64,000 nucleotides of DNA from Gemmatimonadota bacterium. Its GTDB lineage: Bacteria; Gemmatimonadota; Gemmatimonadetes; Longimicrobiales; Gaopeijiaceae. The notes under the pieces are model-generated. The model saw only the letters and a program-made list of their open reading frames with translations. It searched no databases and was not told the DNA's origin. The stretch is taken from assembly GCA_007121455.1 (NCBI GenBank), contig SKKN01000035.1:62001-126000 (forward strand). Direction: 5' to 3'. Made by a program: the position numbers and the translations under genes. Shown in pieces: positions 1 through 64,000 of this stretch (within the stretch, counting starts at the first letter, position 1; every line of letters begins with the position of its first letter).

Positions 1-628
1 GGCGTCCTCGCTGAACCTTCCGACTCAATTCTCCCACCCGAAGGTCCAGACCGGGATCGAGCGCATTCAACAGGCTCGTCTTCCCCACGCCGGACGGGCC
101 GATGAGGACGGACGTTCGGTCCCGTAGGAGCTCCTCGAGCGCCGGGAGACCGTGGCCTTCCTTCGCGGAGACCAGAAGCAGAGGGTAGCCCGTGCCGCGA
201 TACCGCTCGCGCAGGGCCTCGAGCTCGGCGGGGCCCACGAGCTCCGACTTGTTCACGATGAGTGCGACTTCGAGCCCCGTCGACTCCCCCACGACCAGAA
301 ACCGGTCCACGACATCCAGACCGATCCGAGGCTCCCGAATCGACGCCACCACCAGGATTTGATCCACGTTCGCGGCGACGACCTTCGGCTGCCGTCCGAC
401 GGGGCCCCGCCGTTTCAGTTCACTCCTCCGCGGCAGGACCTCCTCCACGGTTGCCGTCTCGGCTTCGATGTCCACCCGCACCCGATCACCAACCACCAGC
501 CGGGTGCCCGGGCGCTTCGTTTCCCTCTTGAGGCGGCCCCGCAGAGAGGCAGCCACGACTTGGCCATCCTCCAGCTGAACGCGGTACACCCCTCCTACCG
601 CCCCCACCACCCGTCCGGTTGCATTCAT
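1..628 (-). CDS. rsgA: Ribosome small subunit-dependent GTPase RsgA (C-terminus beyond window)
   Basis: RsgA is a circularly permuted GTPase that assists late maturation of the 30S ribosomal subunit. The visible 209 residues start MNATGRVVGAVGG, give an N-terminal OB-fold-like region (VVGDRVRV), then G4-type NKSE (about residue 125), and then the P-loop GPSGVGKTSLLNAL near residue 180. G4 before G1 is the permuted order diagnostic of this family. The zinc-binding C-terminal domain lies outside the window. The ATG at 628 was chosen because the homologous N-terminus begins there and no in-frame start lies just upstream. No Shine-Dalgarno is visible in the 12 bases between the start and a strong hairpin (641-677). 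Confidence 0.93.
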   Translation of the reverse strand, partial: MNATGRVVGAVGGVYRVQLEDGQVVAASLRGRLKRETKRPGTRLVVGDRVRVDIEAETATVEEVLPRRSELKRRGPVGRQPKVVAANVDQILVVASIREPRIGLDVVDRFLVVGESTGLEVALIVNKSELVGPAELEALRERYRGTGYPLLLVSAKEGHGLPALEELLRDRTSVLIGPSGVGKTSLLNALDPGLDLRVGELSRKVQRGR

Positions 629-640
629 GGTGAACGCACT

Positions 641-677
641 GGGGCCCCGTTCCTCCATCGCGGAGGAACGGGGCCCC
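641..677 (-). terminator. Perfect 16-bp hairpin between sigma factor gene and rsgA
   Basis: The arms GGGGCCCCGTTCCTCC (641-656) and its exact complement (662-677) enclose a 5-nt loop. The hairpin sits 35 bp after the sigma factor stop and 12 bp before the rsgA start, both on the minus strand. In the direction of transcription no T-run follows it, so it is not a canonical intrinsic terminator. It could be a U-tract-less terminator, an RNA processing site, or a structure affecting rsgA translation. Confidence 0.5.
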
Positions 678-712
678 AAAGGTGACCTGACCCGGGCGCG
701 CTCAAGAAGCCG

Positions 713-1624
713 TCAGGCTGCAAACGACTCCAGGGCACTGCCCTTGTTCCCCTCACGGAGTCGACGGAGGGCCCGATCCCGGAGCTGGCGAATCCGTTCC
801 CGGGTGACGCCGAGCATGTTCCCGATCTCCTCGAGCGTGTGCTCCCTTTCACCCTCCAACCCGAAATACAGCGTGAGCACCTTGGCGTCCCGCGGCTCGA
901 GGGTCTCGAGCGCGCTGCGGACCGACTCGCTCAGGAGGTTGGCCTCCACGTCCTGCTCCGGCTCGGCGGCCTCCTCGTTGATGAACCGCTCCACGAGCTG
1001 CGAATCCTCACTGTCCCCGATCGGAGCATCGAGGCGGATCTCCGCTGCGTTCAGCGTCTGGAGTGACTCGATCAACTCAGGCGTCAGATCCGTCGCCTGA
1101 CTCAGCTCCTCGGGGCTCGGCTCCCTGCCGAGATCCTGCTTCAAACGCTCCTTCTCGCGGAAGATACGCGCGAGGTCGGAGGCCCGGTTCAGCGGCACTC
1201 GAACCGACCGGCCGTGATTCGCGAGGGAGGCGAGAATCGCCTGGCGAATCCACCAGACCGCGTAGGAGATGAACTTGACGCCTTGCTCCGGATCGAACTT
1301 CCGTGCAGCCGTCACGAGCCCGACGTTCCCCTCCTGGATCAGGTCCGTCAGGGAGACGCCGCGATTCTGATACTTCTTCGCCACGCTGATCACGAAGCGG
1401 AGGTTCGCACGTGCCAACTCCTGCACGGCATCCTCGTCGCCGAGCTGCGCACGGGCTCCCAGTTCCTTTTCGCGATCCGGACTGATCAACTCGTGCCGGC
1501 TCACGTCCCGGAGGTACTGGTCCAGGGCCGACTGCTCCTCGACGGTGCCGTCGAAGCCGGCCATGGGACCCTTCTTCCCGGTCGCTCCTTTCCGCGTCCG
1601 ACGCGTCTTCGTCGCCGTAGCCAT
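713..1624 (-). CDS. RpoD-type sigma-70 factor (group 1/2, no region 1.1)
   Basis: A 303-residue sigma factor. A basic N-terminus (about 20 residues with K/R/T/G) leads into region 1.2 (LDQYLRDVSRHELI), region 2 (ANLRFVISVAKKY, then DLIQEGNVGL, then ISYAVWWIRQAI), region 3 with PSPEELS, and region 4 (LEEIGNMLGVTRERIRQL). It lacks region 1.1 and the non-conserved insertion of long RpoD proteins. That is usual for group 1/2 sigma factors of many non-proteobacteria. The ATG is preceded by AAGGAGAG at good spacing and a plausible promoter at 1791-1819. A paralogue is encoded at 15262-16122; which one is the housekeeping factor cannot be decided from sequence alone. Confidence 0.93.
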   Translation of the reverse strand: MATATKTRRTRKGATGKKGPMAGFDGTVEEQSALDQYLRDVSRHELISPDREKELGARAQLGDEDAVQELARANLRFVISVAKKYQNRGVSLTDLIQEGNVGLVTAARKFDPEQGVKFISYAVWWIRQAILASLANHGRSVRVPLNRASDLARIFREKERLKQDLGREPSPEELSQATDLTPELIESLQTLNAAEIRLDAPIGDSEDSQLVERFINEEAAEPEQDVEANLLSESVRSALETLEPRDAKVLTLYFGLEGEREHTLEEIGNMLGVTRERIRQLRDRALRRLREGNKGSALESFAA

Positions 1625-2036
1625 CTTCTTTAACTCTCCTTCGAATCTACCAGGACCGTCCCCTCGAGCGGGACTCGAAGCCTGCTGCTCCGGCCGCTGT
1701 CGGCGTCTATGCGAAACCCTTTTTCAGGCTCGTTCTCCCCTTCCTACTCCGCTCTTCCGTGGAAGGTCCACATGAGATCCACAGCCCTTTAATTTAGGCT
1801 TTCGGGGAGATTCTGTCCAGTGATCGCAGCGCCGTCGGCGAGATCGAGCGCGGGTCGTGAAGCAGGATGTCGGGACCGGCGCACGGCTCCCAGGTGGTGG
1901 CGAATACCGCCCCCAAACCTCTGGAGTCACGGATCGTAAACCTTCTCCAAGGAGGAGTTCCCCGAATTCGGCGCATGCCATCGGCGAGTGCGACAGACCC
2001 TCTCGGCGGGAGCCTTTCGTTGTACGGGATGCCCCC
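1625..2036. other. 412-bp intergenic region with long leader of sigma factor gene
   Basis: No convincing gene is present: the short reading frames here are arginine/serine-rich and lack a ribosome binding site. The region holds the likely promoter of the minus-strand sigma factor gene (1791-1819), giving about 160 nt of 5' leader. The remainder between 1820 and the HD-protein stop at 2037 shows no recognised element. Confidence 0.5.
1791..1819 (-). promoter_or_regulatory. Sigma-70-like promoter for sigma factor gene
   Basis: On the minus strand, TGGACA (1819-1814), a 17-nt spacer and TAAATT (1796-1791). It matches the consensus at 5/6 and 4/6 positions. It lies about 160 bp upstream of the sigma gene ATG at 1624. 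Called by eye. Confidence 0.45.
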
Positions 2037-3341
2037 TCAGGAGCGCTCTTCGGTAAATCGCTCCCGCACGATCTCCACCGGAATGCTCCTCCGCTCGAAT
2101 GTGAATACGCGCAGCACTCGAGTGGTACGGTAGAGTTCCCTCGCTACCCTGGGAAGATCGATCAAACCGGGAAGCCCCGACGGGCCCAGACGCTCGACGC
2201 CCCCCCCACGACGCTCCACCAGAAGATCGAGGTCCAGCATCGCCCGCTTCGCCGGATAATCCACGACCACCTCTCCCGGTTCGAGACCCAGCTCCCGAGC
2301 GATCTCGTCCTCTTCAGCGCGTTTTCGGACAGGGTCCTCGATGACCCATGATGCAACGACCCGATCGTCGAGCTCGGCTGCGGTGAGTTCGGCTGCCCGC
2401 TTCGGAAGCCGGCGGTTCCGCAGCGCCGGAAGCCACCGCCGAACGAGTCGCCGTCCGACCTCCTCCTTCGATCTTTCCGCCCGCTTCCGAATCTCATAGA
2501 CCAATTCCTCATCCGTCGGACCCACGAGCTCATCGGTCGCAAGGAGGCCGCAGCGGACCGTTTCCTCGACGATCCGCTTGTACAGCGCCGTCGCGGCGCG
2601 GACCGCATGGTGCCAGTAGACGTTCCGGAACATCTGGTACTTCGCGAAGAGGAGCGACTCCAGGCTGCTCACGGCCTTCTCCTGGATGCCGACCTCGTAC
2701 CTGCCGCTCTCCGGGTCCCGAAGGAGAATGAACCCTTGCAAAAGTCGGTCCACGTCCACTTCCCCGTACGGCACGCCGCAGAAGCGGGCGTCGCGGCGAA
2801 GATACTCCATCTTGTCCAGATCGAGACTGCCGCTCACCATGCCCCGCAGCGGGACATCGCTGTGTCCCCGAATCATGTCGTAGATCCGTTCGGCGGCTCC
2901 GTCTCCGAGGGGCCGGAGGGCCTCTCGAAGCTCAGGGGACTCGAAGAACCGGACGCTCATCTTCTCGTGGTCGCCGGGTATGCGGCTCTCCTCCAGCTCC
3001 TCGAGGGCATGGGAGAACGCGTAGTGGCCGATGTCGTGAAGTAGCGCCGCGTAGGGGACCAGCTCCTCGGCATGCCACGCCACGTCGTCGACGCCCCCCC
3101 GTTCCCTCAGAAGCCGGAGCGCCGTCACCGTGAGATGGTAGACCCCGAGCGCATGATCGAACCGCGTGTGGGTGGCCCCCGGATAGACCAGGTGCGCATG
3201 CCCGAGCTGCCGGATGTAGCGGAGCCGTTGAAAGGCGGCCGTGTCGATGATCCGGGCCGCGGTGGGATCGATCCGGATCGTGTTCCAGAGCGGATCCCGC
3301 ACGATGCGGAAACGCTGGGGCGGACGCTCGGCAGAAGACAT
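2037..3341 (-). CDS. HD-superfamily phosphohydrolase (dGTPase-like)
   Basis: 434 residues with the metal-binding HD pattern: H63 in THTRFDH, then LLHDIGH (H102-D103, H106), H125 in GDHEKM, and a distal Asp in SLDLDKMEYLRRDA. This matches the COG1078 family of HD phosphohydrolases related to dGTP triphosphohydrolases. Their substrates are mostly undefined, and some hydrolyse dNTPs. The C-terminal third is family-specific helical sequence. It is a single gene, divergent from the UvrC-like gene across a 141-bp gap. The family call is firm; the substrate is unknown. Confidence 0.88.
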   Translation of the reverse strand: MSSAERPPQRFRIVRDPLWNTIRIDPTAARIIDTAAFQRLRYIRQLGHAHLVYPGATHTRFDHALGVYHLTVTALRLLRERGGVDDVAWHAEELVPYAALLHDIGHYAFSHALEELEESRIPGDHEKMSVRFFESPELREALRPLGDGAAERIYDMIRGHSDVPLRGMVSGSLDLDKMEYLRRDARFCGVPYGEVDVDRLLQGFILLRDPESGRYEVGIQEKAVSSLESLLFAKYQMFRNVYWHHAVRAATALYKRIVEETVRCGLLATDELVGPTDEELVYEIRKRAERSKEEVGRRLVRRWLPALRNRRLPKRAAELTAAELDDRVVASWVIEDPVRKRAEEDEIARELGLEPGEVVVDYPAKRAMLDLDLLVERRGGGVERLGPSGLPGLIDLPRVARELYRTTRVLRVFTFERRSIPVEIVRERFTEERS

Positions 3342-3482
3342 GGCGGGAGACTAGCGGGAGAATCAGGCACGAGCAATGGAGCGATGAGACGCCCTGGCGC
3401 GGAGCAGCCGGACCGCCCTACCTTGGGCACGACCCCGAATGAACACCGAACACCTCGCCGTTTACCTCCAAAGCTTTCCCTC

Positions 3483-4625
3483 ATGGCTGTGAACGAGGCT
3501 CCACCGACACGTTCCGCGTCCGAGCCGCTCCGGGAGCGCCCTCGGATCCGACAGCTCCGCGAACGGATCCGCAGGGAAGCGGAGGACCGGCCGGGCATCT
3601 ACCGCATGATGGGGCACCACGGAGAGACGCTCTACGTGGGAAGATCGAAGCGGATCCGGAGGCGACTGCTCTCCCACCTCCGGAGCAGGGAGGGGAAGTC
3701 TGCGGAGTTGCTGCGTTCGACCCGGAGCATTGGATGGGAGCATCTCCCCGATGAGTTCGGCACCGTGCTGCGAGAGGTCCATCTCATCCGTGCATACCGG
3801 CCGCGCTTCAACGTCCAACACAAGCACCAGCGGCGCCCCTTCTTCCTGAAGCTCACACGTGAGCCCGCGCCGCGCCTCCTTCTCGTGCGCGAACCCCGTC
3901 GCGATGCCGCCCAGTACTTCGGCCCCTTCCCCATGCGATCGTCCATCGCACGCTCGGTCCGGGATCTGGCGCACTCAGCCGGCCTGCGCGACTGTCCAGC
4001 CCGCACCCCGATCCACTTCGCGGACCAACTCGAGTTGGTCGCCGCGCTGAGGAGCCCGCTCTGCATCCGGGGAGAGACAGGCACGTGCCCCGCTCCTTGC
4101 GCGGCCCTCTGCACCGCCTCGGAATACGACACCCGAGTGGAGACGGTTCGGGCCTTCCTCACTGCGGACGGGCGGCAGCCCCTCGAGGAGGTGCGGCGGA
4201 AGATGGATGCGGCTGCCGGCTGCCGTAAGTTCGAGCTCGCAGCCTTCCTGCGGAACCGCCTGGAGCGGCTGAAGCGACTGCAGGAGGAGCTCGTGGCCTT
4301 CCGCGGCGAGGTCGACGCCCTCTCCGTCCTGTACCGCCCCGAAGGATCGGGTGGCGATCGTCGCCTCTACTTCCTACGAAAGGGACGCCTCATGGCGAGC
4401 ATCCCCGCCCCATCCGACGAGCGGGAGGTGCAAGCGGCACGAACCCAAATCGCCCGGTGCCTGTCGGAGCCGGCTCCGACGCCCGCGGACCTCGGGACCG
4501 ACGGGGCAGTCGAGGTTCTGCTCGTCGCGAGTTGGTTCAGGAACCGCCCGGAGGAGCGGGCACGGACGATCGATCCCGAAGCCTGGCTGAGGGCATCGAA
4601 GGGCCATTCCGCGGATCCGGGGTAG
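3483..4625 (+). CDS. UvrC-like GIY-YIG nuclease lacking the RNase H/HhH half
   Basis: 380 residues. An intact GIY-YIG domain starts at G38-I39-Y40, with Y51-V52-G53, R60, E98 in LREVHLI and N110 in PRFNV, the residues needed for the UvrC 3' incision. A cysteine cluster follows (C171, C194, C202, C206, C210), comparable to the UvrC Cys region, then a UVR/UvrB-contact helix (about 235-270, KMDAAAGCRKFELAAFLRNR). The C-terminal RNase H-like nuclease and HhH domains of full UvrC (about 600 residues) are absent. In that respect it resembles Cho or the UvrC half of actinobacterial DnaQ-UvrC fusions. The frame is open far upstream, but homology begins after the ATG at 3483. Confidence 0.85.
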   Translation: MAVNEAPPTRSASEPLRERPRIRQLRERIRREAEDRPGIYRMMGHHGETLYVGRSKRIRRRLLSHLRSREGKSAELLRSTRSIGWEHLPDEFGTVLREVHLIRAYRPRFNVQHKHQRRPFFLKLTREPAPRLLLVREPRRDAAQYFGPFPMRSSIARSVRDLAHSAGLRDCPARTPIHFADQLELVAALRSPLCIRGETGTCPAPCAALCTASEYDTRVETVRAFLTADGRQPLEEVRRKMDAAAGCRKFELAAFLRNRLERLKRLQEELVAFRGEVDALSVLYRPEGSGGDRRLYFLRKGRLMASIPAPSDEREVQAARTQIARCLSEPAPTPADLGTDGAVEVLLVASWFRNRPEERARTIDPEAWLRASKGHSADPG

Positions 4626-4628
4626 AAT

Positions 4629-5096
4629 CTACGACGTTCCCCTGCCCAACTCGACGATGCGCTCGAACTCCTCCGGTCGGACCGGCTGGACGGAAAGGCG
4701 CATCCGATTGAGGAGCACCATGTCCTCGAGCTCCTCCAGCTCACGCAGTGCCTGAAGGGTTACCACGGCGGGAAACCGCTCCACGAACTCCACGTCCACC
4801 ATGTGCCACCGGGGGGCGTCCGGATTCGACTTCGGGTCGAAGTAGGGGTGGTCCCGGTCGAAGGCCGTGAAGTCCGGATAGGCTTCCCTGCTTACGCGAG
4901 CGATACCGGCGACGCCGGGGGGCGTGGTGCTGCTATGGTAGAAGAGTACGAGATCCCCCTTCCGCATCTCATCCCGCATGGTGTTCCGGGCCTCGTAGTT
5001 CCGCACTCCGGTCCACGGTGCCTCGCCGTCTCGCTCCAGGTCCTCGATCGAGTACACCTTCGGCTCGCTCTTCATCAACCAGTGCCCCTTCGCCAT
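4629..5096 (-). CDS. EVE domain-containing protein
   Basis: 155 residues covering a full EVE (PUA-like) domain: WLMKSEP near the N-terminus, WTGVRNYEARN, KGDLVLFYHSS, then PRWHMVDVEFVERF. EVE proteins bind modified bases in nucleic acid; the ligand of this one is unknown. It converges on the UvrC-like gene with only a 3-bp gap between stop codons, leaving no room for a separate terminator. Confidence 0.93.
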   Translation of the reverse strand: MAKGHWLMKSEPKVYSIEDLERDGEAPWTGVRNYEARNTMRDEMRKGDLVLFYHSSTTPPGVAGIARVSREAYPDFTAFDRDHPYFDPKSNPDAPRWHMVDVEFVERFPAVVTLQALRELEELEDMVLLNRMRLSVQPVRPEEFERIVELGRGTS

Positions 5097-5214
5097 TCCT
5101 CACTCCTTCCGCACCCGTCCCCACGATCGTTCGCGCACGAGCAGGATGCTCGACCCCGCGTCGGCGCAACTCATCCAAATCGGAAGCCTCGAGCCTTCCG
5201 AATCCGGCTCCTCC

Positions 5215-6840
5215 TCACCCGGTGGGTCGGGGGCCGGCCTTTCGCACCTCCTCGGACACCTCCGCTGCGTACTTCTCGAAGTTCTCCGTGAACATCCCTG
5301 CGAGCTTCGACGCCTGCGCGTCGTACTCCGACGGGTCACCCCACGTGTCACGGGGTCGCAGCACTCGGTCCGGCACCCCTGGCACCGCGACGGGGACGTG
5401 CAGGCCGAACACCGAATCCGTCTCCGTTTCGACACCGTCCAACGCCCCGCTCAACGCCGTGCGCACCATCGTCCGGGTATGCGCGAGGTCCATCCTCTTT
5501 CCGACTCCGTAGCCACCTCCCGTCCACCCGGTGTTCACGAGCCACACGCCCGCTCCACCTTCCCGGAGCCGCTTTCCGAGCATTTCGGCATACACGGATG
5601 GATGGCGGGGAAGGAACGGAGCACCGAAGCACGCGCTGAACGCCGCTTTCGGTTCCGTCACCCCCCGTTCCGTACCGGCGACCTTGGCGGTGTAACCGGA
5701 GAGGAAATGGTACATCGCCTGCTCGGGCGTCAGGCGGGAGATCGGAGGGAGAACCCCGAACGCGTCCGCGGTCAGGAAGACGACGTTCTGCGGGTGCCCT
5801 GCCCGTCCGGGGATCACCGCATTCGGAATGTACTCGATGGGATACGAGGCCCTGGTGTTTTCCGTGATGTCGTCGGCGTCGTAGTCCACCTCCCGCGTTC
5901 TCGGGTCGAGCACCACGTTCTCGAGAATCGTTCCGAACATCCGGGTGGCCCTGTAGATCTCCGGCTCGCCGCCTTCCGAGAGGCGGATCGCCTTGGCGTA
6001 ACAGCCCCCTTCGAAGTTGAAGATCCCGTCTTCGGACCAGCCATGCTCGTCATCCCCGATGAGGCCCCTCTCCGGATCGGCGGAAAGCGTGGTCTTGCCC
6101 GTTCCGGAGAGGCCGAAGAAGAGCGCCACATCGCCCTCGTCCCCGATGTTCGCCGAACAGTGCATGGGAAGCACCCCCTGCTCGGGAAGGAGGTGGTTCA
6201 GGACGGAAAAGATCGACTTCTTGATCTCCCCCGCGTACCGCGTGCCGCCGATCAGCACGGTGCGCTCGCTGAAGCTTACGACGACGAACGCGCCGGACCG
6301 GGTCCCGTGCCGCTCCGGATCCGCCGAGAGCTCCGGCGCGTGGAGCACGGTGAAGTCCGGCTCCATGTCTTTCAACTCCTCCGGTCCCGGCCGAAGGAAC
6401 ATGTTGTACGCAAAGAGCGAGTGCCACGCAGTCGAGGTCACGACACGGACGTTGATCCCCGCGTTGGGGTCCGCACCGGCCCTCACATCTCGAACGAAGA
6501 GGTCCCGTCCATTGAGATGTTGGACCACGTGCGCGCGCAGCCGCTTGAAGTGCTCCTCGTCGATTTCCCGGTTCACGGCGCCCCAGTCGATCGAGCCCTC
6601 CGTGCTCGGCTCTCTGACCGTGAACTTGTCGTTCGGGGAGCGCCCGGTATGGGGAGCCGTGATCGCGGTGAACCCGCCGAGATGGGCGATCTTCCCCTCT
6701 CCTCGAGCGAGGGCCGCCTCGTAGAGCTCCGGTGGTGACAGATTCCAATGCACCCGCCCGCCGGGATTGATCCCATGGGCCTCGAGACCTGCTCGGCTCG
6801 CGACACCGAAGGTCGTCAGTTTACCGTCGACTGTCTCCAT
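5215..6840 (-). CDS. pckA: ATP-dependent phosphoenolpyruvate carboxykinase
   Basis: Converts oxaloacetate and ATP to phosphoenolpyruvate, CO2 and ADP, the entry step of gluconeogenesis. 541 residues, the usual length for the ATP-type enzyme. Key motifs: RSPNDKF (67-73, substrate site), GLSGTGKTT (243-251, kinase 1a P-loop) and GDDEHGW (262-268, metal site). The ATG at 6840 lies 82 bp beyond the maeB stop on the same strand, and the two share a metabolic branch point (oxaloacetate/malate to PEP/pyruvate). Confidence 0.97.
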
Positions 6841-6922
6841 ACCTCTTGCTCCCGTTCGAGACTACCGTGCTTCATCGTGCGGAGCCCGTTCTTCACGAGC
6901 TCATGCGCTGAGGACTCCCCCC

Positions 6923-9190
6923 CTAAGTGTGCAGAGAACGACCCTGCGCGTCCACTGAGGCCAGGGTCACGAGATGAACTACATCGAGCGTTGTGCCCCC
7001 TCGCTGAAGGATGTGCACCGGGTGATCCATTCCCAGCAGGATGGGGCCGATCACCTCTGCACCGCCGAGCTGGGAGAGGAGCTTGTACGAGGCATTTGCG
7101 GACGCGAGGTTCGGAAAGATGAGCACGTTTGCCGGCGACTTGAGATCACTGAACGGATACGCTTCGGCCCGAACGGCTTCACTGACCGCCGTGTCTGCCT
7201 GCATCTCCCCGTCCACCTCGAGATCCGGGGCGCGTTCCTTCACCTTGGCCACCGCGTCCTGCACCTTCTTCGATGCCGGGTGCCGCGCCGAGCCGAAGTT
7301 GGAGAAGGACAGCATGGCGATGCGTGGCTCGATCCCCAGCCCTTGCACGAACTCGGCGGAGAGGAGGGCCACCTCCGCAAGCGTCGTGGCGTCCGGGTCG
7401 ATGTTCACCGTGGTGTCGGCGAAGAAGAGGAGCTCGCGGTTGGGGAGAGCCACCATGTAGAGGCCGGCGACCCGCTCCGCGCCCGGCGCCCGTCCCACCA
7501 CCTCCAGCGACGGCCGCAGGACCTCCGGGTAGTTCGAGTCGATTCCGGCCACGAGGGCCTCCGCGTCTCCCTCCCGCAGCATCATCCCTGCGAAGTAGAT
7601 GGGTTTGTACATGTTCGACCGGGCTTCGGCCAGAGTCAGCCCCTTTCGCTTTCGGCGATCGAAGAGGTCCTTGGCGTACTGATAGCGTGTCTCATCCACG
7701 TCCGCGGGGTGGATCGTCTCGACCCCCGTCAAATCGACCCCCAACGCCTCGGCCCGTGCCTCGATCCGCGGTGCCTTGCCCAGGAGGATGGGGCGGGCCA
7801 CTCCTTCGGCCACGATCTGGCTCGCCGCCCGGATCACCCGGTCGTCGTACCCGTCCACCAGAACGACCTTCCTCGGATCGGTCCGGGCGCGGTTGACGAT
7901 CCAGCGCATGACCTCGCGGGCCGGCCCCAGACTCGCGATGAGCCGATCGCGGTACTCGTCCAGATCCAGTTCCACACGGGCGACACCGGTTTCCATCGCA
8001 GCCTGGGCGACGGCCGGAGCCACGTGAAAAAGCACCCTGGGATCGAAGGGCTTGGGAATGATGTACTCTGGACCGAACTGGAACGTCTCCCCGGCATACG
8101 CCACCTGGACCGATTCGGGAACCTCGGCCCGGGCGAGCTCTGCCAGCGCTCGTGTCGCTGCGAGCATCATCTCCGGGTTGATCGCCTTGGCGCGCACGTC
8201 CAGGGCTCCACGGAAGATGAAGGGAAAACCGAGCACGTTGTTCACCTGGTTCGGATAATCCGTCCTTCCGGTGGCCATGATGACATCGGACCGGATGGCG
8301 CGAACGTCATCGGGGAGGATCTCCGGATCCGGGTTCGCGAGCGCGAAGAGGATCGGATCCTTTGCCATCTTGGCCACGTGTTCCGGATGGATCGTCCCCT
8401 TACCGGAAAGCCCGATGCAGACATCCGCCCCATCCATCACATCGTCCAAGGTCCGGAAGGGAGTCTTCTGCGCGAAGCGGGCCTTGTACTCGTTCATCCC
8501 CTCTTCGCGACCTTCATGGATCACTCCGGCCCGGTCCACCTGGAAGATTTGTTCCCGGGGGATACCGAGACGGACCAGGTGCTCACCGGTCGCGATCGCC
8601 GAAGCCCCGGCACCGATGAAGACGACGCGCACCTCTGCCGGATCCTTTCCGACAAGTTCGAGGGCGTTGAGGAGGCCTGCTCCCGCGATGATCGCGGTGC
8701 CGTGCTGGTCATCGTGGAACACGGGGATTTCAAGCCGCTCCTTGAGCGTCTCCTCCACATGGAAGCAGGCAGGCGCACCGATGTCCTCGAGATTGATCCC
8801 TCCGACCGTAGGCTCCAGGAGCTCACAGAATCGAATCAGCTCGTCCGGATCCTCGGTCGCCACCTCGATGTCGAAGACATCGATCCCGGCAAAACGTTTG
8901 AAGAGAACGCCCTTCCCCTCCATGACCGGCTTGGAGGCAAGGGGACCGATATTCCCCAATCCGAGGACGGCGGTGCCGTTCGACACGACCGCCACCAGGT
9001 TCCCCCGCGCCGTATACCGGAAAACCTCCTCTGGATCGCGAGCGATCTCTCGGCACGGATCCGCCACGCCGGGGCTGTAAGCGAGCGAGAGTTCTTCCTG
9101 CGTCGCCACCGGCTTGGTCGCGACCACTTCGATCTTTCCAGGACGGCCCTCCGAGTGATAGTCGAGTGCCGCCTGCCGTCGGCTGTCCAT
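6923..9190 (-). CDS. maeB: NADP-dependent malic enzyme with C-terminal phosphotransacetylase-like domain
   Basis: Decarboxylates malate to pyruvate with reduction of NADP. 755 residues, close to MaeB of E. coli. The N-terminal malic enzyme domain shows [27 protein letters not shown] and the NAD(P)-fold [16 protein letters not shown]. The C-terminal half (from about residue 430) is the phosphotransacetylase-like regulatory domain ([27 protein letters not shown]). The ATG at 9190 was chosen over in-frame codons reaching to 9292: homology starts at [15 protein letters not shown], and a TTGACA/TACGAT promoter occupies 9230-9259, which a longer reading frame would overrun. Confidence 0.96.
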
Positions 9191-9229
9191 GGTCGTGTCC
9201 GAAGTTTGAGAGACGAAAGAAAGGCAACC

Positions 9230-9259
9230 ATCGTATCCGGCCAGGCGCACCGGTGTCAA
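9230..9259 (-). promoter_or_regulatory. Sigma-70-like promoter for maeB
   Basis: On the minus strand, a perfect TTGACA (9259-9254), an 18-nt spacer and TACGAT (9235-9230). Transcription would start about 33 bases before the maeB ATG at 9190. This supports the shorter maeB start. Confidence 0.6.
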
Positions 9260-9338
9260 CGTCCCACAGCTCCCCGCTCCCGTCACGGGCACCCCCTGTG
9301 GAATTCCCCTCTCCCGCGGAGGAACGTAGGTTCAAGCT

Positions 9339-11222
9339 GTGGGAAAACTCACCCGAGAAGCATCCGCCTCTCCCCGACTCATCCGAGAGTTCGGCCCGCC
9401 CCCGGTCCTCGACACGGCCGGAAGGTGTTCGCGCACGGCCGCCTTCCTCCTGCTCCTCTCCCTCCTCACAGCCTCGCCCCTTCAGGGGCGGGAGTGCCCC
9501 GAGGGGGAGATCTCCCATGTGTTCGTCGACAACCACTCCATCTTCGATGCGGAGACTCTGCCGGACGACGGACGCGTACGGTGGGCGTATGAGTTGGCCA
9601 ATCGCGCGCACGTCCGGACGCGTGAGGATTTCATCCGTGGCGAGATCCTGCTCAGCGAAGGAGACTGCTACGAGCCGGAGCTGGGGCGGGAGTCGGCCCG
9701 GATCCTGCGGGAGTTCAGGTTCATCGCGAACGCAGACGTCTTCAGTGTGCCGCAACCGGACGGCAGCCTGCACCTCATCGTCGACACCCGGGACGAGTGG
9801 ACGACGAAGCCGACGGTAGCCCCAGCATACGACGAGGGACTTCGGCTCGAGGGAGCCTCCATCACGGAAGAGAATTTTCTCGGGCGAGGAGTCCTCGTAT
9901 CGCTCTTCTACAGGGAGCGGCAGGCGATCCGCGACATCGGAGGGCTCGTAGAAGCCCCTCGTCTGTGGGCGCGCCCCGTGGACGCCCGTTTCGAGGTCGT
10001 ACGAACACGGGTGGGGATGTCCGTCGACCAGCTCCTCATCCAGCCCTTCGTGGCGGAGGAGGCGGACGTGGCGTTCCGACAGCACATCCGGAGGAACAAC
10101 GACTTCTTCAGATACCAAACCGGAGAGGCAGGAAACCGGGCCCAGGTGATCGTTCCCGTCATGGAGGATCTGGTCGACCTCTCCGCGGCGGCCCGGATCG
10201 GCCGACCCGGCGACCTCTTCCTTTTCGGCGGTGGAATATCCTGGGAAGCTCTCCGGCTGAACCGGGGAGCGTGGGAGCCGCAGTTGGTGCCCGAGGGCCA
10301 GTTCGAGGCGAGGGAGCCGGCCTCCCCCGAGGTGCGAGAGGAGCTGTCATCGCAACTCAATGAACGGCAGGCCGGACGCCTGAACCTCTTCCTCGGCATC
10401 CGACGACTTCAGTTCCAGGAGTGGAGTGGACTCGACGCCATCCGCGGCGTCCAGGACGTGCCCTTCGGGCTGGAAGCCACGCTCACCGGTGGCTATCCCC
10501 TTGGGTTCCTGTCCGGCTCGGCGATTCCCACGGACCGGGACCTCTTCCTGCGAGGTGAGGTGTTCTGGGGCGGGACGAGAGGGACGATGCTCATCCATGG
10601 CCTCTTTTCGGGTGAGGGTCGGCATGCGCGAGCAGAGCCGTCGCAGCCCGGGGGATGGCGTGATGTGCTGATGGAGGGCGTTGGCCTCGCATACTGGCGG
10701 CCGCAGCCGGGGGGGCGTCACCTCCTGGTGGGGAAAGTCGAGGCTTCTGGAGGCTGGAACGCGATGGGTCCGTTCCAGGTCACGCTTGGAGGGGAGGATG
10801 GAGTGCGCGGGTTCCGGGACCACCACTTTCCCGGAGCCCGGAGCGTCGTCGTCTCTCTCGAGGACCGAATCCGGGTGAACTCTCCTTTTCCCGATTTCGC
10901 CGACCTCGGCCTCACGCTGCTCGCCGACGGCGGGTTCATCCGGGGGCAGAACGTTCCTTTCGGGGGCGACTCCGGTCTGCAGGCCGCTGTGGGAGTGGGG
11001 CTCCGCCTGGGCTTTCCGTCAGGCACCTCGAGCGTGATCCGATTCGACCTGGTGGCTCCGGTGACGGGCGACCAACGGTTCGGAAGTCCCACATTCCGGA
11101 TTTCCTCGAGGGAGATCCTGGGGCTGCTCGCCCCCTTTGGGAGCAGGCAACTGGACCGGAGCCGTCGAGCCGGAGTGGGCACCGATTTCCGGGGGGTCGC
11201 GACGGAGCCGTACCGCTGGTGA
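9339..11222 (+). CDS. Omp85-family outer-membrane protein (POTRA plus beta-barrel)
   Basis: 627 residues from a GTG start. A hydrophobic signal segment (about 33-48, AAFLLLLSLLTASPLQG) is followed by a POTRA-like domain (about 57-132) and a long region of alternating hydrophobic residues typical of a 16-strand barrel. The sequence GGEDGVRGFRDHHFPG (about 484-500) matches the VRG(F/Y) motif of the Omp85/TpsB L6 loop. It has one POTRA rather than the five of BamA, so it is a TamA/ShlB/FhaC-like or lineage-specific member. Its stop overlaps the next gene (GTGA), so it appears to be the first gene of the following biosynthetic operon. The signal is long from this start; a later start is possible. 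Confidence 0.78.
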   Translation: MGKLTREASASPRLIREFGPPPVLDTAGRCSRTAAFLLLLSLLTASPLQGRECPEGEISHVFVDNHSIFDAETLPDDGRVRWAYELANRAHVRTREDFIRGEILLSEGDCYEPELGRESARILREFRFIANADVFSVPQPDGSLHLIVDTRDEWTTKPTVAPAYDEGLRLEGASITEENFLGRGVLVSLFYRERQAIRDIGGLVEAPRLWARPVDARFEVVRTRVGMSVDQLLIQPFVAEEADVAFRQHIRRNNDFFRYQTGEAGNRAQVIVPVMEDLVDLSAAARIGRPGDLFLFGGGISWEALRLNRGAWEPQLVPEGQFEAREPASPEVREELSSQLNERQAGRLNLFLGIRRLQFQEWSGLDAIRGVQDVPFGLEATLTGGYPLGFLSGSAIPTDRDLFLRGEVFWGGTRGTMLIHGLFSGEGRHARAEPSQPGGWRDVLMEGVGLAYWRPQPGGRHLLVGKVEASGGWNAMGPFQVTLGGEDGVRGFRDHHFPGARSVVVSLEDRIRVNSPFPDFADLGLTLLADGGFIRGQNVPFGGDSGLQAAVGVGLRLGFPSGTSSVIRFDLVAPVTGDQRFGSPTFRISSREILGLLAPFGSRQLDRSRRAGVGTDFRGVATEPYRW

Positions 11223-11926
11223 CCGTGCTCGGGGCGCGGCGCCTGGACCCGGAGCGGATGGATGGCGAGTGGACGGACCTCTCCGCTCTGCGTCGAACTC
11301 TCGGCCGCGTGGCTCAGGTGAATGCCCGCCTCGGCGGTACCCGCGCACTGCGAAAAGCCCTTCTCTCCGGGTGCCGCGGCGCGTCAGCTCTCCAGGTGCT
11401 CGATGTGGGAACAGGTGACGCGTCGATGTGCGTGAAAATGGTCGAGTGGGGTGCAGCGGCTCGGACGCCGGCCTCCGTGGTGGGGGTGGATTCCCACCCT
11501 CAAATCACAGAGATCGCCGGGACGAGAGCTCGCTCCCACGAAGCCGTACGCATCGTTCGGGCCGATGGACGGGATCTCCCTTTTCCGGACCGGGCATTCG
11601 ATGTGACCACCTGCACGCTCACCCTCCACCACCTCGATGAGCGCGGTGCAGCGGCCCTGTTGTCCGAGATGGCGCGTGTTTCTCGACGGATGGTCCTGGT
11701 CAACGACCTGGAGCGCTGTCTTCCCAATCTGCTCGGCGCAAAGCTTCTCGCCGCCACCGTGTGGCGGCAGGACCCCGTCGTGCGCCACGACGGCCCCCTT
11801 TCCGTTCTTCGCTCGTTCGCTCCGAAGGAGCTCGAGGCGATCGGTCGCAGCGCCGGACTACGTGCGGTCCGGGTCACGAGATACTTCCCCTACCGCCTCA
11901 TTCTCTCGGGAGAGCCGCCACGGTGA
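11219..11926 (+). CDS. Class I SAM-dependent methyltransferase (UbiE-like)
   Basis: 235 residues. Motif I is VLDVGTGDAS (about 60-69), motif II VVGVDSHP, and the later motif DVTTCTLTLHHL is followed by REM-type helices ending FAPKELEAIGRSAGL. This is a small-molecule methyltransferase of the UbiE/MenG-like superfamily. From memory, similar proteins sit beside type III polyketide synthases in alkylpyrone/alkylresorcinol loci, but none is present here. The GTG start overlaps the Omp85 stop (GTGA), and the stop overlaps the ATG of the flavoprotein gene by one base, so all are likely cotranslated. The acceptor is unknown. Confidence 0.82.
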   Translation: MTVLGARRLDPERMDGEWTDLSALRRTLGRVAQVNARLGGTRALRKALLSGCRGASALQVLDVGTGDASMCVKMVEWGAAARTPASVVGVDSHPQITEIAGTRARSHEAVRIVRADGRDLPFPDRAFDVTTCTLTLHHLDERGAAALLSEMARVSRRMVLVNDLERCLPNLLGAKLLAATVWRQDPVVRHDGPLSVLRSFAPKELEAIGRSAGLRAVRVTRYFPYRLILSGEPPR

Positions 11927-13146
11927 TGCGCAATCCGGCAGTGCTCGTCGTCGGAGGGGGGCCGGCAGGAAGCGTGACCGCAGGCCTCCTCTCCCGGAGG
12001 GGACATGACGTACTCCTCGTGGACCGTTCCACTTTTCCCCGGCCGAAGCCGTGCGGAGAATGCCTCAACCCCGGAGCCGTGCAGCTACTCCGAGAGCTCG
12101 GTCTCCTGGATGCAGTCGAGGCGTTGAGCCCGGCACGCCTCGAAGGGTGGTGGATCCGCACCGGACCGGAGGTGGAGGCGGGAGGAGGATTCGGCGATGG
12201 GTCGCGATACGGGCTGGCCCTTCGGCGGAGCGATCTCGACGCGACGCTCCTCCAGTGGGCCCGCGTGGGAGGGACCCAGGTGATCGAGGATTTCCAGGTT
12301 ACCCGAGTCGACACGGAAGGCGAGGAAAACCGGCCCCGCGTCTCGTTCCGTGACGCAGAAGGACGCAAAGGAGACTGCCGGCCGGCCTACGTCATCGGAG
12401 CGGATGGGCTCCGCTCCGTCGTGGCCCGTTCGAGCGGACTCGTGCGTCGGCGGCCAGGGACTCGCAAGCTTTCCCTGACCTGCCACGTCATCGGGGAGGG
12501 CCCGGACCCCTCGCGCGGACATCTCTACCTGACCCCCCGCGGTGTGCTGGGAATGGCGCCCCTGTCGTCCGATGGTGGATGTTGGAACCTGTCGGTGGTG
12601 GTCGACGCGCGAAAGGAAGGCCGCAGGATCGCCGCCAACCCTGCGGCCTTCCACCGCGAATTCGGCGGATCTGTCGGAGTACCGTGGGTTTCGCCTCCGA
12701 AGACGGTAGCCGGTCCCTGGGCGAGCGGACCCTTCGATTGGCCCGTCAGGCAGGCGAACCGAGGACGCATCGTGCTGGTTGGAGATGCGGCGGGGTATTA
12801 CGATCCGTTGACCGGTCAGGGCATTTACCGTGCCCTCAGATCGGCTGTCATGGCGGAGGAGGCGGTGGACAGAGCTCTTCGATCCGAATTCGACTGGGAA
12901 CGACACCTCGAGCGCTACGGGAGAGCGTGGGCGCGGGAAACGACCCCGAGCCGCCGGGTCCAGCACGGAATCGAGTACATCGTGCGCCGACAGCGCCTCC
13001 TCCGCCCGCTCCTCAAGCGTGCCGGCCGCTCGGAAGGGAGCCTGACCGGGCTACTCCGAGTCACCGGGGACCTTGCCCGCCCGCGCACTCTCCTCCGCCC
13101 GGCGGCATGGATGCCGCTCGTCCGTGGTGGGACCACTCGAGGATGA
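11926..13146 (+). CDS. FAD-dependent oxidoreductase, geranylgeranyl-reductase family
   Basis: 406 residues. The FAD-binding Rossmann motif VVGGGPAGSVTAGLLSRRG lies at 8-26, KPCGECLNPGAV at 41-52, VIGADGLRSVVAR at 156-168, and the second FAD motif GDAAGYYDPLTGQGI at 286-300. This is the group that includes geranylgeranyl reductases and p-hydroxybenzoate-hydroxylase-like monooxygenases, so it could reduce double bonds or hydroxylate an aromatic or polyketide product. The ATG at 11926 overlaps the methyltransferase stop (TGATG), which fixes the start although the frame is open further upstream. The substrate is inferred only from neighbouring genes. Confidence 0.88.
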   Translation: MRNPAVLVVGGGPAGSVTAGLLSRRGHDVLLVDRSTFPRPKPCGECLNPGAVQLLRELGLLDAVEALSPARLEGWWIRTGPEVEAGGGFGDGSRYGLALRRSDLDATLLQWARVGGTQVIEDFQVTRVDTEGEENRPRVSFRDAEGRKGDCRPAYVIGADGLRSVVARSSGLVRRRPGTRKLSLTCHVIGEGPDPSRGHLYLTPRGVLGMAPLSSDGGCWNLSVVVDARKEGRRIAANPAAFHREFGGSVGVPWVSPPKTVAGPWASGPFDWPVRQANRGRIVLVGDAAGYYDPLTGQGIYRALRSAVMAEEAVDRALRSEFDWERHLERYGRAWARETTPSRRVQHGIEYIVRRQRLLRPLLKRAGRSEGSLTGLLRVTGDLARPRTLLRPAAWMPLVRGGTTRG

Positions 13147-13158
13147 TGGGAGCCACTC

Positions 13159-13629
13159 ATGATCACGATTGACGAGGCCGTGGCGACCGCTCCCCCCGAC
13201 CTCTGCTTCGACGTCGCGGCGGACGTGGAGCGGTGGCCCGAAATCCTTCCCCACTACCGGTGGGTGCGTTTTCACGGAACGGAGGAGCTCGCCCGCGACG
13301 TCGTCGAAATGGCGGCCTGGCGGCCATTCGCGGGACCGATCCGTTACCCGACGTGGTGGGTCTCGGAGATGCATTCGGATCCCGACCGAGCCGTGATCTC
13401 CTACCGTCATATCGGGGGGATCACCACCGGGATGGACGTCCGATGGGAGATTCACCCCGATCCGGCGGGCACCCGCCTCCGCATCGTCCACGAATGGACC
13501 GGACCTCCCTGGCCCCTGATCGGAGCCATCGCAGCGAACCTGGTGATCGGGCCTCACTTCGTGTCGCATATCGCGGGACGGACGCTGGCGGGAGTCGTTC
13601 GAGAGGCGGAACGAAAGGCCGCCGAGTGA
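13159..13629 (+). CDS. SRPBCC (START-like) protein, possible cyclase/aromatase
   Basis: 156 residues with the SRPBCC fold signature: an N-terminal strand, then PPDLCFDVAADVERWPEILPHY, a central tryptophan-rich sheet (YPTWWVSEMHSDP) and a long amphipathic C-terminal helix. The fold forms a hydrophobic pocket and is used by polyketide cyclases/aromatases and by lipid- or quinone-binding proteins. It starts 12 bp after the flavoprotein gene and its stop overlaps the ketosynthase GTG (GTGA). Its place between a flavoprotein and a ketosynthase favours a role in shaping a polyketide or fatty product, but this is inference. Confidence 0.75.
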   Translation: MITIDEAVATAPPDLCFDVAADVERWPEILPHYRWVRFHGTEELARDVVEMAAWRPFAGPIRYPTWWVSEMHSDPDRAVISYRHIGGITTGMDVRWEIHPDPAGTRLRIVHEWTGPPWPLIGAIAANLVIGPHFVSHIAGRTLAGVVREAERKAAE

Positions 13630-14951
13630 GCGGGGCAGGCGAAGCTTCCACAGCCAAGCGAACCCAACCGGGGGCTTCCGCGGCGATTACCGGCATCGGA
13701 GTCATCACCGGGTCAGGGGTGGGCGTGGGTCCGTTCTGGACGGCGTTGCAGGGCGATCGCTCCCCAACACGCATCATCACCCGATTCGATTCCTCCCCGT
13801 TTCGGAGCCGGATTGCGGTCGAGGTCGACGATTTCCAGGCCGAAAGGCTGATGGATGCGTCCAGAGCCCGACGGCTCGATCGATTCGGACAGTTCAGCAT
13901 CGGCGCCGCGCGGCTGGCACTCGCGGATGCGGACCTCCAACCGGATTTCGTGGAGCCGAACAGGGTCGCCGTTCAATTGGGATCGGCGCTCGGAGGGATC
14001 GCGCATGCGGAGGAGCAGGTGTACCGGTTCCACGAGCGCGGACTCCGTGCGGTCGACCCACGGCTCGCCCTCGCGGTATTCGGCGGCGCCGCATCGTGCA
14101 ATGTGGCGATCGAGTTTGGCTTCACAGGACCGAACTGTACGAATGCCATGAGCTGCGCATCGGGAGCGATCGGTGTCGGAGAGGCGTGGCGACTCATCCG
14201 GGAAGGCGTCGTCGATGTGGCGATCGCAGGGGGGGTCGAAGTCCCGCTCGCACCGTTGACCTACGGTGCCTTCGCGAACATCCGCGCGATGAGTACTCGA
14301 AACGACGACCCGGAAGCGGCATGCCGGCCGTTCGATCGTGACCGCGACGGCTTCGTGATGGGTGAGGGCGCGGGAATCCTCGTGCTCGAGTCCATCGAGC
14401 ATGCGTCCGCACGAGGTGCACGGGTGTATGCGACCGTCGAGGGTTATGGACGGTCGAGCGACGCATACCACATGACCGCTCCCCGCCCGGATGCCCTTCA
14501 GGCTACCCGTGCCATCCGCGAAGCATTGCAGAGCGCCCGGGTCGAGCCGGGCCAGATCGATTACGTGAACGCGCACGCCTCCTCCACCCCCCTGAACGAC
14601 GCGACGGAGACCCGGGCCATCCAACTCGCCCTCGGTCCACGAGCGCTCCAGATTCCCGTGTCCGGGACCAAGCCGTTCTACGGACATGTACTGGGGGCTT
14701 CCGGCGCGATCGAAGTCGCAGTCTGTGCGCTCGCGCTCCGCCATGGCTGGGTGCCACCGACATTGAACCTCGACGAGCCGGAAGAAGGGCTGGCGCTCGA
14801 TTACGTCCCGCACCGAGGCCGGCCACGCCCACTTCAAAAGGTGCTCACCAACTCCTTCGGATTTGGCGGCGTGAACGCGAGCCTCGTGTTGGCATGCCAC
14901 GGAAATGAAGAAGAGCCCGCACCGAATCCAACGCTGCGACGTAATGCATAA
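13626..14951 (+). CDS. Beta-ketoacyl-ACP synthase (FabF/type II KS-like)
   Basis: 441 residues from a GTG that overlaps the SRPBCC stop. The catalytic triad is intact: C177 in NAMSCASGAIG, H317 in VNAHASSTPLND and H354 in KPFYGHVLGASGAIE. The C-terminal glycine-rich TNSFGFGGVNASL motif is also present. It is therefore an active condensing enzyme rather than a chain-length factor. There is no adjacent KS-beta, acyl carrier protein, ketoreductase or malonyl transferase, so it would have to borrow an ACP from fatty-acid synthesis or an unlinked locus. It is the last gene of the Omp85-methyltransferase-flavoprotein-SRPBCC-KS operon. Confidence 0.88.
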   Translation: MSGAGEASTAKRTQPGASAAITGIGVITGSGVGVGPFWTALQGDRSPTRIITRFDSSPFRSRIAVEVDDFQAERLMDASRARRLDRFGQFSIGAARLALADADLQPDFVEPNRVAVQLGSALGGIAHAEEQVYRFHERGLRAVDPRLALAVFGGAASCNVAIEFGFTGPNCTNAMSCASGAIGVGEAWRLIREGVVDVAIAGGVEVPLAPLTYGAFANIRAMSTRNDDPEAACRPFDRDRDGFVMGEGAGILVLESIEHASARGARVYATVEGYGRSSDAYHMTAPRPDALQATRAIREALQSARVEPGQIDYVNAHASSTPLNDATETRAIQLALGPRALQIPVSGTKPFYGHVLGASGAIEVAVCALALRHGWVPPTLNLDEPEEGLALDYVPHRGRPRPLQKVLTNSFGFGGVNASLVLACHGNEEEPAPNPTLRRNA

Positions 14952-15027
14952 ACATCCTTCGCAGCCGGGCTCAGCATCGCCCGTGGCACTCTTCCTTTTT
15001 GGGAACTCCTTCCCGCAGATCGTGTAG

Positions 15028-15056
15028 GCGGTCTGACCGCTTCAAGAGGTCGGACC
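15028..15056. promoter_or_regulatory. Tandem GGTC-N-GACC dyads, possible operator
   Basis: GCGGTCTGACCGC (15028-15040) is a 6-bp inverted repeat around one base. GGTCGGACC (15048-15056) repeats its GGTC-N-GACC core 18 bp further on. Both lie upstream of the -35 at 15093, a position suited to a dimeric regulator. No regulator is identified. Confidence 0.3.
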
Positions 15057-15092
15057 CCCTCCCCGGAAGGGACCCGCGAGGAAGGTTACCCT

Positions 15093-15121
15093 TTGACTGA
15101 CTCCCTTCCCGCGTGTACGTT
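15093..15121 (+). promoter_or_regulatory. Sigma-70-like promoter for second sigma factor
   Basis: TTGACT (15093-15098), a 17-nt spacer and TACGTT (15116-15121). It lies about 140 bases upstream of the ATG at 15262, leaving a leader of about 135 nt. Good fit by eye. Confidence 0.55.
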
Positions 15122-15261
15122 TCATTGGATTTACTTGCGGTGGTCCGGTTCGTCTTCCCGGTACCCGGGTCGCGAGGCCCATGTGCGCAACCTGCCCCTT
15201 GTAAAAGCGCCAGTGGCGTTTCCGGCTCTCCTACACTAAAGAACGAGGTCGAGAAAAACGG

Positions 15262-16122
15262 ATGTTTTCCCCTTCTCGTGGGTTGGACTCGTTCGACCAG
15301 TATCTGCAGGATGTCGAGAAGTACCCGCTGATTCAGGACCCTGATGAGGAGAGAGCTCTTGCCAGACGGGCGCGCGCGGGAGACAAGGAAGCCGCCGAGC
15401 GGCTCGTAACGGCGAACCTCCGCTTTGTGATTTCCTATGTGAAGAAATACCAAGGCCGCGGGTTGGGGCTCGCCGAGCTGGTCTGCATCGGGAATGAAGG
15501 CCTGCTGAAGGCCGTGAAGAAGTTCGATCCCGACAAGGGTGTGAAGTTCATCTCCTATGCCGTCTGGTGGATTCGCCAGACCGTGCTCCAGGCCCTCGCA
15601 GAGCAGACTCGTTCCGTTCGAATCCCCCTGAACCAGAACTCGAACCTCGCGCGCCTCTCCCGAACGGATACAGCCCTCACCCAACAGCTCGGTCGTCCCC
15701 CCACGGACCAGGAGATCGCCGAGGAGATGGAGGAGCCGATCGAGACGATCCGAGCACTGCGGCGGGTGGCGGCAAGCGAGCTCAGCCTCGATGCCCCCAT
15801 CGATCGGAGTGACCGGGACAGCTCGAGCTTCGGTGAACGGTTTGCCGGGGCTGATTCGGGTGACATCGAGGAAGATGTCGAAGCGGTGGCTCGCCGCGAC
15901 TTTCTCGAGACGATGTTCGAAAGCTACCTCACCGAGCGGGAAAGGAAGATCCTCTACCTCTATTACGGCTTGGATGATGGAGAGGAGCGGACCCTGGAGG
16001 AGATCGGTTCCCTCCTGGGGGTCACCCGTGAACGCATCCGCCAGATCAGAAACCGGGCCTTCGAAAAGCTCCGTGAAAGCCCTCATGGGGAATCTCTCTC
16101 GGGTTTCTGGACGCCGAACTGA
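15262..16122 (+). CDS. RpoD-type sigma-70 factor (group 1/2), second copy
   Basis: 286 residues. Region 1.2 is LDSFDQYLQDVEKYPLI, region 2 ANLRFVISYVKKYQGRG followed by ISYAVWWIRQTVLQAL, region 3 NSNLARLSRTDTALTQQLG, and region 4 LEEIGSLLGVTRERIRQIRNRAFEKLR. Like the factor at 713-1624 it lacks region 1.1. The two differ clearly in the linker and region 3, and are paralogues rather than duplicates. It is flanked by its own promoter and a strong terminator, so it is a monocistronic unit. Whether it is the vegetative or an alternative group 2 factor is not resolved. Confidence 0.92.
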   Translation: MFSPSRGLDSFDQYLQDVEKYPLIQDPDEERALARRARAGDKEAAERLVTANLRFVISYVKKYQGRGLGLAELVCIGNEGLLKAVKKFDPDKGVKFISYAVWWIRQTVLQALAEQTRSVRIPLNQNSNLARLSRTDTALTQQLGRPPTDQEIAEEMEEPIETIRALRRVAASELSLDAPIDRSDRDSSSFGERFAGADSGDIEEDVEAVARRDFLETMFESYLTERERKILYLYYGLDDGEERTLEEIGSLLGVTRERIRQIRNRAFEKLRESPHGESLSGFWTPN

Positions 16123-16149
16123 ACCCGGCCGTGATACCGACCGGGCTCG

Positions 16150-16185
16150 AATGCGGGTCCCTTCCAGCCGGAAGGGACCCGCATT
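16150..16185. terminator. Bidirectional hairpin terminator between sigma factor and ssb
   Basis: A perfect 16-bp stem, AATGCGGGTCCCTTCC (16150-16165) paired with 16170-16185, with a 4-nt loop AGCC. CGTTT follows on the plus strand. It lies in the 92-bp gap between convergent genes and could serve both. Confidence 0.75.
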
Positions 16186-16214
16186 CGTTTCCACTCCGCA
16201 CGTTCCCCTTCGGC

Positions 16215-16598
16215 TCAAACCCCCGCCGGCTCCTCGATCTCCTCGACTTCGACCGTCTCACCCGCTGCGGGCGGAGTTAGGAGCAGAAGCTCCCGCACCT
16301 GGACTTCCGCGGTCGGAATCGTGACCCCATCCCGCTCGTATGAATCGTACTCCAGCCTTCCCTCGAGGTATACACGATCGCCCTTCCGCACATAGTCTTC
16401 CGCGAACTGCGCCGTCCGATTCCACACGGTGACCCGATGCCAGTCGGTCCGTTCGCGAAAGCCCTCTCCCTCATCGGGATACCTATGGTTCGTGGCCAGC
16501 GAAAAGTTCGCCACCTTCGTGCCGCTTCGGGTCTCTCGGACCTCCGGGTCGCGTCCGACGTGACCGACGAGAATGACCTTGTTGACCGAACGGCTCAT
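16215..16598 (-). CDS. ssb: Single-stranded DNA-binding protein (short form)
   Basis: 127 residues, mostly one OB-fold: SVNKVILVGHVGRDPEVR, then TKVANFSLATNHRY, DWHRVTVWNRTAQFAEDYV, KGDRVYLEGRLEYDSY. The ATG at 16598 has a strong AAGGAGGAGG five bases upstream; longer in-frame readings upstream are not conserved. It lies downstream of polA on the same strand (149-bp gap). The C-terminus is acidic (EVEEIEEPAGV) but lacks the DDDIPF-type tip that recruits partner proteins in housekeeping SSBs, and the protein is short. It could be a secondary SSB. Confidence 0.93.
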   Translation of the reverse strand: MSRSVNKVILVGHVGRDPEVRETRSGTKVANFSLATNHRYPDEGEGFRERTDWHRVTVWNRTAQFAEDYVRKGDRVYLEGRLEYDSYERDGVTIPTAEVQVRELLLLTPPAAGETVEVEEIEEPAGV

Positions 16599-16747
16599 CG
16601 TCCTCCTCCTTGGGCTCGCAGTGTTCCGGCCCGGCTCCCCGGCGAGTTCGCGAGAACCGGTATCACCGAACCGGAACGGTAGCCATCCGGAGGGGGCCAT
16701 CCCATGGGAGAAACGGACGTACGGAGAGGGCGGACCGCTCCTTACCC

Positions 16748-19519
16748 TCAGCCCTTGCAGTCGTACCAGGATCTCCCCACGCCGACATCGACCTGAAGCG
16801 GGACCTTGAGCTCCATCGCTCCTTCCATCCGCTCGACGACGAGCGCCTCGAGTGCGGACACCTCTTCCTCCGGCACCTCGAAGACGAGCTCGTCGTGGAC
16901 CTGCACGACGAGGCGGGCTCCCCATGCCGACGACCGGAGTGCGTCGTCGATTTCGATCATCGCCTTCTTGATGAGGTCCGCGGCCGTCCCCTGGATCGGC
17001 GTGTTCTGAGCTATGCGCTCACCGAATTGCCGCACGTTCCAGTTCTTCGCTTCGATCTCCGGGACATAGCGCCGACGCCCACTGAGCGTCTCCACATACC
17101 CCCGCTCACGCGCGAGGCGGATCTGCTCGTCCAGGAACGCTCTCACCCCGGAAAACCGTTCGAAGTACTCCTGAATGAAGGCGCCCGCTTCATCGCGTGA
17201 CACGCCGAGCTGCCTTCCGAGAGAGAACTCTCCCTGACCGTAGAGCGTGGCGAAGTTGATCGTCTTCGCCCGCGCTCTCATCTCCCCCGACACGTCGTCG
17301 ATCGGGACGTCGAAGATGACGGCGGCCGTCTGGCGGTGTACATCGATCCCCTCGCGGAACGCCCGTACGAATGCCTCATCCCCCGAAAAGTGGGCGAGGA
17401 TACGAAGCTCGATCTGCGAGTAGTCCGCCGCCAGGAAGAGATGACCCTGTTCCGGAACGAAGCCTTTCCGGATCTCCCGTCCCACCTCGGTGCGGATGGG
17501 AATGTTCTGGAGGTTGGGATCGGAGGAGGAGAGCCGTCCGGTAGCCGCCACCGTCTGGTTGAACGAGGCGTGGATGCGCCCCGTTTCGGGATGGACGAGC
17601 CTCGGAAGAGCATCCACGTAGGTCGAGCGCAGCTTCTCGAGCTGGCGGTACTCCAGGAGGTGGTTGGGGATCGAGTGCCCTTCCGCAGCGAGCTCCTCGA
17701 GGACCGAAGCATCGGTCGACGGCCCCGTCTTCGTTCGCTTGACGACAGGAAGCTTCAGCTTCTCGAAGAGGATTTCCCTCAATTGGATGTTGGAGTTGAG
17801 GTTGAACTCCGCCCCTGCCTCCTTCCAGACCTGCTCCTGGAGGAGCTCGAGCTCACGCCCCAGACGGGCACTCACCTCGCGGAAGAAGGGCGCGTCGATC
17901 CGGATGCCGGTCCACTCCATCGCAGCCAGCACCGGCACCAGAGGCATCTCGAGCTCGTCGAAGAGGGTGCGGAGCCGATGCTCCGCGAGTGCAGGTGCGA
18001 ATCGCTCCTTCAATCGCAGCGCAAGGTCCGCGTCCTCGCAGGCATACCCCACCGCCTCGGCCAGCGGCACGTGGGAGAAGAGCACCTGCTTCTTCCCCTT
18101 CCCCGCTACGTCAGCGTACGAGATCGGCGTATACCCGAGAAAGTCCGTGGCGAGGATGTCGAGCGAGTGCTGCCGGCGGCTCGGATCCAGCACGTACGAT
18201 GCGACCATCGTGTCGAAGTCCACCCCACGCAGCTCCACTCCACAACGGCGCAGCACGAGAAGATCGTACTTCAGATTCTGACCCACCTTCGACACCCGGG
18301 GATCCTCCAGCAACTCCACGAGGGGCCGGAGTGCCGCCGAATCGAGCGCCGGGAGATTCTTCGGCGGGTCCTCCTCATCGTACCTCTCGAGCAACGACGC
18401 CTCCGGAGGCTCGTGCCCAAAGGGGAGGTACACCGCCTTGCCGGGCTGCCAGGAAAGCGAGATCCCGACGAGCTTCGATCTCATCGGCTCCCGTGCCGTC
18501 GTCTCGGTATCCACCGCGACAACGCCGGCCGCGCGGATCTCCGCGACCAGGGAGTCGAGCTCTCCTGGATCGGTGATGGCGTGATACTCGCCCTCTCCTT
18601 CACCCCCCACGCCGGCTCCACCCTCATCCCCCGCGAACCGCTCGATCAAGGTACGAAAATCGAGCTCCACGAAGAGCTTGCGGAGTGCGGGGACGTCGGG
18701 TTCCCTCACCCTCAGTCGGTCCAGGTCGAGCTCCACCGGGAGATCCGTCTGGATCGTCACCAACTTTCGGGAAAGGCGGATCTGTTCCTGGTTCTCCTCG
18801 ATGGATCGCCGCTTTCCCTTCCAGGGGATCCGGTCGGGTGCCTCCAGGAGCTCGTCGAGTGAACCAATCTCCTTCAGGAGTCGGCATGCCCACCCCTCTC
18901 CGACCCCCGGCGCGCCCGGAATGTTGTCCGAAGCGTCTCCCACCAGGGCAAGGTAGTCCACGACCTGCTCCGGAGGGATGCCCAGTCGTTCCTCCGCATT
19001 GGACTCGTCCACCCACGCCGCAGCTACGCCGGTCGGACCGCCTCGACCCGGATTCAGAAGATGGACCCCGGGGCCGACAAGCTGATGGAAGTCCTTGTCT
19101 CCCGAGACGATGACAGCCTCGAGCCCCTGGGCCTGGGCCTGTCGTGCGAGTGTTCCGATGACGTCATCCGCCTCATACCCATCGAGCTCCACCACCTCGT
19201 CGTGGAATGCCGCGACGAGCTCCCGGATCCTCGGAAGCGACGCCTTGAGCTCCTCCGGCATCTTTTCGCGGGTCGCCTTGTACTCCGGGAATTCCTGCTC
19301 GCGGTAACTCGTGCCCGCGTCGAAAACCACGGCGATGTAGTCGGGGGCGTGCGTGTCCCGGATGTCCAGCAAGAAGTTCGCGAAGCCCCAGGCGGCTGAA
19401 GTGTTCTCGCCCCGTGAATTCGTGAGAGGTCGATTCACGAACGCGAAAAACGCACGGTAGATGAGGGCGTACGCATCGATCAAGAAGAGTCGCGGTGCGG
19501 TCTTTTCAGGCACATCCAC
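16748..19519 (-). CDS. polA: DNA polymerase I
   Basis: 923 residues with all three domains. The 5'-3' exonuclease is at about 1-290 (FLIDAYALIYRAFFAF, VFDAGTSYRE, GYEADDVIGTLA, GDKDFHQLV, GDASDNIPGAPGVG). The 3'-5' exonuclease keeps its acidic residues (VAVDTETT, GQNLKYDLLVL, YACEDADLAL), so proofreading is probably active. The polymerase carries motif A DYSQIELRILAHFSGD, motif B INFATLYGQGEFSLGRQLG and motif C VQVHDELVFEV. It fills gaps in repair and Okazaki fragment maturation. The start is GTG at 19519; another GTG two codons on is equally possible. It lies downstream of the tolQ terminator, so it is probably transcribed separately. Confidence 0.97.
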   Translation of the reverse strand: MDVPEKTAPRLFLIDAYALIYRAFFAFVNRPLTNSRGENTSAAWGFANFLLDIRDTHAPDYIAVVFDAGTSYREQEFPEYKATREKMPEELKASLPRIRELVAAFHDEVVELDGYEADDVIGTLARQAQAQGLEAVIVSGDKDFHQLVGPGVHLLNPGRGGPTGVAAAWVDESNAEERLGIPPEQVVDYLALVGDASDNIPGAPGVGEGWACRLLKEIGSLDELLEAPDRIPWKGKRRSIEENQEQIRLSRKLVTIQTDLPVELDLDRLRVREPDVPALRKLFVELDFRTLIERFAGDEGGAGVGGEGEGEYHAITDPGELDSLVAEIRAAGVVAVDTETTAREPMRSKLVGISLSWQPGKAVYLPFGHEPPEASLLERYDEEDPPKNLPALDSAALRPLVELLEDPRVSKVGQNLKYDLLVLRRCGVELRGVDFDTMVASYVLDPSRRQHSLDILATDFLGYTPISYADVAGKGKKQVLFSHVPLAEAVGYACEDADLALRLKERFAPALAEHRLRTLFDELEMPLVPVLAAMEWTGIRIDAPFFREVSARLGRELELLQEQVWKEAGAEFNLNSNIQLREILFEKLKLPVVKRTKTGPSTDASVLEELAAEGHSIPNHLLEYRQLEKLRSTYVDALPRLVHPETGRIHASFNQTVAATGRLSSSDPNLQNIPIRTEVGREIRKGFVPEQGHLFLAADYSQIELRILAHFSGDEAFVRAFREGIDVHRQTAAVIFDVPIDDVSGEMRARAKTINFATLYGQGEFSLGRQLGVSRDEAGAFIQEYFERFSGVRAFLDEQIRLARERGYVETLSGRRRYVPEIEAKNWNVRQFGERIAQNTPIQGTAADLIKKAMIEIDDALRSSAWGARLVVQVHDELVFEVPEEEVSALEALVVERMEGAMELKVPLQVDVGVGRSWYDCKG

Positions 19520-19560
19520 GAGGGGCCTCTCGTCCTGGAGCGTGGGGGGTCACGACAAAA

Positions 19561-19586
19561 GGGGAGCCACCCGCAGGTGGCTCCCC
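19561..19586 (-). terminator. Intrinsic terminator after tolQ-like gene
   Basis: An 11-bp stem, GGGGAGCCACC (19561-19571) / GGTGGCTCCCC (19576-19586), with a 4-nt loop. In the minus-strand direction it is followed by TTTTGTCG. Outer bases CACGACAA/TTGTCGTG can extend the stem past a two-base bulge. It lies 35 bp after the TolQ stop. Confidence 0.85.
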
Positions 19587-19620
19587 TTGTCGTGCTTCGG
19601 TCGATCCGCGTAGCTGCGCC

Positions 19621-20337
19621 TCAGTCTCCCGCAGGCGTGGCAGCGTGTCCGCCCTCGATCGCATGCAGGGTATCGATCATCTTCTGAGCCGACTCCTCCA
19701 TGTCGATCACGAGCGAGTCGATCCGGGAGACGAAGTAGTTGTGCGCGATACTCACCGGAATCGCGATCGTCAGTCCCGCTGCGGTGGTGAGCAGGGCCAC
19801 CTTGATTCCTCCCGCCACCAGGGTCGCCTCCACCTCACCGGCTACCTCGATGGCCTGGAACGCGATGATCATTCCGATCACGGTTCCAAGGAATCCGAGG
19901 AGCGGCGCGATGTTCGTGAGGGTCGCGAGCACCACCAAACCCTTCTCCAGTCGGCTGAGCTCGAGCAACCCCTGGTTCTCGATGGCCTTCAGGACGCGGT
20001 CCGTCCCTTCGTCCCGCCGCTCGAGTCCCGCCACCAGAATGTTTGCCGCCGGCGAATCGGATTCGCGGCAGACCTCCATCGCGTCGTCGACCCGATGCTC
20101 CGACAGGAGCTCGTTCACGTCGCGGAGGATCTTCTTCGTCTTACCGCTCTTCGCGAGCAGATCGAAGAACTTCCAGATGATGACGATGATGGCGACCACG
20201 ACGCAGGCGGCCAATGGCCACCGCATGAACCCCATCTCGTCCCAGACAAAGTACATCTGCTCCGTAATCGTCATATCCGGAGCGTCGACGCCCGGAATCT
20301 GAAGGAGCGTTCCGTACAACTGCATCATTCCCGACAA
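19621..20337 (-). CDS. MotA/TolQ/ExbB family proton channel protein
   Basis: 238 residues. An N-terminal TM helix (WPLAACVVVAIIVIIWKFF) precedes a cytoplasmic helical region, then two further TM helices containing the family motif TNIAPLLGFLGTVIGMIIAF and LLTTAAGLTIAIPVSIAHNYF. The family forms inner-membrane proton channels with ExbD/TolR/MotB-type partners and energises outer-membrane processes. No ExbD/TolR gene is adjacent: the gene has its own promoter (20432-20460) and terminator (19561-19586). The TTG start at 20337 has GGAGG five bases upstream; ATG codons at 20328 and 20325 are alternatives. Confidence 0.87.
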   Translation of the reverse strand: MSGMMQLYGTLLQIPGVDAPDMTITEQMYFVWDEMGFMRWPLAACVVVAIIVIIWKFFDLLAKSGKTKKILRDVNELLSEHRVDDAMEVCRESDSPAANILVAGLERRDEGTDRVLKAIENQGLLELSRLEKGLVVLATLTNIAPLLGFLGTVIGMIIAFQAIEVAGEVEATLVAGGIKVALLTTAAGLTIAIPVSIAHNYFVSRIDSLVIDMEESAQKMIDTLHAIEGGHAATPAGD

Positions 20338-20431
20338 TGGGACCTCCCGCCAAAGAGTTCATGCTACGCGTCAAGGACCCTCGCCTCTCGAGAACCGGCC
20401 GAGAAATGAGAGTCGGATTACGAAGGTTGGC

Positions 20432-20460
20432 AACATGAAACCTGACCGCAAGGGTGTCAA
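20432..20460 (-). promoter_or_regulatory. Sigma-70-like promoter for tolQ-like gene
   Basis: On the minus strand, a perfect TTGACA (20460-20455), a 17-nt spacer and CATGTT (20437-20432). The -35 overlaps the stop of the upstream ABC ATPase gene. Transcription would start about 90 bases before the tolQ start. Confidence 0.45.
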
Positions 20461-21508
20461 GTTCTCGACCTGGAATCTCCACCAACCTTCAAGCACGCCA
20501 CCCGGCCGCCATCAAGCTGCGGCTCCAGGGCCGGGACCCTCCACCCACACTCCCCATCCTTCCGGGAATCCGTGCACCGCGGGTGGAAGGGGCACCCTCG
20601 AGGCGGCCGGATCGGGCTCGGCGTATCCCCCACGAGAAGGACCTTCCTCCCCCTCGCACCAGCGGTTTCGATCCTGGGGATCGCGGACAAAAGGGCGCGA
20701 GTGTACGGGTGCTTCGCCGCTTGGTACACCTGATACGCCTCAGCGACTTCGACGATCCGCCCGAGGTACATCACGGCCACGCGATGACTCGCCTGCTCCA
20801 CCACCGCGAGGTCATGGGAAATGAGCAGGTACGTGAGTTGGAGTTCCTGTTGAAGGTCGTGGAGGAGGTTCAGGATCTGCGCCTGGACGGAGACGTCGAG
20901 GGCGGATACCGGCTCGTCGAGAACGAGGAGCTCCGGCTCCACGGACAGCGCCCGGGCGATCCCGACCCGCTGCCGCTGCCCGCCGCTGAGTTGATGCGGA
21001 TAACGCCGCCCGTGTTCCGGGAGCAGGCCCACGAGCTCCAAGAGCTCTCCGACCCGTCGGCGACGGGCGCTGCGTCCGGGGTGGAGCCGGTGAACCTGCA
21101 GCACTTCAAGGAGGGCGTCGCCGACCCTCATTCTGGGATTGAGAGATCCTTCGGGGTCCTGAAACACCATCTGGGCACGCCGGCGGAAGCGGCGGAGGGC
21201 CGAGGCCGACATGTCTGTGACGTCCTCGCCGTCGTAGCGGATTTGTCCACCGGTCGGCTCGACGAGCCTGAGAATCGCCCGAGCGGTCGTCGACTTCCCG
21301 CACCCCGATTCGCCGACCAGGCCCAAGGTCTCACCTCGACGGAGGGTGAAGCTGACGCCATCCACGGCCCGAACCGGGTCGGGGCGTCTTTCGAGAAAGC
21401 GCCGCCTCGAGCTGAAGTGCTTCCTCAGGTCGCGCACCGCGAGAAGCTCCTCCCGGGCCGGCTCCTCCGCGTCGTGACCAAGGTCCACCGGTCGTTCCGG
21501 CACAGGCC

Positions 21509-21512
<4 letters not shown>
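20457..21512 (-). CDS. Oligopeptide/dipeptide ABC transporter ATP-binding protein (OppF/DppF-like)
   Basis: 351 residues. Walker A is [10 protein letters not shown]-loop [15 protein letters not shown], signature [15 protein letters not shown], Walker [16 protein letters not shown]-loop [10 protein letters not shown]. The C-terminal oligopeptide-ABC extension [11 protein letters not shown]...GCPFHPRC contains conserved cysteines that in relatives can bind an iron-sulfur cluster. It powers import with the OppD-like partner. The GTG at 21512 overlaps the oppD stop (GTGA), fixing the start although the frame is open further up. Last gene of the importer operon. Confidence 0.93.
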
Positions 21513-22533
<1,021 letters not shown>

Positions 22534-22537
<4 letters not shown>

Positions 22538-23733
22538 CTCCTGAGCCGCGGATCGAGGGCATCCCGGAGCCCATCACCCGCAAGGTTGAACGAGAGGACG
22601 ACGAGCACGATCGCCAGGCCGGGGAAGGTCGTGACCCACCACGCACCGAGAAGATGGTTCCGCCCGTCCGCCACCATCGTTCCCCACGATGGGGTCGGCG
22701 GCTGAATTCCGAGCCCGAGGAATGAGAGCCCGGCTTCCAGAATGATCGTATCGCCAATACCGAGTGTGGCGGCCACGGTCACCGGGGCGAGCGTGTTCGG
22801 AATCAGATGGCGGAAGATCAGCCGCGGCGCGCGGAATCCGAGGGCCCTGCCGGCCACCATGAACTCCCGTTCCCGTAAGCTCAACACTTCGCCTCGCACG
22901 ATCCTCGCCGGGAGCGGCCACTGGGTGAGCCCCAGCAGAACGACCAGGACGAAGAGTGACGGCTCGAACAGGGCGATCACGGTGATCAGGAGGACCAACC
23001 TCGGGAAGGAGATCACCATATCCACGAACCGCATGATCGCAGCATCCCACCACCCGCCCAGGAAGCCGGCGACCGCGCCCACGAGCGTGCCGATCGTCAT
23101 GCTGATCGCCACCGCGATGAAGCCGATCGACAGGGAGACCCTCGCTCCGTAGAGAAGTCGGGAGAACACGTCCCGAGCGAATTGGTCCGTGCCGAGGAGG
23201 TGCGCTCCCGAAGGCGCTGACAATCGTCCGACGACGAGGTCTCCCTGGAACGCGGGGTCGAACGGCGCCAGAAAAGGAGCCAGAAGCGCGGCGAGGTAAG
23301 AGATCCCCACGGCCCCGAGGCCGATGGAAGCGACACGGTTCCTCCCGAACTCCCGGGCAAAGCGCGCCCAGGACCCATCCGTTCGCGCCACTCCGGAACC
23401 CAGAGTCGCGTCCCGGATCGACCAGGTCCAGATCGCCATGAGCCCGCACAGGAGTGTCAGGAGCGCGGCCCGTTCGTCCCACCCTCCACCCGGCGCGGCC
23501 ACGACCCTCTCCCACCGGATCGAGCCGATTCCCACGAATGATGCCCAGAGGAGGAGGGCAAACCCTCCCACGAGGATCCGCCCCCCAAGGAACTGGGGGA
23601 ACCCGGGGAGGAGGATAGCGAGGAGGACCCCGCCTCGCTTCGGTCGTCTCGGGGCCGAGGTCGGCGCTCCCACCTCCCGCCCCAACGGGCGGAGCATGGT
23701 TTCGGCTCCGGAGGGAGGCGGGCGCTCAACCAT
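22534..23733 (-). CDS. Oligopeptide/dipeptide ABC transporter permease (OppC/DppC-like)
   Basis: 399 residues. The core permease carries the BPD_transp_1 signature (GRALGFRAPRLIFRHLIPN) and LLGTDQFARDVFSRLLYGARVSL. N-terminal to the core are two additional hydrophobic segments (about 38-65 and 80-100) beyond the single helix usually seen before the OppC core, making the protein about 100 residues longer than typical OppC. The ATG at 23733 overlaps the oppB stop by eight bases; an earlier in-frame codon at 23769 would overlap by 44. It forms the membrane channel with the OppB-like protein. Confidence 0.9.
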
Positions 23734-24718
23734 GGCGAATTCGTGGATCCACGACCGAGTAGAGGACATCCGCGATGAGGTTTCCCACGACGACCATCAC
23801 CGCGAAAACCAGCGCCCCGGCCATCACCACCGGATAGTCGCGCTGCCCGATCGCGTCCACGACCAGCTTCCCCATCCCCGGCCACGCGAACACCGTCTCC
23901 ACGAAGACGGTGCCCGAGAAGAGAAGCGGCAGGTAGAGGCCGAAGACCGTCACCACGGGGATCAGCGCATTCCGCAGGGCGTGACCGGCGATCACCCGCC
24001 ACTCGGGGAGGCCCTTCGCCCGTGCGGTCCGTATGTAATCCTGATGGATCACTTCGAGCATGCTCGTCCTCGTATACCGAGCAATCCCCCCGGCGAGGAC
24101 GAGCGCGAGTGAGGTCGCCGGCAGCACCAGGTGCATCGCGCGATCCTTTACCTGCTCCCATGGTGTCATCCACGCATGGTCCACGCTCGTCATTCCGGAC
24201 GCGGGAAAGTGGACCGGCCATCCCCAGACGTTTCGAGCGTACAGGCTGAACACGAGGATCAGCATGAGCGCGAGCCAGAAGGAGGGGATGGAGTAGAAAA
24301 AAAGCGACGCCCCGCTCAGGGACGAGTCGATCCAGGTATTGTGCCGCACGGCCTGTAGCACGCCGATGAGGATTCCGGCCAGAAATGCGAGAGCGAGGGC
24401 CGTGCCGGAGAGGAGGAGCGTATTCGGAAGGAGGTCCCGGATCACGTCGCGGACCGGCTGTCCTCGCGCGAGGGAGTGTCCGAAATCTCCCTGCGCCATC
24501 GCTCCCATCCAGCGGATGTACCGGACGTGGACAGGGGCATCGAGGCCCATGTTCTGGCGCACCTCCTCGAGCGCCTGGGGAGACACTCCCGGCCCCGCGT
24601 ACAGGGAGGAGGGATCGCCCGGCGCCAGATTCATCACGAAGAAGACGATGGTGGCGACGCCGAGCACGAGGGGCACGGCACCCCCCACGCGGCGCAGGAC
24701 GTATCCGATCATCGCCAC
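23726..24718 (-). CDS. Oligopeptide/dipeptide ABC transporter permease (OppB/DppB-like)
   Basis: 330 residues. Typical OppB: N-terminal helix GYVLRRVGGAVPLVLGVATIVFFVMNLAPGDP, the periplasmic LGLDAPVHVRYIRWMGAMAQGDFGHSL segment, and the ATPase-contact loop TARAKGLPEWRVIAGHALRNALIPVV. It forms the translocation pore with the OppC-like partner. The start is GTG at 24718 (ATG two codons later), 21 bp after the binding-protein gene. Confidence 0.94.
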   Translation of the reverse strand: MAMIGYVLRRVGGAVPLVLGVATIVFFVMNLAPGDPSSLYAGPGVSPQALEEVRQNMGLDAPVHVRYIRWMGAMAQGDFGHSLARGQPVRDVIRDLLPNTLLLSGTALALAFLAGILIGVLQAVRHNTWIDSSLSGASLFFYSIPSFWLALMLILVFSLYARNVWGWPVHFPASGMTSVDHAWMTPWEQVKDRAMHLVLPATSLALVLAGGIARYTRTSMLEVIHQDYIRTARAKGLPEWRVIAGHALRNALIPVVTVFGLYLPLLFSGTVFVETVFAWPGMGKLVVDAIGQRDYPVVMAGALVFAVMVVVGNLIADVLYSVVDPRIRHG

Positions 24719-24739
24719 GTCCGCACGCTCACCGGAGCT

Positions 24740-26488
24740 TCACGGGGAGCGGGCGACCAGCGGCCTCCCTGTCCTCTCCTCCTCCGGAATCCACCACTGG
24801 GAGATCGTTACCCACTCTCCGCGGGCATCCATGTGCACGTCGCGCAGGCGCTCGTTCAGCCCTGCGCCCCGCTCGCGGAAGTAGATATAGGTAAAGGGCT
24901 GGAGCTCGAGGATCCGCTGCTGGTACGCTTCCCAGAGCGGCAGCGCATCTTCACGGTCCACGGTGACCTGGAGCTGCTCCAGAAGCCGGTCGACCTCCTC
25001 GTCCTCGAGTCCCGCCCAACCATACGGGGCGCTGGAGTTGGAGGAGTGGAACAGGTCGGTGTCATCGACCTTGAACTCCGTCACCCACGCGAGGATGAAG
25101 CCGTCGAAGTCCCGCCGTTCCGCATCCGTGATCTCGCTCACGAGAGTCGCCCACTCCATCGCGCGCGGGCGCACCTCGATCCCCACCCGTCGGAGCTGGG
25201 ACTGCATGATTTCCGCGATCTCCTGCCGCTCCTGGTTCCCTGTGTTATAGCGGACCGAGAGCTCCATGCGCACTCCGTCGGCGTCCTCCCGGATCCCATC
25301 TCCGTCGCGGTCGACCCATCCGGCCTCCTCGAGCAGCTCGCGCGCCCGCTCCGGGTCGTACGGTAGAGCGTCGACGGCTTCTTCATCGTACGCCCAATGG
25401 AATGGCGGCACGCCCGTGTTCGCGACGCTTCCACTGCCCCCGAGGATCGCCTCCACGATCTGCGCCCGGTTCACGCCGTGTGCGATCGCTCTCCGCACGC
25501 GGGGGTCTTCGAGCTGTCGTCGGCGGGAATTCCAGGCGGCGAACACGTAATCGCGGAAGGGGAAGGTGAGCAGGCGGAGATGCTCCGCGTCCTCGATCCG
25601 CGGGAACTGATCCGCCGTGGGCTGCAGGTAGAGGTCCACCGATTCCGTCAGAAGGTCGGTCAGCAGCGTCGATGGCTCGGGCACGACGCGGTAGACATAG
25701 CGGCCGAGGAAAGGGGGGCCTCCCAGTTCCTCGGGAAAAGCGGGGTTCCTCTCGAATGCCCAGCTCTCATCGGACCGATGCTCGACGAAACGGAACGGAC
25801 CGTTGCCCACCGAACACCGCTCGCCGAACGGATGTTGGCGGAGCTCTCCCGGAGGGACGTCCTCGAGCAGGTGGCGCGGCATGATTGCGAGGGCCCGCCA
25901 GGGATCGAGCGCCTCCGCATGGGGCCGCATCTCCAGCTTGACCGTGAAGGAATCCACTACCTCGATCCCGTCGGGACCGGGAACGTAATGGGCCCAGAAC
26001 GCGGCGTTCGGGAACCCGGTCTCGGGGTCGGTGGCGCGGCGGTAGGTGAACTCGACGTCGTACGCGGTGGTCTTGTGGCCGTCGTGCCAGAATACATCGT
26101 CGCGAAGGTGGAACGTGACCTCCGTTTCCTCCTCGTTCACATCCCACGCCCGAGCCAGGTACGGCTCCGGATCGTACGCTTCGTCAAACCGGATCAACGT
26201 CATCTGGTTCACGAAGATCTGATGCTGTGCGGCGCCGTGATCCGCCGAGACGAGGGAGTTCATCCCTCCTGGGATCTCTCCGATACCGCCCACCACAGCG
26301 GTACCACCGTACCGGCCATCCGCAGGATCCTCGAAGGAGCCGAGGAACCGGTCCATGTCCCGCATCACCTCCTGGCAGAAGGCGGGAAGTGCCGCGAACG
26401 TCCTCTCCCCGCCGTCACCGCATCCGATGAGCGACAGGAGGGGAATCAGGACGATCAGGAAGGTCTTCGGGCGGGAGTCGTTGCTCAT
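24740..26488 (-). CDS. Extracellular solute-binding lipoprotein, family 5 (peptide/oligopeptide type)
   Basis: 582 residues. A lipoprotein signal peptide (TFLIVLIPLLSLIGC, lipid Cys at about 23) is followed by a full SBP_bac_5 domain: LARAWDVNEEETEVTFHLRDDVFWHDGHKTTAYDVEFTYRR is a clear family hallmark (residues about 110-150). It captures peptides or similar substrates outside the inner membrane and delivers them to the permeases encoded just downstream. First gene of the five-gene importer unit. The actual ligand cannot be read from sequence; family 5 also takes nickel, glutathione and sugars. Confidence 0.92.
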   Translation of the reverse strand: MSNDSRPKTFLIVLIPLLSLIGCGDGGERTFAALPAFCQEVMRDMDRFLGSFEDPADGRYGGTAVVGGIGEIPGGMNSLVSADHGAAQHQIFVNQMTLIRFDEAYDPEPYLARAWDVNEEETEVTFHLRDDVFWHDGHKTTAYDVEFTYRRATDPETGFPNAAFWAHYVPGPDGIEVVDSFTVKLEMRPHAEALDPWRALAIMPRHLLEDVPPGELRQHPFGERCSVGNGPFRFVEHRSDESWAFERNPAFPEELGGPPFLGRYVYRVVPEPSTLLTDLLTESVDLYLQPTADQFPRIEDAEHLRLLTFPFRDYVFAAWNSRRRQLEDPRVRRAIAHGVNRAQIVEAILGGSGSVANTGVPPFHWAYDEEAVDALPYDPERARELLEEAGWVDRDGDGIREDADGVRMELSVRYNTGNQERQEIAEIMQSQLRRVGIEVRPRAMEWATLVSEITDAERRDFDGFILAWVTEFKVDDTDLFHSSNSSAPYGWAGLEDEEVDRLLEQLQVTVDREDALPLWEAYQQRILELQPFTYIYFRERGAGLNERLRDVHMDARGEWVTISQWWIPEEERTGRPLVARSP

Positions 26489-26533
26489 ACGCGGGCTCGC
26501 TTCGTCCGAGGTGCAGCACGGAAGGAGGAGTCG

Positions 26534-27340
26534 CTACCTCCGCCAGGTCCACTCCGAGGATTCATACAGCTTCCGGAGTTCCTCCGCTACCTCCGACTCC
26601 TGTTCCGAGGGCCCGGTCTCAGCCCACGAGCCGCCGAGGACCTCCGTCACCCCGCTCACCAACGCCTCCACGAGGCGGTCTCTGGCCGGCACCTTTCCCA
26701 GGACCTCGCTAAGCGTGATGAAGGGTGTCGCCGCGGGAAGTTCGGCCACCGGGAGGCCGGACGGCCCCTCCGGCGACCCTACGCCACCGCCACTCTCCCT
26801 CTCGAGCCGGAGAACCCGATCCTGATCCCCCCTCAGCAGGAGGGAGCCGTGCTGGAGCAGGGAGCCTTCGACCCGAGCCTGAGCGCTCCCCACGAGCTTC
26901 CGTCCTGCGACGACCACCTCTCCTTCCGCGGGCGCTGCAAAGCAAGCTCCCGCTTCTGGAGGCAGGTTCGGACCCACAGCGCCGCTCATCTCCGCAGGAA
27001 CGCCGAGCGATCGGAGGCCGGCAACCAGGCCTTCGTTGATCCGTCGGTACGCCTCTCGCAGCCCTCCGTGGGCCCGAAGGGGGAGAACCACCGAATAGGT
27101 GAGCTCCTGGTCATGAAGCACGGCGCGCCCTCCCGTCGGGCGCCGGACCAGATCGAACCCGCCCGCGCGGATGTGGGCTTCGTCATAAGCGTCGCGGGCT
27201 CTCTGATTCCTTCCGAAGGAAAGGGTCGGCCGACTCCATTCGTACAATCGGAGGACCGCGCCTTCCGGCTGAAGCTCACGCGCAAGAGCGTGATCCAGCG
27301 CCATGTTGAGCCCGCCCGGAAGGGGGGGATCGACGACCAC
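26534..27340 (-). CDS. Lipoate-protein ligase A family protein
   Basis: 268 residues. Family motifs are NMALDHALA near the N-terminus, RRPTGGRAVLHDQELTYSV (lipoate/ATP site) and VVVAGRKLVGSAQARVEGSLLQHGSLLL with the conserved lysine. It attaches lipoate or octanoate to lipoyl domains. It lies between gcvP (113 bp upstream) and the peptide importer on the same strand, so the GcvH protein encoded nearby is the obvious acceptor. The GTG at 27340 is the only standard start downstream of the in-frame stop. The short N-terminus before NMALD is plausible for the family. Whether it is an LplA, LipM or LipL type is not resolved. Confidence 0.85.
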   Translation of the reverse strand: MVVDPPLPGGLNMALDHALARELQPEGAVLRLYEWSRPTLSFGRNQRARDAYDEAHIRAGGFDLVRRPTGGRAVLHDQELTYSVVLPLRAHGGLREAYRRINEGLVAGLRSLGVPAEMSGAVGPNLPPEAGACFAAPAEGEVVVAGRKLVGSAQARVEGSLLQHGSLLLRGDQDRVLRLERESGGGVGSPEGPSGLPVAELPAATPFITLSEVLGKVPARDRLVEALVSGVTEVLGGSWAETGPSEQESEVAEELRKLYESSEWTWRR

Positions 27341-27452
27341 TCTCCGGTGCTTCAGAAGAGTTCATCCAGGTCGAGCGTGAGCCTCGCCATCGGTCGCATT
27401 CCTCTCTTCGAGGGTGAGGGGATCGCAGTCGGTCAGCCGTGGTGGGGCCGCC

Positions 27453-30329
27453 TCAGCCTTCCGCGTACGCTTCGAGCGGAGGGCAGGCGCAGACGAGATT
27501 CCGGTCGCCATGGGCGTTGTCGACACGGCGGACCGAGGGCCAGAACTTGTTTTCCCGGGTCCAGGAAGCCGGAAATGCCGCCTGCTCCCGGGTGTAGGAA
27601 CGATCCCAATCCTCCGCCGTGACGAAGGCGACGGTATGCGGTGCGTTCTTCAGCACATTGTCCTCGGCGTCCTGGATCCCCATTTCCACCTGTTGCACCT
27701 CGGCCCGAATGGAGATGAGAGCGTCGCAGAACCGATCCAGCTCCGCCTTCGATTCGCTCTCGGTCGGCTCGATCATGATCGTTCCGGGGACCGGCCATGA
27801 CATCGTGGGAGCATGGTATCCGTAGTCCACCAGGCGTTTGGCCACATCCTCCTCCGTGATCCCCGCCACTTTCCGGAAGGGTCGCAGGTCGAGGATGAAT
27901 TCATGCGCCACCCTGCCCGTTTCGCCCCGGAAAAGCACATCGAAGTGCTCCTCCAGACGCTTTGCCATGTAGTTCGCATTGAGGATCGCGATCTCGGTGG
28001 ATCGTCGTAGGCCGTCCCTCCCGAGAAGGGCCATGTACGCCCAGGAGATGACGAGGATGCTCGCGCTTCCCCAGGGCGCCGCGGAGACCGGTCCGATTCC
28101 CTTCTCGCCGCCGACGGGGACGAGCGGGTGAGTCGGCATGTACGGGGCAAGATGGGCTGCCGCACAGATCGGCCCCATGCCCGGACCTCCACCACCATGT
28201 GGAATGGCGAACGTCTTGTGAAGATTGATATGGCAGACGTCCGCGCCGTACTCGCCCGGCCGGCAGAGCCCCACCTGGGCGTTCAGATTCGCGCCGTCCA
28301 GGTAGACCTGACCTCCGTGATCGTGGACGACCTGGCACACGTCTCGGATTTGATGCTCGAAGACGCCGTGCGTGGAGGGATAGGTGACCATGATCGCGGC
28401 GAGGCGGTCCGAATGCTCCGCGGCCTTCGTCCGCAGGTCGTCGAGGTCGATGTTTCCATCCTCGTCGCACCCGATCACCACGACCTTCATCCCGGCCATC
28501 ACCGCCGAAGCGGGATTCGTCCCGTGAGCGGACGAAGGAATCAGGCAGACGTCCCGGTGCTGCTCCCCACGATCCTCGTGGTACGCCCGGATGACGAGAA
28601 GCCCGGAATACTCTCCCTGCGCGCCCGAGTTCGGCTGGAGAGAGACCGCCCGAAGCCCCGTGATTTCCCCGAGCCACCGCTCCAGGTCCGTGATGATGCG
28701 AGCGTACCCGCCCGCCTGATCCGGGGGAGCGAAGGGATGGAGGTCCGATAGCTCGGGCCATGTGAGCGGGGTCATCTGTGTGGTGGCGTTCAGCTTCATC
28801 GTGCACGACCCGAGCGGGATCATGCTGGCGGTGAGGGAGAGGTCCCGGGCCTCGAGCCGACGAAGATACCGGAGCATCTCCGTTTCGGAGTGGTACCGAT
28901 TGAAGACCGGGTGCTCGAGGAAGCCACTCTCCCTCCTCAGGGCGGAGGGAAGCCGATCGGTCGTTTCCCGGGCCGCGATCTCCAGGGCGCCCAGGGAAGG
29001 GGCACCGGTCCCAAAGACCCCGAGGAGGCGGTCGACCTCGTCGGGTGTCGACTTCTCGTCGAGCGCCACACCGACGGTCCCATCCGGGAAGGACCTCAGG
29101 TTGTATCCGGCCTCCCGCGCCCGGGACAGCACCTCATCCGCGGTGTGCCCCGATAGACGAACCCGAAGGGTGTCGAAGAAGTGGGAGTGCACGAGCTCGT
29201 GACCCGACTCCTCGAGACCGCGCGACAGGCAGACTGTGAGATGGTGGACCCGGCGGGCGATCTTCCGCAGACGATCGGGCCCATGATAGACGGCATACAT
29301 CCCTGCCATCACGGCGAGTAGAACCTGCGCCGTGCAGATGTTCGAGGTGGCCCGCTCCCTCCGGATATGCTGCTCGCGGGTCTGGAGCGCCATCCGGAAC
29401 GCCGACTTTCCGTCCGCGTCCACGGAGACCCCGATGATCCGGCCCGGCATCCGCCTCTGGAAACGCTGCCGTGCGGCAATGTACGCCGCGTGGGGCCCGC
29501 CGTACCCGAGGGGGACGCCGAAGCGCTGCGTGCTGCCCACCGCGACGTCCGCCCCGAACTCCCCCGGAGGGACGAGGAGGGTCAGCGCGAGAAGATCCGC
29601 CGCGACCGCCACCAGGGCCCCCGCCTCGTGTGCTCGAGCGCAGAGGCTTTCGTAATCCGCAACCGCACCGTCGGAGTCCGGATACTGCAGAAGGATGCCG
29701 AAGACGCCATCTTCAAACCGGAATTCCTCGGGAGACTCGACGACGACCTCGACCCCGAGAGCCTCGGCCCGGGTCCGAACGACCGCGATCGTCTGGGGGT
29801 GGCACCCGCTCGAGACGAGAAAGCGGCCGTCGTCGGGATGGCGCGCAGCATCCAGGAAGAGCCCCATCGCCTCCGCGGCCGCGGTACCCTCGTCGAGCAG
29901 CGAGGCGTTCGCAATCTCCAGCCCGGTCAGGTCCATGACCATGGTCTGGAAGTTCACGAGAGCTTCCAGCCGCCCCTGCGAGATCTCGGCCTGGTACGGG
30001 GTATACTGCGTATACCAACCAGGGTTTTCGAGGATGTTTCGCCGGATGACGCCAGGTACGATCGTGTCGTGGTAACCGAGGCCCAGGAGAGAGCGCATCG
30101 TGCGGTTCTTCGCTGCGACCCGCCTCAGCTCCGCGAGCAACTCCGGCTCCGAAAGGGCCTCTTCGATGTCGAGGGGTCGCTCCGAACGTATGCAATCCGG
30201 TACGGCAGCCGCGACCAGATCGTCCAGCGAGGAGTGCCCGGTGAAATCGAGCATCTCCTGGATCTCGGGTTCACGGGGTCCAAGGTGCCTGTCGAGAAAG
30301 CTTTCAGCGGAATCTATATCGAGGGCCAT
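27453..30329 (-). CDS. gcvP: Glycine dehydrogenase (decarboxylating), P protein of glycine cleavage system
   Basis: PLP-dependent decarboxylase transferring the aminomethyl group of glycine to lipoylated GcvH. 958 residues in one chain, as in E. coli, with both the N-terminal (P-alpha-like, [17 protein letters not shown]) and C-terminal (P-beta-like) halves. The PLP lysine is in [20 protein letters not shown]. The ATG at 30329 is where homology begins; 28 extra in-frame codons upstream are not conserved. It lies 189 bp downstream of gcvH. gcvT is not in this window. Confidence 0.97.
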
Positions 30330-30362
30330 GATCGGCTCGTTGTAACCTGCGCGTGAGGATGT

Positions 30363-30381
30363 CGGACCCCACCCGGGTCCG
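30363..30381 (-). other. Hairpin in the gcvH-gcvP spacer
   Basis: The 7-bp stem CGGACCC (30363-30369) / GGGTCCG (30375-30381) with a 5-nt loop lies 34 bp before the gcvP start. It has no T-run. It may be an RNA stability or attenuation element, or simply a product of GC-rich sequence. Confidence 0.3.
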
Positions 30382-30518
30382 GCGTGGGATGGAAACCCGT
30401 CACTCGACCTCACGTTCCGGGAACTCCCGTCCCGCCCGAACCCGGCACGTTACCCGCGCGGCGGGTTCGAGCCTCCGAGCTCGAGCCTCTTCGGCGGCTT
30501 TCCTCCCAGGAGGCAACC

Positions 30519-30908
30519 TCACTCCTCGACGAGCGCGCGGTAGGCGTCCGCATCGAGGAGAGACTCGAGCTCCCCTTCATCTTCGACGCGCATCCGGACC
30601 ATCCAACCCGCCTGATATGGATCGGAGTTGACGAGCGCAGGGTCGTCTTCCAGGGCTGGATTGACTTCCAGGATCTCCCCGGTCACGGGGCAGTAGAGGT
30701 CGCTTACCGCCTTCACGGCCTCGATCGTCCCGAACGTGTCCATCCGGTTGAAGGACTCGCCCACTCCGGGAAGCTCGACGTAGACCACGTCCCCGAGCTC
30801 TCCCTGCGCGTAGTCGGTGACCCCCACCAGGAACACGGCCTCCTCTTCGGTGGGCTTGAGATACTCGTGCTCCTCGGTGTAATAGAGGCCTTGCGGGATG
30901 TCGGCCAT
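30519..30908 (-). CDS. gcvH: Glycine cleavage system H protein
   Basis: Lipoyl carrier that shuttles the aminomethyl group between the P, T and L proteins. 129 residues. YYTEEHEYLKP at the N-terminus and the lipoylation site K66 in TIEAVKAVSDLY (the usual form is ESVKAASD) are present. The ATG at 30908 has GGAGGAAG directly upstream; a longer frame is open but unconserved and would run through the promoter at 30948-30977. It is followed on the same strand by gcvP and lipoate-protein ligase. Confidence 0.96.
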   Translation of the reverse strand: MADIPQGLYYTEEHEYLKPTEEEAVFLVGVTDYAQGELGDVVYVELPGVGESFNRMDTFGTIEAVKAVSDLYCPVTGEILEVNPALEDDPALVNSDPYQAGWMVRMRVEDEGELESLLDADAYRALVEE

Positions 30909-30947
30909 TCTTCCTCCAGAAAGACGAAAGGTCGTGTTAGCGCCACG

Positions 30948-30977
30948 AGAATAGAGAGCTTCGAGAGGAGCCGTCAA
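30948..30977 (-). promoter_or_regulatory. Sigma-70-like promoter for gcvH-gcvP
   Basis: On the minus strand, TTGACG (30977-30972), an 18-nt spacer and TATTCT (30953-30948). This gives a leader of about 35 nt before the gcvH ATG. It lies in the 216-bp divergent gap with the acyl-CoA dehydrogenase gene. Confidence 0.55.
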
Positions 30978-31124
30978 GGTCCTTCGTCTCCCTCGGGTCC
31001 TGTCCAGAACCTCGTTCATTCCATACATTTTTCATACCATCCGTTCCAACGACCCATACAACGACGAGGCGGTTCGGCCGGATTCGGCCTCAAACGCGCC
31101 TCCGACCCGCTGAGAGGAGAGAAG

Positions 31125-32291
31125 ATGACGCCAGCGCTCACGGAGGTGGCCCATCCCGGGCTCACCACGCTGACGGAAGAAGAGACGATGTTCCAGGAAG
31201 CGGTACGGGACTTCGCCAGGTCCGAAGTGGCCCCTCGGGTGCCCAGCATGGACGAGGCGGCAGCGCTGGATGCCGACCTGATCCCGCAGCTCTTCGAGCT
31301 CGGGCTGATGGGGATCGAGATCCCCGGCCGTTTCGGGGGTACCGAGAGCACCTTTTTCACCTCGGTTCTCGTCGTCGAGGAGCTCTCCCGTGTCGACCCA
31401 TCGGTCGGGGTCCTGGTCGACGTCCAGAATACGCTCGTGATCAACGCCCTTCTGCGTTGGGGCACGGAAGAGCAGAAGGAACAGTTCTTCCCCGGCCTCG
31501 CCAAGGACGTGGTCGGTGCCTACGCGCTCTCCGAAGCGGGGAGCGGCTCGGACGCCTTCGGCCTCCAGTGCCGCGCGGAGAAGCAGGGGGACGACTGGGT
31601 CCTGAACGGGCAGAAGCTGTGGATCACGAACGGAGCCGAAGCGGGGCTGTTCATCGTCTTCGCCACCGTGGACCCGGAAGCGGGGTACAAAGGGATCACG
31701 GCCTTTCTCGTGGAACGTGATTTCGACGGATTTTCCGTCGGGAAGAAGGAGGACAAGCTCGGAATCCGCGCCTCGTCCACCACCGAGCTGGTTCTGGAGG
31801 ATTGCCGGGTTCCGGCGGAGAACGTCCTCGGAGAGGTCGGGAAGGGGTACAAGGCGGCGATCGAGACGCTGAACGAAGGCCGGATCGGAATCGGGGCGCA
31901 GATGGTCGGACTGGCACAGGGAGCTCTCGATCACACAATCCAGTACGTGCAGGAGCGGGAGCAGTTCGGACGGCCGATCGGATCCTTCCAGGGGGTTCAG
32001 TTCCAGATCGCCCGGATGGCGACGGACCTGGAAGCGGCCCGGCTGCTCGTCTACAACGCAGCCCGTCTGAAGGACGCCGACAAACCGTTCCTGATTCCGG
32101 CGGCGATGGCCAAGCTCCACTCCTCCGAGGCGGCTCAGCGGATCGCGTCCGAGTGCATCGACCTCTACGGTGGGTACGGATTCACGAAGGAGTATCCTGT
32201 GGAGAAGCTCTACCGCGACGCGAAAATCGGCACGATCTACGAAGGCACTACGAACATGCAACTCCAGACCATAGCGAAGTCTCTGCTATAG
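31125..32291 (+). CDS. Acyl-CoA dehydrogenase (short/branched-chain type)
   Basis: FAD flavoenzyme oxidising acyl-CoA to 2-enoyl-CoA. 388 residues. Signatures are AYALSEAGSGSDAFGLQCRA (FAD contact), KLWITNGAEAGLFIVFATVD, and GGYGFTKEYPVEKLYRDAKIGTIYEGTTNMQ (residues split here only by family usage), with the catalytic glutamate in the YEGTTN stretch. It most resembles short/branched-chain enzymes such as ACADSB or butyryl-CoA dehydrogenases. The ATG at 31125 follows GAGAGGAGAGAAG; the frame is open upstream, but homology begins shortly after this start. The exact substrate is uncertain. Confidence 0.94.
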   Translation: MTPALTEVAHPGLTTLTEEETMFQEAVRDFARSEVAPRVPSMDEAAALDADLIPQLFELGLMGIEIPGRFGGTESTFFTSVLVVEELSRVDPSVGVLVDVQNTLVINALLRWGTEEQKEQFFPGLAKDVVGAYALSEAGSGSDAFGLQCRAEKQGDDWVLNGQKLWITNGAEAGLFIVFATVDPEAGYKGITAFLVERDFDGFSVGKKEDKLGIRASSTTELVLEDCRVPAENVLGEVGKGYKAAIETLNEGRIGIGAQMVGLAQGALDHTIQYVQEREQFGRPIGSFQGVQFQIARMATDLEAARLLVYNAARLKDADKPFLIPAAMAKLHSSEAAQRIASECIDLYGGYGFTKEYPVEKLYRDAKIGTIYEGTTNMQLQTIAKSLL

Positions 32292-32310
32292 GCACAGGGA
32301 GTAAAAACTG

Positions 32311-32505
32311 ATGTTGGGACTCGGAGTCATGGAACTCGTGCTCATCCTGATCCTCGTGATCCTCTTCTTCGGAGCACGCAGGATTCCGGATATCGCTCGG
32401 GGCGTCGGCTCCGGGATCCGCAACTTCAAGCACACGGTCAAGGAACCCGACGAGATCGAAGGCGACCGGGACCCTGAGGGTGACGAGCCGGCCAACCGCG
32501 GTTAG
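32311..32505 (+). CDS. tatA: Twin-arginine translocase subunit TatA/TatE
   Basis: 64 residues. An N-terminal TM helix (ELVLILILVILFFGARRIPD) with the FGxxxxP hinge (FGARRIP) leads into an amphipathic helix (IARGVGSGIRNFKHTVKE) and an acidic tail. TatA oligomers form the conduit for folded proteins carrying RR signals; the RRDFLK-type signal of ActB in this window is a likely client. It lies 20 bp after the acyl-CoA dehydrogenase gene and overlaps the MFS gene by 26 bp. tatB and tatC are not adjacent. Confidence 0.93.
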   Translation: MLGLGVMELVLILILVILFFGARRIPDIARGVGSGIRNFKHTVKEPDEIEGDRDPEGDEPANRG

Positions 32506-33688
32506 GCCACCCTCCAGCCGACCGAGGCTTCGCCTCGGGATCCTCTTTCTCGCCGTCTTCGTCGACCTGGTGGGATTCGGGATCGTTCTCCCGCTCCTCC
32601 CGTTCTACGCGGACCGCTTCGGCGCATCAGGAGTGGAGATCGGGGTTCTGGTCCTCTCCTACTCGGCGGCGCAGCTCCTCCTCGCGCCGGTGTGGGGGCG
32701 ACTCTCCGATCGGTTCGGTCGCCGTCCGATCCTCATCGTGGGCCTCCTGGGGTCCGCTGCGTCGTACGTCGTCTTCGCGTACGCCGACTCACTCGCGGTC
32801 CTGCTGCTCTCCCGGATCATGGCCGGAGTGGGAGGAGCAAACATCCCGGTCGCCCAGGCATACATCGCGGATATCACGCCCCCGGAGCGGCGGGCGGCGA
32901 ATATGGGGTTGATCGGTGCCGCCTTCGGGCTGGGCTTCATCTTCGGGCCCGCAATCGGGGGTGTGCTGGCCCCGGTCTCCACGGCGGCTCCCGGCCTCGC
33001 AGCCGCCGGTCTCTGTGCGGGGAATGCAGTTCTGGCGCTCTTCCATCTTCCCGAGTCCCTCCCCTCCGAGGAGAGAGCGCTTCATGCCCGCCGTCGTGCC
33101 GAGAGCCCCGGTGGGGGCCGAAAGCTGAGCGTGGCCCTCCTTCATCCTGCGCTCCTTCAGCTTCTCCTGCTCTCCTTTCTCTTTACGGTGGCTTTTTCGG
33201 CCATGCACCCCACCTTCCCACTCTTCGCCGCGGAGCGGTTCGGTCTGGACGAACGAGGAGTGGGGTACGTCTTCGCATTTCTCGGTGTGGTCTCCGCAAT
33301 CATGCAGGGAGGGCTGGTCAGGGTCCTGGCTCCCCGCTTCGGTGAAGCGGCTCTGATCCGGGGCTGTTCCCTCTTCTTCGTCGCCGGGCTCCTCACGATC
33401 GCCTGGGCCCCCACGATCCCCTACCTTCTCGGCGGACTGTCCCTCCTCGCCATCGGCTTCGGGGGCACGCTGCCGAGCCTCGTGAGCCTGATCAGCCGTC
33501 TTACGCCACCCGAGCTCCAGGGGGGATCGCTCGGGGTCGGCCAGAGCGTTGGAGCACTTGGCCGGATGCTCGGACCGCTTCTGGCCGGCATCGCTTTCGA
33601 TCACCTGGGAATCGCCTGGCCCTACGTCGTGGGTGCGCTGATCGCCGCACTCGCGGCGCTGGTCGGCCTCCGCATCCGGCAACCATGA
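32480..33688 (+). CDS. MFS transporter, TetA/drug-efflux-like
   Basis: 402 residues, about 12 TM helices. The MFS motif A GRLSDRFGRRPIL (about 73-85) lies between TM2 and TM3, and the TM1 sequence VDLVGFGIVLPLLPFYADRFG is typical of the TetA/Bcr-like DHA1 group of proton antiporters. The GTG at 32480 is the only in-frame standard start before the first helix and overlaps tatA by 26 bp. The stop overlaps the next gene (ATGA). The substrate is unknown; drug or metabolite efflux is the family default. Confidence 0.88.
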   Translation: MTSRPTAVRPPSSRPRLRLGILFLAVFVDLVGFGIVLPLLPFYADRFGASGVEIGVLVLSYSAAQLLLAPVWGRLSDRFGRRPILIVGLLGSAASYVVFAYADSLAVLLLSRIMAGVGGANIPVAQAYIADITPPERRAANMGLIGAAFGLGFIFGPAIGGVLAPVSTAAPGLAAAGLCAGNAVLALFHLPESLPSEERALHARRRAESPGGGRKLSVALLHPALLQLLLLSFLFTVAFSAMHPTFPLFAAERFGLDERGVGYVFAFLGVVSAIMQGGLVRVLAPRFGEAALIRGCSLFFVAGLLTIAWAPTIPYLLGGLSLLAIGFGGTLPSLVSLISRLTPPELQGGSLGVGQSVGALGRMLGPLLAGIAFDHLGIAWPYVVGALIAALAALVGLRIRQP

Positions 33689-34476
33689 GCATGTCCGAAG
33701 AGCCTCCAGTATCTGCCCGCCGACCTGACGATCCCCTCCGACGGATCGTGATCGTCCTGAACGAGCCCAGAAACCTCGTGAACATCGCGACCGCGACGCG
33801 GGCCATGTTGAACATGGGACTCTCGCGGCTCCGGCTGGTCCAGCCGGCAGAGTTCGATCCGCATCGGATAGGCGGCATCGCACATAGGAGCGAGGAGCTG
33901 GTGGAGCGAATCGAGCTTTTCGACACGCTGGAGGATGCGGTCGCTCCGGCGGGGCTCGTCCTCGGTACGTCCGCACGTAGCCGCACGGCACAGCGAAACT
34001 ACGGTTGGGTCCGGGAGTGGGCATCCCGTGCCGTGGAGGCCGCCTCCGCGGACGAGGTGGCGATCGTCTTCGGACGTGAGGATCGTGGCCTCTCCAACGA
34101 GGCCCTCGATCGATGCCACGGGGTGGTGATGATCCCGACGGACCCCGACTATCCCAGCCTGAACCTCGCCCACGCCGTGCTTCTCGTGTCGTACGAGCTC
34201 TCGCTCGCCGCGTCCGGGGCCGAGCTGCCGCTGCCTCGCGGAAAGCGTTCGGTTCGGGCTGCCACTTCGGAGGAACTCGAAGAGGCGTACCGCGCTCTGG
34301 AGTGGGGACTCGGACGGATCCAGTTCTTCAAGGGCCGCTCCCCGGAGACTGTTCTCCGCACGGTCAGGACCTTGATCGGGCGGGCTGAACCGGACAGTCA
34401 GGAGGCAGGACTGGTTCGAGCCATCGGCTACGAGATCGGCCACTACCTGGACCGAACCTCCGACGATGCCGAGTGA
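33685..34476 (+). CDS. TrmJ-like tRNA/rRNA 2'-O-methyltransferase (SpoU/SPOUT family)
   Basis: 263 residues with the SPOUT trefoil-knot motifs: IVLNEPRNLVNIATATRAMLNMGL (motif 1, about 22-45), VAIVFGREDRGLSNEAL (motif 2) and YPSLNLAHAVLLVSYEL (motif 3). The N-terminal catalytic domain and short helical C-terminal extension match TrmJ, which 2'-O-methylates position 32 of tRNA. The start overlaps the MFS stop (ATGA); an ATG two codons on is an alternative. The exact RNA target is inferred from family resemblance. Confidence 0.87.
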   Translation: MSMSEEPPVSARRPDDPLRRIVIVLNEPRNLVNIATATRAMLNMGLSRLRLVQPAEFDPHRIGGIAHRSEELVERIELFDTLEDAVAPAGLVLGTSARSRTAQRNYGWVREWASRAVEAASADEVAIVFGREDRGLSNEALDRCHGVVMIPTDPDYPSLNLAHAVLLVSYELSLAASGAELPLPRGKRSVRAATSEELEEAYRALEWGLGRIQFFKGRSPETVLRTVRTLIGRAEPDSQEAGLVRAIGYEIGHYLDRTSDDAE

Positions 34477-34669
34477 AGGGAGACACCGGCATCCCACCCG
34501 GTCGGAGAAACCAGCGGTCCTCTCCGACTGGACAAGCCGGCCGAACCCGTGACACTTTCGGGGTGCCGGTGGCCAGGGGGGGCTCCGGAGCCGGCCTACG
34601 TCCGCGCCTCCATCTCCCGCACCCTTACCCCGGCCCGCTCTACCACCATCATCATCGACCAGGGACATC

Positions 34670-35467
34670 ATGACATCTGAGCTGAAAACGCCGGTTTCCG
34701 GTGAAGAGATACGCGCACTGCTCGGCAGCGCGGAGGAATTTGCGAAATTGGCTGGGGAGGTGACCCTGCGCTATTTCGGCGGCACCGTGGACGCGACGGC
34801 AAAGGGCGACGGCACGCCGGTGACGATCGCCGACCGCGAGGCGGAGGCACTCATCAGGTCTCGGGTCGCCGAGCGCTTTCCGGAGCATGGCGTCCTCGGG
34901 GAGGAGTACGAGGAAACGAATCCTGGCGCGCGCGTCCGGTGGATCCTCGATCCCATCGATGGCACCCGCTCGTTCATGAGGGGGGTGCCCCTCTACGGCG
35001 TCCTGATCGGGGTCGAGGTGGATGGCGCACCCGTCGTGGGGATCGCGCACTTCCCGGCACTTGGGGAAACCGTCGCGGCCGGCCTCGGTGAAGGCTGTCG
35101 ATGGAACGGCGAGCCCTGCCGGGTCTCGTCCGTATCCGAAGTGGAGGAGGCCCTGGTCCTGACGACCGACGAGGAAAGAGTCCGCGGGCTTCCTCCGAGC
35201 GAAGGATGGGTGCGGCTCAGCCGCCGGGCCGACTTCTCGAGAACCTGGGGCGATTGCTACGGACATGTGCTCGTTGCAACCGGCCGGGCCGATATCATGG
35301 TCGATCCGATCTTCTCTTCCTGGGATGCGGGTCCCTTCCTCACGATCCTGAACGAGGCGGGAGGTCGGTTCACCTCGCTCGAGGGGGAGGCGACCATTCA
35401 CGGCGGCTCCGGGATCTCGACGAACGGGGTCCTGCATGAGCGTGTGCTGAACGAGTTGAACGGCTGA
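34670..35467 (+). CDS. Inositol monophosphatase family phosphatase (HisN/histidinol-phosphatase-like)
   Basis: 265 residues with the Li-sensitive Mg-phosphatase signatures: GEEYEE (about 80-85), WILDPIDGTRSFMRG (about 90-104) and SSWDAGPFLTILNEAGG (about 223-239). These residues bind the catalytic metals. DPIDGTRSF followed by WDAGP resembles HisN-type histidinol-phosphate phosphatases more than classical SuhB, so a role in histidine synthesis is possible. It stands alone after a 193-bp gap and is followed by a terminator hairpin. Confidence 0.88.
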   Translation: MTSELKTPVSGEEIRALLGSAEEFAKLAGEVTLRYFGGTVDATAKGDGTPVTIADREAEALIRSRVAERFPEHGVLGEEYEETNPGARVRWILDPIDGTRSFMRGVPLYGVLIGVEVDGAPVVGIAHFPALGETVAAGLGEGCRWNGEPCRVSSVSEVEEALVLTTDEERVRGLPPSEGWVRLSRRADFSRTWGDCYGHVLVATGRADIMVDPIFSSWDAGPFLTILNEAGGRFTSLEGEATIHGGSGISTNGVLHERVLNELNG

Positions 35468-35472
35468 ATAAG

Positions 35473-35516
35473 TCGTCGGTCACCCCTCGTTCGATGGCGG
35501 CAGGGGTGACCGACGA
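35473..35516. terminator. Hairpin between convergent phosphatase and actF genes
   Basis: A perfect 15-bp stem, TCGTCGGTCACCCCT (35473-35487) / its complement (35502-35516), with a 14-nt loop. No T-run follows on either strand. Its position in the 73-bp convergent gap suggests a shared terminator. Confidence 0.6.
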
Positions 35517-35540
35517 ATGCCGGGAGGAGGACTGGGCCGG

Positions 35541-36881
35541 CTACGTGGAGTGGGCGCCCTCGGAAGCTCGCTCCGTCACCCGGGTGTCGTCCCGTGACGG
35601 AGCGAGCTCAGCCTCCACCATCTCCGGAGCGGTCATCGGCTGCCAGATCTGAAGCACCGGGAAGGTGGAGAGGAACCAGAGGACACTCCAGAGAAACGCC
35701 CCCAGGAAGAGCAGTCCGATGAGGGGCTCCCAGAGCGTGATCGTCGGTCCGCCGTCATAGAGCGAAGGCGCGATCAGAAGATACCGCTCCAGCCACAGGC
35801 CGATGAGCGCGAGCAGCGTGAACGCTCCCAGCCATCGCGGGTTGGTCTTGGGCCGCTGCCCGATGAGCCCCGCGAAGGGGAAGACGAAGCAGAGGAGAAT
35901 CGCCAGGAGCGAAAGCGTGCCCCAGGGCGCACCCGCCCGGTGGATCATCCACTCCTGCTCCCACGGCAGCTTACCGTACCAGATCACGATGTACTGGGAC
36001 CAGAAGAGGTACATCCAGAAGATCGAGAACGCGAAGACGAGCTTCCCGAGATCGTGGAGCTGCAGGGCGCTCATGTGCTCGTCGAAGATCGGGTCCTTCG
36101 CCTTCAGGTAGACCGTTCCGACAGCAACGGCGCCAATCCCACCCCAGAAGGCCCCCATGAAGAACCAGCCGGGGAAGAGCGTGGAAAACCAGTGGGGTTC
36201 GAGGCTCATCGCATAGTCGATGGAGACGACGCTCATCACCACGGCGAAGACGAGAACCAGTGCCGGAGCGAGTGCCTGCATCCGCCGCCAGCTCCACACT
36301 TCCTCGCGCTCCCGGCCGGCCCAGTTCGCGGTGAGCCGTTCACGCCAGGCCCGCCTTCCGCCGTCGTCATATTCCGAGGCCGGCACCTGACCGAGGTCCG
36401 GCCGGAGGCCGAGATACACGAAGTAGAGGCTGAGGCCGAACAGTGCGAGCAGTCCAACGACATTCCGCGTGATCAGGAAGGGCAGGTTCAGGTAGCCCGC
36501 CTTCTTCTGCACGATCTCGTCGTGCTCCATGTAGTGCATCCAGGAGAAGTAGTTCTCCCCCAGTGTCAACATGGGCAGAAAAAGGATGAAGGCGATCGGG
36601 AGGAACGCCCCGAATGCGAGGGTCACGCGGCGCAGCGGCCAGTCCCACTTCGCCTTCGTGATCGTCGTGGCCGCGGCGAGGATGATCGCCCCCTGCGCGA
36701 TGCCCGCGAAGAACAGCCAATTGGAGACGTATGCCTGCCACGCGCGGTCCGGGTCTGTCACCAGACGCAGGATGAAGGCGATCAGACCCACTGCGACGAG
36801 TGCCGCGCAGAGGAGGGTGCCTCTCCGGGACCGCGGCAGGTACCGGTGAGGGATCTCGTTCGGGATCACGTGATCGTGCAT
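35541..36881 (-). CDS. actF: Alternative complex III subunit ActF (quinol:cytochrome c oxidoreductase membrane subunit)
   Basis: 446 residues, about ten TM helices. It belongs to the NrfD/ActC-like fold and is the last gene of the act cluster. The N-terminal region (WQAYVSNWLFFAGIAQGAIILAAAT, split by usage) and GENYFSWMHYMEHDEIVQKKAGYLNLPFLITRNVVG are typical of ActF. In characterised ACIII structures ActF is an integral membrane scaffold beside the quinol-binding ActC. It starts four bases after actE. No actG gene or terminal oxidase genes follow; the next gene is convergent. Confidence 0.92.
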   Translation of the reverse strand: MHDHVIPNEIPHRYLPRSRRGTLLCAALVAVGLIAFILRLVTDPDRAWQAYVSNWLFFAGIAQGAIILAAATTITKAKWDWPLRRVTLAFGAFLPIAFILFLPMLTLGENYFSWMHYMEHDEIVQKKAGYLNLPFLITRNVVGLLALFGLSLYFVYLGLRPDLGQVPASEYDDGGRRAWRERLTANWAGREREEVWSWRRMQALAPALVLVFAVVMSVVSIDYAMSLEPHWFSTLFPGWFFMGAFWGGIGAVAVGTVYLKAKDPIFDEHMSALQLHDLGKLVFAFSIFWMYLFWSQYIVIWYGKLPWEQEWMIHRAGAPWGTLSLLAILLCFVFPFAGLIGQRPKTNPRWLGAFTLLALIGLWLERYLLIAPSLYDGGPTITLWEPLIGLLFLGAFLWSVLWFLSTFPVLQIWQPMTAPEMVEAELAPSRDDTRVTERASEGAHST

Positions 36882-36885
36882 CAGT

Positions 36886-37545
36886 CTATCGCCCTAAGCC
36901 TTGGCCGTCGTCGGATGCCTGAGCCGCCTCGCCCTCAGGGAGAACACCCTGAAGCTGCCTCAGGTAATTCACCACATGCCATCGGTCGAAATGCGTGAGT
37001 TGGTGCCCGTACGCCGGCATCAAGCCGCGGCCCACCCGGATGATCCCGTAGATGAAGCCGTCCGTGAATGCCTCCGCTCTCGGCCCGGTGACCGGGAAGG
37101 GCGGGTATCCCGCTCCGGTCACCGGACCGGCGCCGGCGCCGTCCTCACCGTGGCACGGAGCGCAGCTCCGGTTGAAGAGCTCCTCGCCCCGGCCCAGCGA
37201 CTCGGCCGTGGGGGAGACCGGGTTCGCGATCTCCGTCACGACCGCAGCCTGCTGGGCCACGTCCATCTGCGTGAAGTGCGGAGGCATATCCTCCGTGCCG
37301 CGTGCCTGTCCCACGTTTACCTCGCCCATCTGAGCCGGGTAATTCCCCGCCGCGAAAGGAACGGACCCCTCTGCCGGCGGCCTTGGATCCTCATACGGCG
37401 CGACATACGGCTGATCCCGCATGCTTCGCCCGAAGAGGGTCGCCAGCGCATCATCCATGGGGTGGCAGCCGGCAGCCGCGATGGTGAGCAGCGCGAGGGC
37501 GTAGCCGAGCGGCCGGCGCATGCTTCGGCGGATGACCTCACGCAT
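36886..37545 (-). CDS. actE: Alternative complex III subunit ActE (monoheme cytochrome c lipoprotein)
   Basis: 219 residues. A lipoprotein signal (GYALALLTIAAAGC, Cys27) anchors a cytochrome c domain with a single CAPCH heme site (128-132) and a probable Met ligand at 176 (RGLMPAYGH). It is an electron-transfer subunit of the quinol:cytochrome c oxidoreductase on the periplasmic side. The ATG at 37545 overlaps the actD stop by eight bases. Confidence 0.93.
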   Translation of the reverse strand: MREVIRRSMRRPLGYALALLTIAAAGCHPMDDALATLFGRSMRDQPYVAPYEDPRPPAEGSVPFAAGNYPAQMGEVNVGQARGTEDMPPHFTQMDVAQQAAVVTEIANPVSPTAESLGRGEELFNRSCAPCHGEDGAGAGPVTGAGYPPFPVTGPRAEAFTDGFIYGIIRVGRGLMPAYGHQLTHFDRWHVVNYLRQLQGVLPEGEAAQASDDGQGLGR

Positions 37546-38071
37546 AGTGAACCCCCTCTCTGTCCTCTCGTAGCGCACTCGGCTCATGGCGGTCGATGAT
37601 GCGCCGCGCCTCCTCGAGCCGCTCTTCGTCCGCGGAGACGTAGAGGCCGAACCGACCGGCGGTGAATTCGGGATCGTAGATCACGATGGGCTTCAAGTTG
37701 GGAAAGCGCATGTTGATGAAGAGCCCGATCACCGTCGCCAGGACGCCGAACAGAATCGTCATCTCGAAGGCGATGACGACGTATGCCGGCATCGAAAGGA
37801 TCGGCTTGCCTCCCGTGACCAATGGCCAGTCCAGCGATGCGAAGACGGGGAAGGCGAAGCCGGCTGCCGCGCCCACGAGTGCGCCTACCAGCGTGAAGGT
37901 CCGGACGGGGCTCTTTCCGTATCCCAGCGCCTCCTCGATGTGGTGCTCGGGATACGGCGCATACGCGGTGAGTCCCCGGAACCCCGCCTGGCGAAGTTCC
38001 TCGATCGCCTCCACGATCGAGTCCAGATAGTCGAACGAGGCCAGAAAGCCTTTTGTGCCCTGCGCGCTCAT
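37538..38071 (-). CDS. actD: Alternative complex III subunit ActD (DUF3341 membrane protein)
   Basis: 177 residues. An N-terminal soluble domain (GFLASFDYLDSIVEAIEELRQAG, AYAPYPEHHIEEALG) is followed by two TM helices (VGALVGAAAGFAFPVF and AYVVIAFEMTILFGVLATVIG) and a C-terminal soluble part (YDPEFTAGRFGLYV). This is the DUF3341 architecture. Its role is structural, without cofactors. The ATG at 38071 overlaps the actC stop (ATGA); open frame upstream of this is the shadow of actC. Confidence 0.93.
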   Translation of the reverse strand: MSAQGTKGFLASFDYLDSIVEAIEELRQAGFRGLTAYAPYPEHHIEEALGYGKSPVRTFTLVGALVGAAAGFAFPVFASLDWPLVTGGKPILSMPAYVVIAFEMTILFGVLATVIGLFINMRFPNLKPIVIYDPEFTAGRFGLYVSADEERLEEARRIIDRHEPSALREDREGVHYA

Positions 38072-39444
38072 CGTTCGCCCTCCTGCTTCTTCCGGGCCCG
38101 GTAGGGAGCGGGCAGGACCTCCTTCAGCTCCGAGATCGCCACCGGCGGCAGGATCCGGATGAAGAGAAGGAACCAGAATGCGAACCAGGCGAAGCTCCCC
38201 AGAATGATCCCCATTTCCGTCAGCGACGGGCGGTACACGTTCCATGCGAACGGCATGAACTCGTGGGAGAGGGAGGTCACGATGATCGTATACCGCTCGA
38301 ACCACATCCCGATGTTGATGAAGATCGAGATCACGAAGAGGGCGGCGATGGAATGGCGCACCCTCCGGAACCAGAGCATGATCGGAATGAAGCCGTTACA
38401 GATCAACATGATCCACGTGGACCACCAGTAATGGCCCCAGAGTCGATTCCAGAACACACGTCGCTCTGGATCCTCCCCGCTGTACCACGCCATGAAGAAT
38501 TCGATGAGGTAGGCGTAGAAGACGATCAGCCCCGTCACGAGGCAGAGCTTCGCCATGGCGTCGAAATGGCGAACGGTCAGGTACTTCTCGAGCCCGAAGA
38601 TTTTGCGGATCGGCACCGACAATGTGATCACCATCGCGACGCCGGAGAAGATCGCGCCCGCAACGAAGTACGGCGCGAAGATCGTAGCGTGCCACCCCGG
38701 CACGATCGCCATCGCGAAGTCCCAGGACACCACCGAGTGCACGGAGAGCACGAGGGGCGTGGCGAGCGCGGCCAGGAAGAGATACGCCTTCCCGAAGTGG
38801 TGCCACTCGCGGTCCGTCCCCCGCCATCCGAGGGCCGCGAACTCGTACAGCTTTCTCCGAAGCCCTCGAGCCTTGTCCCGTGCGGCCGCAAGGTCCGGGA
38901 TCGATCCCAGGTAGAAGAAGATGGACGAGACCGTGAAGTAGGTCGTGACCGCGAAGACATCCCAGACGAGCGGACTCCGGAAGTTGGGCCAGAGTAAGCG
39001 CTCGTTGGGGTACGGGAAGAGCCAGTACGCGTGCCAGGCCCGCCCGAGGTGGATCAGCGGGAAGAGCCCCGCGGTCATCACCGCGAAGACCGTCATGGCC
39101 TCCGCGGCTCGGTAGATCGACTGTCTCCACCTCGCCCGGAAAAGGAAGAGGATCGCGGAAATGAGCGTTCCCGAGTGCGCGATACCGACCCAGAAGACGA
39201 AGGTCGTGATGTACACGCCCCAGCCCACGGGACTGTTGAGGCCCGTAGCCCCGATCCCGAAGATGAGCTGATAGCCCCAGGAGAAGGCGAGCACGCCGAC
39301 GCCCGCGGAGGCCAGCCCGAAGAGGATCCACCACCACTTCCCCGGACGGGAGAGAATGCTGAGGACGTCCTCGTTCACCTCTGCGTGCGAGGTGACGTCC
39401 GGGTGGGTCAGCGCCCCCCTTTCGGTTTCAGTTACGGTCGCCAT
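38068..39444 (-). CDS. actC: Alternative complex III subunit ActC (NrfD-family quinol-binding subunit)
   Basis: 458 residues, ten predicted TM helices of the PsrC/NrfD family (WWWILFGLASAGVGVLAFSWG, WVGIAHSGTLISAILFLFRARWR, YWWSTWIMLICNGFIPIMLW). Known ACIII structures place the quinol-oxidation site in ActC next to the ActB [3Fe-4S] cluster. It lies 40 bp downstream of actB in the act operon. Confidence 0.94.
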   Translation of the reverse strand: MATVTETERGALTHPDVTSHAEVNEDVLSILSRPGKWWWILFGLASAGVGVLAFSWGYQLIFGIGATGLNSPVGWGVYITTFVFWVGIAHSGTLISAILFLFRARWRQSIYRAAEAMTVFAVMTAGLFPLIHLGRAWHAYWLFPYPNERLLWPNFRSPLVWDVFAVTTYFTVSSIFFYLGSIPDLAAARDKARGLRRKLYEFAALGWRGTDREWHHFGKAYLFLAALATPLVLSVHSVVSWDFAMAIVPGWHATIFAPYFVAGAIFSGVAMVITLSVPIRKIFGLEKYLTVRHFDAMAKLCLVTGLIVFYAYLIEFFMAWYSGEDPERRVFWNRLWGHYWWSTWIMLICNGFIPIMLWFRRVRHSIAALFVISIFINIGMWFERYTIIVTSLSHEFMPFAWNVYRPSLTEMGIILGSFAWFAFWFLLFIRILPPVAISELKEVLPAPYRARKKQEGER

Positions 39445-39484
39445 CCCCTACCTCCGCCTCCGGCTGAAGTGCGCGCGCCGGGGC

Positions 39485-42400
39485 TCACACATGGAACTCG
39501 GTCACCGGGTGAAACGTCACCTTTCGCAGGTAGTTCACCGCGGGCTGCGTGTTGATCAAGACATCGAGGACCCGGTATGTCCTCTCGTTGCGTGCCAAAT
39601 GCGCAACCCGGGAATCGGGGTCGCGGATGTTCCCGAAGACGATCGCCTCCGCCGGGCAGCTCTGCTGACAGGCCGGCACGACCTCGTCCGTTTGAAGCCC
39701 TCGGCCCTCCAGGGTCGCCTGGTTCTCCCGCTCACGGATTCGCTGCACGCAGAAGGAACACTTTTCCATGACCCCCTCGGCCCGCACGGTGACGTCCGGG
39801 TTGTACTGCCAGTTCATCGGCTCGGGGATCTCGGAGAAGCGATACCAGTTGAAGACCCGCACCTTGTACGGGCAGTTGTTCGCGCAGTAGCGGGTCCCGA
39901 CGCAACGGTTGTAGACCTGGGCGTTCATCCCGTCGGGGGTGTGGTACGCCGCGTATACGGGGCAGACCGGCTCGCATGGGGCGTTGCCGCAGTGCTGGCA
40001 GAGCATCGGCAGGAACCGGATGTCCACCGGGCCGGGCTCCGAGGCGTCGACGCCCTCGTAGTAGCGCTCGAGCCGGATCCAGTGGAGGTCCCGCCCCATG
40101 AGGACCTGATCCTCACCGACCCAGGGAATGTTGTTCTCTGCCTGACATGCCGTCACGCAGGCACTGCACCCGGTGCACTTGTCCAGATCGATCGCCATCG
40201 ACCACCGGGCTGTCGTTTCCGGGTCGTACTCGCCGTACTGTGCGCCCGGGAGGGGGTAGTCTTCCGGCAACCCGTCCGTGGGAACCGGCGCGAACCCTCC
40301 GAGTGCTTGCAACTCGTGCAGCCGCTCCCCGTCGCCCTCCGGTTGAGGCTCTCCGGTCAGAGCATCTACCTGAACTGCAGGAGCGATCGGGCGATCGAAC
40401 TGCTCGCTCGATCCCTCGATCGTCGCGAGCGGACGGCGACGTCCGGTCGACTCCACCGTCACGCGGGTGGAGAGGTGGACGAGCCCTCCGGAGGGCTGCT
40501 CCGCTTCGGAGGGCAGGAGGCGCATGGGGTTGACGCCCCGGCCCTCCGCCCACCGCCCGAGAGCTTCGTGCCCGCCGCCCATCGCGAGCGCCACGGTGTC
40601 CTCGCGGATGCCGGGATACGTCCACACGGGAAGCTCCACTTCCCCGTGGGACGAACGGACGCGGACGATATCTCCGTTCCGGATCCCCATCGCCGTCGCT
40701 CGCTCGGAGTTCACTTCGAGCCAGGAGTGCCAAGCGATCTTGCTCACAGGATCCGGGAGCTCCTGGAGCCATGGACGGTTCGCGAGGCTGCCGTCCCCGA
40801 ACCGCGAGGATGGATGGACGAGGAGGACCGGATCCCCCTCGTCGCCGTCGAACGCAGGCGGCTCGAAGGTGAGCGCCCGGTCCGGCGCCTGCAGGGACGG
40901 CTCGGCCTCCTCCTCTCCGGCGATCTCCACCAACCCGCGGCGAAGAACGCCTCTCCAGAAGGCATCGAATCCCGCGGCCGCCTCGTCCGAACGTCCGTGG
41001 ATCTCCTGCCACGACGCGCGGAGATAGTCGTGGAAGGTGTCCTCTCCCAGGTCGTGCCCGAGCCGTCGGGCCACGGAGAGGACTACGTCGCCCCAGGGGC
41101 GGGAATCGAAATGAGGTACCGGCTGCATCACCGGCTGCTGCACCGCGTACACGCCGGGCCGCGGGCTCGAATCCCCCCATGCCTCGAGCGGATGCCGATC
41201 GGGCAGCACCAGGTCTGCAGCCCGCGCCGTCTCGTCCATCTGCGTGGTGACCGCCACCTTGAACGGCACGTTCGCGAAGGCTTCCGCGAAGGCGGAGGTG
41301 CCGGGCAGGGAGTAGACCGGGTTCGCCCCATGTACGACCGCCACCTCGATCTCCCCCGCCTGCATCGCAGCGATCGCATCCTCCGTATCCGCGAAGGCTG
41401 CGGCGGAAGCCGTGCGGTCCGGTCGTCCCACATGCACGGTCTGACCGACGTTGCCGGCCACGGCGTTCAGTACCAGCACGGCGAGGTTGGCGGCCGTGGC
41501 ATGTCGGTGCTGGCCGGCGACCCCGGGGCCTACGGCGAGGCTCGGCTGCTGCGCGAAATCCGCGGCCAGCGCCTGGAGCGTCTCCGCCGGAATCCCGGCC
41601 AGTTCCGCCGCGCTCGCGGCGTCGTAGCCCTGGAGGAGCTCCTGGTACGGGCCGGCGTCTCCACCCGCATCGCTGATCTCCCTGGCGATCGCGAGGGCGA
41701 CCACGGCCTCCGAGCCGGGACGGATCGGGACCCATTCGTCGGCGTTCTGGCCCGTCAGCGAGAGGCGGGAGCCGAGGAACACGAAGCGCCCTTTCTCTCC
41801 CTCCTCCGTCGCCCCCGTAGAGCGGGCGAATCCCCGTGCATGCTCGACCGGGGAGAGCCACGTCTCCAGGAAGTCGGCACCGAAGGAGAGGGTCAGGCGC
41901 GAGGCCTCGAAGTCGAAGGTCGGGACCACGTCCCGACCGAACGCGACGCGCGTAGCCTCTCGGAGCGGAGCCTGAGCGAGGGCGTCGTACTCGACGCGCC
42001 GGCCGCCGGTCGCCTCCTGAAGCTCCTCCATGAGGCGTGACAGGGAGGCACCCGATCGGCCGTGGAGAAGGAGATTCGCCGGACCGCTCGCACCGAGCCG
42101 CTCGGCGAGGAGGTTCTCTGCCTCCTCCCAGCCGATCTCGACGAGCTCGCCGTTTTGGCGCTGCATCGGAGCGGAGACGCGGTCCGGATCGTAGAGGCCC
42201 TGGAGGGTGGAGTGCCCCCTGGAGCAGAGTGCGCCCTGGGAGACGGGATGGCTTGGATTTCCCTCCACCTTGACGGCGCGCCCCTCGCGAGTGCGCACCC
42301 ACATTCCGCACTGGCTGGGGCACTCACCGCAGACGGTGGCATACCAGGTGGCGACGCCCGGAGTGATGTCGTCCGGGGGTACGACATAGGGGATCAACCG

Positions 42401-42496
42401 CTCCACGTTTTCGGTAGAGCAGCCGAACATCCCGGCACCCACGCCGGTCGTTCCCGCCACCTTCAAAAAGTCCCGCCTCTTTATCCCGTCGCTCAT
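39485..42496 (-). CDS. actB: Alternative complex III subunit ActB (molybdopterin-oxidoreductase-like plus ferredoxin domain)
   Basis: 1003 residues, a natural fusion. The N-terminus carries a Tat-type signal (KRRDFLKVAG) ending near C26. The first part (about 50-700) is a CISM-family molybdopterin-like domain. The C-terminal part (about 740-1000) is a multi-[Fe-S] ferredoxin domain (DLDKCTGCSACVTACQ, LCQHCGNAPCEPVC, CVGTRYCANNCPYK, CSFCVQRIRE, ACQQSCPAEAIVFG), enough cysteines for four clusters. Unusually, the N-terminal domain also retains C56-x2-C59-x3-C63 and C91 (CGECPSQCG ... ALCSRG), the classic cluster site of molybdopterin enzymes. From memory, Flavobacterium ActB lacks it. The protein would pass quinol electrons to the heme subunits. 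Confidence 0.94.
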   Translation of the reverse strand: MSDGIKRRDFLKVAGTTGVGAGMFGCSTENVERLIPYVVPPDDITPGVATWYATVCGECPSQCGMWVRTREGRAVKVEGNPSHPVSQGALCSRGHSTLQGLYDPDRVSAPMQRQNGELVEIGWEEAENLLAERLGASGPANLLLHGRSGASLSRLMEELQEATGGRRVEYDALAQAPLREATRVAFGRDVVPTFDFEASRLTLSFGADFLETWLSPVEHARGFARSTGATEEGEKGRFVFLGSRLSLTGQNADEWVPIRPGSEAVVALAIAREISDAGGDAGPYQELLQGYDAASAAELAGIPAETLQALAADFAQQPSLAVGPGVAGQHRHATAANLAVLVLNAVAGNVGQTVHVGRPDRTASAAAFADTEDAIAAMQAGEIEVAVVHGANPVYSLPGTSAFAEAFANVPFKVAVTTQMDETARAADLVLPDRHPLEAWGDSSPRPGVYAVQQPVMQPVPHFDSRPWGDVVLSVARRLGHDLGEDTFHDYLRASWQEIHGRSDEAAAGFDAFWRGVLRRGLVEIAGEEEAEPSLQAPDRALTFEPPAFDGDEGDPVLLVHPSSRFGDGSLANRPWLQELPDPVSKIAWHSWLEVNSERATAMGIRNGDIVRVRSSHGEVELPVWTYPGIREDTVALAMGGGHEALGRWAEGRGVNPMRLLPSEAEQPSGGLVHLSTRVTVESTGRRRPLATIEGSSEQFDRPIAPAVQVDALTGEPQPEGDGERLHELQALGGFAPVPTDGLPEDYPLPGAQYGEYDPETTARWSMAIDLDKCTGCSACVTACQAENNIPWVGEDQVLMGRDLHWIRLERYYEGVDASEPGPVDIRFLPMLCQHCGNAPCEPVCPVYAAYHTPDGMNAQVYNRCVGTRYCANNCPYKVRVFNWYRFSEIPEPMNWQYNPDVTVRAEGVMEKCSFCVQRIRERENQATLEGRGLQTDEVVPACQQSCPAEAIVFGNIRDPDSRVAHLARNERTYRVLDVLINTQPAVNYLRKVTFHPVTEFHV

Positions 42497-42578
42497 CGAG
42501 TACCCTCTATCCGATCCTTGATCGGTCCTTCGGCATCAGGACCACTCCCGTACCACCACCCCGGGGCACGAGAGCAAC

Positions 42579-43139
42579 TCAGTAGTGGCACACCGCACAA
42601 TCGATGGAGGCCCGCTCTTCGATGTGGCAGTTCACGCACCAGCCCATCGTGAGCTCCTGTTCCACCGCCTGGATCACACCCATCTCCTCCACATTCCCAT
42701 GGCAGGAAGCACAATCGACCCCTGCGGCGACATGGCGCATGTGCGGGAACTGCACGTGGTCGGAGACGCGGTAGATCCGCACCCAGGGGATGGCCTCACG
42801 GCGTTCCCAGTAGTCACGAACCTTGGTGATCTCCTCCGGAGCGTCCGAGCCGGAGATCACCGCATGGCATCCCATGCAGGTGGCCACCGGTGGGATCCCG
42901 GCGGAGGAGGAGCGCTCAGCCGAGAAGTGGCAGTATTGGCAGTCGATCTGGAAGTCCCCGGCATGCTTGTCATGGGGGAACTGGATGGGCTGCTCGGTCG
43001 CATCGATGGCAGGCGCATCCTGTGCCTGAGCCGTCTCCTGAGAAGGATCGGCCTCCCCGTTCTCACGGGCCTGTACGAAGGCCAGAGAGCTGAGAAGAGC
43101 GACCCCGAAGAGAGCCACGAAAAGCCACTGTTTGGTCAT
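42579..43139 (-). CDS. actA: Alternative complex III subunit ActA (pentaheme cytochrome c)
   Basis: 186 residues. An N-terminal hydrophobic signal/anchor (LFVALFGVALLSSLAF) precedes five CxxCH heme sites: CQYCH (67-71), CMGCH (88-92), CASCH (143-147), CVNCH (168-172) and CAVCH (181-185). It relays electrons from ActB toward soluble or oxidase-bound cytochrome c. First gene of the act operon, behind a strong promoter at 43205-43233, and 82 bp upstream of actB. Confidence 0.95.
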   Translation of the reverse strand: MTKQWLFVALFGVALLSSLAFVQARENGEADPSQETAQAQDAPAIDATEQPIQFPHDKHAGDFQIDCQYCHFSAERSSSAGIPPVATCMGCHAVISGSDAPEEITKVRDYWERREAIPWVRIYRVSDHVQFPHMRHVAAGVDCASCHGNVEEMGVIQAVEQELTMGWCVNCHIEERASIDCAVCHY

Positions 43140-43204
43140 AGAAGCCTGTTTCCGGGGCCTTGGGCCGCCCGTTCCCGGATCCGTCTGTCGTCGAAACGGC
43201 CGCC

Positions 43205-43233
43205 AAGTTAGGAGGCCCCCCGAACCCTGTCAA
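43205..43233 (-). promoter_or_regulatory. Sigma-70-like promoter for the act operon
   Basis: On the minus strand, a perfect TTGACA (43233-43228), a 17-nt spacer and TAACTT (43210-43205). This gives a leader of about 60 nt before the actA ATG. The spacer is G-rich. Confidence 0.55.
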
Positions 43234-43359
43234 CGTTTGTTCTCGACCCTCGAAGCCGCACCCCGACGGCGCGCATGCCACCGCAACATCCCTGGTTGCC
43301 GCAGCGCCTAGAAATGCTCCATCTTGCCACGGCTTCAGCCACCGAACCGGAGCGCACTG

Positions 43360-44187
43360 GTGACGAAAGAACGGAACGAAGATACCAGCGGACGCGCAGG
43401 GCGGCCATGGGGTGTCTACAACCTGTCCGAAGAATCGCCGGTGACGGTCGTCCTCGGACCACAGGTCATCTGGCTTCGGCTTCGTGACGGGGAGGTCTGG
43501 CTGGCCCACGCTCCGAGGGACCCCTCGGCCACGCAGCGGGGTGAGCGATCCCCCGTCCCCCCTCCGGACGATCCGTCCTGGGAACGCTGGGCCACCGCGG
43601 GAAGGGTCTCGCGAGTCGAGCTCAAGCCGGTCCTCTCCTCCCGGCCCGTCGTTCTCCAACCGGAACGGACCTTTCGCCTCACACGTGGGGCCGGGGCCCG
43701 CGTCTACGTCCGACTCCCCGTCTGGATTCGCGTTCAACTTCCCGGAGACCCGCCGGTCGTGCTGGACGAACTCCCTTCCATGACGATGTCCGACACCTGG
43801 TGGGGCGACCCCATGAGGGGTGAGCTTGCATACTGGCTCCCGACGACAGCTCGACGTGAGATGCGACCGGAGCTCTTCCTTCCCCACGTGGCGGTGTGCC
43901 CCCTTCAAATGTGGAACCGATCCGCGGGGGACCTCCGGGTGGAGAGGGTGCTGCTGAAGGTGGAGTACCTGTCGCTCTTCGAGGAAGCCCCGGGGCGGCT
44001 CTGGACGGACGTCTCTACGCTCCGTTACGAGGGGGAAATGGAGGAGAGCGTCGTCGAAAAGTCGGGGACGCCGCCGGAGGAGGCGCCGGCGGCTCGACCG
44101 ATCTGCCCCCCTCGCCTCTCGGCGCCGAAGGGCCTCCGCGCGTGGAGCTTCGACCGGATCCGCGCCGGCTTCGGAATGGCTCCTTGA
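43360..44187 (+). CDS. Conserved hypothetical protein, possibly DUF432-like, next to MscS
   Basis: 275 residues, soluble, no signal peptide or TM helix, rich in beta-prone sequence. Recognisable stretches are WGVYNLSEESPVTVVLGP, VVLQPERTFRLTRGAGARVYVRLPVWIRVQL, MSDTWWGDPMRGELAYWLPTTARRE and CPLQMWNRSAGDLRVERVLLKVEYLSLF. I believe it resembles DUF432 proteins, which I recall beside MscS genes, but I cannot verify this. GTG 43360 has GGAG nine bases upstream; a TTG at 43324 in the same frame has no ribosome binding site. It precedes mscS by 53 bp and probably forms a unit with it. Function unknown. Confidence 0.65.
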   Translation: MTKERNEDTSGRAGRPWGVYNLSEESPVTVVLGPQVIWLRLRDGEVWLAHAPRDPSATQRGERSPVPPPDDPSWERWATAGRVSRVELKPVLSSRPVVLQPERTFRLTRGAGARVYVRLPVWIRVQLPGDPPVVLDELPSMTMSDTWWGDPMRGELAYWLPTTARREMRPELFLPHVAVCPLQMWNRSAGDLRVERVLLKVEYLSLFEEAPGRLWTDVSTLRYEGEMEESVVEKSGTPPEEAPAARPICPPRLSAPKGLRAWSFDRIRAGFGMAP

Positions 44188-44240
44188 AGACGACATCCGC
44201 ACTGGAGGCCCTTGCCATGATGTCACGAGCACCCTGAGCG

Positions 44241-45188
44241 ATGGCATCGCTCCTCTCCCAGGTCGACGAGACCGCGGCCACCGGGGTAGACCTCTCCACC
44301 TGGCTCCGCTTCGAGGACCTCGCAGATCTCGTACGGGCGGCCTTCCTCCTGTCGGTAGGGCTGGCCCTCATCCTTCTCGCCTCCCATTGGACGCGCCGGT
44401 GGGTCTCGGAGCGCTACACGACGCACCACGGCGTCATCGCGGGAAAGCTCGTCTTCTACCCGGGAGTGGCCCTGATCGTCGTCTCCGTCCTGGGCCAGCT
44501 CGGGTTCTCCCTGGCCCCATTGCTCGGCGCGGCGGGGATCCTGGGAATCGCCCTCGGATTCGCCTCCCAGACCAGTGTTTCCAACGTGATCAGTGGCATC
44601 TTCCTGCTTGCGGAGCAGCCCTTCCAGGTGGACGATGTGATCCAGGTGGGGGATACGGTGGGACGGGTGCTCTCCGTCGACTTCCTCTCGGTGAAGCTCC
44701 GAACGTTCGACAATCGCTTCGTACGGATTCCGAACGAGTCGATCGTGAAGAGCCAGGTGACGAACATCACCCGCTTTCCGATCCGTCGATTCGACCTCAT
44801 GGTCGGCGTAGCACATAAAGAGAACGTCAAGCGGGTGCGCGAGGTCCTGCTCGACGTCGCGAGGCAGAACCCGGTCGCCCTCATGGAGCCAGGGCCGGTG
44901 GTGATGTTTCACGGGTTCGGAGACTCCTCGATCGATCTCAGATTCGCTGTCTGGACCGCGAAGGAGAACTTCCTGAAGCTTGGGAACTCCCTCCAGGAAG
45001 AAGTGAAGGCGCGATTCGACGCGGAAGGCATCGAGATTCCCTTTCCGCACCGCACCTTCTACACGGGTCTCGAGACGCAGCCGCTCCCGATCCGGATCGT
45101 GGCCTCCCCCGATGAACTCCCGGACCCGCCCATCGAGGAGCCAGGAGACGGTGGTGGTCCAGGCGCGGAGGACGACGAGGACTCGTAG
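44241..45188 (+). CDS. Small-conductance mechanosensitive channel, MscS family
   Basis: 315 residues. TM helices lie near 30-50 and 75-95. The pore helix TM3 is LGAAGILGIALGFASQTSVSNVISGIFLL (about 94-122, glycine/alanine pattern typical of MscS). The beta domain follows (FQVDDVIQVGDTVGRVLSVDFLSVKLRTFDN) and then the alpha/beta cytosolic cage. It releases osmolytes on hypo-osmotic shock. The C-terminal tail is acidic (GGPGAEDDEDS). It probably forms an operon with the unknown beta-rich protein upstream. Confidence 0.92.
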   Translation: MASLLSQVDETAATGVDLSTWLRFEDLADLVRAAFLLSVGLALILLASHWTRRWVSERYTTHHGVIAGKLVFYPGVALIVVSVLGQLGFSLAPLLGAAGILGIALGFASQTSVSNVISGIFLLAEQPFQVDDVIQVGDTVGRVLSVDFLSVKLRTFDNRFVRIPNESIVKSQVTNITRFPIRRFDLMVGVAHKENVKRVREVLLDVARQNPVALMEPGPVVMFHGFGDSSIDLRFAVWTAKENFLKLGNSLQEEVKARFDAEGIEIPFPHRTFYTGLETQPLPIRIVASPDELPDPPIEEPGDGGGPGAEDDEDS

Positions 45189-45292
45189 ATGGACTCGAGA
45201 ATCGCCTCCAGAACGGAGAGCGGACCCCGGGTCCCAGGACCAGGAACCGGTCCGCCTTGGACCCCGGTCGGGACCGGCGTTAGCTTACCGCC

Positions 45293-45589
45293 ATGAGTCG
45301 AGACAGCAGCTCCTCCACTCCCGGAAGACCATCTTCGGGCGAGCACGTCGGGACGGTCAGCCACAAGGGCCGCTTCTGGGACGTCTACCTTGAATTCGAG
45401 GATGATCCCCGCCGTACGGACACCTGCCGGGCGCGCCTCGCCTTTTCGCCGGCGGATCGGTCGGAGGGGGATTCCCCTCTCCGGACCGTCCCCGTGATCA
45501 TCGAGCCCTCCTGGGAGGAAGCGGTCCACAAGGCGCGCGGCATGGATGAGCACCAGCTCATCGCGTTCCTCCGGTCACTCCTCCCGTAA
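45293..45589 (+). CDS. Hypothetical protein, 98 residues
   Basis: Soluble small protein. A serine/proline-rich N-terminus (about 16 residues) precedes a compact region VGTVSHKGRFWDVYLEFEDDP, then a helical C-terminus EAVHKARGMDEHQLIAFLRSLLP. I recognise no domain. It starts with ATG 104 bp after mscS (the gap is rich in GGACC/GGTCC repeats that could form a hairpin) and converges on the ABC permease gene. Codon use is like its neighbours, so it is probably real. Confidence 0.55.
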   Translation: MSRDSSSSTPGRPSSGEHVGTVSHKGRFWDVYLEFEDDPRRTDTCRARLAFSPADRSEGDSPLRTVPVIIEPSWEEAVHKARGMDEHQLIAFLRSLLP

Positions 45590-45638
45590 GACACCGCCGA
45601 TGAGCGGGCGCGGTCGGGCACCCTGAAGGCGGAAGGGG

Positions 45639-46901
45639 TCAGGCTCGGATCCACCGCCAGAGCTCACCGAGCGAGGGGCGTTTCCCCTGCATGAGGATCC
45701 CCACCCGATAGATCCGGCCCGCCACCCAGGCGACCGCACCGAGTGCGCCCACCATCAACGCCACCGAGAGCGCGACCTCCCAGGACGCCGCACCTCCGAC
45801 GACGACCCTCGCAAACATCAAGATCGGCGCGAAAAAAGGGACGAGAGAGAGCGTTCGCGCCATGCCGGATCCCGGGTCCTCGATGACCGGCATCAGGAAG
45901 AGGACCGGGACGACGACGAGCAGAACGACGGGGATCTGGAGCTGCTGGGCCTCCTCTTCGGTGGTGCACATGGCGCCGACCGCGGCGAAGAGGCCCGAGT
46001 AGAGGAAGTAGCCCAGAACGAACGACACCACGAAGTAGACGAAGACCCCGGGCCCCGGAAGGATCGCGCCCGGATCCACGAGGAGCTGCGTCTCGGGCAG
46101 GTGCGCCATCACGAAGGGAAGGCCCCAGGCAAGCAGGGATCCTGCGAGAACGAGCCAGATCATCAACTGGGTGAGCCCGACCGCTCCCACCCCGAGGATC
46201 TTCCCGAGCATCAGTTCGGATGGTCGCATCGACGAGACGATGATCTCGACGATGCGGCCCATCTTTTCCTCCATCACCGAGCGCAGGACGATCGCCCCGT
46301 AGATCAAAAGGATGAAATACAGGAAAAAGGCGCCCGCCGCACCCAGGGCGAGGCCCGTGGCTCGGCGAAGCTCGCCTTCCTCGTCCGCCTCGAGCGAACG
46401 CACCTCGAGCTCCCCTCCCGCCACCAGCGCCTGGAGCTCGTCCCGTCTGTCGTCCTCCGCTACCCACACTTCGAGCGCCGCCTGCGCCACGGCATGCCTC
46501 AAGCCGAAGCGCCGCAAGGCGTTGGGCGGCTCCCTCGAGAGGTACACGGCGCGGCCCCTGGCCAACGTCTCGGCGTCCAGGACCAGAGCCGTCCCCCCTC
46601 CGGCCTCCACCACTTCCTCCATCAGCGCCTCGACCGAAGCCGCGGGATCCCCGTGGGAGACCTGGAGGCCGAGATCGAGGAGGCGGAGCCCCACCGCCTC
46701 CTCGAGAACTCCCGTGCGATCGACCAGCACCAGGTCCGGACCCGCCTCCGCGGAGCGTGCGGTGAGGAAGGCGGGGACGGCGACCAGAGCCAGAAGGAGA
46801 AGGGGGAACCCGACGGTCGAGGCGAAAAACGACCGGGTCCGCACCCGCTGCAGGTACTCCCGGCGGATGACGGCTCGAATGGCTCCTCCCGGTGACGTCA
46901 T
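45639..46901 (-). CDS. ABC-2 type exporter permease, NatB-like
   Basis: 420 residues. One TM helix near the N-terminus (FFASTVGFPLLLLALVAVPAFL) is followed by a large extracytoplasmic domain (about 50-210), then five TM helices with the family sequence GAIVLRSVMEEKMGRIVEIIVSSMRPSELMLGKILGVGAVGL. This is the NatB/ABC2_membrane_3 layout. NatAB exports sodium in Bacillus, but homologues handle other substrates. The start overlaps the ATPase gene stop (ATGA). Confidence 0.88.
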   Translation of the reverse strand: MTSPGGAIRAVIRREYLQRVRTRSFFASTVGFPLLLLALVAVPAFLTARSAEAGPDLVLVDRTGVLEEAVGLRLLDLGLQVSHGDPAASVEALMEEVVEAGGGTALVLDAETLARGRAVYLSREPPNALRRFGLRHAVAQAALEVWVAEDDRRDELQALVAGGELEVRSLEADEEGELRRATGLALGAAGAFFLYFILLIYGAIVLRSVMEEKMGRIVEIIVSSMRPSELMLGKILGVGAVGLTQLMIWLVLAGSLLAWGLPFVMAHLPETQLLVDPGAILPGPGVFVYFVVSFVLGYFLYSGLFAAVGAMCTTEEEAQQLQIPVVLLVVVPVLFLMPVIEDPGSGMARTLSLVPFFAPILMFARVVVGGAASWEVALSVALMVGALGAVAWVAGRIYRVGILMQGKRPSLGELWRWIRA

Positions 46902-47902
46902 CCTTTTCCTCCCGTCCTCCGGCGCTCCCCGGACCCGGCGTGTCGGAGAAAGAGCTCATGGAGGCGCGGCTCGAGCACCTCGAAGCGGCGAAACCGGGCT
47001 CCGGCGGCAAGCCCCCTCGTCAGCAGCGCCCCAGGATCTGCACCTTCCTCGAGTACGACCCGCGCGCCGCCGTTCGTTCGCATGACCTCGTGCACGCCAG
47101 GTCCGGAGAGCCACGAATCGGGGCCCTCGAAAGCAATGGCGACGACACCGCTCCGCTCCCGCCGTTTGATCTCGGCGAGATCACCATCCAGAACCTTGCG
47201 AGAACCGGAGATCAGACAGACTCGCTGGCAAATCCGCTCCGCCTGATCCATAAGGTGGGTGGAGAGGAGGATCGTCGCACCGCGCTGATGGTACTCGAGG
47301 ACGATTCGCTCGAGAACGTCCTGGTTGATCGGATCGAGACCGCTGAAGGGCTCGTCCAGAACGAGCAGGTCCGGATCGTGGAGCACCGTGGCGATGAACT
47401 GCACCTTCTGCTGCATCCCGCGTGACAGCTCGTCCGCACGCGCCTCCTCCCGGTCCCCGAGCCCCAGGCGACGAAGCCACTCCCTTGCGCGCTCGGCCGC
47501 CTGCTGCCGTGCCATCCCCCGGATCCGCCCAAAAAAGACGAGCTGGTCGAGAACCTTCATCTTGCGGTAGAGGCCCCGTTCTTCGGGCAGGTACCCCGCG
47601 CGCGTCCGGCTCTGCCGTCCAGGGCGTTGGCCGAAAACGGCGACGGTTCCCCGGTCCGGCATCAGAATACCCAGGATCATCCGGATCGTCGTCGTCTTCC
47701 CCGATCCGTTGGGGCCGAGAAGGCCCGTGATTGTGCCGGCCGGGAGGTCGAACTCCAGATCGGAGACGGCCTCCTGGCGGCCGAATGCCTTCGTGACCCC
47801 ACGCAAACGCACGACGTTTTCAGCTTCTGCCAACTCCGTTCCTCTCCCCGCTCGAGGCACCCTTTCGTACCCGGCATCCACTGGACGGGGGTTGACATTC
47901 AT
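46898..47902 (-). CDS. ABC transporter ATP-binding protein, NatA-like
   Basis: 334 residues. Walker A LLGPNGSGKTTTIRMILG, Q-loop GYLPEERGLYRKMKV, signature LSRGMQQKVQFIATVL (LSRGM instead of LSGGQ, as usual in NatA-type exporters), Walker B LLVLDEPFSGLDPIN, H-loop LLSTHLMDQAERIC. The C-terminal accessory domain matches NatA/CcmA-type ATPases. The N-terminal 25 residues before the ABC fold are unusual; an internal start is possible. Coupled to the downstream permease gene by a 4-bp overlap. Confidence 0.92.
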   Translation of the reverse strand: MNVNPRPVDAGYERVPRAGRGTELAEAENVVRLRGVTKAFGRQEAVSDLEFDLPAGTITGLLGPNGSGKTTTIRMILGILMPDRGTVAVFGQRPGRQSRTRAGYLPEERGLYRKMKVLDQLVFFGRIRGMARQQAAERAREWLRRLGLGDREEARADELSRGMQQKVQFIATVLHDPDLLVLDEPFSGLDPINQDVLERIVLEYHQRGATILLSTHLMDQAERICQRVCLISGSRKVLDGDLAEIKRRERSGVVAIAFEGPDSWLSGPGVHEVMRTNGGARVVLEEGADPGALLTRGLAAGARFRRFEVLEPRLHELFLRHAGSGERRRTGGKG

Positions 47903-48060
47903 TCGAGAATATGGAGGGATCCCCGTGACCCCATCGGGGTTCTTACTTGCTCTGCGGGATGCGGGATCCGCACCCGACGCGGCGTCACCCGGTGAAAAAG
48001 AGTCCCCGCGGCGACACCACGGTATGTGCTCGTGACTGGATTTGAAAGAGAGGAGAGGGG

Positions 48061-48252
48061 ATGGCCATCTACCGGACTCGCTATTACAGCGATGTAACCG
48101 TCGGCGTGGGTGGAAGGATCACGATTCCCCAGGAGATGCGAGACGACCTCGGCATCGAAGAGGGGGATGTGCTGACGGTTCGGGTAGAGGAAAACCCGAG
48201 CGGAACCCGGCAGATGGTCATCTGGCGGTCCGAGCAACAGCCGGGCGAGTAA
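48061..48252 (+). CDS. AbrB/MazE-like DNA-binding protein
   Basis: 63 residues with a single swapped-hairpin AbrB-type domain: TVGVGGRITIPQEMRDDLGIEEGDVLTVRV (about 14-43). Such proteins bind DNA as dimers and act as transition-state regulators or antitoxins. No toxin gene is next to it: the neighbours are the divergent NatA ATPase (158 bp) and the convergent luxC-like gene (36 bp). The ATG has AGAGGAGAGGGG directly upstream. It could regulate the NatAB genes. Confidence 0.82.
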   Translation: MAIYRTRYYSDVTVGVGGRITIPQEMRDDLGIEEGDVLTVRVEENPSGTRQMVIWRSEQQPGE

Positions 48253-48288
48253 CCGTATGCGCCGGGCAAATCCGGCGAGACCACACAG

Positions 48289-49698
48289 CTATCCTTCCAG
48301 GTCGACCCAACGGATGAGGCTCCCCAGGGGCGCCATGCCGTCGTGGTGCCACCAGGCGGGAGGCCAGGGCATACCTGCGAGAGTCGTGATCCGCAGGGCC
48401 CCGATGTCCGCCAACTCCTTGGCGAACTGCTCCCGGCGCACGCCCTTCGCCTCGAGTGCTACGGTCTGGAGGGACGGGGTGTGGCACGAAAGGAGTCGGG
48501 GAAGCTCTCTCAGATCTCCGATCGGGTGCACTCGAGCCATCCGGCCGAGACAACTCGCCTCTCCGGAATTCTCCGGATCGAAGATCACCGTCCAGGAGAG
48601 CGCACCTCCTTCATGGACCTCCACGCCTCGCCCTGCAGCGGCCCGTAGCGCCGCAGCCCCCCGCGTCTGCTGGATCCTCGCCGCCTCGTCGAGGAGAAGA
48701 GGTGGCGGCGGAAGCGAGCGCGTCAGACGCTCGAGCTCGGCAGCCAGCCGCCGTGCCCAGCTCCGTGGCTCGACGCCCCCTCCCCGCTCCACGTAGAACG
48801 CCTGAGGCGAAACGCAGCCGCGCTGCTCGAAAAGCGCCACGGAGCGTGCTGCGGCCCGCGCAGATGCCTCTGCGGACGCTTCATCCAGCATCTCCCGCGC
48901 CACCACGCCGACACTCCATCGATGGGGATAGGCGATCAGCCGTGCGCCTTCCGAGAGCCTCTCCCGGATCTCCCGCAGGGTCACGTCGCTCCCGTAGGCG
49001 ACGACCTGGGTGACCGAGGCGAAGAGCACCCCCTCGGTCTCCACCATCTCTTCGTCGCCTCCTGGCCAGTACGCCACGGCGAGCGTACGTGCAAGGTGCT
49101 CGTCCTCCTCCTCGAGCCCCCGGTGAAAGAGGAGGGGGAGGAGGATGTCGCCTCTCCCGGGCTTCACCAGAGCGGCCGACTTGACGAGCAGGCTCCGCAG
49201 AAGGGACGTGACGGTGACTCCAGGGACGTTGCCGGAGCCGACGTGAAGGGTGACAGGGGGACTCCTCGCCAACGCGCTCCCGCTCCCGTCCGCTGAACGA
49301 AAGCGGTCCAGCACCTGCGGGTCCGCGAACTCCCGTCGGAGAAGAGCAGCGAGGCGTTCGGGGGTCCAATCCCGCGCCATCCCGTCGAGGACTTCGCGGG
49401 ACATCTCCGACGACAGCCCGGCCGCGTCCGGCAACAGCTCGAGCGCTTCACGTCGAAGCGGGTCCGCCGTGTCGAGAAATCGTCGCCCCACTCGTCCGAG
49501 GAGCCCGGGGAGGCTCTCGACGGGGCGGTGAAGAAGCTCCTCGTTGCGAGCGCGAGCGAGGCGTGCCAGAACCTCTCGGACACCTCGCCGACCGAGGACC
49601 GGGTAGTGGAGCGCCGGAAATCCTTCACGCTCCGGAAGGGAAACGACCCTCGTGCCTTCGGGGAGTCCCCCCGGAATCCGCCACGACTCGCGCGTCAC
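48289..49698 (-). CDS. Acyl-CoA reductase, LuxC-like
   Basis: 469 residues. LuxC fold of the aldehyde dehydrogenase superfamily: LHVGSGNVPGVTVTSLLRSLLVKSAALVKPG (cofactor region, about 151-181) and the catalytic Cys in FEQRGCVSPQ (about 295). LuxC reduces a LuxE-activated fatty acyl group to the aldehyde using NADPH. The GTG at 49698 was chosen because it falls one base after the luxE stop; an in-frame ATG at 49806 would overlap luxE by 107 bp. No luciferase (luxAB) or thioesterase (luxD) is nearby, so the aldehyde has another use. Confidence 0.85.
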   Translation of the reverse strand: MTRESWRIPGGLPEGTRVVSLPEREGFPALHYPVLGRRGVREVLARLARARNEELLHRPVESLPGLLGRVGRRFLDTADPLRREALELLPDAAGLSSEMSREVLDGMARDWTPERLAALLRREFADPQVLDRFRSADGSGSALARSPPVTLHVGSGNVPGVTVTSLLRSLLVKSAALVKPGRGDILLPLLFHRGLEEEDEHLARTLAVAYWPGGDEEMVETEGVLFASVTQVVAYGSDVTLREIRERLSEGARLIAYPHRWSVGVVAREMLDEASAEASARAAARSVALFEQRGCVSPQAFYVERGGGVEPRSWARRLAAELERLTRSLPPPPLLLDEAARIQQTRGAAALRAAAGRGVEVHEGGALSWTVIFDPENSGEASCLGRMARVHPIGDLRELPRLLSCHTPSLQTVALEAKGVRREQFAKELADIGALRITTLAGMPWPPAWWHHDGMAPLGSLIRWVDLEG

Positions 49699-49699
49699 G

Positions 49700-50812
49700 T
49701 TACCCGCCCCCCTCCCGGCCGCCGTCCCCGGCGAGAAGACCTTCCATCGCGAGAGAGCAGCCGCGAGGCTCGGCACCCGGACTCCTTCCGATGACACGGA
49801 AGCCATCGCGGTGCTCGACCCCTCGATCCTCGGTCAGCACATGACAGATGGAGCCGAGGTTCGCAAGATCGAAGTGGCAGAGGATCCCTTCGCTTCCATG
49901 GGCCACGGGTTCCAGGCTCACGGGGTCGAGCACTCTCGTCCGAACCCATGGAGGAGATCGATGCCGGCGGTCCTCCGCTCCATCGATGAGGACCGGCTCG
50001 TAGAACTGGGAGAGGAGCTCGGTCATCCCGTACTCGTTGACGATTCTGGACGAGGGTATGCCCAATGCCGACTCCAGCTCACCGTAGAGGGAATCGCGCG
50101 AGAGGGCTCGGGAACGTCCCTTGAATCCTCCGGTCTCCATGATCCTCGAACCACCGGGCAGACGATGTCGCACCCTCTCCACCGAGGCCCGCTCCAGCCA
50201 GTGCACGAAGGCGAACGCCGTGCCGATGACCAGGACCGGCGCCCCGTCGTCCTCCGCCCGGTCCAGAGCCGCCCGGAACGCACCGACCTCGACCCCCTCG
50301 ACGGGATCGGCGAAGAACCCGCTCCCCTCGGCCCCGTACGCCTGCACGGCTCGCCCCACCATGTAGCTGAGGGAGGAGTCGGGGAGCCGCTTCGGATCCG
50401 GAACAAGAGCGAGGATCCGGATCCGCTCCTCGTCCGGGAGGAGATGAGTTCGGAGGTTCGGGAGCGAGGAGGCGTCGTAGAGGGCCAGATCGAGCACATG
50501 GTGCTCTCCCCGGCGGGCGCTGCCGCGGGTGGTGCCGCTGGTCCGGAAGACCCGCTCTACCCGGTCCGGGTTTCCCGAGACGAGGCGAAGCTCCTTGAAC
50601 GCCCTCGTGGGGACGGGAGGCACCTCCTCCCATCCTCGTACGCCACCCGGCGCGGCTCCCCGGCTCTCGCAAAACCCCCGGTAGATGGCATTCGACTCGA
50701 ACTGGGACCGGAAGGCGCGAAGGGCGAGCGCATCGAATGCCGCATCAGGAAGCGGCGATTCCACCCCTGCGGCAAAGAGCTGCAGCAGTTCGTCCCGAAC
50801 CGTCGGGTCCAT
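49700..50812 (-). CDS. LuxE-like acyl-protein synthetase / acyl ligase
   Basis: 370 residues. An AMP-forming ligase fold with FRTSGTTRGSARRGEHHV (phosphate loop S92-G-T-T95), METGGFKGRSR (225-235) and NEYGMTELLSQFYE (259-272), the last close to the LuxE consensus. LuxE activates a fatty acid to acyl-AMP and loads it onto an enzyme Cys before LuxC reduction. It is directly followed by the luxC-like gene and preceded (11-bp gap) by a small helical protein gene in the same operon. The substrate chain length is unknown. Confidence 0.87.
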   Translation of the reverse strand: MDPTVRDELLQLFAAGVESPLPDAAFDALALRAFRSQFESNAIYRGFCESRGAAPGGVRGWEEVPPVPTRAFKELRLVSGNPDRVERVFRTSGTTRGSARRGEHHVLDLALYDASSLPNLRTHLLPDEERIRILALVPDPKRLPDSSLSYMVGRAVQAYGAEGSGFFADPVEGVEVGAFRAALDRAEDDGAPVLVIGTAFAFVHWLERASVERVRHRLPGGSRIMETGGFKGRSRALSRDSLYGELESALGIPSSRIVNEYGMTELLSQFYEPVLIDGAEDRRHRSPPWVRTRVLDPVSLEPVAHGSEGILCHFDLANLGSICHVLTEDRGVEHRDGFRVIGRSPGAEPRGCSLAMEGLLAGDGGREGGG

Positions 50813-50823
50813 GGTCTGGCCCC

Positions 50824-51096
50824 TCAGGGCCCCGATGAAGATCGCCGGACCCGGCCAGGCTCCAGCCCTCCTCGCTCGAGAACCTTCGCCTGAAGGCGAT
50901 GGCCTTCCTCCTCGGAAAACCCCAGGAGCTCACCGAGGGCCCGCTCGGCTTCCTCGTATGCGGCCGCGGGGAAGTCCTCGCCCTCGGCCGTCCGTATCGC
51001 CCCTTCGAGCGCTCGCAACTCACGGCGTCCCTTCTCGAGAGCCCTCTTCAGCCTTCCGAGAGCCTTTCGTGCCTCGGACTCCACACTGGTCACCAT
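50824..51096 (-). CDS. Small helical protein upstream of luxE-like gene
   Basis: 90 residues, no TM segment. Highly charged helix-forming sequence (EARKALGRLKRALEKGRRELRALEGAIRTAEG then AYEEAERALGELLGFSEEEGHRLQ) suggests a coiled coil or a four-helix bundle. I recognise no domain. The ATG at 51096 follows GGGAGAAGCACC; the frame is open upstream, but the sequence there is unlike a protein. It lies 11 bp before luxE on the same strand, so it is probably cotranslated with luxE-luxC. It may be a carrier, adaptor or regulator; no function is assigned. Confidence 0.6.
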   Translation of the reverse strand: MVTSVESEARKALGRLKRALEKGRRELRALEGAIRTAEGEDFPAAAYEEAERALGELLGFSEEEGHRLQAKVLERGGLEPGRVRRSSSGP

Positions 51097-51241
51097 GGTG
51101 CTTCTCCCATGATCGGATGATCGCCCTCTCCCACTGTGCTCGGGTCGTCTTCGTACGATGCCGCACCTGCCGGCGGGCAGCAACGGTAGAAGCGAACCGA
51201 AGCGGTGACGGGGAGAGGAGGCTCCGTGCTCGGCGCTCGGC

Positions 51242-52468
51242 TCAGAGGATGCCAAGGACCGTGAGGAGCGCCCTTCCTCCGAGCAGCACGGTCACCAGAA
51301 ACACGATCCCCCCCACCACGTTCCCTCCGGGGCCGTTCCGGTGCCGCCCCATCCAGCGGCCATCGTTCACGGCCAGGAGGAGGAAGAGCGCAATCGAGGG
51401 CAGAAGGATCCCGTTCGCGGCCTGCGCGAAGATGATCGCCTCCACGGGTTGAACTCCCACGACTGCGAAGAAGGTCCCTGCCAGCACCACACCCGCCCAT
51501 ACCGCCCGGAACCTCCATGACTTGAGGTCCGGCTCCCAGCCGAGCGCGCCCGCCGTCGCGTATGCGGCGGCGAGAGGAGCCGTGATCGACGACGTCATTC
51601 CGGCAGCGAAGAACCCGACAGCGAAGAAAATCCGTGCCCACTGCCCGAGGAGGGGTTCGAGCTGCTGCGCCATCTCCCCCGCTCCCTCCACCGCGACCCC
51701 GGTCTGGTGGATCGTACCGGCCGACGTCACGAGGATCGCCATGCTTACCGCCCCGCCCACCCCGATCGAAAGAACCAGGTCCTTACGGCAAGCCCTCAGG
51801 TCCTCCGCCCCCCGAAAACGCTCCCGAACCGTCGATGCATGGAGGAAGAGGTTGTAGGGCACCACCGTGGTGCCGATGAGCGCGACGGTGAACAGGACCG
51901 CCCCGTCCGGTAGGCTCGGGACGAAAAGTGCACGCAGAAGATCGCCCGGCGGCGGGGCCACCACGATGGCAGTGACGACGAACACGATGGCCATGAGGGC
52001 CACGAGAACCATCAGCGACCGTTCCAGCAGCCGGTAACTCCCGCTCCAGAGCAGCGCGATCGCAAGCGCCGCGATCAGCAGAGCCCAGAGGTTCGGGGGG
52101 CCCGAGGCCACGGCCTCGATCCCGAGCGCGGCGCCCAGGAGGTTACCCATCTCGAACGCAGCATTACCCACCGCGATCGCGCCGACGATCAGAAGGACGG
52201 CCACCGCCCGGAGGAGAGGCCGAGCGAATCGACGGCGGACCGCCTCGCCGAGACCGAGCCGGGTGACCACACCCAACCGCGCCGACATCTCCTGCAGGAC
52301 AATGGTGGCGAAGATCGAGAAGGCCAGCGCCCAGAGAAGGGTGAGGCCGAAGTTGGCCCCGGCGAGCGTGGCCGTCGTGACGGTCCCCGGACCGATGAAG
52401 GCGGCAGCCACCATCCAACCGGGTCCACCCCGGTAACGGTCGCGGACTCCTTCCTCCTCGAGGTCCAT
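51242..52468 (-). CDS. NRAMP/SLC11-superfamily transporter, divergent ligand motifs
   Basis: 408 residues, about 11 TM helices of the NRAMP/MntH fold (GWMVAAAFIGPGTVTTATLAGANFG start; GTTVVPYNLFLHASTVRERF in TM6). At the metal site, canonical TM1 DPGN is G26-P-G-T29 here and TM6 MPH is VPY, so the Asp, Asn, Met and His positions are all replaced. It belongs to a divergent GPGT subgroup that I recall is annotated broadly as Nramp-like, and manganese/iron transport cannot be assumed. The ATG at 52468 follows GGTGAGGAGGAGG. It is divergent from ypdA across 117 bp. Confidence 0.85.
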   Translation of the reverse strand: MDLEEEGVRDRYRGGPGWMVAAAFIGPGTVTTATLAGANFGLTLLWALAFSIFATIVLQEMSARLGVVTRLGLGEAVRRRFARPLLRAVAVLLIVGAIAVGNAAFEMGNLLGAALGIEAVASGPPNLWALLIAALAIALLWSGSYRLLERSLMVLVALMAIVFVVTAIVVAPPPGDLLRALFVPSLPDGAVLFTVALIGTTVVPYNLFLHASTVRERFRGAEDLRACRKDLVLSIGVGGAVSMAILVTSAGTIHQTGVAVEGAGEMAQQLEPLLGQWARIFFAVGFFAAGMTSSITAPLAAAYATAGALGWEPDLKSWRFRAVWAGVVLAGTFFAVVGVQPVEAIIFAQAANGILLPSIALFLLLAVNDGRWMGRHRNGPGGNVVGGIVFLVTVLLGGRALLTVLGIL

Positions 52469-52585
52469 CGCCTCCTCCTCACCGGCATGATCCGACGGAG
52501 CATCGGGGACCAGAGTACCAGCGCCCTTCGGCTCCGTCCAACCCCTCCCGGAACCGGCCCCACGGTGGGGGGTGAGCCACAACCC

Positions 52586-53572
52586 ATGGGCGACGAGACG
52601 TTCGATCTGGCGGTAGTGGGTGCGGGCCCGTGCGGAATCGCCGTGGGGGCGGCGGCGCGGGAGGCCGACCGGAGCGTTCTGCTCCTGGAACGGGGCTTCG
52701 TCACGAACGCCCTCATCCAGTATCCGCCGTACATGACGTTCTTCAGCACCGCCGAGAAGCTGGAGGTGGGTGGGGTTCCGTTCGTGGTGCCCCGGGACAA
52801 GCCGACGCGGCTCGACGCCCTCGTGTACTACCGGCGGGTGGTGGACTACTTCGGACTCCCGGTGCGCCAGCACACCGAGGTGACGGGGGTGAGCGGGAAA
52901 CCCGGGAGGTTTCGCGTGCGCCTCCGCACCCGGCAAGGCGAGGACGACGAGGTTCGGGCCCGAGCCGTCGTCGTCGCGACGGGCGGCTTCGACGAGCCGA
53001 ACCTTCTCGGAATTCCGGGCGAAGATCTGGCCAAGGTCCTCCACCACTACACGGAACCACATCCCTACTTCGACCAGGACGTGCTCGTGGTCGGGGGTGG
53101 GAACTCAGCGGTCGAGGCTGCGCTGGAGCTCTTCCGCGCCCGCGCTCGGGTGACGCTGGTGCACTTCGGCACCGAGCTCGACCGGGGAGTGAAGCCCTGG
53201 GTGCTTCCCGACATCCGAAACCGGATCGAGAAGGGCGAGATCCCGATGCGGTGGCGCCACCGGCTCGTAGAGGTCCGCCCCCGCTCGGTCATCCTCGAAG
53301 ACGAAGGCTCCGGACGTCGAGAGGAGCTCGCCAACGACTGGGTCTTCGCCATGACCGGCTGGCGGGCGAACCCCGCGCTCCTCCACTCGATTGGGGTGGA
53401 GATCGACCCGGAGACCGGCATTCCCGACCACGACCCCGATTCGATGGCGACGAACGTACCGGGCATCTATGTCGCAGGCGTGCTCGCCGCCGGGTACGAC
53501 GCGAACCGGATCTTCATCGAGAACGGAAGGGAGCATGGTGGACGGATCGTTCGCCACCTCACCCGTGAATGA
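52586..53572 (+). CDS. ypdA: YpdA-family FAD/NADPH oxidoreductase (putative bacillithiol disulfide reductase)
   Basis: 328 residues of the thioredoxin-reductase-like two-domain fold. FAD site FDLAVVGAGPCGIAVGAAAREA (about 6-27), NADPH site VLVVGGGNSAVEAALEL (about 168-184), C-terminal FAD contact VPGIYVAGVLAAGYDANRIFIENGR. It lacks the CxxC of thioredoxin reductase and keeps the QYPPYMTFFSTAEKLEVGG region typical of YpdA/Bdr, which recycles oxidised bacillithiol. The bacillithiol link is known from the family in Firmicutes; here it is inferred. The ATG at 52586 is where homology begins. Confidence 0.88.
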   Translation: MGDETFDLAVVGAGPCGIAVGAAAREADRSVLLLERGFVTNALIQYPPYMTFFSTAEKLEVGGVPFVVPRDKPTRLDALVYYRRVVDYFGLPVRQHTEVTGVSGKPGRFRVRLRTRQGEDDEVRARAVVVATGGFDEPNLLGIPGEDLAKVLHHYTEPHPYFDQDVLVVGGGNSAVEAALELFRARARVTLVHFGTELDRGVKPWVLPDIRNRIEKGEIPMRWRHRLVEVRPRSVILEDEGSGRREELANDWVFAMTGWRANPALLHSIGVEIDPETGIPDHDPDSMATNVPGIYVAGVLAAGYDANRIFIENGREHGGRIVRHLTRE

Positions 53573-53587
53573 CTCGCCTCGACCGCT

Positions 53588-54673
53588 TCAGGCTCCCGGA
53601 TCTCCCTCCGCCAACACCCACCCCCCATCCGTCACCTCTCGAACGTCGACCTCCGGTCCATCGGGGAATCCCAACCGAGCCCGTCCCGGAATCTCCAGCT
53701 CCCTTCTCACGTATCCGAGACCCACGGTCTGGCCGAACCGGGGGGAGCGAACCGCGCTCCTCACCTCTCCTGCCCCGCGGGAACGCCCGTCGATATAGAG
53801 CTCCGTGCCGGGCTCCGGAGGAGCGACGTCGCCCAGCAGCAGGCCCCGGAGATGCCGATTCACCTTCCCGCGGTCGCGGATCCGGATGATCACCTCCTGT
53901 CCGGTGTAGCAGCCCTTCCCGTGATCGATCGCCCGCTCTTCCAGCCCCGCCTCCAGGGGAATCGTGCTCTCGTCCAGCTCCTCCCCGAAAACGGGCCGCC
54001 CGGATTCGATTCGAAGCACCCTCTCGACTTCCTCTCCCAGCACGGGAAGCCCTGCGCCCTCGAGACGGCCGCGAAGTTCCACGATTGCGCTCCGTCGGCC
54101 CAGAACGTCGAACGCGGGTACCGCGCCGGCCCACGCCCGAAGGACCCGGATGGAGTCCGTGTGCGGCCGGTCCCGGTCGGGATAGGCCACGAAAGCGTCC
54201 TCCTCCATCTGCTCGAGCGTCGCGCTGTCGGACGCCAGGCCCTCCCCCACGAGCGTTTCCGCGGCAGCGGGCCCCACCACCGTGAGCATCCCGGTCTCCC
54301 CGGCAAGGTCATCGACGGTGGCGAAGCGCGGAGGCAGGTACTTTCCGAAGTACGCCATCGTACCCTCGAGCCCGGCAGCCGGGAGGTCGAGGAGAAAGGC
54401 CTCCACCTCCCCTTCGAGGCGGATGAGCCTCAGCTCCGTGACCATCTTTCCCTTCGGTGTCAGGATTGCGGCGTAGCGCGCTCGACCGCGCACCCGGGAA
54501 CCTTCGTCTTCAGGCTCCGGCGCATCGGGGAGGCGGTTCGTGACGATCCCGGCCAACATCTGAGCCGGAGCCCGCCCGTGGAGCAGAAGCCGGCCGCGGT
54601 CGTTCCGGTCCACGAGCGCGGCCCGCTCGACCGCCTCCCGATATCCCTGAGGCACTGCACTCTTCTCACTCAC
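53588..54673 (-). CDS. ygfZ: YgfZ/GcvT-like folate-binding protein
   Basis: 361 residues. The GcvT-like fold with the YgfZ signature K-G-C-Y-T-G-Q (HGKGCYTGQEVIIRIRDRGKVNRHLRG, about 245-270) identifies the tetrahydrofolate-dependent iron-sulfur cluster maintenance protein rather than the glycine-cleavage T protein. It would support clusters such as those of ActB. GTG start; the stop of the SirB1-family gene overlaps it (GTGA). It converges on ypdA with a 15-bp gap. Confidence 0.88.
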   Translation of the reverse strand: MSEKSAVPQGYREAVERAALVDRNDRGRLLLHGRAPAQMLAGIVTNRLPDAPEPEDEGSRVRGRARYAAILTPKGKMVTELRLIRLEGEVEAFLLDLPAAGLEGTMAYFGKYLPPRFATVDDLAGETGMLTVVGPAAAETLVGEGLASDSATLEQMEEDAFVAYPDRDRPHTDSIRVLRAWAGAVPAFDVLGRRSAIVELRGRLEGAGLPVLGEEVERVLRIESGRPVFGEELDESTIPLEAGLEERAIDHGKGCYTGQEVIIRIRDRGKVNRHLRGLLLGDVAPPEPGTELYIDGRSRGAGEVRSAVRSPRFGQTVGLGYVRRELEIPGRARLGFPDGPEVDVREVTDGGWVLAEGDPGA

Positions 54674-55551
54674 TCGTCCTCCCCTTCAGGACCCACGTCC
54701 TCTCCCCGCTCCAATCGCACCACGAGATCCCGCACCCGGGGAGCGTCCCCGGCATCCGGGGCACGCTCCAGATAGGTCTCCAATTCTTCGATCGCCTCCT
54801 CGTGTCGACCCATCCGGGCAAGCAGCGCCCCACGGTCTCGCGTCTCCCCCATCGCATCGGGACGGAGGAGCAAGAGGCGCTCCACCGCGTCGAGAGCCCT
54901 GGAGTCATCCTGGAGCTTCATGTAGATGCCCTTGAGGTTCGTGAGAAGGCGGACGAGCATCTCCCTCCGGCCCGCGCTTCGCAGAAACCCCGGACGGAGA
55001 CGAGCCGCTCCTCCATAGACGCGGTCCAGCAGCTCCTGCGCTTCGTCCTCGAACCGGATCCGGCCGCGGTCGAAGGGATCGATGAGCAACCGGACGCCGG
55101 TCCCCCGGAACCGAACGAGGAAGTGCCCCGGAAAGTTCACCCCCTCGAGGGGGAGATCGAGGCGCCATCCGACCTCGAGCAAGACGATCCCGAGAGTGAG
55201 CGGGATCCCGGAGCGGCGGTCCAGGACCTCGTTCAGAAAGGAGTTCCGGGGGTCGTAGTACGCTTCCCGATTGCCCCGGAAGCCATGGCGCTCGTAGAGA
55301 ATGCGCGACACCTCCTGTAGCACGACGAGAGGTGCCGTTTCGTCGTCGAGACGGTCCTTTACCTCTTCGGCGAGCTGGTCGAGGCGCAGCAGGTACCGCT
55401 CCACCGGAAGCTGGACATGCTCCTCCTTGGCGACGAGCAGGGCAGCTCGGGCGAGCTCCACACTTTCGTCCGGCCCCTCGATGGTGCGGGCGAACAGCTC
55501 CCGCGGCGTTGGAATGAGCCCACTCACCTGAATTCCACTCTCCCGTTGCAT
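54670..55551 (-). CDS. SirB1-family transglutaminase-like protein with TPR region
   Basis: 293 residues. A SirB1/transglutaminase-like core (about 70-190; FLNEVLDRRSGIPLTLGIVLLEVGWRL, then GVNFPGHFLVRF, then LLIDPFDRGR) is followed by TPR-like helices (ALDAVERLLLLRPDAMGETRDRGALLARMGRHEEAIEELETYLERAPD). This is the known SirB1/YchA arrangement. The biochemical role is undetermined: the fold is cysteine-protease-like, but the catalytic Cys is not evident here. The ATG at 55551 (MQRESGIQ) was selected over longer frames without conservation. Coupled to ygfZ. Confidence 0.85.
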   Translation of the reverse strand: MQRESGIQVSGLIPTPRELFARTIEGPDESVELARAALLVAKEEHVQLPVERYLLRLDQLAEEVKDRLDDETAPLVVLQEVSRILYERHGFRGNREAYYDPRNSFLNEVLDRRSGIPLTLGIVLLEVGWRLDLPLEGVNFPGHFLVRFRGTGVRLLIDPFDRGRIRFEDEAQELLDRVYGGAARLRPGFLRSAGRREMLVRLLTNLKGIYMKLQDDSRALDAVERLLLLRPDAMGETRDRGALLARMGRHEEAIEELETYLERAPDAGDAPRVRDLVVRLERGEDVGPEGEDE

Positions 55552-55680
55552 CGCCGCCGGGGCGGCCTCCTGAACCCACCGTGAAGCTCTCGCTTTCCCC
55601 CCTCCCCATCCAAACCCTACATTGCGACCGTGGCAGTGCCCGCCGGAGGTTTCGCCAGACGCACACCCCAAGGAGGGAGA

Positions 55681-56493
55681 ATGATGCGTACCCTCGCCCT
55701 CGTCACGGTTTCCGTTTTCATGTTCGGCTGCGGAGAAGGCGCTCCGCCTCCCGAAGGGGAGGCTCGCGAGCCGGCTCAGAGCGTGACCGACCCCTCAGCA
55801 GGGATCCAGGACCCCGACGTCCGCCAGGTCCACGAGCGGATGATGGAGGCGATGGCTCCCGGTGGAGGATGGGAAGAGGCCCGCTACATCACCTTCGATT
55901 GGATCGTCCGCCGGGAAGGAGGCGATCAGCTCCGCCGTTCCCACGAGTGGGATCGCTGGGACGGGAAGGTGCGCGTGAGCCAACCCTCCGATGACGGTCA
56001 GGTGACCGCGCTCTTTTCACTGGACGCACCGGAGAATGGCGAGGTCTGGGTCGACGGGGAGCGACAGGAAGGCGAGGCGGCCGGGGAGCTGCTCGCGGGC
56101 ACCCATCGTTCCTTCATCAACGATTCGTACTGGTTCCTGATGCCGTACAAGTGGACGGACCCGGGAGTGACGCTCGAGTATCTCGGTGAGCAGACCGATG
56201 ACGAAGGTCGTGACTGGGAGGTCGTGGAGCTCCATTTCGACGAAGTCGGCCTCACCCCGCAAAACAGGTACCGCGCGTTCGTGAACCCGGAGACGGACCT
56301 CATGGAGCGCTGGCACTTCATCCGCGATGCGGAGAGCGAACCGGCACCGACGGATTGGGCGAACTGGCAGACCTTCGGGCCCATTCGGCTGCCGACGGAG
56401 CGTCTCGCGGACGGGGTGCCCAGAATCACATTCGAGAACATCCGTGTCGAGCGGGAGATACCCGGCAGCGCCTTCCAGCCGCCCTCCGGCTGA
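55681..56493 (+). CDS. Putative lipoprotein of unknown function
   Basis: 270 residues. A lipoprotein signal (RTLALVTVSVFMFGC, Cys17) leads into a Pro/Glu-rich linker, then a soluble domain with many Trp/Tyr residues (YITFDWIVRREGG, SYWFLMPYKWTDPGVTLEYLGEQ, DWANWQTFGPIRLPTERLADG). The pattern resembles LolA/LolB- or DUF6503-like outer-membrane-lipoprotein folds, but I cannot name the family. ATG at 55681, directly after GGAGGGAGA; a second ATG follows immediately. Divergent from the SirB1-family gene, convergent with lon. Confidence 0.7.
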   Translation: MMRTLALVTVSVFMFGCGEGAPPPEGEAREPAQSVTDPSAGIQDPDVRQVHERMMEAMAPGGGWEEARYITFDWIVRREGGDQLRRSHEWDRWDGKVRVSQPSDDGQVTALFSLDAPENGEVWVDGERQEGEAAGELLAGTHRSFINDSYWFLMPYKWTDPGVTLEYLGEQTDDEGRDWEVVELHFDEVGLTPQNRYRAFVNPETDLMERWHFIRDAESEPAPTDWANWQTFGPIRLPTERLADGVPRITFENIRVEREIPGSAFQPPSG

Positions 56494-56521
56494 CCCCGCA
56501 AACGGTGGCGGGGGCCTCCCT

Positions 56522-59125
56522 TCAGACCCTCGCCACCGACTCGGAGCCGGTGCGGCCCGATCCCTTTTCCGGCCTCCCGTCCTTCTCTCCCGCAACGCTG
56601 ATCGCGATCTCCATCACCTCGTCCAGGGTGGCGACGGGGTGCACGGTGAGGCGCTCCTTCACTTCGTCGGGGATCTCCTCGAGGTCGGGCTCGTTCTCGG
56701 CCGGCAGGACGATCTCATAGATCCCGGCACGCACGGCACCCAGCACCTTCTCTTTGACTCCCCCGATCGGTAGCACCCGTCCGGTGAGCGTGAGCTCCCC
56801 GGTCATTGCCACGTCCCGCCGGACCTTCTTCCCGGCAAGGGCGGAGACGAGCGCAACGGCCATCGTGATGCCGGCGGAGGGACCATCCTTCGGGATCGCG
56901 CCCGCGGGCACGTGGATGTGCACTTCGGTGCCTTCGAGCCGCTTCTCCGGGATGCCGAGCATCCGGTGGTTGCTCTTCGCGTAGCTCCACGCTGCCCGGC
57001 CGGATTCCTTCATCACGTCGCCGAGCTGCCCCGTGAGAACCAACCCACCTTCACCCGGCATGACACTCGCTTCCACGAACATGATGTCCCCCCCCATCGG
57101 GGTGTAGAACATCCCTGTCGCCACGCCGACTGCGTGCTCGGTCCGCATCCGCTCGGGCTGAACCCGCGGACGCCCGAGCAGCTCCCTCAGGTCGTCCGAC
57201 TCCACGGTCATTTTGTCCACCTCGGCCGCGGCGATCTTCCTTGCCACCTTGCGGGCGACCTTGCCCAGCTCCCGTTCGAGCTGACGGACCCCGGCCTCGC
57301 GTGTGTACTTCGCGACCACCTCCTTGATCGCGTCCTCCGAGAGGTTCAGCTCTTCCTTGTCCAGGCCGGCTTCCTTCCACTGACGCCCGAGGAGGTACCT
57401 CTTCGCGATCTCCAGCTTTTCCTGCTCCGTATAGCCGGAAAACTCCACTCGCTCCATCCGGTCCAGGAGGGGCGCCGGGATCCGATCGGCGTAGTTGGCG
57501 GTCGCGATGAAGAGGACCTCCGAGAGATCGAACGGAATTCCGAGGTAGTGATCGGTGAAGTTCTGGTTTTGTGCAGGGTCCAGGACCTCCAGGAGAGCCG
57601 CGCTCGGATCCCCCTGGAAGGAGACCCCCAGCTTGTCCACCTCATCGAGCAGGAAGACCGGGTTCTTGGCTTTCACCTGACGCATCCCCTGGAGGATACG
57701 GCCGGGCATCGCCCCTACGTATGTCCGCCTGTGTCCCCGGATGTCCGCCTCGTCGCGCGCTCCACCCAGGGAGATCCGGACGTACTTCCGGCCGAGAGCC
57801 CGGGCGATCGACTGCGCGATGCTCGTCTTTCCCACACCCGGCGGGCCGGTGAAGAGCAGGATGGGTCCCCGCCCGGTCGTCTTCATGAAGGGAGCCGGCT
57901 GATCGTCACCAGGGTCGGGTTCCGGGTCCTTCCCCTGGCTCTCGGATCCGGCGGACTCTCCGACCACGGGCGCTTCCTCGGTCGCTATCCCGTTCCCCGA
58001 TCCGTCCTGCTCGCCGTTCTCCTCCTGCGGCCGGACTTCGGCGGGGACCGGCTCTGCCTCTACCACCTCCTCCTCTTCCTCGAAGCCGACATCCCGCTCC
58101 ATCTGAAGCTTCCGTACAGCCAGGAACTCGAGGACGCGATCCTTGACGTCCTCGAGACCGTAGTGGTCCTCGTCCAGGATCTTTGCAGCGAGATGAAGAT
58201 CGATCTTGTCATCCGTGCGATCACTCCACGGAAGCTCCGTCACCCACTCGAGAAACGTGCGAATCACCTGATATTCGGCTGATTGAGGGCTGGTGCGCTC
58301 GAGGCGCTTCAGCTCGCGCTCCACCTCCTGACGTCCACTCTCGGGCAGGTCCAGCTCTTCGATTCGCGTCCTCAACTCGTCGACCTCGCTGCGCTCGTCC
58401 TCGTCGCCGAGCTCTCGCTGGATCTGTTTGAGTTGCTCCCTGAGGAGCATCTCTCGCTGCCGCTCCCCGAGCTCCTCCTGGACCTTCGCCTGGATGTCTT
58501 CCTGGGCATCGATCCTGGCCAGTTCCCGTTCGACGGCGACGAGGCTGCGTCGCATCCGGTCCTCGTCGTCCAACACCTCGAGGAGCTTTTGCTTGTCGGG
58601 GGTCGGCAGCTCGAGATAGAACGAGACGAGGTCGGCGAAGGAGCCGGGCTCATCCACGCCCTGGATGAGCTGATTCAGGGCCTCGGCCGGAACTCCGCGC
58701 CGGGTTCCAAGCTCCGCTGCTCGATCCCGAAGCTCCTTATCGAGGGCCTGGAAAGCGGGCGCATCGGGATCACGGGGAGGCACCGTCTCGAGCTCGGCGA
58801 GCGAGGCCATGAGCATGCCCTCGTCCTCCGTCTCGTACTCCACCGCCTCCGCACGGCCTTCGCCCTGCACCAGGAGTTGGACCCCGCCCCGGACCCGATG
58901 GGTCTGGATGACGCGGACTACGGTGCCCACACGATAGAGGATCTCCGCGGTGGGCTCATCCGCGTTCTCACGCTGCGCGACCGCGAACAGCTTCCGGTCC
59001 CGCTCCAGGGCCTCCTGGACCGCCGCTACCGTTCCCGGACGCCCAGCGGAGATGGGGACAGCGACGCCGGGATAGACCACTGTATCCCGCAGAGGAAGCA
59101 CGGGAAGCGAGAAGCGCTGGCTCAT
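56522..59125 (-). CDS. lon: ATP-dependent protease La (Lon) with acidic insertion
   Basis: 867 residues. The N-terminal LAN domain ([15 protein letters not shown]) precedes the AAA+ module with Walker A GPPGVGKT (427-434) and [10 protein letters not shown]. The protease domain has catalytic Ser in [11 protein letters not shown] and Lys in [10 protein letters not shown]. It degrades misfolded and regulatory proteins. Between the last helix of the N-domain (AVRKLQ, about 340) and the strand before Walker A (RGPILLF, about 419) lies an extra stretch of about 70 acidic, Pro/Gly-rich residues; E. coli Lon has only a few there. It is low-complexity and probably disordered. Confidence 0.96.
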
Positions 59126-59585
59126 CGAAACCTCTACCTTTCAAAAGGAAACCGGAGCGTGCGACGCCCCGCTTTTCTGCAGTTCATTCGGAATTCGCAT
59201 CGCCTCCGGATTGCGGAGGCCGTTCGTACCAACATGCACAAAGCCTGCCAGGAGAAATGGCCGCGGAAGGTGCCCATCTTGCAGGAAATACAGGGCCGCA
59301 GCCCCTCCTTTCTGCCAAAATGGCTCGAAAACTCCGGTGACTTCGAATCTCCCTCCGTGAAAGCGTCCACCCCCACTCTACGTTGACCCATCCATCGGCT
59401 CGACGCCACCGGGGCGCGGCCGCACGCGTTCAAACTCTCGAATTCTTCGAGTAATCCGCTCGCCAGGAGCCTTTCCAGGGGGTGCGCTTTCCTCGATGGC
59501 TTGCCCCGACGATCCCTCGGGCCACTTCGGGGTGAAAGGTAGAGAGGCCCTTGCGCATCGTAACCGGCTCGGATGAGATCAGCCC
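59126..59585. other. 460-bp divergent intergenic region lon / site-2 protease
   Basis: No gene is supported. A 6-bp hairpin (CCTCCG/CGGAGG, 59201-59217) lies in the lon leader. I found no CIRCE element and no clear -35/-10 pair for either gene, only weak candidates. The region presumably holds both promoters. Confidence 0.45.
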
Positions 59586-60842
59586 ATGCCCACGAAGCCC
59601 CGAATCCCCCCCGAGAACCCTCCGGCTTCCCCAGAGGCCACCCGCGAACGGGAGGGCAACCCGCGCTCTGAGTCAGCGGCGCCCTTTGCGGGCATCCGGG
59701 CAGGAAGCATCGCCGGGTTCGAGATCACGCTCGACTACTCCTGGTTCATCATCTTCTTCCTGATCTTCGGCACATTCGCCGGAGCGATCCTCCCCGCGCA
59801 CGCCCCGGACCTCGAGTACAGCACCTACCTCCTTCTCGGATTCATCGGCACGACGCTCTTCTTCGCCTCCCTGCTCGGCCACGAACTCGCCCACAGCTTC
59901 GTAGCCCGGTGGAAGGGGGTCGAGGTGGAGGGAATCACCCTCTTCATCTTTGGCGGGATGGCGCGGACGCGAAGTGAGGCCGTGACTCCCGGCGACGAGT
60001 TCCAGATCGCCGGGGTGGGCCCGGTGGCAAGCTTCGCCTTCGCAGCGATCTTCTATGCGATCGCCGTGGTCGGGCGGGCGCAGGGGCTCGCGCCGGGCGT
60101 GCTCGTCCTCGCGGAGTATCTCGCATTCCTCAATTTCCTCCTCGCCGCCTTCAATTTGCTGCCCGGCTTTCCGCTCGACGGCGGCCGCGTGCTTCGAGCC
60201 GCAGTATGGAAGGCGTCGGGAAGCATCCGGCACGCGACGAAGGTTGCCACCACGGCTGGGCGCGTGCTCGGCTACAGCATCATCGGCCTCGGGATCTTCG
60301 CCATCCTCGCCGGGGGGGCCCTGGTGGGGGGGCTCTGGTTCGTCTTCATCGGGTGGTTCCTCAGCCACGCAGCAGGCGCAAGCTACCAGCAGCTCCTCCT
60401 TCGCGAAGTGCTCTCGCACCTCTCGGCGCGTCAGGCGATGACCCCCGATCCGGAGACCGTAACCCCGGACATCACCGTGGAGGTGCTCGTGCGCGACTAC
60501 TTCCTCAAGCGACCCTACAACTCCTTCCCCGTCACGGAGGGTGGCGTCGTCGTCGGCGTCGTGACCCTTTCCCAGGTCAAGGAGACACCTGCGGAAGAAT
60601 GGCCACGCAGGCTGGCGGCGGATATCATGACTCCACTCACCCAAGCAGTCGTCGTCGACCCGGACACACCGATGATCGAGGTGCTCGAGCGGTTCGGCGA
60701 AGGAGGCCAGCGACGGGTGCTGGTCGCGGAGGAGTGGGAGCTCGTCGGCATCATCTCCGCGACGGATGTGGCTCGGTGGCTGGACCGCGCGGCCCTGATG
60801 GAGGGGTCGATGGAGGAGCGCAGCGCCCGAAGCCTCCCATGA
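59586..60842 (+). CDS. Site-2 protease family membrane metalloprotease with CBS domains
   Basis: 418 residues. A disordered Pro/Glu-rich N-terminus (about 35 residues) precedes six or so TM helices with the zinc site H99-E-L-A-H103 and the third ligand Asp in LLPGFPLDGGRVLRA (about 194-208). Two C-terminal CBS domains follow (about 285-410; ARQAMTPDPETVTPD ... DIMTPLTQAVVVDPD). This is the M50B SpoIVFB-like plus CBS class, which cleaves membrane proteins and may sense nucleotides through CBS. The substrate is unknown; an anti-sigma factor would be typical. Confidence 0.92.
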   Translation: MPTKPRIPPENPPASPEATREREGNPRSESAAPFAGIRAGSIAGFEITLDYSWFIIFFLIFGTFAGAILPAHAPDLEYSTYLLLGFIGTTLFFASLLGHELAHSFVARWKGVEVEGITLFIFGGMARTRSEAVTPGDEFQIAGVGPVASFAFAAIFYAIAVVGRAQGLAPGVLVLAEYLAFLNFLLAAFNLLPGFPLDGGRVLRAAVWKASGSIRHATKVATTAGRVLGYSIIGLGIFAILAGGALVGGLWFVFIGWFLSHAAGASYQQLLLREVLSHLSARQAMTPDPETVTPDITVEVLVRDYFLKRPYNSFPVTEGGVVVGVVTLSQVKETPAEEWPRRLAADIMTPLTQAVVVDPDTPMIEVLERFGEGGQRRVLVAEEWELVGIISATDVARWLDRAALMEGSMEERSARSLP

Positions 60843-60861
60843 TCCGGTTTGCGAGTAGCCC

Positions 60862-61743
60862 ATGAGTGATTTTGAACAGGTGGTTCCCCTGGAGCAGCTT
60901 CCCGAAGGTTTCGCGCGACGGCTGGATGATCCGGACCGGGCCGTTCCGGCGGCACGGCCCGCCGCGACCGTCGTTCTCGTACGCGAGGGGCAGGCAGGAA
61001 TCGAGGTTCTTCTGCTCCGCAGGAGCCGAACAGCCGGCTTCGTCCCGGGAGCATTCGTCTTTCCGGGAGGTCGAGTGGACCGGGAGGACGCGGACCCTCG
61101 GCTCCTTCGCAGGACGGATGGCCTCTCCCTCTCGAGAGCCGTTCGTCGTCTCCGTCTCGAAGACGGCGACCCTCCGGCAACTGCTTATTTCCTGGCTTCG
61201 GTACGAGAGACCTTCGAGGAAACCGGCCTGCTCATCGCTCGCGGGAAGGACGGGGAGCCCGCCCCGGCTCCTCGAGACGACGACCGGATCCTGGAACTCC
61301 GGAGGCGACTCCTCACTGGGGACTCCACCTTCGCGGAGGTGCTGGAGACGCTCGACCTCCGCATCGACGCCCGCTCGTTGGAGTACGTAGCCCACTGGAT
61401 CACGCCCGAGGCGGAGCCACGACGCTACGATACCCGCTTCTTCGCGGCCCATGTGCCGGGAAACCGGGAGGAGGTGGTGGCGCCGGCGGAAATCACGAAA
61501 GCGATCTGGATCAGCCCCGCGGACGCCCTGGCACGGAACCGGTCCGGGGAGCTTCCGATGGTCTTCCCGACCCTGAAGACGCTCGACGCGTTTCTCGCAT
61601 TTTCGACACCGGACGAGCTGCTCGAGCACTACCGGAGCCGCTCGATTCCCTCGATCCTTCCGGAGTTCGTCCAGACCGGAGGAGGCGTGGGCCTCAGGAT
61701 TCCCCCGCACCCGGAGGAAGGGCCTTCCGGGGGCCAGGCATGA
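60862..61743 (+). CDS. NUDIX hydrolase, NUDT19/CoA-diphosphatase-like
   Basis: 293 residues. The Nudix box is split: FPGGRVDREDAD (68-77) is separated by about 30 residues from SVRETFEETGLLI (113-125), which supplies the RExxEExG residues. This spacing and the C-terminal WITPEAEPRRYDTRFFAAHVP are typical of the NUDT19/RP2p subgroup, whose members hydrolyse CoA and acyl-CoA. It starts 19 bp after the protease gene and overlaps the transglycosylase start (ATGA), so the three form one transcript. Confidence 0.87.
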   Translation: MSDFEQVVPLEQLPEGFARRLDDPDRAVPAARPAATVVLVREGQAGIEVLLLRRSRTAGFVPGAFVFPGGRVDREDADPRLLRRTDGLSLSRAVRRLRLEDGDPPATAYFLASVRETFEETGLLIARGKDGEPAPAPRDDDRILELRRRLLTGDSTFAEVLETLDLRIDARSLEYVAHWITPEAEPRRYDTRFFAAHVPGNREEVVAPAEITKAIWISPADALARNRSGELPMVFPTLKTLDAFLAFSTPDELLEHYRSRSIPSILPEFVQTGGGVGLRIPPHPEEGPSGGQA

Positions 61744-63971
61744 AAAGGCTGCTCCTCCCCGTCGTCACCACCGCCGTCGCGGCGATCGCCACATCGATGG
61801 GCTGCGTGGCCCCTGCCGAAGGCGGAGACAGCGTACCGGAGCGTGACGCCGTGGAGGCATCCGGAGTCGCGCATCTCTCCGCAGACACGGAGGTACTCCA
61901 CCGGCTCCTCGCCGTCCCTGCCCCGGAGCCGGAAGACGAGGAGAAGGCGCTCGAGCGTCTTCAGGACGCGAACGATCACCTCCGGGCCGATCGACACCGC
62001 GAGGCACTGGACGCCCTCGACGAAGCCCTGCTCCTCATCCCCGCGCTCGATGATTGGGGGCCCGTTTTTCGTGCCGAGGTCCTGGCGGCCCGAGGCGATA
62101 CGGCCGGTGTCGAGGAACAGCTCGCCCTGCTCGTCGAGGGGCCGGAGCTGATGGCACGGTGGGGCTGGGACTTCAGGATGACGGCGGCCGAGGAGGCCGG
62201 CGACCTGGACCGCGTGCTGCTCGTAGCGGAAGCGTGGGTCGAGTCAACCGACGGGAGCGCCACGGAGGCTCGGATCTGGGCCCGCACCGGGAACTTGCTC
62301 GAGGAGGAGGGGGACGAAGAGGAGGCGCGAGAACTCTTCCTCCGTGCCCTCGCGACAGCGCCCCCGTCCCCGGGCGGATTTCGCGCCGCGCGCGCCCTGG
62401 ATGAGATGGGTGGACTCCGATCCGATGAGGAACGAGAGGTCGGAAGGGCGCTGCTTCATCACGGGGAATGGGAGAAGGGACTCGCCCGTCTCTCCAGCCA
62501 CCTCGACGGGGATGCCCTCTCCTTCGCCGAAAAGTCGGAGCTGCGGCTCGCTCTGGGTGATGCCCTCTACCGGATGCGAAGGTACGGGGACGCGGAGGCG
62601 CTCCTGCGACCACTCACTCGAGCGGATGGTCCAACCGAGACGCTCAAACGGGCGCTCTATCTGAAAGGCCGCTCGCAGCTCGGGCGGGGGAATGACGAGG
62701 CGGCTCGAGCCTCCCTGGGCCGACTCGCAGACCTCCATCCCGAGGCTCCCGAGACGCGAAGTGGCCTCTTGCTGCTCGCCGAGCGGGACGTAGGGGCGGA
62801 TCGCACCGAACGCGCCCGCGGGCACTTCGAGCGACTCTTCATCGCTGGGGTCGACTCTCCCGCTGCCGAGTTGGCGGCTGTACGCTTCGCGAGCATGGAT
62901 TACCTGCAGGGCGCGTACGAGACCGCCGCCCGCACCTTCGACGAGTACTCCCGCAGCAGCATGCGAACGGCAGGCCGCCAGCAGGGCGCCTACTGGGCGG
63001 CCCTGACCCTCGAGCGACAGGACCGGAGCGAAGAAGCGGAGGAGCGGCTTCGGACCACCTACGATGCCGAACCTCTCTCCTTCTACGGAGTGCTGGCGGG
63101 TGAACGCCTCGGAAAGCCGATCCTGCCGAGCGACCTGCCGGCCGGCCCGCCGGAGACGTCCGATCCAGCCCTCGAGAACGCGTACCGGAACGCGCTGGTG
63201 CGGATTGAAGCGCACCGATTCGTCCCGACGGCCGGGTCCCTCGCCTACGAGTCGGAGCGTCTGCAGTCGTACTTCGAGTCACTCGGTGATGAAGCTCTTT
63301 ACGGGTACGCGGAGCACCTGATCGGTCACGGCCAGCCGATGCGCGGCATCCTGATCGGCCGACATATCCAGCGACGTGAAGAGGGGTTGAACCTCCGCCT
63401 GCTCAGGATCGTCTATCCCTTCCCTCACAAGGAGGCCGTGGTCCGCGACGCCCGTGCCCGAGGCCTCGATCCCTTCTTCGTCGCCGGGCTCATCCGCCAG
63501 GAATCGATGTTCGAGACGAGAATCCGAAGCGGCGCCGGAGCCGTGGGGCTCATGCAGATCATGCCGGCAACCGGCGGGGATCTCGCGAGGGAGCTCGGCA
63601 TCAGCGGCTTCACCACCGATTGGCTCCAGGATCCAGAGGTGAACGTCCGGATGGGCACCCACTTCCTCGCCTCGCTCATCCGGCGCTTCGACGGGAACGT
63701 CGTCGACGCTCTGGCCGGCTACAATGCCGGACCCACCCGCGCGCGGAACTGGAGGGGACTTCCCACGTACCGCGATCCGGATGTCTTCGTGGAGCATATC
63801 CCCTTCCGCGAGACCCGCAACTACGTGAAGGTGGTCCAGCAGAACGCCCGAATCTACGCGGGGCTCTATGGATGCGGGGACTTCGCTCCCTGCACCGGCA
63901 TGTCCTATGCGACCTACGTTCGGGAGCGGGCCGGGGGAGCAGCCGGCACGGTGGGGCCAGGCTCGGAATAG
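61740..63971 (+). CDS. Soluble/lipoprotein lytic transglycosylase (Slt-like, SLT domain)
   Basis: 743 residues. A lipoprotein signal (LLLPVVTTAVAAIATSMGC, Cys at 22) is followed by a long helical TPR/superhelical region (about 40-560) and the C-terminal SLT catalytic domain: GLIRQESMFETRIRSGAGAVGLMQIMP (catalytic Glu in RQES, about residue 588), then LAGYNAGPTRARNW. It cleaves peptidoglycan to 1,6-anhydromuropeptides during wall remodelling. The architecture matches E. coli Slt70/tetratricopeptide Slt enzymes but with a lipid anchor. The start overlaps the NUDIX stop (ATGA). Confidence 0.94.
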   Translation: MKRLLLPVVTTAVAAIATSMGCVAPAEGGDSVPERDAVEASGVAHLSADTEVLHRLLAVPAPEPEDEEKALERLQDANDHLRADRHREALDALDEALLLIPALDDWGPVFRAEVLAARGDTAGVEEQLALLVEGPELMARWGWDFRMTAAEEAGDLDRVLLVAEAWVESTDGSATEARIWARTGNLLEEEGDEEEARELFLRALATAPPSPGGFRAARALDEMGGLRSDEEREVGRALLHHGEWEKGLARLSSHLDGDALSFAEKSELRLALGDALYRMRRYGDAEALLRPLTRADGPTETLKRALYLKGRSQLGRGNDEAARASLGRLADLHPEAPETRSGLLLLAERDVGADRTERARGHFERLFIAGVDSPAAELAAVRFASMDYLQGAYETAARTFDEYSRSSMRTAGRQQGAYWAALTLERQDRSEEAEERLRTTYDAEPLSFYGVLAGERLGKPILPSDLPAGPPETSDPALENAYRNALVRIEAHRFVPTAGSLAYESERLQSYFESLGDEALYGYAEHLIGHGQPMRGILIGRHIQRREEGLNLRLLRIVYPFPHKEAVVRDARARGLDPFFVAGLIRQESMFETRIRSGAGAVGLMQIMPATGGDLARELGISGFTTDWLQDPEVNVRMGTHFLASLIRRFDGNVVDALAGYNAGPTRARNWRGLPTYRDPDVFVEHIPFRETRNYVKVVQQNARIYAGLYGCGDFAPCTGMSYATYVRERAGGAAGTVGPGSE

Positions 63972-64000
63972 AGGCGCATCACCTGATCGAGGAGCTCGCG

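Follow-up and report, generated by a model that had tools for sequence, protein, structure and literature searches.

Proteins of the LuxE family form first an acyl-adenylate and from it an acyl-cysteine; those of the LuxC family accept the acyl group and reduce it to an aldehyde. The luminous LuxC-LuxE fatty acid reductase, for which the structure of the complex has been solved (PDB 7xc6), draws on the same two families and the same acyl cysteines as the locus described here, and in both cases the genes sit in one cluster. In contrast to luminous lux clusters, the present locus has no LuxAB beside the pair and places LuxE before LuxC.

Precedents exist for LuxE-LuxC pairs that lack luciferase. 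As described in the accessible portions of the respective reports, flagellin glycosylation islands of Aeromonas (PMC7874193) and of Enterobacteriaceae (PMC4875605) contain luxC/luxE, Riemerella has the LuxE-like AS87_03730 (PMC4772473), and the mel2 locus of M. marinum includes the LuxC-like MelK (PMC1793995). In these four cases the LuxC and/or LuxE families are used without bioluminescence, as here, but in surface-sugar, virulence or stress-defence settings, and those portions of the reports mention no counterpart of the small gene that precedes LuxE in the present locus.

On plasmids of Priestia, Azospirillum, Pantoea and Lactiplantibacillus, LuxE immediately precedes LuxC, as here, with no luciferase in the regions shown, and the encoded proteins share 34–40% (LuxE) and 28–34% (LuxC) identity with those of the present locus. 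Unlike the latter, the plasmid cassettes have an adjacent SDR reductase and lack the small gene at the locus; in all except that of Pantoea a transporter gene directly adjoins, often for an NMT1-type importer or a purine/pyrimidine permease. The neighbours of these cassettes (L176, L177, L178 and L179; Lactiplantibacillus, Priestia, Azospirillum and Pantoea) suggest a common small-molecule acid substrate, and the open-access literature searched offers nothing decisive on the substrate of the LuxE-LuxC-SDR cassette. LuxE-LuxC adjacency is also found in class-level outgroups, where the small gene is absent at the locus.

The window, that is, the whole stretch of 64,000 nucleotides that was analysed, comes from contig 41 in the 3.5-Mb draft genome of a Gemmatimonadota bacterium, which has one copy each of LuxE and LuxC. 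The three-gene order reported in the earlier note, with LuxE and LuxC one base apart, is confirmed, all of the open reading frames lying at the minus-strand positions given there (Table 1). The stop of the small gene is separated from the LuxE start by 11 nt, the LuxE stop from the LuxC start by the single base, and LuxC most likely starts at the GTG at 49698. The AbrB-like gene downstream of LuxC lies on the opposite strand at a position that synteny shows to be conserved among relatives, and the YpdA-like gene is divergent to the small gene in most of them.

Table 1. Genes of the locus and its flanks, with coordinates in the window.
Feature	Coordinates	Strand	Basis and remarks
AbrB/MazE-like DNA-binding protein	48061-48252	+	AbrB-cluster similarity (cluster representative matches PF04014); synteny
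LuxC-like acyl reductase (ALDH superfamily), 469 aa from GTG	48289-49698	-	PF05893
LuxE-like acyl-protein synthetase (ANL superfamily), 370 aa	49700-50812	-	ATG at 50812; PF04443
Small ORF, 90 aa	50824-51096	-	ATG at 51096 behind GGGAGAAGCACC; stop at 50824-50826
Nramp metal transporter	51242-52462	-	PF01566; synteny
YpdA-like flavoprotein (putative bacillithiol disulfide reductase)	52487-53572	+	TIGR04018 above cut-off; synteny
YgfZ-like folate-binding protein	53588-54673	-	TIGR03317 above cut-off; synteny

Both enzymes are genuine members of the families to which they had been assigned. LuxE scores 74.8 bits against PF04443 (E = 8e-21; curated Pfam cut-off 24.9) and LuxC 226.1 bits against PF05893 (E = 9e-67; curated cut-off 21), and sequence searches match them to the two components of the solved LuxC-LuxE complex, LuxE to 7xc6_E (E = 2e-18) with the acyl Cys aligned and LuxC to 7xc6_A (E = 2e-15) with the catalytic Cys aligned. 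The acyl-accepting Cys358 of LuxE, located within RGCSLAM near the C-terminus, is kept in all 61 aligned homologues, and the adenylation motifs SGTT and EYGMTE are present, with SGTT and YGMTE conserved among homologues. The catalytic Cys296 of LuxC, within QRGCVSP, is kept in 65 of 65. Residue 158 of LuxC (GSGNVPG), at an ALDH-like position, is Asn in 31 of the 65 homologues and Ser or Thr in another 31, with the catalytic Cys invariant. LuxC-family matches occur in 89 of 98 relatives, a count that includes weak matches to other aldehyde-dehydrogenase-like proteins.

Judged by homology, LuxE and LuxC would constitute a two-enzyme carboxylic acid reductase. LuxE would adenylate a carboxylic acid with ATP and then load the acyl group onto Cys358, from where it would pass to Cys296 of LuxC for NAD(P)H-dependent reduction to an aldehyde. 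Aldehyde formation, as proposed earlier, is probable on the strength of family membership, and the product would enter a pathway other than light. The pair is a chromosomal, putatively acid-reducing pair without luciferase, a type that is already known.

No member of the luciferase family was found among the genes identified around the pair, and the four matches to the luciferase-like monooxygenase family PF00296 in the genome are all on other contigs, which bears out the claim that no light genes adjoin the pair. Light production is rejected, luciferase being absent beside LuxE-LuxC. The enzymes are not orthologues of the luminous ones, because identity to the Photorhabdus-type LuxE/LuxC of an F-plasmid reporter (L180) is 21–22% over the alignments, the luminous L180-type sequences are separated from those of the window by a very long branch in the LuxE+LuxC tree, and scores against the LuxC and LuxE NCBIfam equivalogs fall far below cut-off (73.5 of 750 and 66.8 of 550 bits). 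The luxC/luxE genes of this reporter plasmid are taken by us to be of Photorhabdus type, the record itself naming products only. A search of the genome for LuxD with PF02273 and one for a wax ester route through WS/DGAT each gave no match, and the control genomes gave none either.

The small open reading frame is a real gene, since it is conserved in relatives and has a dN/dS of about 0.12 (median among close pairs), and 818 of its 1159 substitutions fall at third codon positions. Conservation and dN/dS also reject the possibility of a spurious reading frame. The gene is present in 60 of the 98 relatives, mostly at ~43–72% identity, and a search of 395 genomes of the phylum found it in 92, nearly all of which belong to the family of the window (f1) or to one sister family (f2); none was found in family f3 among the 395 genomes searched. 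The named relatives are nearly all Gemmatimonadota MAGs, some of them titled Longimicrobiales or BD2-11 clade. Four contigs titled Gammaproteobacteria (L141, L159, L161 and L163) carry the same block as the Gemmatimonadota relatives, and their titles are probably wrong.

The small protein has the signature EARKALNRLRRA-EK--REL...AEG-DFP...RLQEKIL-AGGLEPGRVRR, and AlphaFold2, run on 48 sequences, predicts an antiparallel two-helix hairpin (residues 2–41 and 44–75, mean pLDDT 86.7), followed by the conserved C-terminal tail GGLEPGRVRR, which is modelled with low confidence. Searches of Pfam and NCBIfam returned nothing above cut-off, a sequence search of the PDB gave weak coiled-coil matches only, and Foldseek found no PDB match to the fold at E ≤ 0.001, with generic hairpins, such as Kif21A and the arm of seryl-tRNA synthetase, at E > 0.2. 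The genuine small helical protein seen in the earlier note thus holds up on conservation, dN/dS and the predicted hairpin, and it represents a new, unnamed and lineage-specific hairpin family under purifying selection.

The gene order around 59 small-gene loci describes a vertically kept block consisting of SirB1-like, YgfZ, YpdA (divergent), sometimes Nramp, the small gene, LuxE, LuxC, AbrB (opposite strand) and an ABC exporter. Nramp is present ahead of the small gene at 12 of the 59 loci. The gene directly after the small gene is an amidohydrolase in 24 loci, LuxE in 23, a gamma-glutamylcyclotransferase-like (GGACT) gene in 8, all from family f2, an opposite-strand DUF5916 gene in 2 and the contig end in 2, and in several cases of each same-strand kind the small stop overlaps the start of the gene that follows.

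The preferred reading, to which we assign a probability of about two in three, is that LuxEC is a carboxylic acid reductase with no part in light production and that the small protein is an independently conserved neighbour in a variable cluster. The hairpin would be the product of the first gene of a co-directional cluster of varying content, whose genes are presumably co-transcribed; it is probably a neighbour of the two enzymes and not a subunit, and presumably has no function dedicated to LuxEC.

The small gene and LuxEC are separable in both directions. One relative (G056, 97% complete) has the order YpdA-LuxE-LuxC-AbrB, with ~60 nt between YpdA and LuxE and the small gene absent from the genome, and a second (G033) likewise has LuxE-LuxC intact and no small gene. 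Conversely, G010 (81% complete) has the order small-amidohydrolase-AbrB with LuxEC absent at the locus and LuxC not found in the genome, and G008 (96% complete) has the small gene with LuxC not found. In the sister family f2, the small gene follows YgfZ or Nramp and precedes GGACT, and LuxE-LuxC is on a different contig. Most of the genomes are metagenome assemblies, in which gaps are possible, and one absence by itself counts for little; separability is argued from several independent cases and from the flanks, which are intact in G056 and G010. In family f3, ~5–7 kb separate LuxE from LuxC in three of six loci examined (L195, L196 and L200), and the small gene is in none of the six.

The adjacency of the small gene and LuxE in the window is most likely a reflection of gene loss, since the D-aminoacylase-like amidohydrolase that separates the two in many relatives is missing here. 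In the LuxE+LuxC tree (61 rows, built by a quick method with SH-aLRT support only), the loci with the amidohydrolase in between are scattered over several early lineages, and this state is at least four changes apart from direct adjacency. The amidohydrolase would have stood between the small gene and LuxE early on and would later have been lost in the clade of the window; loss seems the better reading than repeated gain, although repeated insertion may be the alternative. Paralogues of the amidohydrolase elsewhere in the genome of the window share 38–44% identity with it.

The strongest competitor to the preferred reading is that the hairpin is a scaffold or regulatory subunit of a LuxE-LuxC complex in the family of the window, replaced or dispensable elsewhere. 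In most genomes of this family the small gene is a direct or close neighbour of LuxEC; 48 of 58 have both the small gene and LuxC, 3 the small gene only and 7 a LuxC match only (one of the seven being a weak partial match in a 60%-complete genome), and this co-occurrence can be read as a functional tie that a few lineages have lost. In many genomes LuxE comes immediately after the small gene, the two being separated by a short gap or overlapping by 4 nt; the overlap, seen in L058, L089 and L090, fits co-translation. LuxE follows on the same strand within 9 kb in 43 of the 59 loci, and the predicted coiled-coil-like hairpin would suit protein contacts. However, the orthologous locus keeps each without the other (G056 and G033 versus G010 and G008), the two are at separate loci in f2, and in six slices (L080, L083, L126, L130, L134 and L140) the gene immediately after the small one is a DUF5916 gene on the opposite strand. 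Moreover, neither the LuxE-LuxC proteins of other phyla nor the solved complex 7xc6 needs such a protein. A subunit is thus unlikely, and the dedicated LuxE/LuxC component put forward in the earlier note is not sustained: loss of the small gene in relatives, which that note had set in advance against its own proposal, is found in G056 and G033 with LuxE-LuxC intact. In genomes that have both, the small protein may nevertheless have a scaffold or regulatory role.

It is quite unlikely that the small protein instead functions with the D-aminoacylase-like amidohydrolase or with another neighbour such as YgfZ, in a process unrelated to acyl reduction. The amidohydrolase is the next gene in the LuxC-less genomes G008 and G010 as well, and its start is overlapped by the small gene in L063, L087, L088 and L103; in 34 of 59 loci YgfZ precedes the small gene on its strand, directly so (17–200 nt) in three loci of the sister family f2. 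Against such a partnership, some genomes, including that of the window, have no amidohydrolase at the locus, the next gene in f2 encodes the GGACT protein, and export is probable for the amidohydrolase, which has a Tat-like signal, whereas the small protein has no signal.

In a handful of loci (L073, L075, L077, L124 and L135), genes for the amidohydrolase, a DAO-family flavoenzyme, LuxE and LuxC follow one another on the same strand. This arrangement would suit an N-acyl amino acid route, in which an exported D-aminoacylase frees the acid for LuxE-LuxC to reduce to an aldehyde, the amino acid being dealt with by a DAO-family amine oxidase, but the DAO gene is uncommon, the amidohydrolase is missing at this position from the window and from about 20 other loci, and its substrate class is putative; we hold the route to be rather improbable. 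It is a long shot that the hairpin is a lineage-specific adaptor joining the exported D-aminoacylase, the amine oxidase and LuxE-LuxC; if true, this would be an undescribed route from N-acyl amino acid to aldehyde in this branch of the Gemmatimonadota.

The acyl carrier for LuxE/LuxC that the earlier note had suggested is extremely unlikely. Acyl carrier proteins are likewise small, helical and near acyl-handling enzymes, and the size and position of the small protein are all that speak for this role; carriers differ in having a phosphopantetheine serine and a four-helix fold, neither of which is present here, the predicted fold being a two-helix hairpin. Conservation of Ser reaches at most 67% in any column, and only 8 of 48 members contain a Cys; lacking a conserved Ser or Cys, the protein has no residue to bear a phosphopantetheine arm or a thioester, so the carrier is ruled out by sequence and predicted fold.

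The comparison of gene order shows that the tempting reading of the small protein as a lux component does not survive, and it defines a well-conserved small protein family without a name or known partner. In the Gemmatimonadota, LuxE-LuxC is an old, mostly vertically kept and putatively acid-reducing pair without accompanying light genes, which supports the view of LuxE-LuxC as enzymes of general metabolism that were co-opted for luminescence.
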